From Desulfobacterales bacterium (GTDB lineage: Bacteria; Desulfobacterota; Desulfobacteria; Desulfobacterales; JAHDSC01): a stretch of DNA of 64,000 nt. The stretch lies in contig JAHDSC010000021.1 in the NCBI GenBank assembly GCA_018432925.1, positions 1-64,000 of the forward strand, written 5' to 3'. Under the pieces are notes generated by a model. That model ran no database searches. It had not been told where the DNA came from and worked only from the letters and a program-made list of their open reading frames with translations. Each line of letters opens with the position of its first letter. The first letter of the stretch is position 1. A program made the translations under genes and the position numbers. This document shows, piece after piece, positions 1-64,000 of the stretch.

Positions 1-14
1 GGGTATTCTCTCCG

Positions 15-67
15 TTTGAACCGCACCAGCGAGCGCATTCCCAGCAGCTTATTGCGGGGTTCTTCAA
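15..67. repeat. Dispersed 53-bp repeat, copy 1
   Basis: This 53-bp stretch matches positions 16404-16456 at about 45 of 53 bases by hand alignment. Both begin with tttgaaccg, share agcgagcg and end in ggttcttcaa. The core is a degenerate palindrome (cagcagctt / attgcgggg here) that would form a short GC-rich stem. It lies upstream of the amino-acid dehydrogenase gene. It could be a REP-like or decayed IS-end repeat; no transposase is nearby. Confidence 0.6.
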
Positions 68-266
68 TCTTGTGAAGGTTTTAAGGCTGCTTTTTCACAA
101 TCCGGTTTGATATTTTTCAGCCGTAAGAACCGATTTTTTAAAAATATTGATAAACGGTGCGGGATGAAAGACAGCGAATGGCGCGGGAAACGGGTTTCTT
201 TATAAACCATTAGTTCGATACCGAACAAAAACAATCAGTTACCCGAACAATGAAAAAGGATTGGCA

Positions 267-1379
267 ATGACAGATATCTATGAATTGGCGGATGATCTCG
301 GTCCGGCTAAAATTATCCATATTTACGAGCCGTCCGTGAACCTGAAAGCGATTCTGGTTGTGGACAATGTAGCCGCCGGACCATCGATCGGTGGAGTTCG
401 AATGGCCTGCGATGTCACCCCGGAAGAATGTTTCCGGCTGGCGAGGGCCATGACGTTCAAGAATGCCGCCGCCGGCCTGCCGCACGGCGGCGGCAAGGTG
501 GTGCTTTACGGAGATCCAAAGATGCCCCGGAAAGAAAAAGAACAGCTGATTCGTGCACTTGCCTGCTCCTTAAGGAATGTTCAGGAATACATTTTCGGAC
601 CGGACATGGGAACGGACGAGCAATGTATGGCCTGGGTCCATGATGAGATTGGCCGGGCAGTCGGACTTCCTCGTGAAATCGGTGGTATTCCTCTTGACGA
701 GATCGGGGCGACAGGCTGGGGAATCAGCCACGTTGCCGAAACCGCGGTTCGGTATTGCGATTTGGAATTGGTAGGTTCCCGGATCGTTGTGCAAGGCTTA
801 GGCGCAGTAGGTCTGCATGCCGCCCGTTTTCTTGTTTCAAAGGGGGGGATCTTGGTGGGCGCGGCCGATTCCCATGGTGCAATTGAAAATCCCGAGGGTC
901 TGGATATCAATGCACTTGCCGAATTGAAGCAGGCCGGGAAGAGTGTTGTTGATCATCCCGAAGGACGCAAGATTGACAGGGATGCAATCATCGATCTCGA
1001 GTGTGATGTCTGGATTCCCGCGGCACGTCCGGATGTCCTGAATGAAGATAATATCCATCGTTTAAAAACAAAGTTGGTGATTGAGGGCGCAAATATACCC
1101 TTAACCTATGGGGCTGAAAAATATCTTCATAAAAAGGGCATACTCTGTATTCCAGATTTCATCGCCAATGCCGGCGGAGTGATCTGCGCCTCGATGGAGT
1201 ACCATGGAAGCGGCCAAAAGGCGGCACTTCAGGCAATTGAAGAAAAGCTCCTTCACAATACCGCTCAGGTGCTTGAGGAGGCAAAGAAAAATAAATCACT
1301 TCCGCGGGATGCTGCTTTGGATATGGCGGTGAAGCGGGTGAAAAAGGCCATGAATCTCAGACGTTGGTCGATTTTTTAA
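267..1379 (+). CDS. Glu/Leu/Phe/Val-type amino acid dehydrogenase
   Basis: The 370-residue product is a NAD(P)-dependent oxidative deaminase of the Glu/Leu/Phe/Val dehydrogenase family, converting an amino acid to its 2-oxo acid and ammonia. Visible are the substrate lysines in TFKNAAAGLPHGGGK (K65 and K77), the catalytic aspartate in GPDMGTD (D113) and the Rossmann glycine motif GLGAVG at about 175-182. The length fits leucine dehydrogenases rather than the longer glutamate dehydrogenases. The ATG at 267 is preferred over an in-frame TTG at 261 because aagga sits 6 nt before it. A HAD protein follows after 58 nt on the same strand. Substrate is uncertain: leucine/valine is most likely from length, phenylalanine is possible. 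Confidence 0.88.
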   Translation: MTDIYELADDLGPAKIIHIYEPSVNLKAILVVDNVAAGPSIGGVRMACDVTPEECFRLARAMTFKNAAAGLPHGGGKVVLYGDPKMPRKEKEQLIRALACSLRNVQEYIFGPDMGTDEQCMAWVHDEIGRAVGLPREIGGIPLDEIGATGWGISHVAETAVRYCDLELVGSRIVVQGLGAVGLHAARFLVSKGGILVGAADSHGAIENPEGLDINALAELKQAGKSVVDHPEGRKIDRDAIIDLECDVWIPAARPDVLNEDNIHRLKTKLVIEGANIPLTYGAEKYLHKKGILCIPDFIANAGGVICASMEYHGSGQKAALQAIEEKLLHNTAQVLEEAKKNKSLPRDAALDMAVKRVKKAMNLRRWSIF

Positions 1380-1437
1380 CAAATCGAATAAAGGAACGGA
1401 TCGGTCAGCCAAACTTAAAACGGGAGGGCAAATCAGG

Positions 1438-1905
1438 ATGGAAATAGATATTCCCGGGTACCGGCGATTCCAGATCAAGCACCTTGTCTTGGATTACAAT
1501 GGAACCCTTGCCTTTGACGGATACATAATGGAAGGGGTAAAAGAAAGCATGGAAGCCATTTCCGATCGGATTCAAATTCATGTACTGACGGCGGACACTT
1601 TTGGAAAAGCCCGATCTCGAATGGAAGGTTTTCCATGCAGCGTTTCAATTCTTCCTGCAAACAATCAGGACCTCGGCAAGCTTTCGTATGTGAAGCATCT
1701 CGGACCTGAACAAACGGCCTGCATCGGAAATGGGCGGAACGACCGGCTGATGCTTAAAGAGGCGGCGCTCGGCATTGCGGTTATTCTCGGAGAAGGCGCT
1801 GCAGTTGAATCGTTGCTTGCGGCCGATATCGTCAGTACCGACATTGTTGCCGCTCTCGAGCTTTTTGCCCATCCTTTGCGTTTAACGGCAACGCTGAGGT
1901 CGTAG
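1438..1905 (+). CDS. HAD-superfamily soluble P-type-ATPase-like protein
   Basis: This 155-residue protein has the haloacid dehalogenase motifs: motif I DYNGTL (nucleophile D19), motif II threonine in LTADT (T51), a lysine near 81 and motif IV GNGRND (97-102). It has no cap domain of note and no membrane segments, which fits the small soluble P-type-ATPase-like branch of HAD proteins. The residue two after the nucleophile is Asn, where phosphatases have Asp and P-type ATPases have Thr, so acid/base catalysis may be weak or altered. A gggagg ribosome binding site precedes the ATG. It probably shares a transcript with the dehydrogenase upstream. The substrate is unknown. Confidence 0.75.
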   Translation: MEIDIPGYRRFQIKHLVLDYNGTLAFDGYIMEGVKESMEAISDRIQIHVLTADTFGKARSRMEGFPCSVSILPANNQDLGKLSYVKHLGPEQTACIGNGRNDRLMLKEAALGIAVILGEGAAVESLLAADIVSTDIVAALELFAHPLRLTATLRS

Positions 1906-2046
1906 CTCTAGCAAAAAACGAAAACTTAAAAGAAAAGGGATCCGGTGATGAAAAGAAAAAAATCGATTGAGATTTGAACGTCTTGATGTTATTGAAATTC
2001 CGGGTGAAATGATGCCTTGCCTCCGGTTATTAGAAGGGATAATCAT

Positions 2047-2571
2047 ATGGCTGCCTCCGATCTCCAGAACGAAATCGCCCGCCTCACGGTCCGTTTCATT
2101 GAATTGGTTCAAAATTTGTCCGATATGATTTTTCAAAGGAAACCGAAAATGAATGATTCCAGCCTGCAATCAAAAGAATGGAGCATTACAGAACGCTTAA
2201 TCCAGCTGGTCAGGAATTTGACTGAAAACGATCAGCAGGCGCTCTTGAGTGAACTTGAAAAAAAGCAATCCGGTGAAAAAAGGAAATATCCCCGAAAGCC
2301 TTATTTCATGGCCGTCGATTATGCGACGGAGGATCGTGCCTACAAGGATTTTATCAAAGATATCGGGATGGGAGGCGTATTTATCAGGACCCGTATCCCC
2401 TTCTCTGTCGGGCAGGAGGTCTCACTTTCTTTTCCGCTTCCCGATCAGAAGAGGCACATCAAGATCAGCGGAGAAATTGTAAGGGCCGGTGAACAGGGTA
2501 TCGGTGTAAAATTCAAGATGAATCAGAAAGACCAGGAAACGGAAATCCAGTCTCTTTTAGGGATGCTTTAG
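2047..2571 (+). CDS. PilZ domain protein with N-terminal helical region
   Basis: The 174-residue protein has a predicted helical N-terminal part (about 1-75) and a C-terminal PilZ domain (about 77-170). The c-di-GMP binding signature is present as a basic RKYPRK segment at 79-84 and DIGMGG at 105-110, a variant of DxSxxG with Gly in place of Ser. It is likely a cytoplasmic c-di-GMP effector. The ATG at 2047 has agaagg 9 nt upstream and is preferred to an in-frame TTG at 2017. Its stop codon overlaps the stop of the convergent carboxyltransferase gene by 4 nt. The output partner is unknown. Confidence 0.8.
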   Translation: MAASDLQNEIARLTVRFIELVQNLSDMIFQRKPKMNDSSLQSKEWSITERLIQLVRNLTENDQQALLSELEKKQSGEKRKYPRKPYFMAVDYATEDRAYKDFIKDIGMGGVFIRTRIPFSVGQEVSLSFPLPDQKRHIKISGEIVRAGEQGIGVKFKMNQKDQETEIQSLLGML

Positions 2572-4211
2572 TTATCAGCCAAGTTCTCGACGCTCAGTTT
2601 ATGAAGCGTGTGATCAATCAGCAGCGAGGTGAGGGCTGTTTTTCCTTCCCGGTGACAGGATACGAATTCGATACGGTGGGGTTTACCGCCTTCGTCTTTA
2701 AAGTTGATGCATTCGCCGGTTTTGAATCCTCCCCGGCGAAACCAGACCTCCGGCGGCAAAACCCATGTTTTACCGTATCGGGCCTCGAATTTGAAAAATG
2801 AAACGGCATCAAAAGGGTGCTGAAGATAAAGCACCAGCTCTTCATCAGAGACGGACCTTTTCAGCTCTTTTTCCATCTGGTTACGTTGCTGTTCCAAATC
2901 GATTGATTGGAGTTTCGGGAGGCCTTTTTCTTCGGCAAGGATCTGCCGCCATTTTTTACCATCCGCCCGCTGATATTCCAACACCTTCTCATAAATCCAT
3001 TCGTCCGGCTGGTAAAACGGGAAGGGCCCGTAACGGCCAAGAATAAGATTTTTAAGATCCAGCGACGGTTTCTCGTAGCGGCCGGATAAAACGTTGCTAA
3101 CCGCCGTTGTCCAGAGAATCTGCGATCCTGGGGTACAGGACCACCAGTTTCCGAGCTCGATCTGCACACGGGCCATTTCGTTAAAAATTTTAGGTACTTG
3201 CTCTAGAAATCCGCCCTTGTCCGCCTGTTCGAAGGTGCTGCCGACTGCACCGCCGGTCAGCTTATAGAATGCAACCATTGGATCATGACCTCGAAACGGG
3301 CTCTCGAAGGGCTCATAGATTTTGAGTTCTCGCCGTAAAATATCGGAACATTTCACCAGCGCCTCGATATTCATACCGACGGCCTTTTTATCATAGTCTT
3401 CAAGAGATTGTATCAGGCTGAGCGCCGGGGCCTGGCCATACACCGATCCATAGCCATGATCGGAGACGTCACAGATTTTGACACCCGCCAGGATAGCGGC
3501 GGTCATTCGGCCGATATCGTTGCCGTCCGTGTTACAGCCGTGATAGTGCAAGATGATGTCGGGATATTGAGAGCGGATGGCCTCCACCAAATCTCCAATT
3601 CTTTTTGGAGTTCCCAAACCCGAATGATTTTTAATTGAAATAATGACATCCGTTCCGGTTACATCAAAAATTTCTTTGACTTTTTTTACGTAATAGTCAT
3701 CGGTATGCTCCTTGCCGGTGCTGAAACAGATGCTGGGCATCAGAACTTTTTTCGCATTCTGAACTTCCTCGAATACCGGGATCATATTGGGAACGTAATT
3801 AAGAAAATCATAGACCCGCCAGACATCTACATATTTGGCAAACTCCCTGACCGTCAGGCGGATAACGTTTTCCCGGTAATGCCGATAGCCAAACAAGTTG
3901 GATCCCCGACATGCGGTCTGCAAAAGAGTTCGCGGCATGGCTTTACGCGCGATACGCAGTTTCTCAAATGGATTTACCTGCTTTTTCATCAGATCGACGT
4001 GAACCGATGCTCCGCCGCTTACCTCAAAAGAAAAGAAACCGGCTGCTTCCCGATAGGGAGCTACCCGTATTGTGGTCATCGGCATCAATCGGTTCTTAAA
4101 ATCCGACTGCGAGACGTCCCTTTCATTGTTGCACAGGTAATAACCCCCGGCATTCCGAAGGACTTCAAGAATTTTCTTAGCACTCATATCGGATGTAATT
4201 CTCTGTGGCAT
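2568..4211 (-). CDS. Pyruvate carboxylase subunit B-like carboxyltransferase without biotinyl domain
   Basis: The 547-residue product resembles the carboxyltransferase part of pyruvate carboxylase/oxaloacetate decarboxylase (TIM barrel, then the tetramerisation-type domain). Aligned by eye, RDVSQS replaces the usual RDAHQS (Asp kept, His lost), the carboxylated lysine is kept in IKNHSG and the metal ligands in HYHG. The end (LPPEVWF onward) matches the tetramerisation domain, and no MKM biotin site or BCCP domain follows. ATG 4211 is preferred: it lies 19 nt after the biotin carboxylase stop with ggag upstream, while in-frame starts at 4262 and 4286 would overlap that gene. The substrate may be pyruvate or another 2-oxo acid; the missing carrier must be encoded elsewhere. 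Confidence 0.8.
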   Translation of the reverse strand: MPQRITSDMSAKKILEVLRNAGGYYLCNNERDVSQSDFKNRLMPMTTIRVAPYREAAGFFSFEVSGGASVHVDLMKKQVNPFEKLRIARKAMPRTLLQTACRGSNLFGYRHYRENVIRLTVREFAKYVDVWRVYDFLNYVPNMIPVFEEVQNAKKVLMPSICFSTGKEHTDDYYVKKVKEIFDVTGTDVIISIKNHSGLGTPKRIGDLVEAIRSQYPDIILHYHGCNTDGNDIGRMTAAILAGVKICDVSDHGYGSVYGQAPALSLIQSLEDYDKKAVGMNIEALVKCSDILRRELKIYEPFESPFRGHDPMVAFYKLTGGAVGSTFEQADKGGFLEQVPKIFNEMARVQIELGNWWSCTPGSQILWTTAVSNVLSGRYEKPSLDLKNLILGRYGPFPFYQPDEWIYEKVLEYQRADGKKWRQILAEEKGLPKLQSIDLEQQRNQMEKELKRSVSDEELVLYLQHPFDAVSFFKFEARYGKTWVLPPEVWFRRGGFKTGECINFKDEGGKPHRIEFVSCHREGKTALTSLLIDHTLHKLSVENLADN

Positions 4212-4230
4212 AATCCGTCTTTCTCCCGCT

Positions 4231-5682
4231 TCATCGGGCGTATGGATTGTATCCGTTTGCATGGATCTCGGCGATGAGAAGGGCAATCTTGTATTCTTCT
4301 TTTTCTTCTTCTTGGTATTTCAAAAGCCCGGGATGCGTATCGACATACGTTGTGTCAAACTTCTTTTCGATGAAATCGGGCTCTTGAACGATTTTCTGAA
4401 AATAAGGTATGGTCGTCTTTACCCCGATAATCAAAAAACCTTCGAGAACCCTTGACAGTCGCTGAACCGCTTCTTTCCAGGTGAAACCGAAAACGGTCAA
4501 TTTTACCATCATCGAGTCATAGTAACGAGGAATTTCAAAGCCCTGATATACGGCTTCATCCAGACGGACCCCGGGACCCCCGGAAGGCAGGTAGACGCGA
4601 ACCAGCCCGGGATCGGCCAGAAAATTATTTCTGGGGTCTTCGGCATTGATTCGCAGCTCAATGGCACATCCCCGCTCAATGACCTGATCCTGAGAAAAAC
4701 TGATGGGTTCTCCCTGCGCAATCAGCAGTTGCTCACGAACGATATCAATGCCGGTGATCATTTCGGTTACGGTATGCTCTACCTGGATTCTCGTGTTCAT
4801 CTCAAGAAAATAAAAATTGCCGTCAGGTTCAACAAGCATTTCCACGGTGCCTGCACTCAGGTAATTAGCCGCCTTGGCAATATTCACCGCGGCGGCTAAA
4901 ATTTTTTCCGTCAATGTAGCGTCCAAACCGGCCGGTGCAATTTCGATGAGTTTTTGATGACGACGCTGAATGGAGCAGTTACGGGTTCCCAAATGAACGA
5001 CATGACCATAATGATCCGCCAGAATCTGGACCTCGACATGCTTCACGTACTCCAGGCATTTTTCCAGGTAGACGGCATCGTTTCCAAAGGCCATCAGCGC
5101 TTCGGAGCGCGATTGATTAAGGCCCCTGATCAGACTGCCTTCGTCCCGGTATTTTCGAATGCCGCGGCCTCCGCCTCCGGCTACAGCCTTAACCATTATC
5201 GGATAGCCATGGGTTGATGCAAAAACCAGCGCTTCCTGTTCGCCTTTTTCCCCGGAAGGAAGTGCCTCCGTGGCAGGGATAACCGGTATATCCGCTTCTT
5301 GTGCAAGTCTGCGTGCAATGACCTTGCTTCCGAGGTCTCGAATTACTTCGGGTGGAGGCCCGATGAACGAAATTCCGGCACTTGTGCAGGCCTTCGGAAA
5401 ATCGGGATTCTCCGCGAGAAATCCATATCCTGGATGAATGGCTTGGGCGCCGGATTTCCGGGCGGCGGTAATGATTCCCTGGATATTTAAATAGTCCTTT
5501 CTTGGACCGGTTCCGATACAGACGGCCTCATCAGCCCTCATGACATGGCAAGTGTCTTTGTCGGTTTCCTCGTAGACAGCCACAACCTTGATGCCCAAGT
5601 CCTTTGCGGATCTCATAATCCGAACGGCGATCTCTCCCCGGTTGGCCACCAAAATTTTTGTGAACTCTTGCTTCTTAACCAT
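4231..5682 (-). CDS. Biotin carboxylase subunit (AccC/PycA type)
   Basis: This 483-residue ATP-grasp enzyme carboxylates biotin on a carrier protein with ATP and bicarbonate. The N-terminal ILVANRGEIAVRI motif, the glycine-rich GGGGRGI loop, and EMNTRIQVEHTVTE with catalytic Glu/Arg residues are all intact. The length is a little above free AccC (about 450) because of a charged C-terminal tail, and there is no biotinyl domain. The carboxyltransferase gene starts 19 nt downstream, so the two form an operon and probably a PycAB-like complex. AccC for fatty acid synthesis is the alternative role. Confidence 0.88.
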   Translation of the reverse strand: MVKKQEFTKILVANRGEIAVRIMRSAKDLGIKVVAVYEETDKDTCHVMRADEAVCIGTGPRKDYLNIQGIITAARKSGAQAIHPGYGFLAENPDFPKACTSAGISFIGPPPEVIRDLGSKVIARRLAQEADIPVIPATEALPSGEKGEQEALVFASTHGYPIMVKAVAGGGGRGIRKYRDEGSLIRGLNQSRSEALMAFGNDAVYLEKCLEYVKHVEVQILADHYGHVVHLGTRNCSIQRRHQKLIEIAPAGLDATLTEKILAAAVNIAKAANYLSAGTVEMLVEPDGNFYFLEMNTRIQVEHTVTEMITGIDIVREQLLIAQGEPISFSQDQVIERGCAIELRINAEDPRNNFLADPGLVRVYLPSGGPGVRLDEAVYQGFEIPRYYDSMMVKLTVFGFTWKEAVQRLSRVLEGFLIIGVKTTIPYFQKIVQEPDFIEKKFDTTYVDTHPGLLKYQEEEKEEYKIALLIAEIHANGYNPYAR

Positions 5683-6068
5683 TGAATGATTATCACCTCA
5701 TAAAAGAAGAACGAAAGTTGCGAATGGTCCCAAAAAGTTGAATTGAAAAATCGAGCGCGTTTGTCTCCCCAGCCCAGTCTGGGAGGATCCTATATTTAAA
5801 TGTTTGCTGAAAAAAAGGAAGTAAGCGAATGAGGAAGCAAAAAAAAATTAACATAAAGTGCATTCTTTTGTAAACGATAAAGGAATTGAGAGAAACGACG
5901 AACCTTTCATCATGCCCTCAAAATATTCGCCCGAAAGAAAATAGGGAAATCGCCTTCAAGGCGTTTCAACTTTCGCCATAAATTTTTGACATCCCCATGC
6001 GATTATGGCATCATGCATAAAAAACCCGGCGAAAGCGCATTTTTTCTCAATGAGAAAAGGAGGATGGC
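5683..6068. other. Intergenic region between divergent biotin carboxylase and crotonase genes
   Basis: This 386-bp AT-rich stretch separates two divergent genes and must hold both promoters. A small hairpin (ctccccag / ctgggag, about 5765-5785) lies roughly 80 nt upstream of the biotin carboxylase gene. A sigma70-like promoter near 5986-6014 serves the plus strand. No gene is seen. Confidence 0.6.
5986..6014 (+). promoter_or_regulatory. Candidate sigma70-type promoter for the crotonase gene
   Basis: A perfect TTGACA at 5986-5991 is followed after 17 bp by CATCAT at 6009-6014, a 4-of-6 match to TATAAT. Transcription would start near 6020, leaving a leader of about 50 nt before the ribosome binding site. 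Confidence 0.42.
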
Positions 6069-6821
6069 ATGGAATTTGTTCAGGTCTCCAGAGAAGACGG
6101 AATAGCCAAAGTTGCCTTGACCAGAGGTAAAGTCAATGCTTTGAATGAACCGATGATCACACAAATTAATGACTGCTTTGCGGATTTGGAAAACGATCCA
6201 AGGGTGCATGCGATTATTCTGACCGGTAGCGGAAATTTCTTTTCCTTTGGGTTTGATATTCCGGAATTCTTAACATACTCGAAAGATGCTTTTATCAAAT
6301 TTTTGGTAAAATTTACGGATCTATACTCCTATCTGTTTCTTTACCCGAAACCGGTTGTAGCGGCCTTAAACGGTCACACCATGGCCGGAGGTTGTATGCT
6401 GGCCAGCACCTGCGACTACCGGATCATGGTTTCGGGAAAGGCGAAAATTTCGTTAAATGAAATTACATTCGGCTCTTCTGTGCCGGCCGGTAGTATTGAA
6501 ATGCTTAAATTTTGTGTGGGATCAAAAAACGCAGCTTCAATTCTATATCAAGGGGCGATGTATTCTGCTGCCGAAGCATTTGAAGTGGGGCTGATCGATC
6601 AGGTGACTTCAGAGGAAAATCTGGCAACGGAGGCCGGGAAAATCGCCAAAAACTTATCCGAGAAAGAGGAGTCTGCTTTTCGAAGTATCAAAGAACTTTT
6701 ACGGAGGCCGATCGCCGAAGAAATGAAAAAAAGAGAGCTGGATTCCATCCTCGAATTCGTGGATATCTGGTATTCAGAAAAAACATGGAAAAACCTCAAG
6801 GGCATTAAAATACGGTCTTAA
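6069..6821 (+). CDS. Enoyl-CoA hydratase/isomerase (crotonase) family protein
   Basis: The 250-residue crotonase-fold protein should act on an acyl-CoA. The two oxyanion-hole regions are visible (NFFSFGFDIPEF at about 57-68 and GHTMAGGCML at about 101-110). The first has FSFGFD in place of the common FSAGAD. A glutamate lies in the NEITFG segment. Length is normal for the family and aggagg sits 5 nt before the ATG. It stands alone behind its own promoter, with no fatty acid oxidation genes next to it, so the reaction (hydration, isomerisation or other) cannot be set from the sequence. Confidence 0.85.
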   Translation: MEFVQVSREDGIAKVALTRGKVNALNEPMITQINDCFADLENDPRVHAIILTGSGNFFSFGFDIPEFLTYSKDAFIKFLVKFTDLYSYLFLYPKPVVAALNGHTMAGGCMLASTCDYRIMVSGKAKISLNEITFGSSVPAGSIEMLKFCVGSKNAASILYQGAMYSAAEAFEVGLIDQVTSEENLATEAGKIAKNLSEKEESAFRSIKELLRRPIAEEMKKRELDSILEFVDIWYSEKTWKNLKGIKIRS

Positions 6822-6945
6822 TCGATCCCGGTAGACGCTGAATCGTGTTGTTCCGAAGCCGTTTTTGTGCCCGTATCCTTTCCCCACGGAACCACCGGAC
6901 GCTTCATAAAAGATTCTCAGTCGTCAATCGTAAAGAAGGCGAATC

Positions 6946-7623
6946 ATGTTTTTTAATTCGTTTGCATTTGTATTTGTTGTCATTTTTTTCTTCCTGGTTT
7001 TGTTTTTCTTCGCCTTGGTAAAGATCAACCTGATTGCATTGGCCTTCAGCCAGATTGGTATTCCGAATCATTATATTTTCACAGCACTGCTTGTCACCTT
7101 GTTTGGAAGCTTCATCAATATTCCCGTGAAAAAAATTCCTCAGGAGATCATCGTTCAGGAGACAATGGTTCGCGTTTTCGGTTTCAGGTATTGGATTCCC
7201 GTTTGTAAGAAAAAAGAAACCATTTTGGCGGTTAACCTCGGCGGAGCGGTGGTTCCGGTTCTTCTGTCGGTTTATCTTCTGATAAAAAGCGGCATTTGGG
7301 GAAGGGCTGCTATCGCAACCGCCTTGATGTCTTTTGTGACCTTTCGATTGGCTAAGCCCGTAAAAGGCCTCGGTATCGCCCTTCCGGCATTTGTACCCCC
7401 CGTTTTGGCCGCTCTCATATCGATGGTTACCGCATACAACAATGCACCGGTGGTTGCCTATATCTCCGGAACCTTGGGAACATTGATCGGTGCGGATATA
7501 CTGAATCTAAAAAAAATTGCCCATCTGGGAGCCCCTGTAGCCTCCATCGGGGGAGCCGGAACCTTTGACGGCATATTTTTGAACGGTATACTGGCTGTCT
7601 TGCTGTCGGCAATTTTGGCTTAG
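6946..7623 (+). CDS. DUF1614-type multi-pass membrane protein
   Basis: The 225-residue protein is strongly hydrophobic, with about seven likely membrane segments starting at residues 5-27. Conserved-looking features are SFINIPVKKIP after the second segment, NLGGAVVP, and the C-terminal GGAGTFDGIFLNGILA. These fit the uncharacterised DUF1614 family known from archaea and Deltaproteobacteria. A gaagg site precedes the ATG. The gene sits between a crotonase and a NUDIX hydrolase without obvious functional link. Function is unknown; a transport role is a guess only. Confidence 0.75.
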   Translation: MFFNSFAFVFVVIFFFLVLFFFALVKINLIALAFSQIGIPNHYIFTALLVTLFGSFINIPVKKIPQEIIVQETMVRVFGFRYWIPVCKKKETILAVNLGGAVVPVLLSVYLLIKSGIWGRAAIATALMSFVTFRLAKPVKGLGIALPAFVPPVLAALISMVTAYNNAPVVAYISGTLGTLIGADILNLKKIAHLGAPVASIGGAGTFDGIFLNGILAVLLSAILA

Positions 7624-7752
7624 ATACAGAATTTGGATCCATGCAATAATCGATGGATTTCCCTATCGAACCATGATCGTGTTGCTTGAAGTTGAACGAA
7701 ATCGCGAATTTTCAAGAGTTTTCACCACGGAACCTTTTACTGGAGCATATCG

Positions 7753-8187
7753 TTGATACGGTCTGCGGGAATTGTCGTCGTTAGGAAAGACAAATATCAA
7801 TGGAAATACCTCTTTCTCAGGTCTTACAGAAACTGGGACTTTCCAAAAGGGGTCGTCGAAGCTGATGAAACCCCCCTCGAAGCGGCCAAAAGAGAAGTGA
7901 GAGAAGAAACCGGTATTTCCGGGCTCATTTTCCAGTGGGGGAACGAATTCAAAGAAACATTGCCATATGATCGAGGTAGAAAAGTCGCAAGATACTACAT
8001 TGCTAATACTACGGAATCCAAAGTAGTGTTTTCAATCAATCCGGATCTTGGGAAACCGGAACATCATGAATACCGATGGTTGTCTTATGATGAAATCAAA
8101 AGAATCGCACCCGAAAGGCTTTTAATAATTATTGAATGGGCAAGCACTTTGATCAATGATAAAATCAAACATTGCATACCGGAATGA
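7753..8187 (+). CDS. NUDIX hydrolase, Ap4A-hydrolase-like
   Basis: The 144-residue protein contains an intact Nudix box, from GVVEADE through REVREETG (about residues 35-57), with all the metal-binding glutamates. The opening SAGIVVVRK and the short length resemble bis(5'-nucleosyl)-tetraphosphatases of the MutT/Ap4A type. The start is a TTG at 7753 with tggag about 8 nt upstream; no in-frame ATG is better placed. The substrate could be Ap4A or another nucleoside diphosphate derivative. Confidence 0.85.
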   Translation: MIRSAGIVVVRKDKYQWKYLFLRSYRNWDFPKGVVEADETPLEAAKREVREETGISGLIFQWGNEFKETLPYDRGRKVARYYIANTTESKVVFSINPDLGKPEHHEYRWLSYDEIKRIAPERLLIIIEWASTLINDKIKHCIPE

Positions 8188-8552
8188 AACTCAATTACCT
8201 TAAGCAGGCTTTTTGTTTTGCCGATATGAAAAATTGATGGTTTGGTAAAGGGTCCGGTTTTCCATTATCCGACGCATCCCTGCCCGGTTAATCGGCGTGC
8301 GTCCGGGATTGAAAAATGAATACCGACAAATATTCGTCATGGTTTTTTTATAAACATTATGATAAAGGAACTGCCCATCTTTAACAGGATGAATTATTGC
8401 ATATTTTAATAACTGCATATCGTTTTTTAGGGGTATGCGTATCTTGTTTTTTTCTTGACCGTTTACTATCGGACCTTTTAAAAAATCATCAAGATTAGCC
8501 GTTTATAAAAACCGGATGAACCGACTCGGCCTGGATTTGGAGAAAAAGATTG
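8188..8552. other. Non-coding stretch after NUDIX gene
   Basis: These 365 bp hold no convincing conserved reading frame. Short frames on the minus strand lack a ribosome binding site and protein-like composition. A weak promoter-like pair (ttgacc near 8455 and ttaaaa 17 bp later) precedes the small ORF at 8553. Confidence 0.5.
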
Positions 8553-8636
8553 ATGGATAAGCTGATCAATATAATTGCCATCATTGCACTCCTGCTGATC
8601 ATGTTTATTCCTTTGATATCCTATTCAAGGATTTGA
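8553..8636 (+). CDS. Candidate 27-residue small membrane protein
   Basis: An ATG frame of 27 codons begins MDKLINIIAIIALLLIMF and is one hydrophobic helix flanked by a charged start (DK) and a short polar end (SYSRI). A ggag lies 10 nt before the ATG. The composition is that of a single-span membrane peptide rather than random sequence. It stands alone in a 710-bp gap. No family is recognised. Confidence 0.42.
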   Translation: MDKLINIIAIIALLLIMFIPLISYSRI

Positions 8637-8898
8637 TTATCGGAGTATTTGCTTTTAATCGATTCGCCGTCCGCGTCCGAGTGCCGGCAATTTCTTAAAT
8701 TCCCACCCCCGCCTGTCATCACACCGATTCGAATGGGGCAGGTGAAGAATCGACGGGCATTTCAGTTGCTTACCGTCGCAACCGGCTTTAAAGAGTGTCG
8801 TTTTTTTAAATAAGCCTTTGAAAGCCCCTTACGATCGGCTGATGTCGCAGACAATTCAGATGCCCGCGGGATTCCGAACATTACGTTCGCGAATTTTA
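8637..8898. other. Gap before PNPOx-like gene
   Basis: About 260 bp with no supported gene, repeat or terminator that I can see. Confidence 0.5.
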
Positions 8899-9282
8899 TT
8901 ACTTTTCGGAAATCAGCGGTAAGACCTTGGTGATTTTAAAAAATACCTGAAACTTTTTTTCATCCTTATATCTATCATGCCAAGCCGGGTAATACGTTTT
9001 CATCAGCTCATTGATTTTATCCTCATCTTCCTCTTCTTTAATTTTGATTAAAAAAAGTCTCTTTCCGATAAATTCTTCTCCCTCTTTTTTGAAAAGATAG
9101 ACCGCCTTGGGATTGGATTGCAGATTGGTATGGGTCAACCGATCCAGCATGATAAATGAAACCGTCTCCTCATCCTCGAAATATGGTTTGCTGTAAAAAG
9201 CGGCATCCACGTTGCCGGACGTATCCGCCGTTGACAGTACCCCGGTTCCTTTCGCCTTCTCAAAATATTCCTTCAAAATCAT
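8899..9282 (-). CDS. Pyridoxamine 5'-phosphate oxidase-like (split-barrel) protein
   Basis: This 127-residue protein has the start typical of PNPOx-like flavin-binding split barrels: an N-terminal helix, then GTGVLSTADTSGNVDAAFYSKPYF, then a strand with FIMLDRLTHTNLQSNPKAVYLF. The family binds FMN, F420 or haem and is often involved in stress or small-molecule reduction. It is a lone gene. Reaction and ligand cannot be assigned. Confidence 0.78.
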   Translation of the reverse strand: MILKEYFEKAKGTGVLSTADTSGNVDAAFYSKPYFEDEETVSFIMLDRLTHTNLQSNPKAVYLFKKEGEEFIGKRLFLIKIKEEEDEDKINELMKTYYPAWHDRYKDEKKFQVFFKITKVLPLISEK

Positions 9283-9898
9283 GGCATTTCCTCCCGAATG
9301 TTTTTACGTGTTAACTGGAATTTTCAGAAGATTTGATGATCAAGCCACATCATAAATCAACAAGAACAGGTTATCTCTCTGTTGTTATTCAGGATTTCAG
9401 GATATCACTCCCCTTTCGAATCCTCATGGATATACTTTCCATCGGATTGGATAGATCGAATAATGTAACATAATGGAAGCGATTCGGTTCGTAAATACGG
9501 TTAATTCTGTATTTTGCGTTCAAACAGAATGTATATGAATCCGGATGAAATGATAGTTCTGTCCGGAGCAGCGGAGATCCGGCCAAATCGGATGCGGTAT
9601 ACCGAAGTACACCATATTGTCTTACCGGATCAAACGCTTGGGGGATTGTAATCAACAAACATATCTTTATTGCCGGTTTGGCGAGTGATTTTCAAATAAT
9701 CCGTGCCCCTAATGATAAAATCGCCCCGAAACCTTTGTAGAAGCTCTTATTAACAAGTTCAAGGACGGCGATCATTTTTACCACAGGAATACATTGATTC
9801 TTTGAAGAATTAAAATTTGAACCTGAACCTCAGATTGAGCGAAAGAGCGCATTATACTCAAGTCTTTTCCGTTTCAGCAAGGCATGGAACTTACGAAT
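9283..9898. other. Non-coding stretch between PNPOx-like and ABM genes
   Basis: About 615 bp. An 89-codon minus-strand frame (9389-9658) has no ribosome binding site and no recognisable family, and I do not call it. No repeats or terminators stand out. Confidence 0.45.
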
Positions 9899-10186
9899 TT
9901 AATCATAATCATAGATTTCGTATTCGGTTTTTTCATCAAGTAATCGATCGATTTTCTCCTGAATTTGTGCCCTTTCCTTGCTGTGAAGCCATTTGTCCCA
10001 GGTGGATACGGATTTCCACTTACTGATGACCATGCTTTCCCCGGGCTTATCGATTCTTGTTAATGTTTCGCCTGAAATATAGCCGGGTTGGGCTGTTGAA
10101 AGAACTCTCAGTTGATTAATGAGAATATGCAGGTCTTTTGTCTTGCCTTCCGGAAACTTTCTTTTAATGAGAACCCTTACAGTCAT
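9899..10186 (-). CDS. Antibiotic biosynthesis monooxygenase (ABM) domain protein
   Basis: The 95-residue protein is a single ferredoxin-like ABM domain. It begins MTVRVLIKRKFPEG and carries the family pattern of a central GYISGETL strand followed by SKWKSVSTWDKWLHS. Such proteins act as cofactor-less monooxygenases, haem-degrading enzymes or simple dimeric domains. ATG 10186 has cggagg 4-9 nt upstream and is preferred over a start at 10258. It lies between groEL and a PNPOx-like gene, without an evident operon. Confidence 0.8.
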   Translation of the reverse strand: MTVRVLIKRKFPEGKTKDLHILINQLRVLSTAQPGYISGETLTRIDKPGESMVISKWKSVSTWDKWLHSKERAQIQEKIDRLLDEKTEYEIYDYD

Positions 10187-10398
10187 TTCGCCTCCGTTTC
10201 GTATTAGTATTTGGCGCAATGGTTTGTTTGTCCGATAGGATCGAAGGCCTGAAAACAAAAATAAGAAAAAATTTTAATCAAAGATGTTTGGGATTTATTT
10301 TATGTGCCGGATCAAGAGACAGGAAATTTTTAAGATAAGTCTTTGTTATTTGAAATAGTAGTATAAAATGGTTTGAATGTCAAAGAAATAGGGGCTGA

Positions 10399-10443
10399 GG
10401 GATATCGGCAGGGGTTTTTCAAACCGGTTGAACCGAGGATATC
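10399..10443 (+). other. Inverted repeat / hairpin downstream of groEL
   Basis: The arms gggatatcgg and ccgaggatatccc pair with a 2-nt bulge around a loop that contains a smaller ggttt/aaacc stem. It is the first of two hairpins in the 400-bp gap 3' of groEL and lies just before a strong ribosome binding site and an 8-codon frame at 10468. Confidence 0.45.
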
Positions 10444-10467
10444 CCCGACTTTTGAGGAGTAACAGTA

Positions 10468-10494
10468 ATGAGTCTGATTGAACAGAAAAGTTAG
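10468..10494 (+). other. Eight-codon ORF with strong ribosome binding site
   Basis: An ATG preceded by gaggag at good spacing opens an 8-codon frame (MSLIEQKS). It ends in a TAG that overlaps a second strong site (ttaggaggg). Behind that site, the frame from about 10510 runs antisense into the groEL 3' end and is not convincing as a protein. A leader-peptide or small RNA role is possible; chance is also possible. Confidence 0.3.
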
Positions 10495-10518
10495 GAGGGT
10501 AAACCTTATTGAAATTGA

Positions 10519-10567
10519 TGGACGCCTTGCATACCCAAAGAGTTTTTTTAGTTATGCTCGGCGTCCA
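10519..10567 (-). terminator. Long hairpin 3' of groEL
   Basis: tggacgcc and ggcgtcca pair perfectly, continue through a 2x2 internal loop into gcata/tatgc, and enclose a 19-nt loop. The hairpin starts 18 nt beyond the groEL stop codon on the minus strand. No good U-run follows on that strand, so it may be a 3' stabilising stem rather than an intrinsic terminator. Confidence 0.4.
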
Positions 10568-10584
10568 AAATTTGCAGTCGGCTA

Positions 10585-12515
<1,931 letters not shown>

Positions 12516-12952
12516 TATTTTAGGCCTCCTTGTTTTATACTTTCCATTTTATCATTCAAATTTTTTAAAGTGACAACCGGGTTTTAACAAATAATAATTT
12601 TGTTTTTTTCAGATGAAGAGGTTTCGGATTTGTCTCCAAAAATTTTTCAAAGACGTCATATGGATCTTTAAAAGGCAATTAAAAAGAAAATGCTTATTAA
12701 TCGATAGAAGATCGGGAAATTAAAAGGCAATGGTTTTAAATGGATAAATGATAATCATCATCTTTTCCCTGTCAAGAGGAAAAAAACAGGATTTGTATCT
12801 CCCCCAAAAATTCAAATCGCGTGATTCGACGCATGACTGGAGCGGGGACTTATGGCGCAATGAAAAGCAATCGGAATAACCGGAATCGTTTGATTTCACC
12901 TGAAGTAAATGCTGTAAAAGGCAAAGTAGGGTCCAATAAGATCAGGAAAGAA
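12516..12952. other. AT-rich region upstream of groES
   Basis: The 437 bp between groES and the gamma-carbonic anhydrase gene are AT-rich. I find no CIRCE element. A promoter candidate lies at 12548-12576 on the minus strand. A 64-codon plus-strand frame at 12821-13015 is low-complexity, rich in Asn and Arg, and not called. Confidence 0.5.
12548..12576 (-). promoter_or_regulatory. Candidate promoter of groES-groEL
   Basis: Read on the minus strand, TTGTCA (12576-12571) is followed after 17 bp by GATAAA within gataaaat (12553-12548). This resembles a vegetative promoter with a leader of about 25-30 nt. Heat-shock sigma elements were not recognised. Confidence 0.3.
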
Positions 12953-13501
12953 TCAAACCGGGTACAAAACAATCGAACAAAAGTTTTCTATTCGATTAAT
13001 GCCAATTTTTTTTGACTTATATTCTCCGGAGAGCATCCGATACGTGTTACAGGTCGATTTGGTTTTTTCAAGAACCTCCGGACCAAAAGTGCGAACGATT
13101 TTTCCAGGAATGCCGGCAACCAAAGAAAACGGCGGAATCATGGTATCTTCTAATAGAACCGATCCCGCGGCCGGAATGCTTCCGCTTCCGATTTTGACCC
13201 CGTTCATGATAATTGCGCCCATCCCGATCAGGCAATGATCCTCAATTTCAAAGCCATGAATGATGGAGCGCTGCCCTATCGTGACCCCGTCGTCGATGGA
13301 AATCGGCTTCCCGGAGTCGGCATGCAAGACGGAAAGATCCTGGATATTGATCTCTTTTCCGATCGAGATGAGGTCTTCGTCTCCCCGTATGACGCAATTG
13401 AACCAAACCGACGAATTTTTGCCGATGACGACATTTCCGATGACCACCGCTGTCGGTGAGATATAAACTGGTGGCATTTTTTTCAAAGAAAAAACCATCA
13501 T
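12953..13501 (-). CDS. Gamma-carbonic anhydrase family hexapeptide protein
   Basis: The 182-residue protein has left-handed beta-helix hexapeptide repeats and the three zinc-ligand histidines expected in gamma-carbonic anhydrases (SVLHAD, SIIHGF and EDHCLIGMG), with RGDED near the start of the trimer interface. The likely reaction is reversible CO2 hydration, although many homologues show little activity. The C-terminal 30 residues are not part of the fold. Starts at 13501 or 13477 are both possible; neither has a clear ribosome binding site. Confidence 0.85.
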   Translation of the reverse strand: MMVFSLKKMPPVYISPTAVVIGNVVIGKNSSVWFNCVIRGDEDLISIGKEINIQDLSVLHADSGKPISIDDGVTIGQRSIIHGFEIEDHCLIGMGAIIMNGVKIGSGSIPAAGSVLLEDTMIPPFSLVAGIPGKIVRTFGPEVLEKTKSTCNTYRMLSGEYKSKKIGINRIENFCSIVLYPV

Positions 13502-13768
13502 CGCAACCGAAAGATTATAGAAGTTGTGTCGATATTTTTTAAAAATTTTTTGATTATTCGGTTCTTGACAAAACCGAATCCCTTCGGTAATTGGAATATA
13601 AATTTTTTATAAGCTTTTTTCGGAAACTGCCAAATTTTTTATCGAACAAGGGGATGGTGTGATTTATATCCCGGATGCGTGAGGTTTCAATGCAGTTTAT
13701 GTATTGGTGCTGGTGCTGGCGCACATGATGAAGCTTGCTCACCAGCCTGAATAGAAGATAAATAATCC

Positions 13769-13815
13769 AGAGCCGTGAGAAGCTTCGGCATTCGGCGGAA
13801 GTAGCTCATGGCTCT
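13769..13815 (+). promoter_or_regulatory. iorA leader hairpin 1
   Basis: agagccgtgag and ctcatggctct pair over 11 bp with one G-U, and the 25-nt interior can form a smaller cttc/gaag stem. It lies 137 nt upstream of the iorA start, directly before a second hairpin. Confidence 0.5.
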
Positions 13816-13824
13816 TCTAATTTT

Positions 13825-13863
13825 AACTGAAGCCAGGGTTACCGAGAAACCCTGGCTTCAGTT
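13825..13863 (+). terminator. iorA leader hairpin 2, possible attenuator
   Basis: aactgaagccagggtt and aaccctggcttcagtt are perfectly complementary over 16 bp around a 7-nt loop (accgaga). Moderately U-rich sequence follows (gttgtttgtg), so it could stop transcription about 90 nt before the iorA start codon. It could equally end a transcript from upstream. The arms are too long and perfect to be chance. Confidence 0.6.
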
Positions 13864-13951
13864 GTTTGTGCGTCCGGAATTGCGCATTTACATGGATGCG
13901 GCACTGACTTTCGTTCGCATTCAAGTGGCACCTAAAAAACGGAGGAATTCA

Positions 13952-15778
13952 TTGAATATAAGAAGGTTGATGCTCGGAAATGAAGCCATTGCACAAGGAC
14001 TGGTGGATAACGGCTGTTCGGTCGCGACATCGTACCCAGGGACACCCGCATCCGAGATTCTTTCCACGCTTGCCTGTCTCAAACAGGCGGGTGCTGATAT
14101 CATCCATGTCCAGTGGGCGGTTAATGAGAAAATCGCTTTCGAGATTGCCTATGCGGCGAGTATGGCCGGTTTGCGAACCGCGGTCAGCATGAAGCAGGTC
14201 GGGCTGAACGTTGCATCGGATTCTCTTATGAGTGCTGCATATATGGGCACAACAGGCGGATTTGTCATCATCAGCGCCGATGATCCGGGACCGCATTCTT
14301 CTCAAACGGAACAGGACAGCCGGCTCATGGCAATGATGGCGAAAATACCGGTTCTTGACCCGGATTCTCCACGCCAGGCAAAGGATCTGGCGGCTTTAGC
14401 CTTTGAGATTTCAGAGGCATTTGAAATTCCGGTTATGCTGCGTCCCACCACCCGGGTCTGTCATGCCCGTCAGGATATACTGCTGAAAGACATCCAACCT
14501 TTGGAAAAAAAAATAAATTTTCAAAAAGCCCCAGAGCGATGGGCGGCAACTCCCAAATTTCGTTTTCATCTTCATAAGGAGTTGGAAAAAAAACTGGAAG
14601 CCATTTCCAGCCTGGACAAAACCGCGCCGATCCGTCTTAATGATGGAGCGAGAGCTCGCCGCGCGGTTATCGCCGCCGGGATTGCGGCAGGGCATATAAG
14701 AGATATTATGAAAGAGCGAAAGCTTTGGGACGTCATTCCACTGTACCAGGTGCTGCAACCCTATCCATTGCATCAAGAGTTCATATCCCATTTAATCGAG
14801 AACTATGATGAAATTCTGGTTCTTGAAGAGACTTCTCCGGTTATCGAGATGCAAATAGCGGATCGACATCGGGTAAAGGGAAGGTTGACCGATTCGGTCC
14901 CAAAAGCCGGAGAATTGCTACCTGAAGTCATCGAACAAATGGTTTGCGAGTTTGCGGATATTGCATATGAACCTGTCCACTTTTCCTCGTTTTCCGGCAG
15001 GCGTCCCACACTCTGTGCGGGGTGTCCGCACAGGGCCAGTTTTTTTGCCATAAAACAGGCCGTTCCTCATGGAATATACACCGGCGATATCGGCTGCTAT
15101 ACACTGGGGCTGAATCTGGGAGCTGTCGATACGGTACTGTGCATGGGGGCTGCCATCAGCCAGGCGGCGGGATTTTATCATGCTTACAAAGGGCAAAAAA
15201 ATTGTCCGGATATTGTGGCAACGATCGGTGATTCGACGTTTTTCCACGCCGGAATACCGGCTTTGATCGATGCGGTCGTGCAGAACGTATCGTTTGTTTT
15301 GTTGATCCTGGACAATCGAACCACCGCCATGACAGGAAATCAGCCGACTCCTGCAAGTGGAATCAGTGCGACCGGCGAACCACTGGAAGCTGTTGATATT
15401 GAAAGGGTTGTTGGCGCTTGCGGCATAAGATTCTGTCATGAAGTTGATCCATATAACCTGAATGAATTGATTGCTGTTATCCGGGAAGCAGTCCAATTCA
15501 GCAGAAAAAACGGGCCGGCGGTTATCATATCCCGCCATCCCTGTCTGACTGGCGGTTCACAGAATAATAGAGGCAAACGGGCGATAGCGGTTGAAGTGAG
15601 CGATGCATGTGACGGCTGTCGTTACTGCATCCGACATTTTGAGTGCCCCGCGCTTATTTATAATGAGGAGCGAAAGCGTGTCTTCATTGATCCTGCCTTG
15701 TGCAACCGATGTGGTGTTTGCATTCAGGTTTGCCCGAAGAATTTCATACAAAAAAAGGGTTCGTTTGCAGTCTCGTGA
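13952..15778 (+). CDS. iorA: Indolepyruvate:ferredoxin oxidoreductase alpha subunit
   Basis: The 608-residue thiamine-diphosphate subunit decarboxylates aryl pyruvates (from Trp, Phe, Tyr) to arylacetyl-CoA with ferredoxin reduction. It opens with LMLGNEAIAQGLVDNG and SYPGTPASEIL. The TPP-binding region follows (GDIGCYTLG, then GDSTFFHAGIPAL and LDNRTTAMTG). A C-terminal two-cluster ferredoxin domain follows (CDGCRYCIRHFEC and CNRCGVCIQVCP). The TTG at 13952 is chosen because ggagg lies 6 nt before it and family members start at this point; in-frame ATG 13808 would place the leader hairpins inside the gene. iorB follows. Confidence 0.94.
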   Translation: MNIRRLMLGNEAIAQGLVDNGCSVATSYPGTPASEILSTLACLKQAGADIIHVQWAVNEKIAFEIAYAASMAGLRTAVSMKQVGLNVASDSLMSAAYMGTTGGFVIISADDPGPHSSQTEQDSRLMAMMAKIPVLDPDSPRQAKDLAALAFEISEAFEIPVMLRPTTRVCHARQDILLKDIQPLEKKINFQKAPERWAATPKFRFHLHKELEKKLEAISSLDKTAPIRLNDGARARRAVIAAGIAAGHIRDIMKERKLWDVIPLYQVLQPYPLHQEFISHLIENYDEILVLEETSPVIEMQIADRHRVKGRLTDSVPKAGELLPEVIEQMVCEFADIAYEPVHFSSFSGRRPTLCAGCPHRASFFAIKQAVPHGIYTGDIGCYTLGLNLGAVDTVLCMGAAISQAAGFYHAYKGQKNCPDIVATIGDSTFFHAGIPALIDAVVQNVSFVLLILDNRTTAMTGNQPTPASGISATGEPLEAVDIERVVGACGIRFCHEVDPYNLNELIAVIREAVQFSRKNGPAVIISRHPCLTGGSQNNRGKRAIAVEVSDACDGCRYCIRHFECPALIYNEERKRVFIDPALCNRCGVCIQVCPKNFIQKKGSFAVS

Positions 15779-15812
15779 AAAAGATCCATATAAATTTAAT
15801 ACAAGGATGTTT

Positions 15813-16370
15813 ATGAAACAATCCATCCAACAGCAAATTTTAATCAGCGGAGTGGGAGGTCAGGGAGTACTTTTTATCACACGCCTTCTCGCGGAAGCGG
15901 CAATTCAAAAAGGGGAATCGGTCATCACGTCGGAAACGCATGGAATGGCCCAGAGGGGTGGTACTGTCATCTCCCACGTGAAGGTTGGAAATTTTTCGAG
16001 TCCATTGATTCGGCCTCTTGCTGCTGATGGGCTGCTGGCCTTGAAGGCCGAAAATCTTTCCCAGCATGGTTCCTATGTAAAGAATGGCGGATGGATCGTC
16101 GTAAACAGCGATACGGATATCAAGCTACCTCCCGGTCTATCCGTTTTTCGGGCGGATGCGGATTCACTGGCTCGGAAAATAGGAAACATGAAATCCGCCA
16201 ACTTGATTCTGCTCGGTTTTGCATTGGCCAGAACCCAGAAGTTGCCTGGAAATAAGGGATTGTTTTGCTCCATTGAAGAGATCCGGCATGTGTTGAAAAG
16301 CCAAATGGCGGAAAGCAATAAATTGTTCGATGATTCCATAAAAGCCGTTGAAAACGGATATGTTGCTTGA
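15813..16370 (+). CDS. iorB: Indolepyruvate:ferredoxin oxidoreductase beta subunit
   Basis: The 185-residue gamma-domain subunit completes IorAB. It shows ILISGVGGQGVLFITRLLAEAA near the start and ETHGMAQRGGTVISHVK, the hallmark of 2-oxoacid:ferredoxin oxidoreductase gamma domains. The ATG at 15813 is preferred to one at 15807 because aagg sits 6 nt upstream of it. The gene begins 34 nt after iorA. Together they run oxidative or reductive interconversion of aryl pyruvates and arylacetyl-CoA. Confidence 0.93.
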   Translation: MKQSIQQQILISGVGGQGVLFITRLLAEAAIQKGESVITSETHGMAQRGGTVISHVKVGNFSSPLIRPLAADGLLALKAENLSQHGSYVKNGGWIVVNSDTDIKLPPGLSVFRADADSLARKIGNMKSANLILLGFALARTQKLPGNKGLFCSIEEIRHVLKSQMAESNKLFDDSIKAVENGYVA

Positions 16371-16403
16371 AAATGATCCATCGTCAAAAGGTTTACGATA
16401 AAA

Positions 16404-16456
16404 TTTGAACCGAAACAGCGAGCGAATTCCCCGCAGCTTGCTGCAAGGTTCTTCAA
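16404..16456. repeat. Dispersed 53-bp repeat, copy 2
   Basis: This copy matches 15-67 at about 85% identity and carries the better palindrome, ccccgcagcttgctgcaagg. It lies in the 217-bp gap between iorB and the CoA ligase gene. It is a REP-like or decayed IS-end repeat of unknown role. Confidence 0.6.
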
Positions 16457-16587
16457 ATGTATAATTCCCGGTTGCGGCAAGTCCGGGTTTCGGCAGCGCG
16501 ACCGCTTTTTCCCGCATATAAAAATTGTGACAGGATACCTCCTTAACCAATAGTAATTGAAAATCATGCTTAAAATTAGAGGAGTTC

Positions 16588-17886
16588 ATGATGAGATTCA
16601 TTCCGGATGATTTAACAGAGGCCAAACTGAGGGAAATTCAACTCGAAGGCCTTAAATGGACGGTTCGTCACGCATACCACCATTCAATCTATTATCAAAC
16701 GAAAATACGGGATTCAGGTTTGCGGCCGGAGGATATCCGTTCCGTTGAAGATCTTGAACGACTCCCCTTCACCGATAAGGAGGATTTACAGGAAGGATAT
16801 CCTTTTCCGCTGCGTTCCGTGCCGTTTGATGAGATCGTCCGAATTCATGCATCTTCAGGCACGACGGGGAAACGCAAAATTCTCTGTTACACGGCAAAGG
16901 ATGTCGATTTGTGGGCTGACATGTTTGCCCGCTGCTATGAACTGGCCGGGTTGACCCGGCAGGATCGGGTGCAGATTGCTGTCGGATACGGCTTGTGGAC
17001 GGCCGGTGTGGGATTTCAGGCAGGCTGTGAACGTTTCGGAGCCATGGCGCTTCCTGTAGGTCCTGCCAATGCGGAGATGCACTGTGAAATGATGGTCGAT
17101 ATGCAATCCACGGTTTTCTGCTCTACCGCATCCATGGCGCTGCTTATGGCGGAGGAAATTCATAAACGCGGTCTGCTCCCCAACATAAAGATAAAAAAGG
17201 TGATTCTTGGTGCCGAACGTTGCAGTGACGCCATGAGACAACGAATTAAGGAACTGATGGGCGTGGAACATGTTTTTGATATTTACGGGTTAACCGAGCT
17301 TTACGGGCCGGGTACGGGACTCGATTGCCACTTCCATGAAGGAATTCATTATTGGGCGGATCATTTTATTTACGAGGTGATCGATCCGGTGAGTCTGAAG
17401 CCGGTTCCGTCCGGTAAAGATGGAGAACTGGTTGTCACTACATTGCACAAAGAAGGGAGTCCGTTGATCCGTTATCGCACTCATGACATTACACGCCTGC
17501 TGGATCGAAATTGCCCGTGCGGAATCCTGTTGCCCATGCACGACAGAATCCTCGGACGGACGGATGACATGTTCATCTACCGTGCTGTTAATATTTATCC
17601 AAGCCAGATTGAACATGTGCTGAGCCAGGTTGAAGGGATCGGCAGTGAATTTCAGATCCATTTGGAGGAACGGGAAGGCGGCCGGGATATGATGAAGATT
17701 TGTGTGGAACGAAAAACAGGCGGGAGAAAAGATGATGATCCGGGTCTAACCGAATTAATCGCATCGGAAATCCGGCACAAGATACTGGTGAGAAGTAATG
17801 TTGAAATCCTCGATCCCGGTTCATTACCGCGAACTCAAAGGAAAAGTCAGCGGGTCTTTGATCACAGAAACGGAAATCGCAAGTAG
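16588..17886 (+). CDS. paaK: Phenylacetate-CoA ligase (PaaK family)
   Basis: The 432-residue adenylate-forming enzyme activates arylacetates with ATP and CoA. The P-loop SSGTTGKRK (about residues 90-98), the YGLTELYGPG segment near 230-240 and RYRTHDIT near 295 mark the PaaK family, including its Cys-containing CPCG segment. Length is normal. gagg precedes the ATG, with a second Met directly after it. It follows iorAB by 217 bp: IorAB makes arylacetyl-CoA from aryl pyruvate, and this enzyme makes the same product from free arylacetate or works in reverse with ATP formation. The exact aryl group is uncertain. Confidence 0.9.
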   Translation: MMRFIPDDLTEAKLREIQLEGLKWTVRHAYHHSIYYQTKIRDSGLRPEDIRSVEDLERLPFTDKEDLQEGYPFPLRSVPFDEIVRIHASSGTTGKRKILCYTAKDVDLWADMFARCYELAGLTRQDRVQIAVGYGLWTAGVGFQAGCERFGAMALPVGPANAEMHCEMMVDMQSTVFCSTASMALLMAEEIHKRGLLPNIKIKKVILGAERCSDAMRQRIKELMGVEHVFDIYGLTELYGPGTGLDCHFHEGIHYWADHFIYEVIDPVSLKPVPSGKDGELVVTTLHKEGSPLIRYRTHDITRLLDRNCPCGILLPMHDRILGRTDDMFIYRAVNIYPSQIEHVLSQVEGIGSEFQIHLEEREGGRDMMKICVERKTGGRKDDDPGLTELIASEIRHKILVRSNVEILDPGSLPRTQRKSQRVFDHRNGNRK

Positions 17887-18009
17887 CCGATCCGCCATTC
17901 GGAACCACCGGCCGATTATTGACCGGACAACTTGCCATGCACAAGAAGCGATAATGGTATCCGGGAAAAAAACAGGCTTTTTCATAAATTCGCAAGGAGG
18001 AAAAAACAA

Positions 18010-18042
18010 ATGACGACAGACAAAAGGAGGCATGAGGGATGA
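18010..18042 (+). CDS. Candidate ten-residue leader peptide coupled to dctP
   Basis: An ATG with a near-perfect aaggagg 9 nt upstream opens a 10-codon frame (MTTDKRRHEG). Its TGA overlaps the dctP ATG as ATGA, the usual sign of translational coupling. The dctP ribosome binding site lies inside this short frame. It may set dctP translation by reinitiation or occupancy. The peptide has no recognised family. Confidence 0.4.
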   Translation: MTTDKRRHEG

Positions 18043-19061
18043 GACGAAAATCCGGAATGATTTTTATCCGAATCTTTATCGCTTTAATGTTTATCATGAC
18101 ATGTACGTGCGCATTCGGGAAAAACGAGACGATCAAGTTAAGCTATGCAAATTTTCCATCCGCACCTACCTTCCCGTGCGTTCAGATGGAACGATGGAAA
18201 AATGAGGTGGAAATGCGCACAAAGGGCAGGATTGCCGTTGACACCTTTCCGGGGGGCACGTTACTGGATGCCAAGAACATGATGGATGGCGTGATTGCCG
18301 GTCAAGCGGATATCGGTTGCCTGTGCATGGCCTATCAACCCGGCCGTTTTATGACTACCAATGCTACCAGTCTTCCCATCGGAATACCCAATGCGAAAGT
18401 CGGAAGTCTTGTTTTGTGGGATTTTTTCAAAAAGTACCAACCGGAGGCATTTGCGCAGGTGAAGGTTCTGACCATGTTCACAACCGCTCCGGCAAATATT
18501 ATGTCCAAAAAACCCATTCGAAATTTGGAGGATATCAAGGGTTTGGATCTAAGGGCTTCCGGCGGTGCCGCACAGATTCTCAAGGCATGGGGGGCGAATC
18601 AGGTTGGAATGCCGATGTCCGCTACTCCGGAAGCTTTGCAGAAAGGCGTCGTACAAGGCTTGTTTTCTTCCCTTGAGGTTATGAAAGATTATGAGTTTGC
18701 CGAACTCTGCCGGTTTGTAACTATGACCGATACGGTCATCTACCCATTTTCCGTGGTGATGAACCTGCAGCGGTGGAATTCCTTGCCGAAGGATGTGCAA
18801 GAAGTCTTCGATACGCTGGCCGCGGAGCAGGCGGAATGGACCGGCACTTATATGGACAATCATGTAAAAGAATCGATTGCCTGGTCCAAAGAAAAATATC
18901 AGGTTGAATCGATCCGGCTGGACGAGAAAGAAAAGGCAAATTGGGAAAGAATGCTACAGCCGATCATTGACCAATGGATCGTTGAAGCGAAGGAAAAGGG
19001 ACTCCCGGCGGAAGCGATTCTATCGGATTTGAAGTCGCTTGTGAGAAAGTATTCGAAATAG
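18039..19061 (+). CDS. dctP: TRAP transporter solute-binding protein (DctP family)
   Basis: The 340-residue periplasmic receptor has an N-terminal signal peptide (about 1-27, ending near CAFG). The DctP fold follows, with FPGGTLLDAKNMMDGVIAGQADIG and the carboxylate-binding region around LDLRASGG, with the usual arginine. It binds an organic acid and passes it to the DctQM permease encoded next. aaggagg lies 8 nt upstream of the ATG. The position behind iorAB-paaK suggests an aryl or branched acid, but ligand cannot be read from sequence. Confidence 0.92.
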   Translation: MRRKSGMIFIRIFIALMFIMTCTCAFGKNETIKLSYANFPSAPTFPCVQMERWKNEVEMRTKGRIAVDTFPGGTLLDAKNMMDGVIAGQADIGCLCMAYQPGRFMTTNATSLPIGIPNAKVGSLVLWDFFKKYQPEAFAQVKVLTMFTTAPANIMSKKPIRNLEDIKGLDLRASGGAAQILKAWGANQVGMPMSATPEALQKGVVQGLFSSLEVMKDYEFAELCRFVTMTDTVIYPFSVVMNLQRWNSLPKDVQEVFDTLAAEQAEWTGTYMDNHVKESIAWSKEKYQVESIRLDEKEKANWERMLQPIIDQWIVEAKEKGLPAEAILSDLKSLVRKYSK

Positions 19062-19092
19062 CATCGATGATCGAATCATTGAAAGGATAGCT

Positions 19093-19584
19093 GTGGGTAC
19101 GCTGCAGAAAATCAGTTTGTATTTAAATCGGGTCCTTATTTACATCGGCGGAATTTTTCTGGTCTGCATGGTGGTTTTGACCTGTGCCAACATAATCCTT
19201 CGCTGGGTGTGGGTGCCCATTCCGGGAACATTTGAACTGATGGGGTTTTTCGGTGCGATTGTGGCCGCTTTCGCCCTGGGCTATACCCAGATCAAGGGAG
19301 GGCATATCGCTGTAAATGTTTTGATAAACAGTTTTTCCGAAAAGACACGAATGATTTTACGAACAATTAATGCGGGGGGCTGCGCGGTCTTTTTTTCCAT
19401 GGCAGCCTGGCAGATCGCGAAATTGGCTACGAGACTCTGGAATACCGGAGAAGTTACCGAAACCCTGAGAATCATTTATTACCCTTTCACCTATGGGACG
19501 GCGATCGGTTTTGCCATTCTTTCTCTCGTGTTTTTAGCGGATTTGATCGATACGCTGTTTTCGAAAAAGGAGACCCAAAGGTGA
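19093..19584 (+). CDS. dctQ: TRAP transporter small permease subunit (DctQ)
   Basis: The 163-residue inner-membrane protein has four predicted membrane helices and the DctQ features ANIILRWVWVPIPGTFEL and ALGYTQIKGGHIAVNVL. It starts with GTG at 19093 after aaggat, 31 nt behind dctP. Its end overlaps the dctM start by 4 nt, so the two permease subunits are translationally coupled. Confidence 0.92.
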   Translation: MGTLQKISLYLNRVLIYIGGIFLVCMVVLTCANIILRWVWVPIPGTFELMGFFGAIVAAFALGYTQIKGGHIAVNVLINSFSEKTRMILRTINAGGCAVFFSMAAWQIAKLATRLWNTGEVTETLRIIYYPFTYGTAIGFAILSLVFLADLIDTLFSKKETQR

Positions 19585-20885
19585 GCTTGGCAGTGATTGG
19601 CCTTATAGGAATTATTCTGCTTCTCATATTTCTTTTTTTTCTCGGCATGCCGGTTGGTTTTGCCATGGGAATCGTAGGGTTTTTGGGATTTTGTTACGTG
19701 GTTTCTTTTAAAGCCGGGATCAACATGATCGGTTCCGTTTTATGGTCCACCTTTTCCGAATATGGTCTGACCGTTATACCGCTTTTCATCTTTATGGGTC
19801 AGATCGCATTCTATTCCGGAGTCAATGAAAAGTTATATCGTACAACCTATAAATGGGTGGGACATATTCGGGGTGGGATAGCGATGGCGACTGTGATGGC
19901 TTGCTCCGCGTTTTCAGCGATTTGCGGGTCGAACGCCGCGACCGCTGCGACAATGACGACGGTGGCGCTGCCCCAGATGAAAAAATACCATTATAATCCG
20001 ATCCTCAGCACCGGTGCCGTTGCCTGCGGATCCACACTGGGTGTCGTGATCCCACCCAGTGTGGTACTGATTGTTATCGGCCTCTCCACCGGGCAATCCA
20101 TCGCCAGACTTTTTTATGGTGGAATCGGGGCCGGCATTCTTCTTTCGATACTTTTAATGGTAACCGTTTACGTTGTATGCCGGCTTCATCCTGGATGGGG
20201 TCCGGTTGGGCCCAGGGCCGGTTTTATCGAAAAGTTCCGATCCCTTTCGGGAGCTTTCGAAATGGGGACACTCTTTCTGCTGGTGATGCTTGGACTTTAT
20301 TTTGGTTTATTCACACCAGCGGAAGCCGGGGCGACGGGGTCACTGCTGGCGGTTATAATCAGCTCGGTGCAAGGTCGGCTCACATGGAAAGGATTGGTCA
20401 GTTCGTTGACCGACACGCTTCAGGTGTCATGCATGGTGATCACAATAATATCCGGCGCAGTCGTATTCGGCCGTTTTCTGGCTGTAACCAGGATACCTTT
20501 TGATATTGCCTCATGGGTGGTTGGGCTTCCCGTGCCCAAGTCGGTCATTATGGCGATCATTTTTGTAATATATATCGTGGGCGGTGCGGTTATGGATGCA
20601 TTGGCGCTGCTATTGATCACCATTCCAATTTTTTTTCCGGTGGCGACACAGTTAGGGTATGATCCCATTTGGTTCGGTGTATCGATCACCGTGGTAACGA
20701 CTTTAGGGGCTGTAACTCCTCCCGTGGGAGCGACTACTTACGTGGTTGGCGCAATGGCAAAGGATGTTCCTCTGGAGGATGTTTTCAAGGGGGTAGCCTT
20801 CTTCTTGCCGGCATATATAATATGCTTGTTTCTTTTAATCGTTTTCCCGGAAATCATCACGTTTCTTCCATCATTCATGCGGTAA
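19581..20885 (+). CDS. dctM: TRAP transporter large permease subunit (DctM)
   Basis: The 434-residue permease has about twelve hydrophobic segments and typical DctM stretches: GMPVGFAMGI, ACSAFSAICGSNAATAATM, GSTLGVVIPPSVV and a C-terminal GAVTPPVGATTYV. It couples Na+ flux to substrate import with DctP and DctQ. The start is a GTG inside the dctQ end, with aaagg upstream. It is the last gene of the iorAB-paaK-dctPQM group. Confidence 0.93.
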   Translation: MSLAVIGLIGIILLLIFLFFLGMPVGFAMGIVGFLGFCYVVSFKAGINMIGSVLWSTFSEYGLTVIPLFIFMGQIAFYSGVNEKLYRTTYKWVGHIRGGIAMATVMACSAFSAICGSNAATAATMTTVALPQMKKYHYNPILSTGAVACGSTLGVVIPPSVVLIVIGLSTGQSIARLFYGGIGAGILLSILLMVTVYVVCRLHPGWGPVGPRAGFIEKFRSLSGAFEMGTLFLLVMLGLYFGLFTPAEAGATGSLLAVIISSVQGRLTWKGLVSSLTDTLQVSCMVITIISGAVVFGRFLAVTRIPFDIASWVVGLPVPKSVIMAIIFVIYIVGGAVMDALALLLITIPIFFPVATQLGYDPIWFGVSITVVTTLGAVTPPVGATTYVVGAMAKDVPLEDVFKGVAFFLPAYIICLFLLIVFPEIITFLPSFMR

Positions 20886-21237
20886 TTGGAAAATTCTTCT
20901 TGATTCGTCCGTGGGAATCTGTTATGGGCAGCGGCAAGTTCTCTGAATCACATCCACCTCTTGTTTTCGTGTAGTCGGTTCAGCAAATCAGTTTTATTAT
21001 TTTGTGTGATTCAGAAACTTTTAGATAGCCTGGGCTGTACCCAATTGTTTGGGGTATGAAATGCAGCCTCCCTCGGTTTTCAGCCCAGGCACCTTCCAGC
21101 TTTCAAAGGCCCCGCCTTTTTAAAGAAAACCTTGAAAAATCATCGATCTGCTGATTTCAATAACCATGCACTGGAATAGATAAATGCAACAGACGGAATT
21201 TTCCGCTCCTGTCGCCCGATATCGAAAATGCCTTGTC
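20886..21237. other. Convergent intergenic region with structured element
   Basis: This 352-bp gap separates convergent dctM and moaA. The only strong feature is the nested inverted repeat at 21028-21090. No U-run terminator and no small ORF is convincing. Confidence 0.55.
21028..21090. repeat. Nested inverted repeat, possible structured RNA
   Basis: The outer arms gcctgggctg (21028-21037) and cagcccaggc (21081-21090) are perfectly complementary over 10 bp. Inside sits a second stem, taccc/gggta, and unpaired purine-rich sequence. It lies 3' of both flanking genes, so a riboswitch for either is unlikely. A bidirectional terminator, small RNA or repeat element are all possible. Confidence 0.5.
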
Positions 21238-22230
21238 TTATCCACCGATTGCATGCATCTGGCCTGAAACGCCGGTGGGATGTTCCATGGATAGGCCGTG
21301 CTGATAAGGTTTACAATGTGCGGTCTTCAGGAAAAGGTTCACCAGTTCGCTGTCCAGGCATCCTTTTCGTAGCGGGCCCTTGAGATCTACTTGGAAATCC
21401 GATAACAGGCAGGGTCTCAGATGGCCGCTTGCGGTTAATCTCAACCGGTTGCAACGGTGGCAGAAATGTTGACTGATCGCGCTTATAAATCCGATTTCAC
21501 CCTTGGCGCCTTCCAGCTGATAGCGGTCGGCGGGACCGTCATAAGCCTCTTTTTTTACTGGAGTCAGGTTTCCCAGACAACGGATGCGCGTTTTTATTTC
21601 ATCTGCAGGCAAATGACGGTTGCATGTCAGGCATGCGTTGCCGATGGGCATGTATTCAATGAACCGGATGTGAAAGGGATAGGAAAACGTCAATTCGGCA
21701 AGATCCGCCAAATCATCATCGTTGATTCCGTTAAGAGCAACCACATTGATTTTAATCGGATCAAATCCCATGTCTTGAGCCAGACGGATTCCCTTCCATA
21801 CTTTTTCGAAGCTGTCATGGCCGGTTATCTGTTCATATTTCTTCCTGTTCAGGGTATCCAGGCTGACATTGATCCGTCTGATTCCGGCGAATCTGATTTT
21901 TTCAATATGATCCTCCAGCAGTACCCCATTTGTGGTTAGGGAGAGATCGGCCAGCCCCTCAATTTGGTTTAATTCGGACAGAAAGGCATCAAAGCCTTTT
22001 CTGACCAGCGGCTCCCCCCCGGTTATGCGGATCTTGGAGATTCCAAGACACACCCCGATTCGGATCAGACGCAGGATTTCTTCGTAACGCAGTACTTCCG
22101 TGTGCCTGAGTTTTGGAATGGCATCCCGGGGCACGCAATACAGGCATCTCAGGTTGCAACGGTCGGTGATGGATATACGCAGATAGGTCAGGCGACGATT
22201 GTATCGGTCGATTAATTCGGGTTTCGGCAA
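21238..22230 (-). CDS. moaA: GTP 3',8-cyclase MoaA (molybdenum cofactor synthesis)
   Basis: The 330-residue radical SAM enzyme starts molybdopterin synthesis by rearranging GTP. The N-terminal SAM cluster motif CNLRCLYC, the GGEPLVRKG segment and the C-terminal cluster FCHRCNRLR followed by RPCL are all present, and it ends in the functional Gly-Gly. The start is TTG 22230, supported by ggag 9 nt upstream. No other moa or moe genes are next to it. Confidence 0.95.
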   Translation of the reverse strand: MPKPELIDRYNRRLTYLRISITDRCNLRCLYCVPRDAIPKLRHTEVLRYEEILRLIRIGVCLGISKIRITGGEPLVRKGFDAFLSELNQIEGLADLSLTTNGVLLEDHIEKIRFAGIRRINVSLDTLNRKKYEQITGHDSFEKVWKGIRLAQDMGFDPIKINVVALNGINDDDLADLAELTFSYPFHIRFIEYMPIGNACLTCNRHLPADEIKTRIRCLGNLTPVKKEAYDGPADRYQLEGAKGEIGFISAISQHFCHRCNRLRLTASGHLRPCLLSDFQVDLKGPLRKGCLDSELVNLFLKTAHCKPYQHGLSMEHPTGVSGQMHAIGG

Positions 22231-22298
22231 TGGTTCAATCTCCTATCGGAACATCATCCGATTCCATTTGTTTATCAGCTCTAAAATTTAACATTTGT

Positions 22299-23828
22299 TC
22301 AATTTTTACTAAAATATTGCTCAATTGCGCTGCAAAGACCTGGAATCGTGTATGATTCTGCGATAATGTGGACATCAAATCCCAGTTTTTTTGCGGTGTC
22401 GGCGGTAATGGGACCGATGCTGGCAATTGAAACGTCCTTTAGCAAGAATTCGAATTTTTCCGTTGGGATCATAGCTCTGAAATTTTTTACCGTGGAAGAA
22501 CTGGTAAATGTTATCAGATCGATGGCTCTGCCTTCGAGCTCTTGTAACAGATTATCGGCGTTGTCGCGAATTTCTTTTGTGCAATACGCGGCTACTTCAT
22601 CAACAATCGCTCCCATCTTTTTCAGCTCTTCGGGCAGGATCGGTCTTGCTTCTTTTGCCCGCGGAAGGAGTATCCGCTGATCCCTTACCTTTTCTTTCCG
22701 AAAAGACGCAATGATTGATTCGGCCATATAACTTTCTGGAACGATGTCGCTTCGAAGGCCGAATTCAAATAGTTTTTTGGCGGTTGCGGGGCCGATGGCG
22801 GCGGTTCGCAAGTTATTCAGCGCCCGCAGATCTTTGTCTTTCGAAAAAAGCCGTTCGAAAAAGAACGTCACGCCGTTGACGCTGGTAAATATCAGCCAGT
22901 CATAGGAGGAAAGATTTTTAATCGCTGCGTCCAAAGGTCTCCAGTCATCCGGCGGGACAACTTTAATGGTGGGAACTTCCAAGCACTCGGCTCCCACTTC
23001 GGTCAGCTGTTTGACCAGTTCGCTCGCCTGCTCGCGGGCCCGTGTCACCACGATTCTTTTGCCCATCAATGGGCGGTTTTCAAACCATTTCATTGTTTCT
23101 CTTAAACGGACTACATTGCCGACGACAATAATGGCAGGTGCTTTGAGTCCAGCCGCTTTCACCCGCTGCACGATGTTATCCAACGTGCCGGTTACCGTGA
23201 CCTGTTTAGGCGTAGTACCCCAGCGAATCAGAGCGATGGGCGTATCGGGGTGCATTCCGTTGCGGATCAGCTGCCCGGTAATATGCGGCAGATTTTTAAC
23301 TCCCATCAGAAATACAAGGGTGCCGATGCCTTTTGAAATGGCCGGCCAGTCGATACTGGAATCTTCTTTGCTCGGATCTTCATGGCCGGTAACGAAGGCG
23401 ACCGTTGAGGTGAATTTTCGGTGAGTCAGCGGGATTCCCGCATAGGCAGGTGCTGCGATGGCGGAAGTGACGCCCGGTACGATTTCGAAAGGAATACCCG
23501 CTTCAATCAATATTTCGGCTTCTTCTCCACCCCGGCCGAATATAAACGGATCGCCTCCTTTAAGCCTTGTGACGACCTCTCCTTTTCGGGCTTTTTCTAT
23601 AATCAGAGAATTGATCTTATCCTGAGGCAGGGTGTGATTTCCACCTTTTTTCCCGACATAAATAAGCTCGGCGTGATCGGATGCATATTCCAGAAGCATT
23701 TTTGATGCGAGATAGTCGTATATGATCACATCGGCTCTCTGGATGCAGTTCAAACCCTTTACGGTAATTAATTCCGGGTCACCAGGCCCTGCACCGACCA
23801 GATATACTTTGCCTTTGATTGTTTTCAT
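22299..23828 (-). CDS. CobA-HemD fusion: uroporphyrinogen-III methyltransferase / synthase
   Basis: The 509-residue protein joins two tetrapyrrole enzymes. Residues 1 to about 245 are the SAM-dependent uroporphyrinogen-III C-methyltransferase (VGAGPGDPELIT, VTRLKGGDPFIFGRGGEE and the GVTSAIAAPAYAGIPLTHR loop). Residues about 255-509 are uroporphyrinogen-III synthase (VTRAREQASELVKQL, FTSVNGVTFFF, FTSSSTVKNF). The fusion makes precorrin-2 from hydroxymethylbilane for sirohaem, cobalamin or alternative haem synthesis. hemC, which makes its substrate, lies 185 nt upstream on the same strand. ATG 23828 has ggaa upstream. Confidence 0.95.
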   Translation of the reverse strand: MKTIKGKVYLVGAGPGDPELITVKGLNCIQRADVIIYDYLASKMLLEYASDHAELIYVGKKGGNHTLPQDKINSLIIEKARKGEVVTRLKGGDPFIFGRGGEEAEILIEAGIPFEIVPGVTSAIAAPAYAGIPLTHRKFTSTVAFVTGHEDPSKEDSSIDWPAISKGIGTLVFLMGVKNLPHITGQLIRNGMHPDTPIALIRWGTTPKQVTVTGTLDNIVQRVKAAGLKAPAIIVVGNVVRLRETMKWFENRPLMGKRIVVTRAREQASELVKQLTEVGAECLEVPTIKVVPPDDWRPLDAAIKNLSSYDWLIFTSVNGVTFFFERLFSKDKDLRALNNLRTAAIGPATAKKLFEFGLRSDIVPESYMAESIIASFRKEKVRDQRILLPRAKEARPILPEELKKMGAIVDEVAAYCTKEIRDNADNLLQELEGRAIDLITFTSSSTVKNFRAMIPTEKFEFLLKDVSIASIGPITADTAKKLGFDVHIIAESYTIPGLCSAIEQYFSKN

Positions 23829-24013
23829 TGGTTATTCCGTTTCAGCAGTGTCCGGGTCGATTTTGTTTTCAACAGCCAAACCGGCAGTTATGGATGGAAT
23901 AAAATATAATCGGTTCGAACCCGTTTCCATCGTTCAAATGCCCAAGGGTTTGCGGTCGACAGAAAGATCATTTAGAAAATATCACAGACCGTTATTCCGG
24001 CGAAATCGCTTGT

Positions 24014-24952
24014 TCAGGATAAAAGCGATTCGCCCTTAAGTGTTTCCAATATTTTTTTTGCTCCCATTGAAAGAAGGCGATCCGCAAGTTTTACTCCGAT
24101 ACATTCCGATTCTTCTTCCGATCCCGTAAGCGTATCTTTTATGATTACGGTTCCATCCACATTCGCGACAAGTCCGCAAAGGGTGAATATTTTATTCTCT
24201 GTTTTTCCATGAGCCGCGATAGGGACCTGGCAGCCTCCTTCCAGGCGATTTAAAAAAGCGCGTTCACCCATTACCACTGCCCGTGTTTGATGGTGATCCA
24301 GAGCAGCTACCATCGGACCGATTTTCGAGTCGCTTTTTCGAATTTCGATACACAGAGCCCCCTGACCGACGGCCGGGAGCATGATATCATCGTTCAGGTA
24401 CTCGGTGATCCGGTTCTCCAGGTTCAGGCGTTTAACCCCCGCGGCCGCCAGAATGATACCGTCCAGGTCTTCATTTTGAAGCTTCCTGATGCGCGTGTCA
24501 AGGTTGCCTCTAAGGGGCGATATAAGAAGATCGGGTCTGGCATGGCGAATCTGGGCGGCACGGCGAAGGCTGCTGGTTCCGATTCGTGAGCCGGCTCCGA
24601 GTTCAGAGAGCCGAAGTCCTTGTTTGGAAATCAGAACATCTTTCGGGGATTCACGCTCCGGAATGGCGCCGATACACAAACCTTCCGGTATTTCAGCAGG
24701 CATATCCTTCATGCTGTGGACGGCCAGATCCACCCGTCCATCTAAAATCGCCTCTTCAATCTCTTTTACAAAAAGCCCCTTCCCGCCGACCATGGCAAGA
24801 GGAACATCAAGGATTTTGTCTCCTTTGGTTTTTATCGGTACCAGTTCAACATTGAGGGAAGGATATTTTTCTTCAAGAACCGATTTTACCCAGTTGGATT
24901 GCCAGAGAGCGAGTTGACTGCCTCTTGTCCCGATTTTAATCTTCCCGTCCAT
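24014..24952 (-). CDS. hemC: Hydroxymethylbilane synthase (porphobilinogen deaminase)
   Basis: The 312-residue enzyme joins four porphobilinogens to hydroxymethylbilane. It starts KIKIGTRGSQLALWQ and carries VHSMKDMP, GTSSLRRAAQ, and the dipyrromethane-cofactor cysteine in EGGCQVP. ATG 24952 overlaps the stop of the upstream zinc-ribbon gene (TGATG), which marks translational coupling; an earlier in-frame start at 24997 would overlap that gene by 45 nt. cobA-hemD follows and uses its product. Confidence 0.95.
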   Translation of the reverse strand: MDGKIKIGTRGSQLALWQSNWVKSVLEEKYPSLNVELVPIKTKGDKILDVPLAMVGGKGLFVKEIEEAILDGRVDLAVHSMKDMPAEIPEGLCIGAIPERESPKDVLISKQGLRLSELGAGSRIGTSSLRRAAQIRHARPDLLISPLRGNLDTRIRKLQNEDLDGIILAAAGVKRLNLENRITEYLNDDIMLPAVGQGALCIEIRKSDSKIGPMVAALDHHQTRAVVMGERAFLNRLEGGCQVPIAAHGKTENKIFTLCGLVANVDGTVIIKDTLTGSEEESECIGVKLADRLLSMGAKKILETLKGESLLS

Positions 24953-25176
24953 CAGCGACTGCATCCTGCACAGCTGGCGGCGTTGCAGCCGCTGCATGAT
25001 GACGCGGAAGTTTTTACCGTTTCACCGCCTCCCCCCTTGCTGATAAAACGGCATGCGGATATCAGTCGATTCACGCTTTTGCTGTGGCACGAGGGACACT
25101 CCGGTCTTTCTTGCCCGAAAACCAGACATTCAAAATTCCGATCGCATTTTTCACAATGATATTCGTAAATAGGCAT
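24952..25176 (-). CDS. FmdB-type zinc ribbon protein
   Basis: The 74-residue protein begins MPIYEYHCEKCDRNFE and has two CxxC knuckles (CEKC, CPSC) of the FmdB family, followed by a Cys/Ser-rich tail (CSGCNAASCAGC) that could bind further metal. The family is thought to be regulatory but is uncharacterised. It is coupled to hemC by a TGATG overlap, which is unusual and suggests a link to tetrapyrrole supply. aaagga precedes the ATG. Confidence 0.88.
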   Translation of the reverse strand: MPIYEYHCEKCDRNFECLVFGQERPECPSCHSKSVNRLISACRFISKGGGGETVKTSASSCSGCNAASCAGCSR

Positions 25177-25616
25177 TCCAATTTTTCCTTTACTCGATGG
25201 AATTATACCGCTGCGATTAAAAAATCATTAAAACGCAACAATAAACATTAATATCGGCAAAATCAACTTGAAATTATTATGCATTAATTCCTGGAGAAAT
25301 CTGGTCTCCGCTAAAAATGCGAGCCCATCCAGGTATCAAGCGATTTGCCGTACGTTTATTATCATTATACATTGGAATAAAGGAAAAAGAAAATCTGTAA
25401 AAGATCGGTAAAGACGGCCTATATGATAAACAAAACATCGCCAAACGTCGAAACTGGAATAAGCAGCATTGCAACAACAAGGAATACATGTATGAAGTCT
25501 CGGTTCTTTCATATGGACTGTTATACAATGCTTGCCTTGCATGGATTCACCCGGATCTATCAGAGAACTCACCTGCTGATGTGAAGGATCTCCCGCACCA
25601 GAGTTTCAGCGACGGA
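25177..25616. other. Non-coding region between csaA-like and fmdB genes
   Basis: These 440 bp should contain the promoter of fmdB-hemC. Short minus-strand frames at 25277-25572 overlap one another and lack protein-like composition. No repeat or terminator was recognised. Confidence 0.5.
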
Positions 25617-25955
25617 TCAGGCAAGCTTTTTGCCAAGAGGGACCGTTTTATCAGGAACGGCGAGTACCACGGCGCCATCTTCTCGGTAAAAGCCGGTGAG
25701 AAGAAATTCCGATTGAATCGGTCCGATCTGTTTCGGCGGCAAATTAATGACCGCAATGATAAGTCGCCCAAGGAGTTCTTTTTTTGAGTAAAGGTCGGTG
25801 ACTCTGGCGCTTGATTTTTTTGTGCCGATTTCAGGGCCGAAATCGGCCTTAACGATGTATGCCGGAATTCTTGCTTCAGGGAAATCTTTCACTTCAATAA
25901 TTTTACCGACACGCAGTTCAACAATTTCAAAGTCCTTTAAGGTGATTTCTTTCAT
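25617..25955 (-). CDS. CsaA-like tRNA-binding domain protein
   Basis: The 112-residue protein is a stand-alone OB-fold of the EMAP-II/CsaA type: [27 protein letters not shown] near the start and [18 protein letters not shown] near the end, with [12 protein letters not shown] between. CsaA is reported as a dimeric export-related chaperone that binds RNA. The gene is monocistronic here. No clear ribosome binding site is seen before the ATG. Confidence 0.88.
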
Positions 25956-26170
25956 TTGTGACGTTTTCTTTCTTCATGATTATCCGCTGCTTTCAGGGAT
26001 TGTTGTGGTGGTTTAAGTCTGTGTTGTTATGCGGAGCGGCCGAATTGTCCGATAAGGTCCTTTTGTGATCCATATCAAGGGGTGTTTATTTCTGAAAAGC
26101 CCATCCGGTGTATCCCCTGCGGGTTGCCGCAAGGCTCATGGGAGAATCGGAAAAAAACAGCGAGATATTA

Positions 26171-26599
26171 TTACGATAGATCTCGATTTGACCCCTCTTC
26201 GTTTTCCGGTGCGACGATTAACGTAAGCCCGCGGATGCTATATACCTTTATGCATTCTCCCTTTTCAATCGGCCGAGTTTCATCTGATGCCTTGGCCTTC
26301 CACAGCTCTCCACGCACTTGCACGTAACCCGAAGGGCTCAACCGTTCCTTCGCAAAACCCTTCAGTCCGCGCATCGGAGTTCCGTCCTCCTCCCTATTCA
26401 CCTCATAGGCTTTTCGAACAAATGGAAACAGAATCGCATCCTTTGCCACCCAGGCAAAAATCAGAAGCCCGACAATCCAGCCCGGAATATCCAACCAGCG
26501 GTCAAGAAGGAACAGAATCACGACAAACAATATGAATCCCGGAACCTGAAACAGTATATACTTAATTATTACCGGAACTGATTTACGATGTCCGTTCAT
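26171..26599 (-). CDS. NfeD-like membrane protein
   Basis: The 142-residue protein has two N-terminal membrane helices (about 8-55) and a C-terminal soluble OB-like NfeD domain (about 75-135), containing GLKGFAKERLSPSGYVQVRGELWKA. Such proteins usually partner a membrane-bound stomatin-like or ClpP-class protease in membrane quality control; neither is next to it. The ribosome binding site is weak. Confidence 0.8.
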   Translation of the reverse strand: MNGHRKSVPVIIKYILFQVPGFILFVVILFLLDRWLDIPGWIVGLLIFAWVAKDAILFPFVRKAYEVNREEDGTPMRGLKGFAKERLSPSGYVQVRGELWKAKASDETRPIEKGECIKVYSIRGLTLIVAPENEEGSNRDLS

Positions 26600-26890
26600 C
26601 GTCGGGTTTCCAATTCGCTTCTTCTTGGAAGATCGGAAATGAGTAGAAATGGCGAAACACAGTTACGATGACATTGTCCCGCTGCGTCTTGTAACTTTTG
26701 GGGGACGACGCCGTAATTTCCGTTTTCACCCATCATCTGGTGTGTACATTCCGAAACCGGGTATCGAGCAATGGGCGGACGGGCTTCATGGTTGAAGTGA
26801 TCGATTTGTTTTTTGTCATCTCTCAATCTTTTGGGCTGTTTTTTTGTGAAAAACAAAAGCCATTGCAACAGTAGGTTTTCTACTTTTCTG

Positions 26891-27796
26891 CTATTTCATC
26901 AATAACAGGCTCAAGGCCATAACGGCCATTCCAGATATCAGGCCGAAAAGGCTGTCGTGTCCTTTTCCATATGCCCGGCTTATGGGAAGGAGTTCATCTA
27001 TACTTATATAAACCATGATTCCGGCGACACCACCGAAAAGTACACCCATTACCTGAGCGGGGATTCCTCCGGCCTGGTTTCCCACAAGGAATCGTAGCGA
27101 AATATATGTAATACCGGCACCCAAAGGTTCCGCCAAACCGCTTAATACGGAATAGGTGAATGCCTTCCTGCGATTTCCGGTTGCATAGAAAATCGGCACC
27201 GAAACGCTTATCCCCTCGGGGATGTTATGTAGCGCAATTGCCACTGCGATCGCCGAACCCAGAGCCGGGTCCTGCAAGGTCGCAAAGAAAGTTGCCATGC
27301 CTTCAGGGAAGTTGTGAATTGCGATTGCCAGCGCTGTGAATAACCCCGTGCGAATGAGTGTATTTTGGCGGCTGCAAGGGGCGTGGACACGGCAAACAGA
27401 TCTTTTTGCATATTCTCCGGCTTCCGAAGTAAATGCCGGCAAGGGAGCAGAGGGATCATGAAGTGGCGCCGTTTCCTGTTCAGAATGTGTTTCATGAGGA
27501 TTCTTGGCTTTCGGCACAAGGTTGTCTACAATGCCGATTAAAAGGATACCCCCGAAAAAAGACGCCGTATTGATCCAGTGTCCCCAGTAGTCGCCATAGG
27601 TTGCTGTAAGTGCCTCCGCCCCTTTATAAAAAATCTCCACAAACGATACATAGATCATCACGCCCGCTGAGAAACCCGTAGCAACGGAAAGGAAGCGGTA
27701 ATTGGTTCTCTTGGCTGTAAATGCGATGGCACTTCCAATACCGGTTGCCATACCCGCAAACACGGTTAGCCCGAGCGCGATCCAGACTTTATTCAT
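26891..27796 (-). CDS. ZIP family divalent metal transporter (ZupT-like)
   Basis: The 301-residue inner-membrane transporter has eight predicted helices. The two metal-binding motifs HNFPEG and HNIPEG are on helices IV and V. A long hydrophilic loop (about 105-150) with His, Cys and acidic residues separates helices III and IV. Substrates of the family are Zn2+, Fe2+ or Mn2+. ATG 27796 is chosen over a frame extension to 27967 because the hydrophobic domain starts here and aagga lies 11 nt upstream. Confidence 0.9.
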
Positions 27797-28316
27797 TTTA
27801 TCATCGTTCCTTGGTCGATGCACAGCCCTATGGACGCCGGGCTTATTCCTTGGTTCATTACAGTAAATTTCATCTCCCCTGATTCCGCTTCTCCGCACCC
27901 AGGGGCCGATCTGCATCTTGTGAATGGAAACCGAAAACCGCAAAAACAATGGCTGGTGGATACCCATAGAAAGAATCGGCTTTTTCGGTGATAAGGTATT
28001 TCATTGCTTCATATCGCTGGCAATCATGCGACTCGGGACTTCCATAAAAAGAGCGATGAAAAAAAGCGGCGACAACTTTTTTTCAGGAACGTACGGGGGC
28101 GGGGACGATACAGGTATCTCCGAACGATATCCGCATGCATGGAAAACGATCTGTTAATCTTTTTAAGCGGGTCAGACGCATTTTATATTGCAGATACGGT
28201 ATATTTCTCTTTTCATGCAAGTTGTTTTCATCGCATCATTTGCGTAATAAACGATTAGCGGTGAAACAGGCCGCTCCATGGATTAAGCATCTTGGCGGGG
28301 GGGATCGGACCTTGCG
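27797..28316. other. Non-coding region upstream of ZIP transporter
   Basis: About 520 bp. Read on the minus strand, the last 90 nt before the transporter gene contain two copies of accaaggaa, the second acting as its ribosome binding site. No riboswitch class or Fur/Zur-type palindrome was recognised. Confidence 0.45.
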
Positions 28317-29690
28317 TCACGAATTTTTTACCGTAAGCCGATTTTCAATGTTTTCGATAAGTTCCGCAGAGTCGTGCCCGAGTTTTCTTGCTGTTTTCAA
28401 TTCCGCCAGTGCGTCATCAAGCCGATTCTCCTGTAAATAGATCATCCCAAGCCGATGCCTGAAAAGACCATTGCCTGGGGCAATTTTTACACTTTGACGA
28501 CAAAACGTTTCGGCAATTTCCGGATTTTCCCCCTGGACATTATAAAGATATCCAAGAGCCGAAAGTGAAGCCGCATCATTCGGGTTCTGTTTAATGGCTT
28601 TTTTATATGCGGCAAGTGCCTCGCGGGTCATGTCGATTGAGCTATAACAATCACCAAGGCATCGGAAAGCCGAGCCTGATTCCGGGTTCAGCGCAATCGC
28701 TTTTTCGAGGAATTTTTTTGCGTGATCGGGCGGCCCCAATTCCTGGTAAAGCCTTCCGGCTTGAAAGGCCACCTCAAATATATTGTCTGCAATCTCGTCT
28801 GCTCTGAGAAAGTATTCAAGCGCTTTTTCTTTTTGGTTCATCATCAAGCTGACAATTCCCAGGTTATAGATGGCCATGACCTCACTGGAATCAATTCGGG
28901 AAGCGGTTTCAAATTCTTTAAAAGCTTTTTTAAAATCACCTTCCACCCCGTAGCAAACACCTAAGCTGTTATGAAGGTTTGCGTCAGAAGGATCGATCCG
29001 AAGACCGGTCTCAAATTCTTCAATGGCTCCTTGGATGTCTCCTTCTTGGTATCGTTTGTCCCCACTGATATTCAGGCTCACGGCGTCGAAGGATACCGCA
29101 CTGTTCGGTCCGAAAAATGCCGCATGATCGAGTGCCTTGCAGGCGTTTTCAAGAATCCGCCTTTTGTCGAAGTCCAGGGTCGGGTATCCGGCGGTTCCGA
29201 CCGTAACGGTTTCTTTGAAACGCCCTGAAAGGGTTTTCTGAATTTTAGAGGCTGCTTCCAGGCAGAAGTATTCATTTTTTTCAGGGAAAAAACAACCAAA
29301 GGTGTCACGATTGAGCAGTCCCCATATCCCGGTTTCGTTTTTACAAAATTCATCTATGATCTTGGCAAGGGCAATCCATACATCGGGATGTGGTCCGGTT
29401 TCATGATCGTTTCCGTAGGCTGCTGGGTCACCGGATAGCCGGTTGAGCCGGATCGCCATCGCCCCAAATGTTGAAAAAGAATCCAAGCGGGCGGTGGAAG
29501 ACTCGATAAATGTTTTTCCGGCAAGAAGGTCGGGGAATACTTGTGATAATTCATCCAAACCGGCAGCCGGTTGCTCCTCTGTTTTATCCACCCGGGTTTG
29601 ACTTTTTCCGGTTTTATAATCGGTTTTATAAAGCAAAAATTCGCGAGTTGAACTGCGTTTACGATACAATGATTGTGGGTCTTGGGTCAT
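28317..29690 (-). CDS. Degenerate GGDEF-like domain plus TPR repeats
   Basis: The 457-residue protein has two parts. Residues about 70-205 look like a diguanylate cyclase fold: a FSTFGAMAIRL strand, then NRDTFGCFF where the GGDEF loop belongs, then TVGTAGYP and ALDHAAFFGPNSAVSFD. The catalytic GGDEF signature is gone, so it should be inactive. Residues about 210-455 are roughly seven TPR repeats. No membrane segment or signal peptide is seen. The ATG overlaps the selA stop as ATGA, so the two are coupled. It is probably a scaffold or receptor; the link to SelA is unexplained. Confidence 0.75.
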   Translation of the reverse strand: MTQDPQSLYRKRSSTREFLLYKTDYKTGKSQTRVDKTEEQPAAGLDELSQVFPDLLAGKTFIESSTARLDSFSTFGAMAIRLNRLSGDPAAYGNDHETGPHPDVWIALAKIIDEFCKNETGIWGLLNRDTFGCFFPEKNEYFCLEAASKIQKTLSGRFKETVTVGTAGYPTLDFDKRRILENACKALDHAAFFGPNSAVSFDAVSLNISGDKRYQEGDIQGAIEEFETGLRIDPSDANLHNSLGVCYGVEGDFKKAFKEFETASRIDSSEVMAIYNLGIVSLMMNQKEKALEYFLRADEIADNIFEVAFQAGRLYQELGPPDHAKKFLEKAIALNPESGSAFRCLGDCYSSIDMTREALAAYKKAIKQNPNDAASLSALGYLYNVQGENPEIAETFCRQSVKIAPGNGLFRHRLGMIYLQENRLDDALAELKTARKLGHDSAELIENIENRLTVKNS

Positions 29691-31120
29691 GATTCGGCCT
29701 TTTTTAGTATATCCTTGAAAGCATTTTCGATGATTGACAATTCATCATCCTGTATGGTTCTTAAATCCATCATAAATAAATCTTCTTCAATCCTTCCGAT
29801 AATCGGAGGGATATTTTCGCGCATGCGTCTTTCCAATGCATTGACGGACATTCCATTGACTCGAACACCGATACATTTGCTCGGAAGATCCAGGAACGGC
29901 AGCGATCCTCCTCCGGCTTTCGAAGGCCGGTTGAATCGTTTAACATTCAAGTTCGGGTTGCCGATACTCTCCAGCATCCCGGCGAGCTGTTTTGCTTTGA
30001 GCGCAATGGATTCAAAAGGAAGTGTCAACATGCGTAGCGTCGGTATGGCATCAATTGCCTTTTCTTCATTCCGGTAAAGGCGAAGAGTGCTTTCCAGCGA
30101 TGAAAGAGTTAACTTGTCGATACGAAGCGCACGGGTAAGGGGATTACTCTTGATTTTGTCGAGGATTTCCTTCCTGCCGAGAATGATACCGGCTTGCGGA
30201 CCTCCAAGGAGCTTGTCTCCGCTGAAGGTCACCACATCCACGCCGGACGCCACGGCATCCTGGACCGTCGGCTCCTTGATCAGGCCGTATTTCGAAAAAT
30301 CGATAAATGTCCCACTTCCCAGGTCCTCCATGACGGGAAGACAATATTTTTTACCAAGGGTAACCAGTTCCTTAAGTGAAACTGCCGTAGTGAAACCGAC
30401 AATGGCATAATTGCTGGTATGAACTTTTAACAACAGACCGGTGTTATTATCAATGGCGCTTTCATAATCCTTAAGATGGGTCCGGTTTGTCGTGCCGACT
30501 TCCTTTAAAATACCGCCGCTTTTGGCCATTACGTCCGGAACCCTGAAAGAGCCTCCGATTTCCACGAGTTCCCCCCGTGAAACAACAACCGATTTCCCCT
30601 TTGCCATCGTATCCAGACACAGCAGCACGGCCCCTGCATTATTGTTTACCACCATAGCTGCCTCCGCCGTGCTGATTTCACAGAGAATATCTTCGACACA
30701 TTTGTATCTGGAACCCCGCTTTCCGGTTGACAAGTCGTATTCCAAATTTGAGTATCGGCTGGCGATGAGCAAGAGATTGTCAACCGCATCGGAGGCAAGG
30801 AGAGATCGACCAAGATTGGTGTGCACCACGATTCCGGTGGCATTGATAGTTCGCATCAGGTTGATCGACATTGATTTTTTAACCTGAAATTTTATCTTTT
30901 CAATTATCCGTTGATCAGACAGGTTTGTTTCGGTGATATGCTTCCCGCCTTCAAGAATGTCGTTTCTCAGGTTTTCAACAACCAATCGAGCGGAACGGAC
31001 TAAAACGGATTTTGGTATTTCTTCGGCAAAGTCTTCCGCTTTTACAAGTTCAAACATACGGTCAATGCCGGGAAGTGCCCGTAATAAAGCCTGTTGTTTT
31101 TCATTAATTTCCATTTTCAT
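29687..31120 (-). CDS. selA: L-seryl-tRNA(Sec) selenium transferase SelA
   Basis: The 477-residue PLP enzyme converts Ser-tRNA(Sec) to Sec-tRNA(Sec). INATGIVVHTNLGRSLL, NNNAGAVLL and the PLP lysine in SGDKLLGGPQAG are intact, and the length is typical. Several in-frame ATGs exist; 31120 has gaaag 6 nt upstream, 31126 and 31114 are alternatives. Its presence implies selenocysteine decoding in this organism. selB and selD are not in the window. The GGDEF-like/TPR gene is translationally coupled downstream. Confidence 0.94.
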   Translation of the reverse strand: MKMEINEKQQALLRALPGIDRMFELVKAEDFAEEIPKSVLVRSARLVVENLRNDILEGGKHITETNLSDQRIIEKIKFQVKKSMSINLMRTINATGIVVHTNLGRSLLASDAVDNLLLIASRYSNLEYDLSTGKRGSRYKCVEDILCEISTAEAAMVVNNNAGAVLLCLDTMAKGKSVVVSRGELVEIGGSFRVPDVMAKSGGILKEVGTTNRTHLKDYESAIDNNTGLLLKVHTSNYAIVGFTTAVSLKELVTLGKKYCLPVMEDLGSGTFIDFSKYGLIKEPTVQDAVASGVDVVTFSGDKLLGGPQAGIILGRKEILDKIKSNPLTRALRIDKLTLSSLESTLRLYRNEEKAIDAIPTLRMLTLPFESIALKAKQLAGMLESIGNPNLNVKRFNRPSKAGGGSLPFLDLPSKCIGVRVNGMSVNALERRMRENIPPIIGRIEEDLFMMDLRTIQDDELSIIENAFKDILKKAES

Positions 31121-32107
31121 GCTCATCTTTCGATAAAACACATCCATAAAGAACAGGAATCGAATCTTTATGTTTTTTGTTGCCGATTCGGGCGACGGCC
31201 TGTATTCCCCTATTGGTATGAGATGCACGATATCTGAAAATTCGGGAATGAAAAGCCTGATTTTTCTCCGGCCGGGATGAAAGAGAAAGGGTGTCGATGT
31301 CTTTCATCTTGATGCCCCGAACGGATTTTAAGATGCGAAGATATGTCGGATACACGATGGTTTCTGAGCCCGTTATCGTTGCCTTTTCGAGACGGTGATG
31401 ATGGGTGACGGCTTCAACGAATTTTCTACCCCTCATCCGAGATGCCCAACTTATGAAAAGATACTCAAGTCGGGCATTGGTCCCACAAGCAGTAAACGAA
31501 TTGAATCTTCGAATTCCAGTTTGCCCCGGAATCGCATTGCCAACCTTTCATCAGTTTTTTTTAAAAAAACCCGATGAAATCGCTGCTTGGCTTTTTCGCT
31601 ATCGCAATTTTGCAGGGTAAAATGGCAGTGGATAAAATAAACGAAAAATTTTGCGCCAAAAATTTACCGATATCAGATAATAAATAAGAAAGAATTCATA
31701 GCATTTTAAAATGAGTGATTTCAATAGATTTATTAATTTGGCAAAAGGGCGCTCGGAAAAAGCGCTTTATGGATATGAAAATTTGAGATATGAAGGCTTT
31801 TGCCTTGAATGAGCCGGAGTCCGACGAGATGCAAAAATAATTTTTTCCGGGGATTTTTTGTAGAGAGCGAGGTTCGGTGTTTTCGGAAACCGATTTGTCA
31901 AGTCGCATCATTGACTTGAACAAGCTGAACCATTGCCGGAAACCCTGAAAATCTGGAAGATCCTACACAAAGTTGAAAGAAAAGCTTGGTTGGGATCCTA
32001 ACGACGATTGAATGGAATTTTCCTAACCGTCGGTGTTCCAGCAGGGTAAAAAGGGAACATTGCAGGCCTTGAATGAATCATCATCAGGATATTACGGAGG
32101 TTCCGAA
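31121..32107. other. Nearly 1 kb without a supported gene (selA-pyrF)
   Basis: Several short frames occur (for example 31104-31436 on the minus strand and 31405-31620 on the plus strand), but none has a ribosome binding site or recognisable family. They may be remnants of a decayed gene. A long AT-rich hairpin lies at 31546-31579. The right half, from 31620, is strongly AT-rich. Confidence 0.45.
31546..31579. other. AT-rich hairpin
   Basis: tttcatc and gatgaaa pair, and a run of seven T pairs with seven A inside them. It could act as a weak terminator in either direction, but no adjacent gene clearly needs one. Confidence 0.35.
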
Positions 32108-32827
32108 GTGAAACATGCCAAAGATTATATTATTTTCCCGCTGGACGTATCCTCAACCAAGGAGGCAAAGAAATATATTGAACTTCTAACGCCGTATGTC
32201 GGGATGTTCAAAGTCGGTTTGGAACTTTTTGCCCGAACCGGACCTGAAGTTATCAGACGGATCAGAAAGACGGGCACTGCCGGCGTATTTCTGGACTTGA
32301 AGCTGCATGATATTCCGGCTACGGTTTCACGGACCATGGAAGCGATCGCGGAGCTTGGAGTTGAACTTGCTACGGTTCACTGCGGTGAATCCAAGAGAAT
32401 GCTCGAAGCGGCTGTTTCGGGCGCAGCCGGAAAAGTCGGCGTTCTTGGGGTTACGATCTTAACCAGCGTCCTCAGTGAAGATATTCGAGATGCTGGATTT
32501 AAAAAAGAATTTTTTTCCGATCTGTCTCGGCTCGTGATTAAAAGGGCTACGATGGCCAAGAAAGCCGGTTGCAGCGGCGTTGTCTGCTCCGGGCTGGAAG
32601 TGAGAATGATAAAAGAAAATTTCGGAAAGGATTTCACGGTGGTGACGCCTGGAATCCGCCCTTGCTGGGAAGGAGTGGAAACGGCGGATCAACGCAGAGT
32701 GACAACACCGGCGGATGCCGTTAAAAATGGATCGGATTATCTGGTAATCGGAAGGCCGATAAGAGACGCAATAGATCCGGCGGCGGCTGCCATTCGTATT
32801 GCAAGAGAAATTGAGGAAGTTCTATGA
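32108..32827 (+). CDS. pyrF: Orotidine 5'-phosphate decarboxylase
   Basis: The 239-residue TIM-barrel enzyme makes UMP in the last step of pyrimidine synthesis. The catalytic DLKLHDIPATV motif, TPGIRP and the closing YLVIGRPIRDA phosphate loop are present. The GTG at 32108 follows ggagg by about 6 nt and matches the usual family start (KDYIIFPLDV right after); the frame is open back to 32033 but that part is not conserved-looking. It is monocistronic here. Confidence 0.95.
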   Translation: MKHAKDYIIFPLDVSSTKEAKKYIELLTPYVGMFKVGLELFARTGPEVIRRIRKTGTAGVFLDLKLHDIPATVSRTMEAIAELGVELATVHCGESKRMLEAAVSGAAGKVGVLGVTILTSVLSEDIRDAGFKKEFFSDLSRLVIKRATMAKKAGCSGVVCSGLEVRMIKENFGKDFTVVTPGIRPCWEGVETADQRRVTTPADAVKNGSDYLVIGRPIRDAIDPAAAAIRIAREIEEVL

Positions 32828-32983
32828 TTGCCGTTTGAAAGCTTTTGCAATCGGCTTGGACCTGGAGAATCGTGACGATGAGTCCGTTTTCCGCGTCCGG
32901 GAGCTACGGAGTGTTTGATCTGCGATCGAAGATTCGGGTTCGTTTTTTTAAATCAACAACGGCTTATAAAAAACACTTGTTTA

Positions 32984-33079
32984 TCAGAAGATAAAAAAAA
33001 CCCGATAGACGGTAATGCCCAGGACGGCGGCTCCGACGATGAGAGCAAAAATCAACTGATCGGTACTGAACCCTTTCAT
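32984..33079 (-). CDS. Candidate 31-residue single-span membrane protein
   Basis: A 31-codon frame begins MKGFSTDQLIFALIVG and continues as one hydrophobic helix to VYRVFFIF. It begins 28 nt after the lysC stop on the same strand and could be the last cistron of that operon. The polar start and uniform helix look like a genuine small membrane protein. The ribosome binding site is weak, and the frame extends upstream to 33175 inside lysC. No family is recognised. Confidence 0.42.
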   Translation of the reverse strand: MKGFSTDQLIFALIVGAAVLGITVYRVFFIF

Positions 33080-33107
33080 CTCAGAGGTTTTGTTACCTTG
33101 ATCCCCG

Positions 33108-34325
33108 TTAATTCTTATCCAGGCCGAATGCGGAGTGAAGGACACGGACGGCGAGCTCTGCATATTTTTCTTCAATAACGCAGGATATCCTGATTTCTGA
33201 TGTGCTGATCATCAGAATATTTATGTTTTCATTGGCCAGGGCTGAAAACATCTTCAATGCTACCCCGGAATTGTTCCTCATTCCGACACCGGTCGCCGAC
33301 ACCTTTGCGATATTTTCGTTTCCCAGCACCTCTTCCGCGTGGATTTCCTTCGCGACCTGATTTTCGATTTCCAGCGCTTTTTCGAAATCGGTTTTGGGAA
33401 CCGTAAAGGTCAAATCCGTCAAACCTCCAGGCTGGATGTTTTGAATAATCATGTCCACCAGGATTCCCGCTTCGGCAATCGGTGTAAAAATTTTAGCCGC
33501 TACTCCGGGTCTGTCAGGAACCTTTTTCAAGGTAATCCGGGCTTCGTTTTTGTTGCAGGTTACACTGGTGACCACCATGCGCTCCATATCGGAATCTTCA
33601 TTAACAACCATGGTACCTTTCTCCTCGCTGAATGATGATCTTACATGCACCGGGACATTGTATTTCTTGGCAAAAGAGACCGAACGAATTTGCAGGACCT
33701 TGGCACCCAAGCTCGCCATTTCCAGTATTTCGTCATAGGCGATCTTGCCGAGCTTTCTGGCTTTATGGCAGATATTGGGATCGGCGGTGTAGATGCCATC
33801 CACGTCTGTATAGATTTCGCACATGTCTGCCTTCAGCGCGGCAGCGATTGCTACGGCCGAAGTGTCGGACCCGCCTCGCCCGAGCGTGGTAATGTTTCCA
33901 TCTGCATCAACGCCTTGAAATCCCGCTACCACCACAATGTAATTTTTTTCAAGAAGCCCTCGGATCCGGGGCGCTCCAATCTCAACAATGCGGGCATTAC
34001 CGAAAGCGTGGTCCGTGATAACTCCTGCCTGAAAACCAAGCATCGATATGGCGGGATAATTCATGGATTTTAAGGTCATTGCCAAAATGGCCGCCGTGGT
34101 TTGTTCCCCAGTGGCAAGAAGGACATCCAGTTCCCGTTTTTCAGGGGAATGGGTGATCTGCTTCGCAAGGCTAAGAATGCTGTCGGTAACCCCGGCCATG
34201 GCTGAAAGGATGACCACCATCTTGTTTCCCTGATCATAGGTTTTCGCTACCCGCTTGGCAACATTGCGAATGCGCTCGATATTGGCGACCGAGGTGCCTC
34301 CGAATTTTTGTACGATTAAACTCAT
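33108..34325 (-). CDS. lysC: Aspartate kinase
   Basis: The 405-residue enzyme phosphorylates aspartate at the start of lysine, threonine and methionine synthesis. KFGGTS at residue 7, the [24 protein letters not shown] segment and the C-terminal tandem ACT domains (about 265-400, [16 protein letters not shown] and [16 protein letters not shown]) are all seen. ACT domains predict feedback inhibition by lysine and/or threonine. It follows tsaE by 9 nt, with agaggaag as ribosome binding site. Confidence 0.96.
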
Positions 34326-34334
34326 CTCTTCCTC

Positions 34335-34814
34335 TTAGATTATTTTTTCAAGCTTTTCTAACAGAATAAAAGTATGATGTCCATAAGAAGTCATAGTGAT
34401 TTTTCTGGTTTCGTCGTTTATTATTTCAAAATCCACCGCAAGATGCTCGGATAAAATGTTTTGATCCAGTTTGTCCGCCCACTCGATGGCTACGACTCCA
34501 TTTCCATGAAGAATCTCAAAAATACCCGTATCTTCTAATTCAGTCGGATCCCCGATGCGATAAAGGTCGACGTGAAACAAGGGGTATCGCGCTGGATATT
34601 CATTAATCAATGTAAAGGTTGGGCTGGTTATGTAGTATTCCGGCGGGACGCCAAGGCCTCTTGCGAGCCCCTGAACAAAAGCGGTTTTGCCGCTTCCGAG
34701 GTCACCGGTTAAAGCAATTACCGTCCCTTTTTCAAGTTGGGTGCTTATCTTTTCCCCAAGCAATCGGGTTTCTTCTGCGGAATGGGTTGTGGTTTGAATT
34801 TTACGGCGAGTCAT
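34335..34814 (-). CDS. tsaE: tRNA t6A threonylcarbamoyladenosine protein TsaE
   Basis: The 159-residue ATPase supports threonylcarbamoyl transfer to adenosine 37 of tRNA with TsaB and TsaD. The Walker A GDLGSGKT, the SPTFTLINEY segment and the HVDLYRIGDPTELEDTGI and VVAIEWADK motifs are typical. It lies between ybeY and lysC on the minus strand, 9 nt before lysC. Confidence 0.95.
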   Translation of the reverse strand: MTRRKIQTTTHSAEETRLLGEKISTQLEKGTVIALTGDLGSGKTAFVQGLARGLGVPPEYYITSPTFTLINEYPARYPLFHVDLYRIGDPTELEDTGIFEILHGNGVVAIEWADKLDQNILSEHLAVDFEIINDETRKITMTSYGHHTFILLEKLEKII

Positions 34815-34941
34815 AATGAGCGAATATGAAAGGGTCGGCGTTTCATCATGGTATTTAACCGCAAACGATGGGCAACCGGCATGAGAGTTCGTATTTTGTT
34901 ATAATATCAGATTGATACGGTTTATTCCAAATCACTTTCTT

Positions 34942-35388
34942 CTACTCCCCTGTTTCTTCTATCCGCTTCAAGATCGCATCGCTTTTCTTTTCCATCCTCA
35001 GCGATTCTTTTAATGTGGTTTCATGATCATAGCCGAAAAGATGAAGAATACCGTGAACCAGAAGTTGCGTAAAACGCATCTCCGTGGTGATGCCTGAATC
35101 TTTAGCCTCTCGCCGGGCGGTTTCCAAGGAAATCACCACATCTCCGAGAAGCCTTGGATTTATATTTGAAAACTTTCCCTCTTGCATCGGAAAGGCAATC
35201 ACATTGGTCGGGCATTTTCTTTTGAGATATTTTTCATTCAAGGTTTCTATCTGTAGGTCATCAAGGATAAGGATCGAAAGTTCGCCTTCAGGACAATCCA
35301 AGGCGTTTAAGACAATCCGGGCTCTTTTCCTTATTTTCTCCACCGAGATCCTGTGCTTGTTTTGCCTGTTGTCGATCAGAATTCCCAT
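34942..35388 (-). CDS. ybeY: Endoribonuclease YbeY (rRNA maturation)
   Basis: The 148-residue zinc RNase matures 16S rRNA. The zinc motif HGILHLFGYDHE is intact near residue 115-126, and NVIAFPMQEG and LGDVVISLE match the family. ATG 35388 gives the usual MGILIDNRQ start. It lies 101 nt inside the 3' end of the pgpH gene in another frame, an unusually long overlap, and probably depends on pgpH translation. Confidence 0.93.
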   Translation of the reverse strand: MGILIDNRQNKHRISVEKIRKRARIVLNALDCPEGELSILILDDLQIETLNEKYLKRKCPTNVIAFPMQEGKFSNINPRLLGDVVISLETARREAKDSGITTEMRFTQLLVHGILHLFGYDHETTLKESLRMEKKSDAILKRIEETGE

Positions 35389-37699
35389 CTTTTCTTTTCC
35401 CAATGTTCACAACGGGGTTTTCGGTATACTCAATCCGGTGATGATGGATTCCGTTTAATATTTTGTTGAAACTTTTCGCGATATTGTGGAGATCTTTCAA
35501 GGTCAGTTCGCAATTGTCAAGCTGTCCGTCGGAAAAGACGTTGTTTATAAGGTTTTGCACAAGTCCTTGGATTCTGGCTGGAGTGGGATTCTCCAAGGTC
35601 CTGGATGCGGCTTCAACCACATCCGCCAGCATGACAAGACCGGCTTCTTTCGTTTGGGGCTTGGGTCCCGGGTATCTGAAATCACCGATTTTGACCGAAT
35701 CCTTTCCCTTTATCTGCTGGGCTTTCTCATAAAAGTAGCGAATCAGGCTGGTACCATGGTGTTGGTTGATCGTGTCGGCGATGACTCCTCCCAGTTTGTT
35801 TTTTCGGGCGATCTCAACACCATCTTTGATGTGAGAAATTAAAATCAGGCTGGACATCGAGGGCGCAAGCTTATCGTGTTTGTTTTTGCCATTTGCCTGG
35901 TTTTCAACAAAATATAGGGGCTTTTTGATCTTCCCGATATCATGATAATATCCGCACACCTTTGCCAGGAGCGGATTGGCGTTTATTTCAGAGGCCGCAG
36001 CCTCGACCATGGTTCCGACGATAATAGAATGATGATAAGTTCCCGGTGCCTCTATCATGAGTCTGCGAAGTATGGGACGATCAAGATTCGCGAGTTCAAG
36101 AAGTTTGATATCCGTTGTGTAATCGAAGGCAATTTCAACGACCGGAGCGAAGCCGGTAGTAATGATTCCTGCGCCGACCCCCCCCATAAACGCAAAGATA
36201 CAATTCCATAGAATTCCGAGGCCAAAAGAGTCTCCCATGTGCAGGGCGATTGCGATAGCGAGCAACAAATTCAGAAGTCCAAGCTTGAGTCCCGCTTTGA
36301 TAATTACGTTGCGTTCCCTGCAATTCTGAACCCAGTAGGCCGCCATTTCGTTGCTGAGCAGAAAATAGATAAAAAATTCAAACCGGTTTTCCAACATTCC
36401 GGCTGCGCAAACCGACATGATCAATGCAAAAGGAATCGCGATATCGAATCCCATGAACAAACAAACAAGCATCGCGCTGGAACCAAGCGGAACAGCGAAA
36501 ACGATGGATGACGCAGTTATCGAAAAAGGCACCTTTGCGGAAAAAGATTCGGACAAGAATACCGATATCTTTGTAAAAAGAATAAAGACGATAAATATGG
36601 TGGAGATAAACAGCAGGCTTTTGTTGGGATCGCCTGAAAACCTGGTTTGATTTTTTACATTAATAATGGTGGTTATCAAAAAAAGATAAAAAATCAACAT
36701 CGCAACTCCGATGCTGCTTATCAGTATTTGACCTTTATTTATTTGATCTTGCAGCGCCTGCAGTTTTAAAATCTGGGCTTCTGTTACCCTTTCCCCTTCG
36801 CGTAAAAGCATTTCTCCTGCCTTTATTTTGTAAAGAACCGGTTTGACCGCTTGGAAGGCGCTGTTTTTCCGTTGTTCCGTTTCACTTTTATTTAGAGTGA
36901 TGTTGGGCTGTATGAGCTTTTGAACAAAATCGACAATCAGATTTTGAAGGCTGTAATTAAGATCTTTCAACCGGGATTGACCCGTAATTTTTGCGATCGT
37001 TTTTGCCTCATCGAGTCCGTAGAAAAGTTTCAAGTCTTTAACTGTCTTTTCCTGCCCGGATCCGACGGTCTTTAAGACAATTCCTTTGTCGATTTCTTTA
37101 AGAAGTATCTCTTTATCGATGACCACACCGTTTAACAGGATTTCCGTCAAAATATCGGTAATTGCATTTGAAATATCGACTGAAAACTTTTCTTGCACAA
37201 GAATCGAGTAAGCCCCTTTGCTAATCGGAATTCCAATTTTTTCTTCAAATTCGCCGATTTCTTGCCATGCCCGATCAGTTGCGATTTTTATTGCATCGGT
37301 GTTGCCTGTGAGAGGGGTTTTCAGATTTTTTGATGAGGTTCCCTCTTGAGTTTTATCCGGGGATTCAAAGAGCGTTCGGAGATCATGGAAAGCTTGATTC
37401 ACCCGATCGCTTATGTCCCGATACAGCATCGTATCATGATCATAAACGGTTGAAACTTCCTCCACGGACTGTTCCCGTTTTGCCTCGGTGGCGTCTTTAT
37501 CTTCTATGAAAAAATTTTTTGGCGATTTGATATCCCGTTCCGCGATATCTCCCACCTTGTATGAATGTTTTGTGGCAATGAGGTCCGGGTGGAAGATAAT
37601 GGTGTAAAGAATGGTTACGGCAATCATTAGGCCCAAACGAACATAAACATTGGCTCCAAGGAACTTGCTGAGGATATCTATTCTTTTTTCTTTACTCAT
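35288..37699 (-). CDS. pgpH: PgpH/YqfF-type 7TM-HD phosphodiesterase
   Basis: The 803-residue membrane protein has an N-terminal helix (about 18-40) and a large extracytoplasmic 7TM-HDED domain (about 45-310). About seven membrane helices follow (about 320-515), then a cytoplasmic HD phosphohydrolase with TYHHSIIVG and CGYYHDIGKIKKP. Homologues hydrolyse cyclic di-AMP, which implies c-di-AMP signalling here. It lies in the conserved order phoH-pgpH-ybeY. The last 30 or so residues are encoded on top of the ybeY start in a different frame. Confidence 0.94.
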   Translation of the reverse strand: MSKEKRIDILSKFLGANVYVRLGLMIAVTILYTIIFHPDLIATKHSYKVGDIAERDIKSPKNFFIEDKDATEAKREQSVEEVSTVYDHDTMLYRDISDRVNQAFHDLRTLFESPDKTQEGTSSKNLKTPLTGNTDAIKIATDRAWQEIGEFEEKIGIPISKGAYSILVQEKFSVDISNAITDILTEILLNGVVIDKEILLKEIDKGIVLKTVGSGQEKTVKDLKLFYGLDEAKTIAKITGQSRLKDLNYSLQNLIVDFVQKLIQPNITLNKSETEQRKNSAFQAVKPVLYKIKAGEMLLREGERVTEAQILKLQALQDQINKGQILISSIGVAMLIFYLFLITTIINVKNQTRFSGDPNKSLLFISTIFIVFILFTKISVFLSESFSAKVPFSITASSIVFAVPLGSSAMLVCLFMGFDIAIPFALIMSVCAAGMLENRFEFFIYFLLSNEMAAYWVQNCRERNVIIKAGLKLGLLNLLLAIAIALHMGDSFGLGILWNCIFAFMGGVGAGIITTGFAPVVEIAFDYTTDIKLLELANLDRPILRRLMIEAPGTYHHSIIVGTMVEAAASEINANPLLAKVCGYYHDIGKIKKPLYFVENQANGKNKHDKLAPSMSSLILISHIKDGVEIARKNKLGGVIADTINQHHGTSLIRYFYEKAQQIKGKDSVKIGDFRYPGPKPQTKEAGLVMLADVVEAASRTLENPTPARIQGLVQNLINNVFSDGQLDNCELTLKDLHNIAKSFNKILNGIHHHRIEYTENPVVNIGKRKDGNSDRQQAKQAQDLGGENKEKSPDCLKRLGLS

Positions 37700-37905
37700 T
37701 CGGTTGAATCATTCCGATTTTGATGGAATTAATGTCTAAATCTCCCCTCGGGCTTAATATCGGTGTCGGAGAGAGGTGTTCGGTTCTCAAAATACTCCAT
37801 GCGTTTCTGCGGTTGAACGTCTCGTCCCGCCTGAATTGTAAATCCTATTGAAGTATTTTAAGCCATTCATTTTATAAGGAAACGGAAATTGGATAAGATG
37901 AATGA

Positions 37906-38886
37906 TTATTTTCTTTTGCTTTCTTCCAAATCCTCATATGCTCTTATGATTTCCTGCACGAGAGGATGCCTCACGACGTCTGTTTTTGAAAAAAAGACAA
38001 ATTTGATCCCATCGATTCCCTGCAAAATCTTTTTGGCCTCGATAAGCCCCGAAATCCTTTCGGGAGGGAGATCAATTTGTGTTATGTCACCCGTAATGAC
38101 TGCCTTGGAACTGAATCCGATTCGGGTCAAAAACATCTTCATTTGTTCGGAGGTGGTGTTTTGGGCCTCATCCAAAATGACAAAAGAATCGTTCAGCGTT
38201 CTTCCACGCATGAAAGCCAAAGGTGCAACTTCTATAATACCTTGGTCTACTAAGCCGGACGCTTTTTCGAAACGCATCATATCGTGCAGCGCATCGTAGA
38301 GGGGCCTTAAGTAAGGATCAACTTTTTCTGCAAGATCTCCGGGCAAAAATCCAAGCGCTTCACCGGCCTCTACCGCCGGTCGGGTTAAAATAATCCGGCT
38401 GACCTGGCCTTTCGAAAGAGCCGATACCGCCATCGCCATCGCCAAATAAGTTTTGCCGGTTCCCGCCGGCCCGATTCCAAAAACCATATCATAGCTTCTA
38501 ATGGCATCTATATATTCTTTCTGAGAGCGGCTTTTTGGAGTGATGGCATGCTTTTTTGACGTGACGTAAATGGTATCCAGAAAAATATCCTTAAGATGGA
38601 TACGATCATCCGAACTCAATACTCGGATGGCATAATCAACGTCCTTGGAATAAACAGGGTATCCATTTTTTAACAAGTCGTAAAGCTGATTCAGTATGTT
38701 TTCGGCAAGTTTCGCTGCGATATGATCACCTTGAATAAATACCGTATTTCCTCTTGTATTTATGGTAAGCTCGAGTGTATCTGCGATTCGGTGAAGGTTG
38801 CAGTTGCGTTCACCAAAAAGCTGTCTAGCCAGCTCGATATTTGAAAAAGTCAGCTGGGAGGGTTTATTATCCAAGGTTTCAGTCAT
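37906..38886 (-). CDS. phoH: PhoH family ATPase
   Basis: The 326-residue protein has an N-terminal KH-like RNA-binding region, a Walker A motif GPAGTGKT near residue 140, RPAVEAGEALGFLPGDL, and the Walker B LDEAQN. Members are linked to RNA metabolism, and genomic neighbours here (pgpH, ybeY) are the usual ones. It is the first gene of the minus-strand cluster running to lysC, with 206 bp before pgpH. Confidence 0.94.
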   Translation of the reverse strand: MTETLDNKPSQLTFSNIELARQLFGERNCNLHRIADTLELTINTRGNTVFIQGDHIAAKLAENILNQLYDLLKNGYPVYSKDVDYAIRVLSSDDRIHLKDIFLDTIYVTSKKHAITPKSRSQKEYIDAIRSYDMVFGIGPAGTGKTYLAMAMAVSALSKGQVSRIILTRPAVEAGEALGFLPGDLAEKVDPYLRPLYDALHDMMRFEKASGLVDQGIIEVAPLAFMRGRTLNDSFVILDEAQNTTSEQMKMFLTRIGFSSKAVITGDITQIDLPPERISGLIEAKKILQGIDGIKFVFFSKTDVVRHPLVQEIIRAYEDLEESKRK

Positions 38887-39474
38887 ATGTGTTCAGTATG
38901 AAATTAATATGAAGAGTAATTACACTCATTATCACCATAAAAAGTGAGAGGAAGCGGGGACGTCGCCATTTATTCTCCGCCATGAATGCCGGTCATGATC
39001 GATTTTTTATGAACGTCCGGGTTAAATCTTAGCTGAAAAAATCCCCGACCTGGTTGCCGTTAAAAGGCACGGAAAACTCAAATACAGTTCGTTCCAACGC
39101 CAATTTTAAGCAGATAAAATAATTTTTCGTCCTGCAGGGATAGGTAAATGAAATCATTTTTTATCGATATATCATAATCTTTCAAGTGATTGCAAATAAC
39201 AATTTTGGCGATCAGCTTCAGTGGTAATCACATTTTGTAAAAAGGTTTTTTGGGCCGTTATCGAAGATCCACTGAAATTTTTTACATGGGTTTCCCATAC
39301 CGGCCTTCAAAATGAAAACTTCTTGACTCGAAATACTAGCTCTGTTAATTCAAAACAGTTAAATTTTTTATTTTTAAAGAAATTGGCTCCTAAATTTGTT
39401 TCTATCAAATATTAGGAAAAATAAAAATTCTATTACTAGAATCTGGAGTGATATTTGAATAATGAAGGGAAGGT
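38887..39474. other. AT-rich divergent region between phoH and cvpA
   Basis: These 588 bp separate divergent genes and should hold both promoters. A 64-codon plus-strand frame at 39221-39415 has no ribosome binding site or protein-like profile. No clear repeat, operator or RNA was seen. Confidence 0.5.
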
Positions 39475-40002
39475 ATGAACCCATTTGATATTGTAATTAT
39501 TGTTATCTTGAGTTTCTGTTTGGTAAGGGGCATTTTCAGAGGTCTTGTTAAGGAGGTTTCCGCGATAATCGGAGTGCTGGCCGGATTTTATGCCGCCTAT
39601 ACGTATTATGCAGAAATCGCGAAATTATTATCGAAGTGGATATCAAACGTTGCCAATTCAAATATCTTAAGCTTTCTAATTCTATTTGTCGGTGTTTTGG
39701 TTATTGTCAACATTCTGGGTATCATTATAAAGTATATCCTAAAAATAGCGTCCCTTGGCTGGATCGATCGGGTTTCCGGAGCTGGATTCGGCATTATTAA
39801 AGGCGTGCTTATTGTATCGATTTTATTAATTATGCTCACCGCTTTCCTTCCCAAAGGATCGCCCGTAATCAGAAACTCAATGCTTTCCCCATATATAACA
39901 ATGGTTTCGGAGAGGCTGGCAAAGGTGATCCCCCAATCCATGAAAGATCAATTTTCTTTTAAGCTCAAAGATTTCAAAGAGACTTGGAAGAAACAAAACT
40001 GA
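39475..40002 (+). CDS. CvpA family membrane protein
   Basis: The 175-residue protein has four predicted helices in the N-terminal 125 residues and starts MNPFDIVIIVILSFCLVRGIFRG, with LVKEVSAIIGVLAGFYAAY, as in CvpA/colicin V production proteins. The C-terminal 45 residues are polar and cytoplasmic. Function in the family is poorly known (envelope, purine-linked). aagggaagg lies just before the ATG. Its stop overlaps the mazG start (TGATG). Confidence 0.88.
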   Translation: MNPFDIVIIVILSFCLVRGIFRGLVKEVSAIIGVLAGFYAAYTYYAEIAKLLSKWISNVANSNILSFLILFVGVLVIVNILGIIIKYILKIASLGWIDRVSGAGFGIIKGVLIVSILLIMLTAFLPKGSPVIRNSMLSPYITMVSERLAKVIPQSMKDQFSFKLKDFKETWKKQN

Positions 40003-40805
40003 TGCATACAACTTCCGGCATTGATAGCCTCATGGATGTTATCAAGACCCTGAGGGGAGAAGGTGGATGTCCGTGGGATAAAAAACAGACTCCCCGAAGC
40101 ATGACGGTTTACCTGATCGAAGAGATATACGAGCTGGTGGAGGCGATTGAATCCGGCAAAACCCAAGATGTATGTGAAGAACTTGGAGACGTGTTGTTTC
40201 ACGTTTTATTTTTATCGAGAATGTATCAAGAAATGGGAGAGTTCGATATCCATGACGTTACCGAGGTCAATATCGAGAAAATGATTCGCCGCCATCCCCA
40301 TGTTTTCGGGGGGAAAAGAGTCAACACCGCTGAAGAAGTAAAACAAAGGTGGCACCAGATTAAGATGAAGGAGAAAAATCACAGGTGCAAGACGTCGATC
40401 CTTGATTCCGTTCCTCCAGGGCTTCCTGCCTTGGTTCGTGCCTACCGAATCTCCGAACGAGCGGCAAGAACCGGATTTGACTGGAACGATATTGTAGGTG
40501 TGATGCAAAAAGTGGAGGAAGAATGGTTTGAATTAAAATCAGAGTTAAGAATCGAGGAAAATCAATCCGGACGGGATTCTGACAAGATCGCTATGGAGTT
40601 TGGGGATGTCCTGTTCGCAATGGTAAATGTAGCGCGTTTTTTACACATACACCCTGAAACAGCTTTGAGATCGTCTATAAAAAAATTTGAAAAGCGATTT
40701 CAATACATGGAAAAGGTGTTTTCGGAAGCTGGAAGAAGTCTGGAATCCGCTTCTCAAAATGAGATGGAAACAGTATGGGAAGCGGCCAAACAAAAGGCCA
40801 AATAA
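40002..40805 (+). CDS. mazG: Nucleoside triphosphate pyrophosphohydrolase MazG
   Basis: The 267-residue protein holds two MazG domains that hydrolyse NTPs to NMP and pyrophosphate. The first has LRGEGGCPWDKKQT, EEIYELVEAIE and EELGDVLFHVLF; the second has EEEWFELKSE and EFGDVLFAMVN. The metal-binding Glu/Asp residues are intact in both. ATG 40002 shares its A with the cvpA stop. It is the last gene before a convergent flagellar-linked cluster. Confidence 0.95.
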   Translation: MHTTSGIDSLMDVIKTLRGEGGCPWDKKQTPRSMTVYLIEEIYELVEAIESGKTQDVCEELGDVLFHVLFLSRMYQEMGEFDIHDVTEVNIEKMIRRHPHVFGGKRVNTAEEVKQRWHQIKMKEKNHRCKTSILDSVPPGLPALVRAYRISERAARTGFDWNDIVGVMQKVEEEWFELKSELRIEENQSGRDSDKIAMEFGDVLFAMVNVARFLHIHPETALRSSIKKFEKRFQYMEKVFSEAGRSLESASQNEMETVWEAAKQKAK

Positions 40806-40912
40806 TGGCAGAGCCCTTGTCCGTAATCCGACTTGCCGGTTTTCTCGTGCATGAAGACATGCCCCACGCATCCATTGCCGCCCGGCGCTTTGATAAATAG
40901 CGGGGCGGGGAA

Positions 40913-41362
40913 CTAAATATAATCACCCCGCTGAAATTTAATATATTCCACATTTGCAGCCAATGCGCATTGTTCGGCAATTTTTCGTAGATTCGCGTCG
41001 GGATGCATTGTTTCGTCAAATTCCTTCATAAGCCGGGTCGCATGATTTTTGATTGAAATGATAAGCGGCTCGATGTCTTTTAATGACTTCTCAGGGTTTT
41101 CCATTTCTTTTGAATAAGTTTCGAGAAGATCAAGAAGCGTGTTCGTCTCATTCAGTGCGTTTGCTGAAGGATCTTCAATTTTAACATATGATGGGGCTAT
41201 GATTTCGCTCGCAGCGTCTGCTTTTCTTGCGGATGCCTTTTGAATTTCATCCGTTTCAAGCATCGCCTTCAAGGTATTCTGAAACAGGTTGCTATCTTGT
41301 CGGTTTATTTTTGAATGATTGGAAATAAGCGTTCCTTGAGAAATACCTGATATTTTGTCCAT
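40913..41362 (-). CDS. Uncharacterised protein next to flgM
   Basis: The 149-residue soluble protein is mostly helical, with a predicted coiled region at about 70-125 (NTLLDLLETYSKEMENPEKSL). It ends in a conserved-looking ALAANVEYIKFQRGDYI. aaaaggagg precedes the ATG. It is the last gene on the minus strand after flgM, separated from it by an intrinsic terminator, so it probably has its own promoter. Its place suggests a flagellar or chaperone role; I do not recognise a family. Confidence 0.7.
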   Translation of the reverse strand: MDKISGISQGTLISNHSKINRQDSNLFQNTLKAMLETDEIQKASARKADAASEIIAPSYVKIEDPSANALNETNTLLDLLETYSKEMENPEKSLKDIEPLIISIKNHATRLMKEFDETMHPDANLRKIAEQCALAANVEYIKFQRGDYI

Positions 41363-41579
41363 GGGAAAAAACCTCCTTTTTCATGGGAATTGAGTAATGA
41401 CTCGTTCTATCACGGTTATTTCGGAATGAAAAACGAAGAGTTTTAAATCTTTCGGTTTATCTGTTTCATCATTCGATTATTCTGTATTTCCAGTATAAAA
41501 ATTTTACCAGGAATGGAATAGAATCGATATGCTCCTTGAAGGGATCATCACCGTCCATCCCGGTCTTTTTATTTTATGC

Positions 41580-41607
41580 AAAAAAAAGGCCAGCATTGAC
41601 GCCGGCC
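41580..41607 (-). terminator. Rho-independent terminator after flgM
   Basis: On the minus strand, ggccggc and gctggcc form a stem (one G-U) with a 6-nt loop, followed by eight T residues. It lies 115 nt beyond the flgM stop and separates flgM from the 149-residue gene. Confidence 0.75.
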
Positions 41608-41721
41608 CTCCTGCAAAATGATAACTTATTGAAAAAAAAATTAATAAACGATTTGTTTCACCAAGGCAGGAAAAAATACAAATGCCACACCGGAAAATTT
41701 TTCCCGCCGGATATCGACAGG

Positions 41722-42039
41722 TCAGACAAACTCACCGATGATTGAGGCGATGATCTTTTCAGCGATTTTATCTGAATCAATACGATACCTGTCTTCCAAA
41801 ATTGCCTCCCTGATTTTTTCCACCTTTTCAGACCTTATTTCAGGGATTGATGCCACTGCTTCTTTCGCCAATTTCATTTCTTTGCAAGTATCCGAGAGGC
41901 TCACAATTATATCTTCCCTCGATGTCTCTTTTTTTTGCCCGGTTGGCTGCTGTTCACGAATATTTAACCGGCTGCTTTCCGTCGGTTCCTTGACATAAGT
42001 CGGTCTTTCATAATTGCCTGCGACATCCAACGTATTCAT
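41722..42039 (-). CDS. flgM: Anti-sigma-28 factor FlgM
   Basis: The 105-residue protein has the FlgM layout: a disordered, polar N-terminus, then IIVSLSDTCKEMKLAKEAVASIPEIR and a C-terminal domain with KIREAILEDRYRIDSDKIAEKIIASI. It binds sigma-28 and holds back late flagellar genes until the hook is complete. Its ATG overlaps the upstream gene's stop (ATGA). No other structural flagellar genes are in the window. Confidence 0.88.
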   Translation of the reverse strand: MNTLDVAGNYERPTYVKEPTESSRLNIREQQPTGQKKETSREDIIVSLSDTCKEMKLAKEAVASIPEIRSEKVEKIREAILEDRYRIDSDKIAEKIIASIIGEFV

Positions 42040-42476
42040 ATCATACCTCCCGACCAGAGCGCCTCACGTTTTTCAATCGTTTCACCAGCCAACTTTTCAA
42101 GCCGTTTAATTAAAAAAACGGAATCTTCTGTTGAAAGCGTATGCGGCCTTTTTTGATTGCTCTCATCGATTGTGTTAAAAACGAATTTGCCTCTTTCTTG
42201 ATTTCTTGGTTTAAAATGGGCTTTATCTTCCATACGGTTTTTTCCCTCGATTTCTTGGATACCATTTTCAAGGGAGCCGAAACGGCTGATTCGTTCAAGA
42301 ATATCGGTTGCGACTTTTTCGATGATCGTTTCTCGCTTTCCTTTTGAAGGCATATTGATTCTGTTGACGGATGATTTTGTTCCGAATTCGTTTTGACGTT
42401 CCGAATATTCACTTTGACAGAGTCGTCTGCTGTATACTTTTATCACGTTGTGTATTTGATAAGATGGAATGTGCAT
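42036..42476 (-). CDS. Uncharacterised protein coupled upstream of flgM
   Basis: The 146-residue, very basic and charged protein starts MHIPSYQIHNVIKVYSRRL. The IPSYQIHNV-KVYS opening looks conserved in flgM-adjacent proteins of Deltaproteobacteria (from memory, not searched). The middle (about 55-110) is likely disordered and the end is helical. Its stop overlaps flgM by 4 nt, which argues for co-expression and perhaps joint action in sigma-28 control. No domain is recognised. Confidence 0.68.
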   Translation of the reverse strand: MHIPSYQIHNVIKVYSRRLCQSEYSERQNEFGTKSSVNRINMPSKGKRETIIEKVATDILERISRFGSLENGIQEIEGKNRMEDKAHFKPRNQERGKFVFNTIDESNQKRPHTLSTEDSVFLIKRLEKLAGETIEKREALWSGGMI

Positions 42477-42642
42477 AAAGGACTCTCTTTACCCATTAGA
42501 TCGGAAAGGATTTTGAAAACTTAAGATAAAAATATCCTTAAATGTAAAAAACTTACGCCATATCGATAATTATGTAACATTATCTGCCATGACCGATAAC
42601 AAGGGGCGGCAATGGTTTCGTTTCGCTTCCTATTGTTTATTT

Positions 42643-43938
42643 TCAATCATCGTAATGGGCCCCGGTCCTTGTGCCGGTTTTCAGAGAAGTCGCTTTTTGG
42701 ATTATCATCTCGTTTGTCCATTCGTCCGGATTTTCAATCCGGGTTGCCTTGGAGCCGGCATCGTAGGAGCCTGCCTTAAGAATCATTTCAATGGCAAGCT
42801 GTGCGGTATCCTTTGAGTTAAAGACATTTACCATCAAGTTGTAGGCAAATTTTTCCACCCGTTGGGCCATTCTTTCTTTTATTTCCTTGGGTTGACCAAG
42901 AAGCTTGTTTTCAAACGGAAGGTTAAGCTTTTTATAGTCCCCCTTTTTAAGGCCCTTGGATTTTGCATATTCCGTCATTTCTTTCCACATTTTTTCAGTT
43001 ACGCCTTCACCTTCAACCTTTATAAAGTTTCCATCGGGATCAAATATCGCGTTTCCATAGTCGTTGACTTCAAGTCCCCATGAGATCATCTGGAGCGCTG
43101 TGGCTACGTTTGCCTTGGTGGTCCGGGTTTTGGTGGCGATTTCTCTCAGTCTGTCCGAATTGTTACCGGATGTTCCGTGCTGTGCGCCGGAGACTTGATA
43201 TTTAGTCAAAGCGGCATGAATTTCAGCCGTCAGATTTACCTGTATTCCCTTGTCGCTTTCTTCAATGCCGTGGGTTGTTCCGTTGTTTAAGGCAATCCAA
43301 TCCGGAAAAATATCGTGAGCATTTAAGCCTTGTATGAGAAATAAAGCTTCTTCCGGTGTTGATAATCCAACTTTGCCCTTGATTTCACCGACTTCGGTTT
43401 CAAGTCCCGCCCATTTGGGAATAAAAGGATTCAGTTCGATATTGGCAAGAAGATTCTTGTCATCGGGAAGATGCGATGCGTCGATCGCAATCGAGGTGAT
43501 ACCTGCCTCAAACAATGTCGGGATCTCGATTTTTGCCGGCTCGATCTCGCCTTCTTCTTTGATTCCATAATGATCGGCATGGATCGCTACGGGAATCGTG
43601 ATGCTCATTTCGTTACACAGGGAATCGACCTGCCTTGCGAGATTCCAAAAATTGACAGCGCAGTAAGCATTCGCTCCGCCTTCGGATCTGGCAATCTCAA
43701 TAATGACAGCGGCGTTTGCCCGCTGAGCAGCTTTCAGAACGCCTCGGATGATAAAATAGTTTCTGCCGTTTGCGGCCATGGCGATGGTATTGCCCTTTGC
43801 AAGCATCGCTTTATCAATATACTTTCCACTGACAATTAATGCCCTCGAGTGGGGAAACAGTCTTGTAATGTTAGGTGGACGCCCTATTTCAAGGGCTTTT
43901 TGAAAATCTGCCGAAGTGCTGAAAGTTTTTCCCGGCAT
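42643..43938 (-). CDS. Class II fructose-bisphosphate aldolase
   Basis: The 431-residue metal-dependent aldolase splits fructose 1,6-bisphosphate into two triose phosphates. Zinc ligands appear in AIHADHYG, a second conserved stretch is IDASHLPDD, and LNNGTTHG and SGAQHGTSG hold phosphate-binding and further metal residues. It is longer than the E. coli enzyme (359) and similar to the long variant seen in some anaerobes. aaggagg lies 8 nt before the ATG. Together with 6-phosphofructokinase at 47.5-48.9 kb it gives two consecutive glycolytic steps. Confidence 0.88.
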   Translation of the reverse strand: MPGKTFSTSADFQKALEIGRPPNITRLFPHSRALIVSGKYIDKAMLAKGNTIAMAANGRNYFIIRGVLKAAQRANAAVIIEIARSEGGANAYCAVNFWNLARQVDSLCNEMSITIPVAIHADHYGIKEEGEIEPAKIEIPTLFEAGITSIAIDASHLPDDKNLLANIELNPFIPKWAGLETEVGEIKGKVGLSTPEEALFLIQGLNAHDIFPDWIALNNGTTHGIEESDKGIQVNLTAEIHAALTKYQVSGAQHGTSGNNSDRLREIATKTRTTKANVATALQMISWGLEVNDYGNAIFDPDGNFIKVEGEGVTEKMWKEMTEYAKSKGLKKGDYKKLNLPFENKLLGQPKEIKERMAQRVEKFAYNLMVNVFNSKDTAQLAIEMILKAGSYDAGSKATRIENPDEWTNEMIIQKATSLKTGTRTGAHYDD

Positions 43939-44291
43939 TGTTTAGCCTCCTTGTAAGGTGGATTGGTGTATCTGTTTTGTTTTTTCCGTGAACCGCAGAT
44001 CGAGACCAATTTGGACCCCGCTGGCAGCTTGCGCGGTTGGCAAATAAATACAGAAATTCATTCGTTGCAAGAGATGGATTTCCGTCGTTTGTTCGCTTTC
44101 GTTTCAAACGGTATGGTTTGTTAAATGAAAAGCTCATCGGCAGCCTTCCAGATTATTTCACTTGCCATTCAACGGATCGGCAACCATGGATCTTTTCGAT
44201 CGTTTTATATTTAGCTGTGGTGAATGCGTTTTTGTATGAAATTATATGTTGAGACATCCCAAACAATTTTTCAATCGAGGTTTGGTCTCTC
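43939..44291. other. Gap between aldolase and DUF2007 genes
   Basis: About 350 bp with no supported gene. Short frames on both strands are shadow-like. The aldolase promoter probably lies here. Confidence 0.5.
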
Positions 44292-44540
44292 TCAGTCATC
44301 TCTGATTGATGATCTGATAAGCCTAAGAATTTCAGATACTTCTCGTTTGTATGATAAAGGAGCGCATAATTCACCCCATCCCTTTTGAAACTGGAATAGC
44401 CCGTTATAGGCAGTGTCGTGGTATGATCGAATCTGGTGAGGGATATTCTGCTCGTTCAAAATTGAATCAATGAGCTGTGCCTCAATTGTATTGTCTAAAA
44501 CGGCAACCTTGATAAACTCCTTTTCATTCGTTTGGTTCAT
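44292..44540 (-). CDS. DUF2007-type putative signal transduction protein
   Basis: The 82-residue protein resembles the small DUF2007 family: VAVLDNTIEAQLIDSILNEQNIPHQI near the start is the typical opening (a PII-like alpha/beta fold with an N-terminal strand and helix), followed by GLFQFQKGWGELCAP. The role of the family is unknown. It sits between an 86-residue frame and the aldolase gene on the minus strand. Confidence 0.72.
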   Translation of the reverse strand: MNQTNEKEFIKVAVLDNTIEAQLIDSILNEQNIPHQIRSYHDTAYNGLFQFQKGWGELCAPLSYKREVSEILRLIRSSIRDD

Positions 44541-44637
44541 GTTCGAATTTAAGAATATATCGGTTGACCTTTCAGAAATATCTTAAAAAAAGGGTGTGAT
44601 AAAAAAATACTACTCTGATGTTGCAGAGAAAAAGAAC

Positions 44638-44898
44638 CTAAGCATAGATGTTGATCAATAAACCAAGCATACTGGTTTCCGGCATTGAAACATGGCTTTT
44701 TTCGTTATACATGCCGCCTTGGTAAAACGTTTCCATAAAAGGTTCATATCGGTTGATCCGTTTATAAAGGTGCTCCGTTTCAATAGTATTCGGACAGTTT
44801 GCTCGGCAGTTGCTGACAATGCGAGGCGGGCGGACGATAATATCCTGTTTTTTGCCGAGATACGGAACCAAACTGTAATTTGTTGAAGGGGTGATCAT
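44638..44898 (-). CDS. Hypothetical 86-residue protein
   Basis: The frame has protein-like composition, a basic first half (GKKQDIIVRPPRIVSNCRANC) and a tidy end (METFYQGGMYNEKSHVSM, ETSMLGLLINIYA) that looks like a conserved tail. No ribosome binding site is visible before the ATG, so start and existence are uncertain. It lies 97 bp upstream of the DUF2007 gene on the same strand. Confidence 0.4.
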   Translation of the reverse strand: MITPSTNYSLVPYLGKKQDIIVRPPRIVSNCRANCPNTIETEHLYKRINRYEPFMETFYQGGMYNEKSHVSMPETSMLGLLINIYA

Positions 44899-45475
44899 TA
44901 TTTGTACGTGGTCGATCTTTGATGATTTCTCAAAAAACTATTTTCTCGGATGTCCAGCCTTTTAAATTCACGAACCTTGATTCTCCAAGCGTTTTTTTGT
45001 AAAAAAGCATACGATGTTTTCGTGATGAAGAAAAGGCTTTCACCGCAATGCCAAAAAACATTATTTTATCTGTTCGGAGGAAAAAAATTTATCAATTAAA
45101 ACCGGTCACAAGCAAAAAATCTAACTGCGTTAAAAATATAGAAAAATATGGTAAGGTGTCAAGGAAATAAATTCATCCGTTTATGGTGAGTTTTTATTTT
45201 TTGGTCGGTTCCTATAAAATCTTTTATGCTTACATTTCTTTTTTTGTTTGCGTCAAGAAAACCATGGGGGGTCCTTTGGGTTTCTAATCGGACGATTGTT
45301 CCGGATGGAAGCGGTGCATATCCGAGCCAAGTTTTGGAATGATTATTGCAATTGATTTCCGTCAATATTTGCTTAATAATATAAAAAAAAGTTGAAGCAT
45401 GAATTGCGCAATTCAAATTTGGCTTAAAAAAATAATCCTCAGACGAAACCCATAATTTTTAGGAAAGAATCTGAA
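44899..45475. other. AT-rich intergenic region upstream of lipoprotein gene
   Basis: These 577 bp hold no supported gene. A minus-strand frame (45159-45416) is not convincing. A strong ribosome binding site-like ggaggaaaaa at about 45076 is followed directly by a stop codon. Confidence 0.5.
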
Positions 45476-47440
45476 ATGATGTTTCGGTCTCTTAAAAAAA
45501 ATATTTATATTTTACTTGCGATTTCTCTTTGGTTTTTCTGGGCATGTGCACCGAAACCGGTGATTCTGCCGGTTCCGCCGAAACTAGACACGGGGGATAT
45601 TTTGTTTTCGGAGGCTGAAAAATTGTTTGAGGAAAAATTGTATGACAAGGCGCTTGAGAGTTACGAGGGATATCTTTCCCGATTTCCTGACAGGCCCCTC
45701 GCCGCTGCGGCTTTATTAAAAATCGGAGCAATATACACGGCACGAGGGAAAAATCTGGAAGCTCGAAATGCCTATCAGCGTCTGATTAACGAATATCCGG
45801 ACAGTTCCTTTATTCCCGATGCGGAAGTAGAGATTATGGTCATCCTGTACAACGAGAGCAAATACCGGGAAGTTATTGATCAGGCGAATCGGATACTAGC
45901 AGGAAGGATCCCTCAATTTTATCTTCTTAAAACCAATATTCTTCTCGGGGATACCTATGTGGCACTGGATTCCCCGGACGACGCTTTTTATTCTTATGCT
46001 GCGGCATATAATCAGGCGGACCATCTGCAGCAAGAAAGCATCCTGATAAAATTAAAAGAAGCCCTTGAGCGGATGAATTCAGCGGAGATGACATCGCTTT
46101 TAACCCGTCTCGAAGATAACGAGCCAAAAGGGTATCTGATGTATCATCTGGGACTCAACAATGCCCGGGAGGGAAAATATGACGACGCGCTACGGCTGTT
46201 TTCGTCGTTTATCGCAAAGTTTCCCGAACACGAATATGCCGAAAAGGCAAGGGGTTTGATTGAAAATTTGAGTAAAAAGACCATGTATGATCCTTCTGCA
46301 ATCGGATGTATGCTTCCACTGAGCGGCCCTTATAAAGTTTATGGTGAGAGGGCGTTAAGAGGGATTGAATTTGCGCTGAGTCAGCATAATTCCCGGAATA
46401 TTCATCGCCCCTTAAAAATAATCATAAAAGATACTGAATCGGATTCAAATAAGGCGGTTCAGGCAGTAGAAGAACTGCATCAGGAGAATGTCGCCGCTAT
46501 TCTCGGTCCGATTATTACAGCAGAAGCTGCTGCCATGGTTTCTCAGGCAAAAGGAATTCCCATCATTACCCTGACTCAAAAAGATAATATTACCGATATC
46601 GGTGACAATGTTTTCAGAAATTTCCTCACCCCGATCATGCAGGTCCGAACGATCGTATCCTATGCAATCGAGGAACTCGGAGTAAAACGTTTCGCCATTC
46701 TTTACCCGGATGAAAATTATGGTACCACTTTCATGAATCTTTTTTGGGATGAAATCATCGCCTTTGGCGGCAAGGTCGTTGGTTTGGAATCATACAATCC
46801 GGCTCAAACGGATTTTGCTGATCCGATCAAAAAGCTTGCGGGGTGTTATTATGAAGTGCCGGAAGATCTCAAAAACCAGGTCCAGCAATCAGCGGATGTA
46901 GAAAGGCCGGATGATCTGGATCATCATGGCGGAAACAGGGAGAAGGAAGATTCCAATGTGATTGTTGATTTTGACGCCGTTATCATTCCAGACGCGCCCA
47001 AGAAGGCCGGCCTTATTATTCCACAGTTGGCATTTCACGATATCGGAAACGTCTATCTTTTTGGTACCAATCTCTGGCACTCTGATACGCTGATAAAAAT
47101 GGCCAAGGAGTATCTTCAGGGAGCCATGATGACGGATGGCTTTTTTGCGGAAAGTTCTTCGGATGTAGTCAGGAATTTTGTCAGCGGTTTTGAAGATGTA
47201 TTTCGTGAAAAACCTGGATTTATCGAAGCTGTGGCCTATGACACAGCCATGATTGTCTTTCAAAAGTTGGAATGCCCCGATATCTGTTTCAGAAGTGCTT
47301 TGCGGGATGAACTCGCCCGACTCCATTCTTTTCAGGGCGTCACAGGGATCACTTCATTCGGCGTTAATAGAGACGCGGTAAAGAAGCTTTATCTTCTCCG
47401 CGTTAAAGGCCGGCGATTTGTGGAGCTGGGCTACGAATGA
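45476..47440 (+). CDS. LppC/LpoA-like lipoprotein: TPR plus periplasmic binding fold
   Basis: The 654-residue lipoprotein has a signal sequence with a lipobox-like FWAC (C24). TPR/helical repeats follow (about 45-280), starting AEKLFEEKLYDKALESYEGYLSRFPD. A type I periplasmic-binding fold takes the rest (about 285-650), with GCMLPLSGPYKVYGERALRGIEFAL and the AILYPDENYGTTFMN segment. The layout matches LpoA/LppC, outer-membrane activators of penicillin-binding proteins, although ABC receptor homologues are similar. A charged insert (about 475-500) is rich in Asp, His and Glu. aggaaag precedes the start, and a second Met follows at once. Confidence 0.85.
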   Translation: MMFRSLKKNIYILLAISLWFFWACAPKPVILPVPPKLDTGDILFSEAEKLFEEKLYDKALESYEGYLSRFPDRPLAAAALLKIGAIYTARGKNLEARNAYQRLINEYPDSSFIPDAEVEIMVILYNESKYREVIDQANRILAGRIPQFYLLKTNILLGDTYVALDSPDDAFYSYAAAYNQADHLQQESILIKLKEALERMNSAEMTSLLTRLEDNEPKGYLMYHLGLNNAREGKYDDALRLFSSFIAKFPEHEYAEKARGLIENLSKKTMYDPSAIGCMLPLSGPYKVYGERALRGIEFALSQHNSRNIHRPLKIIIKDTESDSNKAVQAVEELHQENVAAILGPIITAEAAAMVSQAKGIPIITLTQKDNITDIGDNVFRNFLTPIMQVRTIVSYAIEELGVKRFAILYPDENYGTTFMNLFWDEIIAFGGKVVGLESYNPAQTDFADPIKKLAGCYYEVPEDLKNQVQQSADVERPDDLDHHGGNREKEDSNVIVDFDAVIIPDAPKKAGLIIPQLAFHDIGNVYLFGTNLWHSDTLIKMAKEYLQGAMMTDGFFAESSSDVVRNFVSGFEDVFREKPGFIEAVAYDTAMIVFQKLECPDICFRSALRDELARLHSFQGVTGITSFGVNRDAVKKLYLLRVKGRRFVELGYE

Positions 47441-47519
47441 AAACGATTTTCAAAAACAATATCGATATGTTGCAAAAAAGCCGCGGTTGGCGAAACGGTT
47501 TTGTCTAGTCCCCAATGAA

Positions 47520-48854
47520 TTACAGAGATTCTTCGTTTTGTAAAGAACCCTGACCGGTTGCTTCCAGCACATTGAGCCACAGGTTGCCTGTCGGGTTAAC
47601 CTGTTTTCGTTTTCCGGCGGACGCGCTGATTGGCAGATGCACAAATTGATTGTTCCATCGACCGATCAGGAGTTTTGTTTTTCCTGCAAGTCCGGCATGA
47701 ACCGCCGCGCGTCCTAAAAAGCTGCAAAACACCCGGTCATTGGCATTTGCCGGCAAACTTCTTATTATATAGCTGGGATCGATGTATTTTAGAGCGATAT
47801 CTATTTCTCTGGTCTTGAAATAGGATGTTATCGATTCTTTCAAAAACAGTCCGATATCCTTCAGCCTGACATTGCCTGATTCGTCAAATTCTTTTTTGTT
47901 ATCTTTGAAAAACTTCTGTCCTGCTCCTTCGGCGGCAACGATTACCGCGTGCCGTCTGAGGCTTAGACGCTTTTCCAGGGCAGACAGAAAGCCGTTTGGA
48001 CCCTCGAGATCAAAATCGACCTCCGGTATCAGTACGAAATTTACATCCTGTTGGGCGAGTGAAGCCGTAGCGGCAATGAAACCGGAATGTCTTCCCATCA
48101 GCTTGATAAGACCGATTCCATTCGGATACCCTTCCGCTTCATTATGCGCTCCTTTGATTGCCTGGGTGGCTACGTCAACAGCCGTATCAAAACCAAAAGA
48201 CTGGGATACCAGGTGGATATCGTTATCAATGGTTTTGGGTATTCCAACGACACTGATTTTCAATCCTCTTTCTGCGATGTTATCCGCGATTTTGCTGGCC
48301 GCCATAAGCGTTCCGTCTCCACCGATCATAAAAAGGACGCCAATGTTCATTCTTTCGAGGCTGTCGACGATTTCTTCTATAGCCTGGGGGCCTCTCGAGG
48401 ATCCGAGAATCGAACCGCCCATTTTTGAGATATTGACAACGGAATCCGGTTTGAGTTCCATCACATCGTGACCGTATGATGGAATAAATCCCTGAAGACC
48501 GTAACGAATACCGTAAATATGCCGTACCCCATACCCGTAGTATAGTCCCAAAACAATCGACCGAATAATATCGTTCAGGCCGGGGCAAAGCCCGCCGCAT
48601 GTGACAAGTGCGCATCGGAGTTTGATCGGATCAAAGTAGATTTTATTTCTGGGCCCGGCCAGTTCAAATGAAGTGATCGTTTTGCCGGCCGTGATCGTTC
48701 TGCACAGGTTGTTTACATTGACGTCAATTGTGATCCGGTCATCTTCAGATACAAATCGGCTGATCGGAGTTGCGTTTCTCCATTTTTGAAGGGGAGAGGG
48801 TATTTTGGACTCTCCGAGAGTCGGTATTTTTGTTTCAATCCTATTGTAATCCAT
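47520..48854 (-). CDS. 6-phosphofructokinase (plant/protist-like group)
   Basis: The 444-residue enzyme phosphorylates fructose 6-phosphate. CGGLCPGLNDIIR, GGDGTLMAA and IPKTIDNDI are the key motifs. The residue at the ATP/PPi-discriminating site of GGDGT is Gly (ATP type), while the second site is Lys (IPKTIDND) as in PPi enzymes; this mix is known from ATP-dependent plant and trypanosome enzymes. An N-terminal extension of about 75 residues is present. It is the third gene of kdsD-dapA-like-pfk, 10 nt behind its neighbour, with aaaggg before the ATG. Confidence 0.88.
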   Translation of the reverse strand: MDYNRIETKIPTLGESKIPSPLQKWRNATPISRFVSEDDRITIDVNVNNLCRTITAGKTITSFELAGPRNKIYFDPIKLRCALVTCGGLCPGLNDIIRSIVLGLYYGYGVRHIYGIRYGLQGFIPSYGHDVMELKPDSVVNISKMGGSILGSSRGPQAIEEIVDSLERMNIGVLFMIGGDGTLMAASKIADNIAERGLKISVVGIPKTIDNDIHLVSQSFGFDTAVDVATQAIKGAHNEAEGYPNGIGLIKLMGRHSGFIAATASLAQQDVNFVLIPEVDFDLEGPNGFLSALEKRLSLRRHAVIVAAEGAGQKFFKDNKKEFDESGNVRLKDIGLFLKESITSYFKTREIDIALKYIDPSYIIRSLPANANDRVFCSFLGRAAVHAGLAGKTKLLIGRWNNQFVHLPISASAGKRKQVNPTGNLWLNVLEATGQGSLQNEESL

Positions 48855-48864
48855 GGCATCCCTT

Positions 48865-49824
48865 TCAAACGATACGGTAAGATTCCAAGAATGTTTTCAA
48901 ATTGTCCAGCCATTTTGGGCTTTCCGGTTTGCCCGGTAAGATCGTATGATCGCGTTCGATGATTCCGATTTCCCGGAGCATTCTTTTCATGTAATAAGCC
49001 GGTGCGCCGCTATACAATGAATAAAGGGAATGCAGCATGATGCCGGTTTCCCAAAGGCTTGACTGACGATTTGAATCGTATCCTCCGATGTTGGAACGAT
49101 GAAGTGAAGATTTTGTTATTTCATACCATTTTACAGGGGTTAAATTGCTTCCGCCCGCAACCACACCGCCCATGCCCGGGTTTTTTAAAAATACGATTTC
49201 ATCCCCGTCATAGAAAGTAAAATCATTACGAAACCGAACCGCAGCGTGATAGTTGAATGAACGCTTTAAATTTCCGGTGTATATAATGCCGTTTATTGCG
49301 GGGTGTTGTGCCATTTTTTTGAGGACAGCGGTCCGTATGTTTTTGTGCTTTACCTGGCGTTTGCACTCATGAACCAAGGCAGGGAGGTTTTCGATCACCA
49401 TGGGAAAGCGTGTCTGTGTCATGAGGTCCCGATACATTTGCGGAAGGCCTCTATTGCTGTGATATAAAAGAGGGCAGTCCACCCAGAATAGATTTCCGGG
49501 ATACTCGATGCGGTTTATAAAAGATTCCACATCTGCCATGAAGGTAAACGTATTTTCAAGATTTTGCCCGGTGATATTGATGAATACGGCGCGTCGTCCC
49601 CGTATCGTTTCAAGAGCCGATTCAACCAGATAATGTCGGGTATTTCCAGGAAGCAGATGTCCTTCTCCCCAGATTGGATCCGCAAGGAGTATCCCGTCGA
49701 CATGTCGCTCGATGTGGCCCAGAAGGCTTTCAAACGAGCGTAAATCAAGTGTATGATCCTCTTTCAAAGGTGTTATGACGGGGCAGATAAGGCCTTTTGG
49801 AGGTACTGGATATTTAGGTTCCAT
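48865..49824 (-). CDS. Dihydrodipicolinate synthase-fold protein lacking catalytic residues
   Basis: The 319-residue protein is clearly a DapA/N-acetylneuraminate lyase TIM barrel (GLICPVITPLKEDHTLD at the start, and matching secondary structure order). Against DapA by eye, the Schiff-base lysine is replaced in INGIIYTGNL, the tyrosine of the YNVPSRTG motif is Glu in IENLP, and the GTTGE threonines are gone (DPIWGEG). It should not form the normal Schiff base. Its ATG overlaps the kdsD stop by 11 nt, and pfk follows. Role unknown; a repurposed or regulatory barrel in Kdo/sugar metabolism is plausible. Confidence 0.72.
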   Translation of the reverse strand: MEPKYPVPPKGLICPVITPLKEDHTLDLRSFESLLGHIERHVDGILLADPIWGEGHLLPGNTRHYLVESALETIRGRRAVFINITGQNLENTFTFMADVESFINRIEYPGNLFWVDCPLLYHSNRGLPQMYRDLMTQTRFPMVIENLPALVHECKRQVKHKNIRTAVLKKMAQHPAINGIIYTGNLKRSFNYHAAVRFRNDFTFYDGDEIVFLKNPGMGGVVAGGSNLTPVKWYEITKSSLHRSNIGGYDSNRQSSLWETGIMLHSLYSLYSGAPAYYMKRMLREIGIIERDHTILPGKPESPKWLDNLKTFLESYRIV

Positions 49825-50788
49825 TGAATTTAAAACCGCCTTTGCCTAATATATCATGCAGATGTAAAATCCCTTGAACTTTTCCGGATGGACTGGTTAT
49901 CGGCAGTATCGTTATCTGGTATTTTTCCATCATATTCAGCGCGTCGTAAGCCGCAGTATTCGGACCGACGGTTCGAGGATTTTTGGTCATGGCATCTTCG
50001 GCCATCAACTCAAAAACAGGCGTTTTTTTAAGAATTAAACGCCGGATGTCTCCGTCGGTGATAATACCGACAAGGGTACGATCTTTTTTAACAACCAGCG
50101 TTGCGCCCAACTTAAGACAATCGATTTTACTGAGCGCCTCCTCCATTGTGGACCCAGCAAAAACATAAGGGACGGATTTCCCGGTTAACATCAAATCGCT
50201 GACTTTTTTGCAAAGCCGCTGCCCGAGGGCGCCGCCTGGGTGAAACCTTTTGAAATCGCTGGATTTGAATTTCTTTTTGTGAATCAGCACAACGGCAAGA
50301 GCATCGCCCATAGCGAGAAGCGCTGTGGTGCTGGCAGTGGGAGCAAGGCCTAAAGGGCAGGCTTCCCGCCCCACCCCGGTATCAATCACGAGATCGCTCA
50401 GGCCGGCCATTGTGGAAGTTTTATTGCCGGTAAAAGTAATAATTTTGCATCCGATTCTGCGAATGTTGGGTAGAAGGATGTTCAGTTCATCCGTTTCACC
50501 GCTGTTTGAAAGGGCTAAAAAGATGTCATCCGGGCATACGATACCCAAGTCTCCATGCATCGCCTCGACAGGATGCAAAAAAAAAGACCTTGTCCCGGTG
50601 CTGTTAAGCGTGGCCACGATTTTCTGCCCCACGAGGCCGGATTTTCCGATACCTCCCACGATGACACGAACTTTGGTAGAATAGATAAGTTCAACCATTT
50701 GGGTGAAATTGTGGTCGATACGATCGATTAAATTAAGGATGCCTTCTGCTTCTATCTTGAGGACCTCAATTGCCTGTTTAATAATCAT
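49814..50788 (-). CDS. kdsD: D-arabinose 5-phosphate isomerase (KdsD/KpsF)
   Basis: The 324-residue isomerase turns ribulose 5-phosphate into arabinose 5-phosphate, the first step to Kdo of lipopolysaccharide. The SIS domain (GGIGKSG, HPVEAMHGDLG, SNSGETDEL) takes residues about 30-200, and two CBS domains follow (about 205-320, IITDGDIRR). ATG 50788 matches the usual start; a TTG at 50827 extends the frame without support. It heads the kdsD-dapA-like-pfk operon. Confidence 0.93.
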   Translation of the reverse strand: MIIKQAIEVLKIEAEGILNLIDRIDHNFTQMVELIYSTKVRVIVGGIGKSGLVGQKIVATLNSTGTRSFFLHPVEAMHGDLGIVCPDDIFLALSNSGETDELNILLPNIRRIGCKIITFTGNKTSTMAGLSDLVIDTGVGREACPLGLAPTASTTALLAMGDALAVVLIHKKKFKSSDFKRFHPGGALGQRLCKKVSDLMLTGKSVPYVFAGSTMEEALSKIDCLKLGATLVVKKDRTLVGIITDGDIRRLILKKTPVFELMAEDAMTKNPRTVGPNTAAYDALNMMEKYQITILPITSPSGKVQGILHLHDILGKGGFKFNGT

Positions 50789-50965
50789 AGACCCGTAGTT
50801 TCCCGTGCGTGTTTTTCGATCCTGCAAAATCGTTTTTGTAAATTTATGTCGATCCGTGAATATGTCCGGGATCGTATATTACTCCAGAGAAGGAAATCAA
50901 AAATATACCCTTTTATATAGGCAAGCTTGGCAATTTTTAAATCAAAAATCAAGCGCTCTTTTTAT

Positions 50966-51086
50966 GAAACTCCCGCAGAATACCCCGTCATTTATGGCGG
51001 GGATGAATGCGGTGCAGGAGTAAGGGGGATGCAATCCCCATCCTTGCCCTTTTCAAGAAGCCCCGCCTTTTAAGGCGGGGAGTTTC
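50966..51086. mobile_element. Structured 121-bp element resembling a TnpB/IS605-type end or RNA
   Basis: The element is bounded by gaaactccc and its complement ggggagtttc. It contains three further stems: accccgtc/ggcgggga, gggggatg/catcccc-like (gggggatgcaatcccc), and ccccgcc/ggcgggg. Such nested GC-rich ends with aagccccgcc..ggcgggga are known at the ends of IS200/IS605-type (TnpB) elements. No tnpB remains. It is either an IS-end remnant/MITE or a free-standing structured RNA. Confidence 0.5.
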
Positions 51087-51284
51087 ACTGAAAAACAGGC
51101 GCCTTGCATCTACAAAAAATTCTCTGGAGTTTTTATCTGTATCTTCATCCTTATGGATCGATGCCCTCCGATCGTTGCAACGGGAATCTTCAGCAGTGGA
51201 GACTTTTCACCGATTTTTGAATTCGTTTGCGGATACAAATCAGAGCAATATTCGTAGAAAGGGTTGATTTTCGCTACATTTGAC

Positions 51285-51313
51285 TTGACAAGCTAAAATT
51301 GGAAGATTATATT
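51285..51313 (+). promoter_or_regulatory. Strong sigma70-type promoter of PxxKW gene
   Basis: TTGACA at 51285-51290 and TATATT at 51308-51313 are separated by exactly 17 bp, a 6/6 and 5/6 match. It lies about 75 bp upstream of the start of the cysteine-rich protein gene. This is the best promoter in the window and suggests high expression. Confidence 0.72.
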
Positions 51314-51388
51314 TTTTTGCTTTATTATTCGGGCATAAAAATACCGGGCTTTCTTTGAATTTAGTAAAACCGAAAGGGGGTGATTAAA

Positions 51389-51667
51389 TTGGAATGCGCA
51401 ACGATTAAAAAAGGTATGAATTGTCCTTTTATGACTTCAAAGGGATGTTCCTACAATGGCGGAAGCTGCCGTGAGATTGTAGAGCAGTGTAAGGGATGCA
51501 ATCGCGTTATGGAGGTTTCTTCTGGTTTCTATTGCGCGGCTTTTCCCGATCCTTCGTTAAAGTGGAAAAACGGAAAATGCAACCTCGCATCTCATGTGGC
51601 TTCAGCTTCTGCCTCAACCACTGTGAAGCTCAATCCGTTGAAGGCTTCCAAGAGAGGGAGTAAGTAA
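51389..51667 (+). CDS. PxxKW-type cysteine-rich small protein
   Basis: The 92-residue protein carries eight or more cysteines (C at about 2, 11, 19, 26, 33, 36, 48, 61) and the PSLKW element (PxxKW) that names this small family of Deltaproteobacteria. The cysteine pattern suggests metal binding or redox. The start is a TTG at 51389, right behind aggggg-tgat, an almost perfect match to the 16S anti-Shine-Dalgarno sequence; GTG at 51380 lies inside that site. The gene has its own promoter and terminator, so it is a strongly expressed single unit. Function unknown. Confidence 0.85.
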   Translation: MECATIKKGMNCPFMTSKGCSYNGGSCREIVEQCKGCNRVMEVSSGFYCAAFPDPSLKWKNGKCNLASHVASASASTTVKLNPLKASKRGSK

Positions 51668-51689
51668 TGCGGCTCTCTATCCATCCGTG

Positions 51690-51722
51690 AAAAACCCCGC
51701 ACAACTTCGGTGCGGGGTTTTT
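51690..51722 (+). terminator. Rho-independent terminator of PxxKW gene
   Basis: accccgcac and gtgcggggt form a stem with a short loop (aacttcg), followed by a run of five T and preceded by a run of A. This is a textbook intrinsic terminator about 22 nt beyond the stop; the A-rich left flank means it can work in both directions. Confidence 0.9.
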
Positions 51723-51778
51723 GTCTATCGCCCATCGACAAAACTTTCTCATCCTCTTGATTTTTCATATTTTTTCCC

Positions 51779-51806
51779 TTGACAGGATTCCGGTCAAAAC
51801 TGTAAA
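51779..51806 (+). promoter_or_regulatory. Candidate promoter of aminotransferase gene
   Basis: TTGACA (51779-51784) with a TGTAAA -10 (51801-51806, 4 of 6) at 16-bp spacing lies about 65 bp upstream of the aminotransferase ATG. Confidence 0.4.
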
Positions 51807-51869
51807 AGTCACCGTTATTCGCAATCGCTCAAAAATTTTAGAAAGTTATCAGTTAGGGGAGTCGGATTT

Positions 51870-53186
51870 ATGGATCCCATTGCAGAACAACTCAACCAGA
51901 TTATTAAAAAAGAAAATCCATATATTATAGAGATGCTGTCTGATATCGGGAAAAATCTTTTTTTCCCGAAAGGCATCCTGATCCAAAGTGCAGAGGCATC
52001 GAAAAGAGCACACCGTTTAAACGCGACTATCGGAATTGCCACGGAGCAGGGAGAAATTATGTGCTTTCCCTCTGTCATGGAAAAAATGGAGGGTATTCGG
52101 CCGGAAGAAGCCCTTACGTATGCTTCGTCTTTCGGTCTGCCTGCATTAAGAAAAATTTGGCAGGATTCGATGTTTCAGAAAAATCCTTCTCTGAAGAATA
52201 AGGCGATCAGTCTGCCCGTGGTAACCTGCGGAATTACTCACGCCGTGGATGTTTTCGGAGATCTCTGGGTTGATCCGGGCGATGTGATTATCCTGCCGGA
52301 AATGATATGGGCAAATTATAAAATGATATTAAATCTCAGAAAGGGTGCGCGGATCAGCCAATATAAGATGTTTACAAAAGACCGAGGTTTCAATCTCTCG
52401 GCTTTTGAGGAACTGATAAAAAAAGAGGCTCAGAGAAATGACAAGATTATTGTTCTGCTGAATTTTCCCCATAATCCCACCGGCTATACCGTGGCGGAAA
52501 ACGAGGGAAAGCGCATCGTCGAGATTTTGACGGGCTTTGCGGAAAACGGTACAAACCTTGTTGTTCTGACCGATGATGCCTATTTCGGGCTTTTTTACGA
52601 AAAGGAAAGCTTGCAGGAATCGCTTTTTGCTCTTCTTTGTGATCGACATCCGAGGTTACTTGCCGTAAAAGTAGACGGCGCCACAAAGGAAAATTTTGCC
52701 TGGGGATTACGGGTTGGTTTTATCACCTATGGATGCAGCACCGAAGGCGACCCATCATCCGTATACGAAGCGCTTGAAAAAAAGACGGCGGGATGCGTAA
52801 GAGGATCCGTTTCCAACGCCTCCCATCTGGGGCAGTCAATTGTGCTGAGATCCATGCAGGATGAAAAGTATCCGAACGAAAAACAGGAAAAATTCGGAAT
52901 CCTTAAAAAACGGGCGATGCGTCTGAGACAGGTCCTTCAGGATCCCAAGTATAAGGATGCCTGGGATGTTTATCCTTTTAATTCCGGCTACTTCCTTTGC
53001 ATTCGGCTGAAATCCGTGGATGCTGAAAAACTTCGGGCGCATGTTTTGGAAAAATACGGAGTCGGGCTTATTTCTCTTGGAAAAGAAAATATAAGGATCG
53101 CGTTTTCATGCCTCGAAGAGAGTGACATACGCATTCTGTTTGATATTATTCTTCAAGGAGTAGAAGATCTCAAAAACGCTGAATAG
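51870..53186 (+). CDS. PLP-dependent aminotransferase class I/II
   Basis: The 438-residue fold-type I aminotransferase shows LNFPHNPTGYTV, VVLTDDAYFGLFYE and the PLP lysine in KVDGATKENFAWGLRVGF. It is somewhat longer than aspartate aminotransferases and its N-terminus is divergent, so the substrate pair cannot be assigned. A ribosome binding site aggggag lies about 9 nt before the ATG. The ClC channel gene starts 3 nt after its stop, forming an operon. Confidence 0.85.
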   Translation: MDPIAEQLNQIIKKENPYIIEMLSDIGKNLFFPKGILIQSAEASKRAHRLNATIGIATEQGEIMCFPSVMEKMEGIRPEEALTYASSFGLPALRKIWQDSMFQKNPSLKNKAISLPVVTCGITHAVDVFGDLWVDPGDVIILPEMIWANYKMILNLRKGARISQYKMFTKDRGFNLSAFEELIKKEAQRNDKIIVLLNFPHNPTGYTVAENEGKRIVEILTGFAENGTNLVVLTDDAYFGLFYEKESLQESLFALLCDRHPRLLAVKVDGATKENFAWGLRVGFITYGCSTEGDPSSVYEALEKKTAGCVRGSVSNASHLGQSIVLRSMQDEKYPNEKQEKFGILKKRAMRLRQVLQDPKYKDAWDVYPFNSGYFLCIRLKSVDAEKLRAHVLEKYGVGLISLGKENIRIAFSCLEESDIRILFDIILQGVEDLKNAE

Positions 53187-53189
53187 ATA

Positions 53190-55007
53190 ATGACAATTTC
53201 AGCTCGATTGAAAAAATGGTTTGCTTCATTCGCCGCCAAAGAGAGATCGATCCATATCGCCCATGCGGGCAAATGGGCTTTTTATTTTATACTCATTGGC
53301 ATCATAGCCGGTTTCGGCTCGATTGTTTTCCATTATCTTTGCCAAATCGGCAGTCATTATTTTCTTGATGTCGCAGCCGGCTACCGTCCGCCCACCCCTG
53401 CCGGAGAACAGCATCTGATCCCAACCACGAATCATCCCTTTAACCGTTGGATTCTTCTCGTTTTACCGGCTTTTGGAGGTATTCTCAGCGGATGGCTTGT
53501 CTACACATTTGCCCCGGAAGCAGAAGGCCACGGCACCGATGCCGCCATTGATGCATACCACAACAAAGGGGGATTCATACGCGGCAGGGTACCCATTATT
53601 AAAACCATCGCTTCGGCCATTACGCTGACCTCCGGGGGTTCCGGAGGAAGGGAGGGGCCGATTGCTCAAATCGGAGCTGGATTTGGGTCTTTTCTGGCCA
53701 CAAGCCTGAAGTTGTCGCCACGAGAACGGCGGATCATGATGGCAGCCGGGATTGGAGCCGGCGTCGGAAGCATTTTCCGGGCTCCATTGGCGGGCGCTCT
53801 CTTTGCCGCCGAGGTGCTGTACAGGGATCCGGAATTTGAATCCGAAGTAATCATGCCTGCCGGAATTTCTTCCGTCGTGGCGTATTGTTTGTTTTGCCTG
53901 GTGTACGGTTGGGGTTCTCTTTTCGATTCACCGGATTTTGTGTTCAGCAATCCATTGGAATTGGGCCCTTACTTGGTTCTTGCTCTTGTTCTTGTCGGCA
54001 TGGCCGTTTTCTATATTAAATCCTTTTACGGAGTTACCCGCCTTTTTAAATCCGTGCATATTCCCAATCACATGAAGCCAGCTATCGGAGGGCTTTGCAC
54101 GGGAATGATCGGTTTTTTTTTGCCTCAAACACTTTCTTTCGGGTATGGTTATGCCCAGCAGGCGCTTTATAACGAGCTTTCGATTTTGGTTTTGTTTTTT
54201 CTTGCGGTTGGAAAAGTACTTACTACATCTTTTTCCATCGGATCCGGTGGGAGCGGAGGCGTTTTTGGTCCTTCAATTGTCATAGGCGGTGCAACGGGAG
54301 GGGTGGTTGGAAAAGTGTTTTATCAAATTATGCCGGGCGTGGTAACGGAACCCGGGGCATTTGTGGTTGTCGGCATGGCTGGTTTTTTCACCGCTGTCTC
54401 CAACACCCCGATTTCAACCATTATTTTTGTTTGTGAAATGACCAATTCATATCACCTGCTTCTGCCAAGCCTTCTGGTATGTTCGGTTTCTTACCTTGCG
54501 GCTCAAAAATGGACGATCTATAGCAAACAGGTGAAAAGCAAAATTGACTCGCCTGCGCATACCGGAGATTTCTTCGTGGATGTTTTGCAGAGCATTCGGG
54601 TGAGGGATTTGATGCATTTGGTCAAAAAGGTCAATCTAATTCCCCAGGATATGACCTTCAGGGATTTCAAGGGCTATTTTTCCCAGACCAAGCAGCATTA
54701 TTTTCCGGTGATGGATCAAAAGAAAAGACTGATCGCAATATTTTCCAGCACGGATGTCAGGAGCGTGCTTTTTTCGCCGGAAATTGAATCGCTCGTCGTA
54801 ATGAAGGATATCGGTACTTCTGAAATCATTGTTACAACCCCTTCGGATGATCTGAATGCGGTTCTTAAAAAGTTTACCATAAAAAACATTGATAGCCTTC
54901 CCGTGGTTAAGGAGGATGATTATGGTACATTGATCGGGATGCTGAACCGGAGAGAAGTGATTTCTTTTTACAACCAGCAGATTCAGAAAATCAAAAATAA
55001 GGATTGA
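53190..55007 (+). CDS. ClC-type chloride channel/antiporter with CBS domains
   Basis: The 605-residue membrane protein has the ClC selectivity motifs GSGGREGPIAQIG (with the gating Glu of GREGP) and GSGGSGGVFGPS, and about twelve or more helices up to residue 450. A C-terminal tandem CBS region (about 465-600, LMHLVKKVNLIPQDM and SEIIVTTPSDDLNAVL) follows, expected to sense adenine nucleotides. Both an H+/Cl- antiporter and a channel are possible. It is the second gene of the aminotransferase operon. Confidence 0.92.
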   Translation: MTISARLKKWFASFAAKERSIHIAHAGKWAFYFILIGIIAGFGSIVFHYLCQIGSHYFLDVAAGYRPPTPAGEQHLIPTTNHPFNRWILLVLPAFGGILSGWLVYTFAPEAEGHGTDAAIDAYHNKGGFIRGRVPIIKTIASAITLTSGGSGGREGPIAQIGAGFGSFLATSLKLSPRERRIMMAAGIGAGVGSIFRAPLAGALFAAEVLYRDPEFESEVIMPAGISSVVAYCLFCLVYGWGSLFDSPDFVFSNPLELGPYLVLALVLVGMAVFYIKSFYGVTRLFKSVHIPNHMKPAIGGLCTGMIGFFLPQTLSFGYGYAQQALYNELSILVLFFLAVGKVLTTSFSIGSGGSGGVFGPSIVIGGATGGVVGKVFYQIMPGVVTEPGAFVVVGMAGFFTAVSNTPISTIIFVCEMTNSYHLLLPSLLVCSVSYLAAQKWTIYSKQVKSKIDSPAHTGDFFVDVLQSIRVRDLMHLVKKVNLIPQDMTFRDFKGYFSQTKQHYFPVMDQKKRLIAIFSSTDVRSVLFSPEIESLVVMKDIGTSEIIVTTPSDDLNAVLKKFTIKNIDSLPVVKEDDYGTLIGMLNRREVISFYNQQIQKIKNKD

Positions 55008-55152
55008 AGCATGCTTGGCTGGAACATGCGAAGGCACCTCCGGGCAAGAGATTGAGTGATTGTCTGAAGCAAGGCAGGTACGTACAGCAAGGTTCAAGGA
55101 TTCATTCGTCGGCATGGATGGGTTTGGCAGCCTATCTTACACTATTTTTGGG

Positions 55153-55896
55153 TTAATACTGGACATTCATGAGAAACAATCCATGGGCGGGTGCCGTTGC
55201 ACCGGCCCGGCCGCGATTTTTTGATAGAAGTATTTCCCTGAAACCATCCGGGGTGATTTCGCCGAATCCAACATCAACGAGAGTACCTACAATATTTCGT
55301 ACCATATACCGCAAGAAACCGTCGGCTCTGATCGTAAAAACAAGATGCCCTGTTGTGCAATCATCGATAAGATTTGCCTCCATGATACACCTTGTCGTAT
55401 GGGATCTGGGGCTTCCGGCGGCTTCAAAGGCTTTAAAGTCGTGAGTGCCGATAATATGAACGATTGCCGACCGCATGGCTTCCACATCAAGTCGCTTTCG
55501 AACAAACCAGGCATATTGCCGACAGATCGCGGCAGGAATTGACCGGTTCAATATGCGATATTGATACGTCTTGCTTTTTGCGTTGTATCGTGCGTGAAAC
55601 ATTTTATCCACTTGGGTACAGCTTGTAATTATGATATCTTCCGGAAGAAGGCTGTTGAGTCCACGCTGAAGAATTTCAGGAGTTAACCCGGTGTCACAGA
55701 AAAAATTTGCTACCTGGCCGAAGGCATGCACCCCTGCATCGGTCCTTCCCGCAGCGATCAGGCGGACTTTTGTTCCGGTCATGGTGAAAAGCCTCTGCTC
55801 GATTTCTCCTTGAATGGTAGAATCGTTCCTTTGGATCTGCCAACCATGGTAGGAACTGCCGTCGTACTCAATGATGAGTTTAAAATTTTTCAGCAT
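55153..55896 (-). CDS. truA: tRNA pseudouridine(38-40) synthase TruA
   Basis: The 247-residue enzyme forms pseudouridine at positions 38-40 of the tRNA anticodon stem-loop. YDGSSYHGWQIQ, the catalytic Asp in AAGRTDAGVHAFGQV, and FLRYMVRNIVGTL near the end are intact. Length is normal. It is convergent with the ClC gene and divergent from argJ. Confidence 0.95.
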   Translation of the reverse strand: MLKNFKLIIEYDGSSYHGWQIQRNDSTIQGEIEQRLFTMTGTKVRLIAAGRTDAGVHAFGQVANFFCDTGLTPEILQRGLNSLLPEDIIITSCTQVDKMFHARYNAKSKTYQYRILNRSIPAAICRQYAWFVRKRLDVEAMRSAIVHIIGTHDFKAFEAAGSPRSHTTRCIMEANLIDDCTTGHLVFTIRADGFLRYMVRNIVGTLVDVGFGEITPDGFREILLSKNRGRAGATAPAHGLFLMNVQY

Positions 55897-56020
55897 CTGT
55901 TGTTCCGTTCAGACTCCGATCGGTTTTATTTGTATGTGAGCATTTTTTATAAAATCTTTAACTTCTTTCCCTATATCCGATGCGGGAGCTTCCTAAAATG
56001 AAAGATGGATGAAACCATCA

Positions 56021-56050
56021 AATTGACAATCCCGGCGCCTTTTGTCAATT
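56021..56050. promoter_or_regulatory. Inverted repeat between truA and argJ
   Basis: aattgacaa (56021-56029) and ttgtcaatt (56042-56050) are perfect 9-bp complements 12 bp apart, in the divergent truA-argJ promoter region. Each arm contains TTGACA, so it may mask or be bound at the promoter. It does not match an ArgR box. Confidence 0.4.
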
Positions 56051-56135
56051 CAAAAACAGCCGGAGCTTAAATCGGCGGAACGCCGGATAAAGCGAATATT
56101 TTTTTAAACATGATAAGAAACAGGAATTAAGAATT

Positions 56136-57320
56136 ATGGAAAATATCACCTGCCCTGGTTTCACGGCAGCCGCCGTTGCCGCCGGCTTGAAAAAAAACAA
56201 GGAAAAAGACCTTGGCCTCATCTTTTCGGAGGTGCCGGCCAGTGTCGCCGGGGTATTCACAAAAAACAGGGTGCAAGCGGCACCGGTTCGCCTTGACAAA
56301 GAGCGAATAAAGTCGGGCGCTTGCCAGGCCGTCATTGTTAACAGCGGAAATGCCAACTGCTGCACCGGCGATCAGGGAATGCAAAATGCGCGCATCATGG
56401 CCGGGCTCGCTGCATCCAGCCTGAACATTTCTGAAAATCTCGTACTCGTCGCTTCTACGGGCGTTATCGGAAAGCCGCTTCCCATCGAAAGGATTGAAGC
56501 CGTGATTCCGGATCTTGTCAAAACGCTTAAACCTGAAGGGATTTCCGATCTTGCCCGGGCAATAATGACCACGGATCAAGTCCCGAAGTGGGTATCCAAA
56601 AAGGGTGTTTTTAAGGGTCATCCTTTCACGGTAACCGGGGTTGCCAAAGGGTCGGGAATGATATCTCCCGATTTGGCAACCATGCTTTGTTTTATTTGCA
56701 CGGACATCGGCGCTCCGCCGGATCTGTTGAAAAGAGCTCTTTCCGTATCGGTTGATCAATCTTTTAACCGAATCACCGTCGACGGGGACACAAGCACAAA
56801 TGACACAGTCATTCTGATGGCAAATGGTTTATCGGGAGCCGTTATTGCAACGGAGGAGGATCGAATATCTTTTCAGTATGTTCTCGATGATGTACTGATG
56901 CTTCTTGCCGAAAAGATCGTAAGAGATGGTGAAGGAGCCACAAAATTGATTCGAATCGAAGTAAAAGGTGCGTTATCGGACAATGATGCGAGAAAAGTGG
57001 CCAATACGATTGCCAATTCAAACCTTGTGAAGACCGCTTTTTTCGGTGAAGACGCCAATTGGGGGAGAATCCTCGCAGCTGCCGGTCGGGCGGGTGTTTC
57101 GTTTGACCCGGAAAGCACGGATATTTTCTTTGATGACGTTTTGATGGTTAAAAATGGTGTGGGATGCGGAGACTCAGCCGAGGCGGAAGCGACCCGGGTT
57201 TTGAAAAAGCCTGAATTTATGGTTCGGATCGATCTCAAATCGGGTTCTGGCCGCGCCTCCGTATTAACGTGCGATTTTTCCCTCGACTACGTTAAAATCA
57301 ATGCGGACTATCGATCATAA
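56136..57320 (+). CDS. argJ: Bifunctional ornithine acetyltransferase / N-acetylglutamate synthase
   Basis: The 394-residue protein transfers acetyl from N-acetylornithine to glutamate, recycling acetyl in arginine synthesis, and can also use acetyl-CoA in bifunctional forms. NSGNANCCTGDQG, VAKGSGMISPDLATML (self-cleavage before T182, the nucleophile), and ITVDGDTSTND are present. The usual STGVIG is also intact. No other arg genes are adjacent. aggaatta precedes the ATG. Confidence 0.95.
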   Translation: MENITCPGFTAAAVAAGLKKNKEKDLGLIFSEVPASVAGVFTKNRVQAAPVRLDKERIKSGACQAVIVNSGNANCCTGDQGMQNARIMAGLAASSLNISENLVLVASTGVIGKPLPIERIEAVIPDLVKTLKPEGISDLARAIMTTDQVPKWVSKKGVFKGHPFTVTGVAKGSGMISPDLATMLCFICTDIGAPPDLLKRALSVSVDQSFNRITVDGDTSTNDTVILMANGLSGAVIATEEDRISFQYVLDDVLMLLAEKIVRDGEGATKLIRIEVKGALSDNDARKVANTIANSNLVKTAFFGEDANWGRILAAAGRAGVSFDPESTDIFFDDVLMVKNGVGCGDSAEAEATRVLKKPEFMVRIDLKSGSGRASVLTCDFSLDYVKINADYRS

Positions 57321-57352
57321 TCCAAAGGGGGGCAAGTCTCCCGTGCAGCATC

Positions 57353-57372
57353 GTTGCGACGGTTGTCGCAAC
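57353..57372 (+). other. Perfect 8-bp hairpin after argJ
   Basis: gttgcgac and gtcgcaac flank a ggtt loop, between argJ and the pseudouridine synthase gene. There is no U-run after it, so it may be a processing or stabilising stem. Confidence 0.4.
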
Positions 57373-57411
57373 CCCGTTCTATGAACCATCGGGTTCGTTT
57401 TAATTTTATCG

Positions 57412-58122
57412 ATGACCTTGATCAGACTTCAAAAATTTTTTTCCATAGCCGGTTTTTGTTCCAGAAGACAGGGAGAGGTATACATTTCAAACGGACACGT
57501 CCGGGTAAATGGTGAAGTTGTTACCGAACTCGGCACAAAGGTGGATCCCAAAATCGATCGGGTCGAAGTAGATGGCGCCCTCATTGAAGCCGGGCAGGAT
57601 TTGATTTACATTGCCCTCCACAAACCGGTGGGGTATATAACAAGTTGCCGGCAACCGGATGACAAGGTTGTTCTTGATCTTATTGATATTCCCGAACGCA
57701 TTTATCCGGTAGGACGACTTGACAAGGATTCAACCGGGCTTCTGATTCTGACAAATGACGGAAGACTTCATCACAGGCTTTCTCATCCTTCCTTTGACCA
57801 TGAAAAGGAATATGATGTGACCGTGGCAAGACCCATATCGGATATGGCGCTTCAGAAAATGGCAAAGGGTTTGCCGATGATGGGAACAAAAACAAGGCCT
57901 GCGGATATAACCAGAATTTCTTCCAGAAGATTTCGCATCATACTTAAAGAGGGCAAAAACAAACAGATTCGACGCATGGTCCGAAAAGTAGGGAATCAGG
58001 TAACTATGCTTAAGAGGATACGGATTTCAAATGTGCGACTTGGAAAACTTGCCGAAGGAACCTGGCGCTATCTTACGGAAAAAGAAAAAGAAGCTCTTTT
58101 AAAGATCGTGTTTTTTGAATGA
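57412..58122 (+). CDS. Pseudouridine synthase, RsuA/RluB/E/F family
   Basis: The 236-residue enzyme modifies rRNA uridine. An N-terminal S4 domain (RLQKFFSIAGFCSRRQGEVYISNGHVRVNGEVV) is followed by the catalytic Asp in YPVGRLDKDSTGLLILTNDG and a C-terminal EGKNKQIRRMVRKVG. RluB (23S U2605) or a close paralogue is most likely. The ribosome binding site is weak and a TTG at 57418 is an alternative start. Confidence 0.92.
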   Translation: MTLIRLQKFFSIAGFCSRRQGEVYISNGHVRVNGEVVTELGTKVDPKIDRVEVDGALIEAGQDLIYIALHKPVGYITSCRQPDDKVVLDLIDIPERIYPVGRLDKDSTGLLILTNDGRLHHRLSHPSFDHEKEYDVTVARPISDMALQKMAKGLPMMGTKTRPADITRISSRRFRIILKEGKNKQIRRMVRKVGNQVTMLKRIRISNVRLGKLAEGTWRYLTEKEKEALLKIVFFE

Positions 58123-58196
58123 TTGTTTTTGATAGTGATCTGCCGGGTGGGAAAGAAAGAAGGGATTAAAAACACTTTTTTTGTTGATTTGATGTT

Positions 58197-59072
58197 ATGA
58201 GATATGAAGGTCCGATATATCGACCTCCGAGTGAGGCTCACTCCCTTTTGATTCAGGCGACCATCGGGTGTCCTCATAATCGATGCACTTTTTGCATGGT
58301 TTATAAAAACGGCCCCCGATACCGGGTACGCGATGTGGCTGAAATCAAAAAAGATATGATAGTAGCAAAAGAGGTTTATGGATCTCAGATCCGGACACTC
58401 TTTTTTCCTGCCGGAAATACGATTGCCATGAAAACGGATGATCTTTGTGCGATTTGCTGTTTTGCGAGAGAGATTTTTCCTCAATTAGAGCGTATTACCG
58501 TATACGGATCGTCGCAATACATTCATAAAAAAGGGCCGGGGGGACTCCAACGTCTTGCCGAGGCCGGACTTTCGAGAATTCATGTAGGTCTTGAATCCGG
58601 GGATGATGTCATAATAAAGCGTATCAAAAAAGGCACAAACAGCGCCCAGCAGATTGAGGCGGGACGATGGGTTGCGGAAGCAGGCATCGAGTTGAGTCTC
58701 TATGTAATTTTGGGTATCGGCGGAAAGGAACGAACCAAACCACATGCAACAAACACCGCAAAGGTGCTGAATGCAATCGAACCGCATTTTACAAGGCTTC
58801 GAACCTTTGTTCCAAAAATCAACACCCCGCTTCTGGAAGATGTCAAAAGAGGTTCCTTCGAGATGCTGGGCCCGCATGAGGTTTTAAAAGAGGCCGTGAT
58901 GCTTATCCGCGGGATTGAAGTATCAACCTGTATTACAAGCGACCACTACACAAACTATATCAAACTGGATGGAAAAATGCCGGATGAAAAACCAAGACTA
59001 TTGAAAACGATCAATGAGTTTTTGAAAAAGGACGAGAACTTTTTCAGGCCCTTTTTTGTTGGCCAAGAATAA
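58197..59072 (+). CDS. Radical SAM protein of uncharacterised function
   Basis: The 291-residue protein has a radical SAM cluster motif with CX4CX2C spacing (CPHNRCTFC), one residue longer than the classical CX3CX2C but seen in a known subfamily (GCxHNxCTFC). It shows an AGNTIAMKTDDL region and IHVGLESGDD typical of the TIM barrel. No B12 or second-cluster domain is present. It lies behind the pseudouridine synthase by 74 nt, but no common pathway is evident. Reaction unknown. Confidence 0.85.
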   Translation: MRYEGPIYRPPSEAHSLLIQATIGCPHNRCTFCMVYKNGPRYRVRDVAEIKKDMIVAKEVYGSQIRTLFFPAGNTIAMKTDDLCAICCFAREIFPQLERITVYGSSQYIHKKGPGGLQRLAEAGLSRIHVGLESGDDVIIKRIKKGTNSAQQIEAGRWVAEAGIELSLYVILGIGGKERTKPHATNTAKVLNAIEPHFTRLRTFVPKINTPLLEDVKRGSFEMLGPHEVLKEAVMLIRGIEVSTCITSDHYTNYIKLDGKMPDEKPRLLKTINEFLKKDENFFRPFFVGQE

Positions 59073-59326
59073 AAGAAATGCTGACGATACGGATGCCCTT
59101 GCAGCCGCAGTGAATAAAAAACCTGCCGAATCCGGTATAAAAAGAAGCAAGACAAGAAATGGTTTCAAAACCTTCGATCGGCTTTGAAATCACCGCGAGG
59201 TGAGGCGTTCAACCGAGGATTCAGTATCTCGTTGATGAACATCTAAACCTAATTCGGAAATCGGACGAAGCCAGGTGTTTTGAGAAGGTTTTGTGAGGTT
59301 TTGGAAAAGGCATGGGAGAATAAAGC

Positions 59327-60637
59327 ATGGTAACATTTGAATCCTTGATTTCACGGGAGGATAAGATTGCAGTTGTAGGATTGGGATATGTCGGTCTGCC
59401 TTTGGCTGTGAACATGTCAAAACACTTTGACGTGGTCGGATATGATTTTAAACCCGAAAGAATCAAAGAGCTCGAATCCGGACATGACCGGACGTTGGAG
59501 GTGGCGGATGAAGATCTAGAAAAAACAACGATATCTTACACCAGCGATCCGGAAACCCTTTCTTCATGTAGACTGATCATTGTCGCCGTTCCTACTCCCA
59601 TTGACGCATATCGCATTCCGGACCTGAACCCTTTGCGGGGAGCCTCCTCGACCGTCGGAAAAAACCTGATTCAGGGATCCTGCGTGGTTTTTGAATCAAC
59701 CGTATATCCCGGGGTAACGGAAGATGTATGCCTTCCGATTCTCGAGCATGAATCCGGCATGAAGGCCGGTAAGGATTTTACGGTGGGTTATTCACCGGAA
59801 CGGATAAATCCCGGGGATAAAACGCATACGCTCGAAAATGTAACCAAAATCGTTTCCGGACAGGATCGGGATACCCTCTCGCTTCTTTCCAGGGTTTACG
59901 GAACGGTTGTCAAGGCGGGGATCCATCAGGCCCTCTCGATAAAAGTTGCGGAAGCGGCAAAGGTGATTGAAAATACCCAAAGAGACTTAAATATAGCATT
60001 GATGAATGAACTTGCCATGATTTTTAATCGATTCGGTATCGATACGAGCGAGGTGCTTGAGGCGGCCGGGACCAAATGGAATTTTCTTCCTTTTAAACCG
60101 GGTCTTGTGGGAGGGCACTGTATCGGAGTTGATCCGTACTATTTGACTTTCAAGGCCGAATCGTTGGGATATCATCCGGAGATGATACTTGCCGGCCGAC
60201 GGATCAATGATGGCATGGGCAAATACATCGCGGAGCGGGCCGTCAAAATGCTGATCGGGGCCGGCAAACCGGTTCGAGGCGCAAGAATCGCCGTGATGGG
60301 CCTGACCTTTAAAGAGGATGTTCCGGACCTCAGAAATACCAAGGTGGTGGACATCATCAACGAGTTGAGGGATTACGGAATCGAAGTGGTCGTGCATGAT
60401 CCGCTTGCAGATGCAAAAGAAGCGGAAAAGTTTTATGGGATCAAGCTGCGAGAGATTGATGAAATCACCGGGGTGGATGCGGTTATTATCGCCGTTGTTC
60501 ACCGATATTACAAGGATATCGGACTTGCAGAAATTGTCCGGCGGTGTTTCAGCGGGATTCCCATTATCATTGATGTGAAAGCCGCTTTCAGCCCGGCTGA
60601 TTTAAGGAAAGAGAATATAATATACTGGAGGCTTTGA
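59327..60637 (+). CDS. Nucleotide-sugar dehydrogenase (UDP-HexNAc/UDP-Glc type)
   Basis: The 436-residue enzyme oxidises C6 of a UDP-sugar in two NAD+ steps. The Rossmann GLGYVGLP (19-26), the VVFESTVYPGVTE segment and the catalytic cysteine in VGGHCIGVDPYYL are intact. Length and motifs resemble TviB/WbpO (UDP-N-acetylhexosamine) more than UDP-glucose dehydrogenase. It makes a uronic acid precursor of a surface polysaccharide. gggag lies upstream of the ATG. No other polysaccharide genes are adjacent. Confidence 0.9.
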   Translation: MVTFESLISREDKIAVVGLGYVGLPLAVNMSKHFDVVGYDFKPERIKELESGHDRTLEVADEDLEKTTISYTSDPETLSSCRLIIVAVPTPIDAYRIPDLNPLRGASSTVGKNLIQGSCVVFESTVYPGVTEDVCLPILEHESGMKAGKDFTVGYSPERINPGDKTHTLENVTKIVSGQDRDTLSLLSRVYGTVVKAGIHQALSIKVAEAAKVIENTQRDLNIALMNELAMIFNRFGIDTSEVLEAAGTKWNFLPFKPGLVGGHCIGVDPYYLTFKAESLGYHPEMILAGRRINDGMGKYIAERAVKMLIGAGKPVRGARIAVMGLTFKEDVPDLRNTKVVDIINELRDYGIEVVVHDPLADAKEAEKFYGIKLREIDEITGVDAVIIAVVHRYYKDIGLAEIVRRCFSGIPIIIDVKAAFSPADLRKENIIYWRL

Positions 60638-60754
60638 TCGGAATGTTAAAGCAATCCGATTAGGTTCAGGGGCCCCCGTTTTGCTGAACGGTTTTCGTAG
60701 TATTTTTCGCAAAGGTAGTCTTACATGCTGCATGCGCGGATTTAGGCGTGCGTT

Positions 60755-61258
60755 TCACCGGAGCAAATAAAATCCCAAAATTTTATCATATTCATCCAGA
60801 CGGCAGAACTGAACCCCGACAAACGAATCCTTCATATTTGTTATAACCGCTTCTTTTCTGATTGGCGACTGATTCTTGTCATCCAGATGAAACGAAACCA
60901 TCAGGCGGTCTCCAATCTTAAAATTCGACTTTTCATCGAGTTGGATTTTGAGACCGGTTCGAGACAGATCTTTTACCGTCATCATTCCCGAGTTTTTTTT
61001 CTCTCCGGAGTTAACTTGAGTATATTCTCCCGGGAAATTGGTTTTTTTTCGATAATGTTTTCTTCTTTCCAGAAGAACCGTATGAGAGTTCCCGCATGAG
61101 CACTTCAATTTTATCCGGATCATTTTGTTAAGATTTTTATATGGGGAGATGTCGACGGTTTTGGTCTTTTTGCAATTCGGGCATACAAAGGTGGCCTTGT
61201 TGTCGTCGGTTATGAAAACTTTTTCGGTCATTTCAGAGAGGTTTGGTTTTTTAATCAT
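60755..61258 (-). CDS. PilZ domain protein with N-terminal zinc-finger-like module
   Basis: The 167-residue protein has an N-terminal module with CPNC and CSCG pairs (about 27-58) that would bind one zinc. A basic RRKHYRKKTNF segment follows, then a PilZ domain (about 70-160) with DLSRTG (DxSxxG), so c-di-GMP binding is likely. It is distinct from the other PilZ protein at 2.0-2.6 kb. Starts at 61258 and 61231 are both possible and neither has a good ribosome binding site. Confidence 0.8.
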   Translation of the reverse strand: MIKKPNLSEMTEKVFITDDNKATFVCPNCKKTKTVDISPYKNLNKMIRIKLKCSCGNSHTVLLERRKHYRKKTNFPGEYTQVNSGEKKNSGMMTVKDLSRTGLKIQLDEKSNFKIGDRLMVSFHLDDKNQSPIRKEAVITNMKDSFVGVQFCRLDEYDKILGFYLLR

Positions 61259-61527
61259 TACGATTCGATGTAATCCCATCCAATCAGCCGTATGAACCGG
61301 ATGCTTTCATGCGAAGCGTCCTTTTAGCCGCTTTGCTTCATTCCGCACTCAATGAACCCGCCAAGTGGTCCGAAAGACGGTCTTCAAAAAATGTTTTCGG
61401 CCGCCAGCGCCGAAAACTTTAATATATCATCATTAGACCTTAGGGAGCTTTCCGGGGTGAGATCCATTTTTGACTGATTCCGGAATTCAGACGGGTTTCC
61501 CAAGCAGGTTCCGTTTTTTTGATTCGT
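61259..61527. other. Gap upstream of second PilZ gene
   Basis: About 270 bp with no supported gene. It should hold the promoter of the PilZ gene; none was recognised. Confidence 0.45.
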
Positions 61528-61701
61528 ATGGCAAACAAGAAAAGAAAGGTTGGAGAAGTCGTCTCTCCCGGCAAATATCTGGAAAAGCGTTGCAGGCAGT
61601 GTTACTTTTTTTGTTTCGGCAATGCCTGGAAAGATTCACTGGTGCGGTTTCGTAAAGGGATCGAAGAAAAGATGTTTGGAACGGGATACGCTAATTTGTG
61701 A
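61528..61701 (+). CDS. Candidate 57-residue small basic Cys-containing protein
   Basis: The frame starts MANKKRKVGEVVSPGKYLEK, continues with RCRQCYFFCFGNA (three cysteines) and ends KMFGTGYANL. Composition is basic and protein-like, but no ribosome binding site is visible and no family is recognised. An in-frame TTG lies at 61519. It stands alone in a 525-bp gap. Confidence 0.38.
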   Translation: MANKKRKVGEVVSPGKYLEKRCRQCYFFCFGNAWKDSLVRFRKGIEEKMFGTGYANL

Positions 61702-61783
61702 AGGATCATTCAGGAAAAACGTGGAATGGCAGAGAAAGAAGAATTGAAATGGATCCTTCCAGAAACAAAATCGATCATTATCC

Positions 61784-62236
61784 TTATTTTTGACGTCTGA
61801 TAATTTTTATGATTTTAGGCCGGTATTCACTTTTTTGGGTCAGCTTATTCCCTTTGTTTTTTACGAATAAAACTGCAATGATGAAAAATGAAAAACCAAA
61901 GATTAAAGAGGAAGGTATTTCGCCAAAATAAAAAAAAGACGAGATGTTTTGACCAATTACGGCTCCCAGAATCATGCACAGAATCGGAAACACATATAAA
62001 AGGAAGGAAATTTTCAGCAGTGAAGATGTGTGGCAATCAATTACCACCTCGTCACCTTTTTGAGCACCGGCGAAATTCAGTGCTTCCACCTCTCGGTCTT
62101 CTACCTTATGGGCGTCACAAAAGTGTTTTGCATCACATGATGAACAGGCAGCATCTATCATCGTCTTCACCCATGCGGTGGTTGAATCCACTCGAGTCAC
62201 GATGCCTTTTTCAGTCGCCAAACCATTATCCCCCAA
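61784..62236 (-). CDS. RseC/MucC family protein
   Basis: The 150-residue membrane protein has a soluble N-terminal half with a Cys cluster (CSSCDAKHFC) and GIVTRVDSTTAWVKT, followed by two helices (SSLLKISFLLYVFPILCMI and FGFSFFIIAVLFV). It matches the RseC/MucC family, which is tied to SoxR reduction and sigma-E or Rnf-linked redox in other bacteria. No rnf genes are in the window. Function is inferred only at family level. Confidence 0.87.
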   Translation of the reverse strand: MGDNGLATEKGIVTRVDSTTAWVKTMIDAACSSCDAKHFCDAHKVEDREVEALNFAGAQKGDEVVIDCHTSSLLKISFLLYVFPILCMILGAVIGQNISSFFYFGEIPSSLIFGFSFFIIAVLFVKNKGNKLTQKSEYRPKIIKIIRRQK

Positions 62237-62453
62237 TTCTACATTTAAGCCCTTCCTTGAAAAAAATTATTCTCCTTTCTTCAAGGTCATCTTTCATCAT
62301 CCGCGGACAAGGTCCGCAATTTCTTTATTCCCCAGACGATCATATGCAGGTAACCGATAGAAATTCATAGAATTTCATCATCATCCGAAGGGTTGATTTT
62401 TCATTAAAGGAAAGGCCCTGATGAATGAATTGAAAAAGAATAAAAAAATCATG

Positions 62454-62807
62454 TTACCAGGATCCTTCAAAGCCCCTCAAGCCACTCATATAAAGTCGGC
62501 CGCTTGCCACAAACATGGAATATTCGGTTGACAGAACAGGTATATCGTTGGATCGTGCCAGATCCACAATGTTTTTTTCTGGCTTTTTCCCCCTGACAAA
62601 TACAATTGCTCCGACTCCGGCGACCTTTGCGGTTCGGATAACCTGTTCAGTGGTAAGCCCGGTGAGCAGAACGGATCCCTTTGCGACCCCGGACATGATA
62701 TCTTCCATCATATCCGCGCTTCCGGCGGTAATAATTTTTCGATCCAGTTCATTGTGACCGGTCAGTACCGATGCTTTCAATATATCCTTTATCTCAGATA
62801 TCTTCAT
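62454..62807 (-). CDS. DRTGG domain protein
   Basis: The 117-residue protein is a stand-alone DRTGG domain: MKISEIKDILKASVLTG at the start, then GSADMMEDIMSGVAKGSVLLTGLTTEQVIRTA, and GVGAIVFVRGKKPEKNIVDLA. Such domains are regulatory and often accompany CBS proteins, hydrogenases or phosphotransacetylase. ATG 62807 is preferred to the frame start at 62882. It lies 217 bp upstream of RseC on the same strand. Confidence 0.82.
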   Translation of the reverse strand: MKISEIKDILKASVLTGHNELDRKIITAGSADMMEDIMSGVAKGSVLLTGLTTEQVIRTAKVAGVGAIVFVRGKKPEKNIVDLARSNDIPVLSTEYSMFVASGRLYMSGLRGFEGSW

Positions 62808-63311
62808 CGCAAAATATCGCCTGTTTTTATGGATGCCCTTGAAAATGTCGACCATCCCGCTGAATACGAATTGCCTTATCAACTCGTCGGGTATGCCGTT
62901 TTGTTCACCTTATTTTTATAATTTGAAATCGGCACGACAGCGGTCATTTTCTCCCGAAATAAAAAGCGTTCATTATCAGAGGTTGAAAATTTTGTTCGGA
63001 TCACTGCAAAATATAACAATAAACTCCTGACAGCGTTGTAATGAAATCGTCAAAAACAACACATTCCTTCCTTCCGCCGAAGCTGTTTCGGAGTTTCAGC
63101 CTTGGCTCCAAGATTACTTGGCGAACCGATTTTTAACGCCTTTATTACTGGAGATAATTTCACAGGTATAAGAAAATGTCAACGATATCCTTATGGATTC
63201 TGCTTTCTAATTTGATTTCTTGACTGGATAAAAAGGCTGGACTAATATCTTTGGTGCTTACTTTTGCTTCGGGAAAGAATTGCATTTTCATACGCACGGA
63301 GGGGATTCGCT
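62808..63311. other. Gap between DRTGG and phosphorylase genes
   Basis: About 500 bp, divergent, no supported gene. The promoter of the phosphorylase gene should lie here; I see no clear -35/-10 pair. Confidence 0.45.
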
Positions 63312-64000
63312 GTGAAAAATTATAAACTGAAAGCGATGGAAACGGCGCGGTACCTAAAAGATCGAATTGAAAAAATCCCTAAAGTCGCTTTTCTTGCCGG
63401 AACGGGTCTCGGGGATAGCGTTCGATCCCTTGATCTATTCGGATCTTTTGAATACAAAGATATTCCGAATTTTCCGATTTCCACCGTGGAGAGCCATGCG
63501 GGAAGGCTTCTTGCCGGGACGATGGGCGGTAAGGACATCATCGTCCTGCAGGGACGATTCCATCTTTACGAGGGCTACTCTCCTCTCGAAATCACTTTTC
63601 CCATAAGGGTTATGCAGGAGTTGAACATCAGAATTTTGATTCTCAGCAATGCGTCCGGGGGCCTTAACCTTGATTTTAAAAAAGGGGATCTGATGATCAT
63701 TACCGATCACATCAACCTCACAGGATCCAATCCGCTTGTCGGACCGAATGAGGAGAGTTGGGGCCCGAGGTTTCCAGACATGATTTCCGCCTATGACCAA
63801 AAGCTTGGGGAACTTGCCGAAAACGGCGGAAAAGAATCAGGCGGTAACCTGTGGAAAGGTATTTATGTCGGGCTTAAGGGGCCTTCCCTTGAGACTCCCG
63901 CCGAAATGCGGTATCTCAGGGCCATCGGCGCGGATGCCGTCGGTTTTTCGACCGTCCAAGAGGTCATTTCGGCAGTGCATGGAGGAATGAAGGTGCTTGG
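63312..64000 (+). CDS. Purine nucleoside phosphorylase (partial, runs off window)
   Basis: Only 229 codons are in the window and the frame is open at the right edge. The product splits purine nucleosides with phosphate. GTGLG, HAGRL, LQGRFHLYEGY, NASGGLN and GPSLETPAEMR match type I (trimeric) purine nucleoside phosphorylase, with GFSTVQEVISA near the end. The GTG at 63312 follows ggagggg by about 8 nt. MTA phosphorylase is a less likely alternative. The start at GTG is well placed and no in-frame stop occurs. Confidence 0.9.
   Translation, partial: MKNYKLKAMETARYLKDRIEKIPKVAFLAGTGLGDSVRSLDLFGSFEYKDIPNFPISTVESHAGRLLAGTMGGKDIIVLQGRFHLYEGYSPLEITFPIRVMQELNIRILILSNASGGLNLDFKKGDLMIITDHINLTGSNPLVGPNEESWGPRFPDMISAYDQKLGELAENGGKESGGNLWKGIYVGLKGPSLETPAEMRYLRAIGADAVGFSTVQEVISAVHGGMKVL

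Follow-up and report, generated by a model that had tools for sequence, protein, structure and literature searches.

In the window, the whole 64,000-nt stretch of contig JAHDSC010000021.1 from a Desulfobacterales bacterium that was analyzed here, the minus strand carries an intact open reading frame (positions 48865–49824, ATG start) for a 319-aa protein that Pfam, sequence alignment, AlphaFold2 and Foldseek identify as a lysine-less DapA-fold protein, referred to below as the barrel. Directly upstream on the same strand lies kdsD (49814–50827), encoding an arabinose-5-phosphate isomerase (SIS plus two CBS domains; TIGR00393, 310 bits against a cut-off of 204), which is the sole full-length copy in this genome and has a TTG as its listed start and an in-frame ATG at 50786–50788. 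The end of kdsD (FNGT and stop) overlaps the ATG of the barrel gene by 11 nt (49814–49824), and a minus-strand 6-phosphofructokinase gene of the PRK06830 type (pfk, 47520–48854) starts 10 nt downstream of the barrel gene edge at 48865; both the overlap and this spacing stand as the initial annotation gave them. Between kdsD and an aminotransferase gene, an inverted repeat (GAAACTCCCGC...GGCGGGGAGTTTC) was noted by eye only within positions 50960–51090; it looks like the end of a mobile element or like a terminator. A second match to the PFK domain (107 bits) was found at G000:C143:12356–12985, within a 744-aa open frame.

By descent, the barrel is a member of the DHDPS/NAL superfamily. It scored 36.8 bits with the Pfam DHDPS profile (PF00701, cut-off 22.1) and 47.5 bits with the dapA equivalog TIGR00674, far below the cut-off of 206. 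The AlphaFold2 model, built from an alignment of 22 family rows, reached a pLDDT of 91.1 and a pTM of 0.91, and Foldseek returned solved DHDPS/NAL structures as its best matches (TM 0.75–0.81 by query length; DHDPS match at E 7e-17), showing a DHDPS-type (beta/alpha)8 barrel at only 16–21% sequence identity. With DapA it shares the fold with C-terminal helices, the Gly-Glu after strand 2 and the equivalents of Tyr107 and Asn134; it differs in an insert of about 8 residues after strand 5 and in the residues on which DapA chemistry depends, and its sequence is 17–21% identical to DapA. These were located by alignment to the DapA of the window genome itself and to E. coli DapA, in which T44, T45, Y107, Y133, R138 and K161 were checked. 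The catalytic Lys161 corresponds to Ile181 (codon 49282–49284, minus strand), Tyr133 to Glu145 (49390–49392, minus strand), Thr44-Thr45 to Ile51-Trp52 (49669–49674, minus strand) and Arg138 to Leu150, while Tyr107 is retained as Tyr121. The retained barrel and the replaced lysine, tyrosine and two threonines, as claimed in the initial annotation, were thus confirmed, the barrel by structure prediction and the replacements by alignment. Since three defining active-site features are missing from its sequence, the barrel does not belong to the class I aldolases. NAL/NanA, YagE and HOGA, which are class I ketoacid aldolases with the same fold and are represented among the matches by the NAL of C. 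glutamicum and the YagE of E. coli, use the Schiff-base lysine that the barrel lacks.

The loss of the lysine extends to the whole family. A single-sequence scan of genome contigs returned no relatives, whereas an alignment-based scan did find them. Orthologues with 38–49% identity share the gene order, and a profile search placed the family in 51 of the 395 sampled Desulfobacterota genomes (about 13%). A scan with two family motifs across 84,980 prokaryote species, which picks up near matches only, so that remoter members elsewhere are possible, yielded 71 loci with titles such as Desulfobacterales, Deltaproteobacteria and Syntrophobacterales, including Desulfacinum infernum, D. hydrothermale and strain NaphS2; among plasmids, there was no match. 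In the resulting alignment of 123 rows (111 distinct sequences by a stricter count), the Lys161 column at the end of strand 6 holds Ile in 93, Val in 18, Leu in 6, Met in 5 and Cys in 1, and lysine in none, which supports the initial annotation's claim of a conserved protein. Tyr133 is present in 15 of 112 members and is otherwise replaced by His, Gly, Asp, Glu and others; the Thr-Thr/Ser pair after strand 2 that holds the ketoacid carboxylate is absent in the window and kept by no family signature. Some members retain a single one of these residues, either Tyr133 or a Thr at position 45. The family forms a separate branch that is monophyletic against DapA (SH-aLRT 99 in a quick tree) and has invariant motifs of its own (VDYP..YH.NR.LPQ, HKNIRT, FYDGDE and GG.N..P.W). 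A median dN/dS of 0.14 was obtained for pairs of close family members, and the family is under purifying selection. An in-frame TGA in the barrel gene was observed at L148 (G457), and at L083 the barrel is split into two frames; these are either errors of metagenome-assembled genomes (MAGs) or real inactivations.

Next, gene neighborhoods were compared across those distinct loci whose upstream sequence spans 600 nt or more. KdsD, which is a partner in the genome and not a homologue of the barrel (its SIS-CBS fold is unrelated), was encoded immediately upstream, in the same orientation, in 101 of 108 loci, or in 102 if the split L083 is included, where the front half of the barrel frame does follow kdsD; relatives show a similar kdsD/barrel overlap. 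Six true exceptions without an adjacent kdsD remained (L108, L117, L213, L214, L215 and L216, with just 648 nt of upstream sequence at L117), and at G571 the barrel gene adjoins a lipid A acyltransferase gene, with KdsD not there. Of the kdsD-pfk operon proposed in the initial annotation, and of the triplet whose co-occurrence in Desulfobacterota was in question, the kdsD half therefore holds, while pfk is a lineage-specific neighbor found downstream in 27 of 99 loci. The partnership with kdsD, and not that with pfk, is the conserved link of the barrel. In one clade (f109), the wider setting is Kdo/lipid A synthesis: WaaA, KdsD, the barrel and a lipid A acyltransferase are encoded one after another, and KdsB is found some 2 kb away from KdsD. 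In a few other loci, a transketolase gene comes after the barrel gene. Among 12 Desulfobacterales genomes examined that lack the barrel, pfk directly follows kdsD in 10 and lies one gene away in 1, and because the kdsD-pfk pairing thus stands in 11 of 12, KdsD needs no barrel in those genomes. In another observation, kdsD and pfk are separated by a DAHP synthase-chorismate mutase gene (L200:3077–4288) in one genome that lacks the barrel.

LPS synthesis in these bacteria is little studied. The pathway genes were inspected in 40 genomes, some of which carry the barrel and some of which do not. KdsA turned up in all 40 (39 over cut-off), and KdsD, KdsC, KdsB (over cut-off) and transaldolase were each found in 38. 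A true DapA over cut-off was present in 25 of 26 barrel-carrying genomes, the exception being a 92% complete MAG (G178), and the window genome encodes its own on contig C3. As KdsA, KdsB, KdsC and a true DapA each have a gene of their own, every canonical step is covered, and a role of the barrel as a substitute for KdsA, KdsB, KdsC, transaldolase or DapA was ruled out. One further MAG, the other genome of the window genome's family (G001, 97% complete), carries KdsA, KdsB and KdsC and has neither a KpsF/KdsD-type isomerase nor the barrel.

In place of the lost residues, the family conserves a set of its own. Asn124, Asn146, Gly184, Glu209, Phe212, Pro216, Gly220 and Trp233 are invariant in the 123 rows, with Glu209 representing a mere Asp-to-Glu change against DapA, and Asp116, Tyr121, His122, Arg125, Asn162, Arg164, Thr165, Lys169, Arg188 and Tyr192 are near-invariant. 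Of the 18 polar or aromatic positions with a conservation of at least 90%, 15 fell on the C-terminal, active-site face (P=0.0012, which is indicative only, because the zone, extending from the strand end through the first turn of the helix that follows and covering 47% of positions, was revised after a shorter first zone had given P=0.044). Because charged residues are conserved on this face and the family is under purifying selection, the barrel likely holds a ligand pocket there, and the near-invariant charged set favors a working pocket over a dead scaffold.

Taken together, the barrel probably does a new job beside KdsD. A dead scaffold is less likely than an enzyme or a phosphorylated-sugar-binding subunit that works without a Schiff base. 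Our leading interpretation, tentative and of somewhat less than even confidence, is that the barrel has been repurposed for the supply of Kdo and lipid A, has a pocket for a phosphorylated sugar and most likely acts as an enzyme by chemistry of another kind. It is placed in this supply because of its neighbors kdsD, WaaA, KdsB and the acyltransferase. The putative pocket would bind a Kdo-branch metabolite, either a phosphorylated sugar or a sugar acid, with Ru5P, A5P, Kdo8P or Kdo as candidate ligands and Arg125, Arg164, Arg188 and Lys159/169 as putative anion contacts. Catalysis would most likely proceed by acid-base or metal-assisted chemistry and not through a pyruvate enamine, and Asp116, His122, Glu209, Asn124 and Asn146 are the candidate catalytic residues suggested by conservation. 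Translational coupling would balance the amounts of KdsD and the barrel for the supply of Kdo and lipid A. Counting against this interpretation, the presence of KdsA, KdsB, KdsC and transaldolase leaves no pathway gap to fill, KdsD does without the barrel in the Desulfobacterales genomes described above, six loci have no kdsD beside the barrel gene, and Glu209 differs from DapA by no more than the Asp-to-Glu change.

The absence of a missing pathway step suits the alternative that the barrel is a non-catalytic pseudoenzyme subunit, which would bind a metabolite such as A5P, CMP-Kdo or a hexose phosphate and regulate or stabilize KdsD by contact, an account that we regard as possible though rather unlikely. 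The adjacency to kdsD in 101 of 108 loci, many of which show overlapping starts, speaks for it, and the optional presence of the barrel fits a regulator. A single 675-aa reading frame joining KdsD and the barrel also exists (L052:5166–7190, the same as L078); it was set aside as Rosetta-stone support, since a short piece of the kdsD end is duplicated in tandem at the junction and the genome is a MAG, and the fused frame may have arisen by misassembly or by recent mutation. Against a KdsD partner stand the six loci without kdsD alongside, including L216 with the lipid A acyltransferase gene next to the barrel instead, and the invariant acid/base pocket residues, which exceed the needs of a scaffold. 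An enzyme of glycolysis or the pentose-phosphate pathway tied to pfk or transketolase, for which the KdsD link would reflect shared sugar-phosphate chemistry and not Kdo, seems improbable: pfk does lie downstream in two distinct regions of the tree and transketolase in a few loci, but 72 of 99 loci have no downstream pfk, and the neighbors in clade f109 are WaaA, KdsB and the lipid A acyltransferase. It is very doubtful that the barrel remains a class I aldolase or lyase with a relocated lysine, since the mostly-Lys columns 169 (116/123, the rest Arg, Ala or Ser), 159 (103) and 280 (102) include no invariant one, position 169 is located in the helix before strand 6, and the Thr carboxylate pair is gone, as is Tyr133 in most members. 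A DapA paralogue in decay, preserved only through its place in the operon, would agree with the lost active-site residues and with the absence of the gene from many relatives, including G001, but is scarcely credible for a monophyletic, phylum-wide family with invariant residues and low dN/dS, being contradicted by purifying selection.

The hallmark of the DHDPS/NAL superfamily is lysine enamine chemistry, and KdsD catalyzes the entry step to the synthesis of Kdo, the lipopolysaccharide sugar. Automatic annotation would probably label the barrel proteins as dihydrodipicolinate synthase, and in the open-licence papers searched, no account of the KdsD-barrel pair or of a lysine-less DHDPS family was found; the family is conserved in bacteria of the sulfate-reducing type and, in the open-licence literature found, undescribed. 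It could be, though we put this forward with reserve, that this DapA-fold family without Schiff-base chemistry carries out an undescribed phosphorylated-sugar or Kdo reaction in the lipid A/core biosynthesis of Desulfobacterota. If true, it would clearly exemplify how an old barrel can be fitted with a rebuilt active site, with the lysine lost family-wide and the family selected phylum-wide, and it would point to an unrecognized component beside KdsD.
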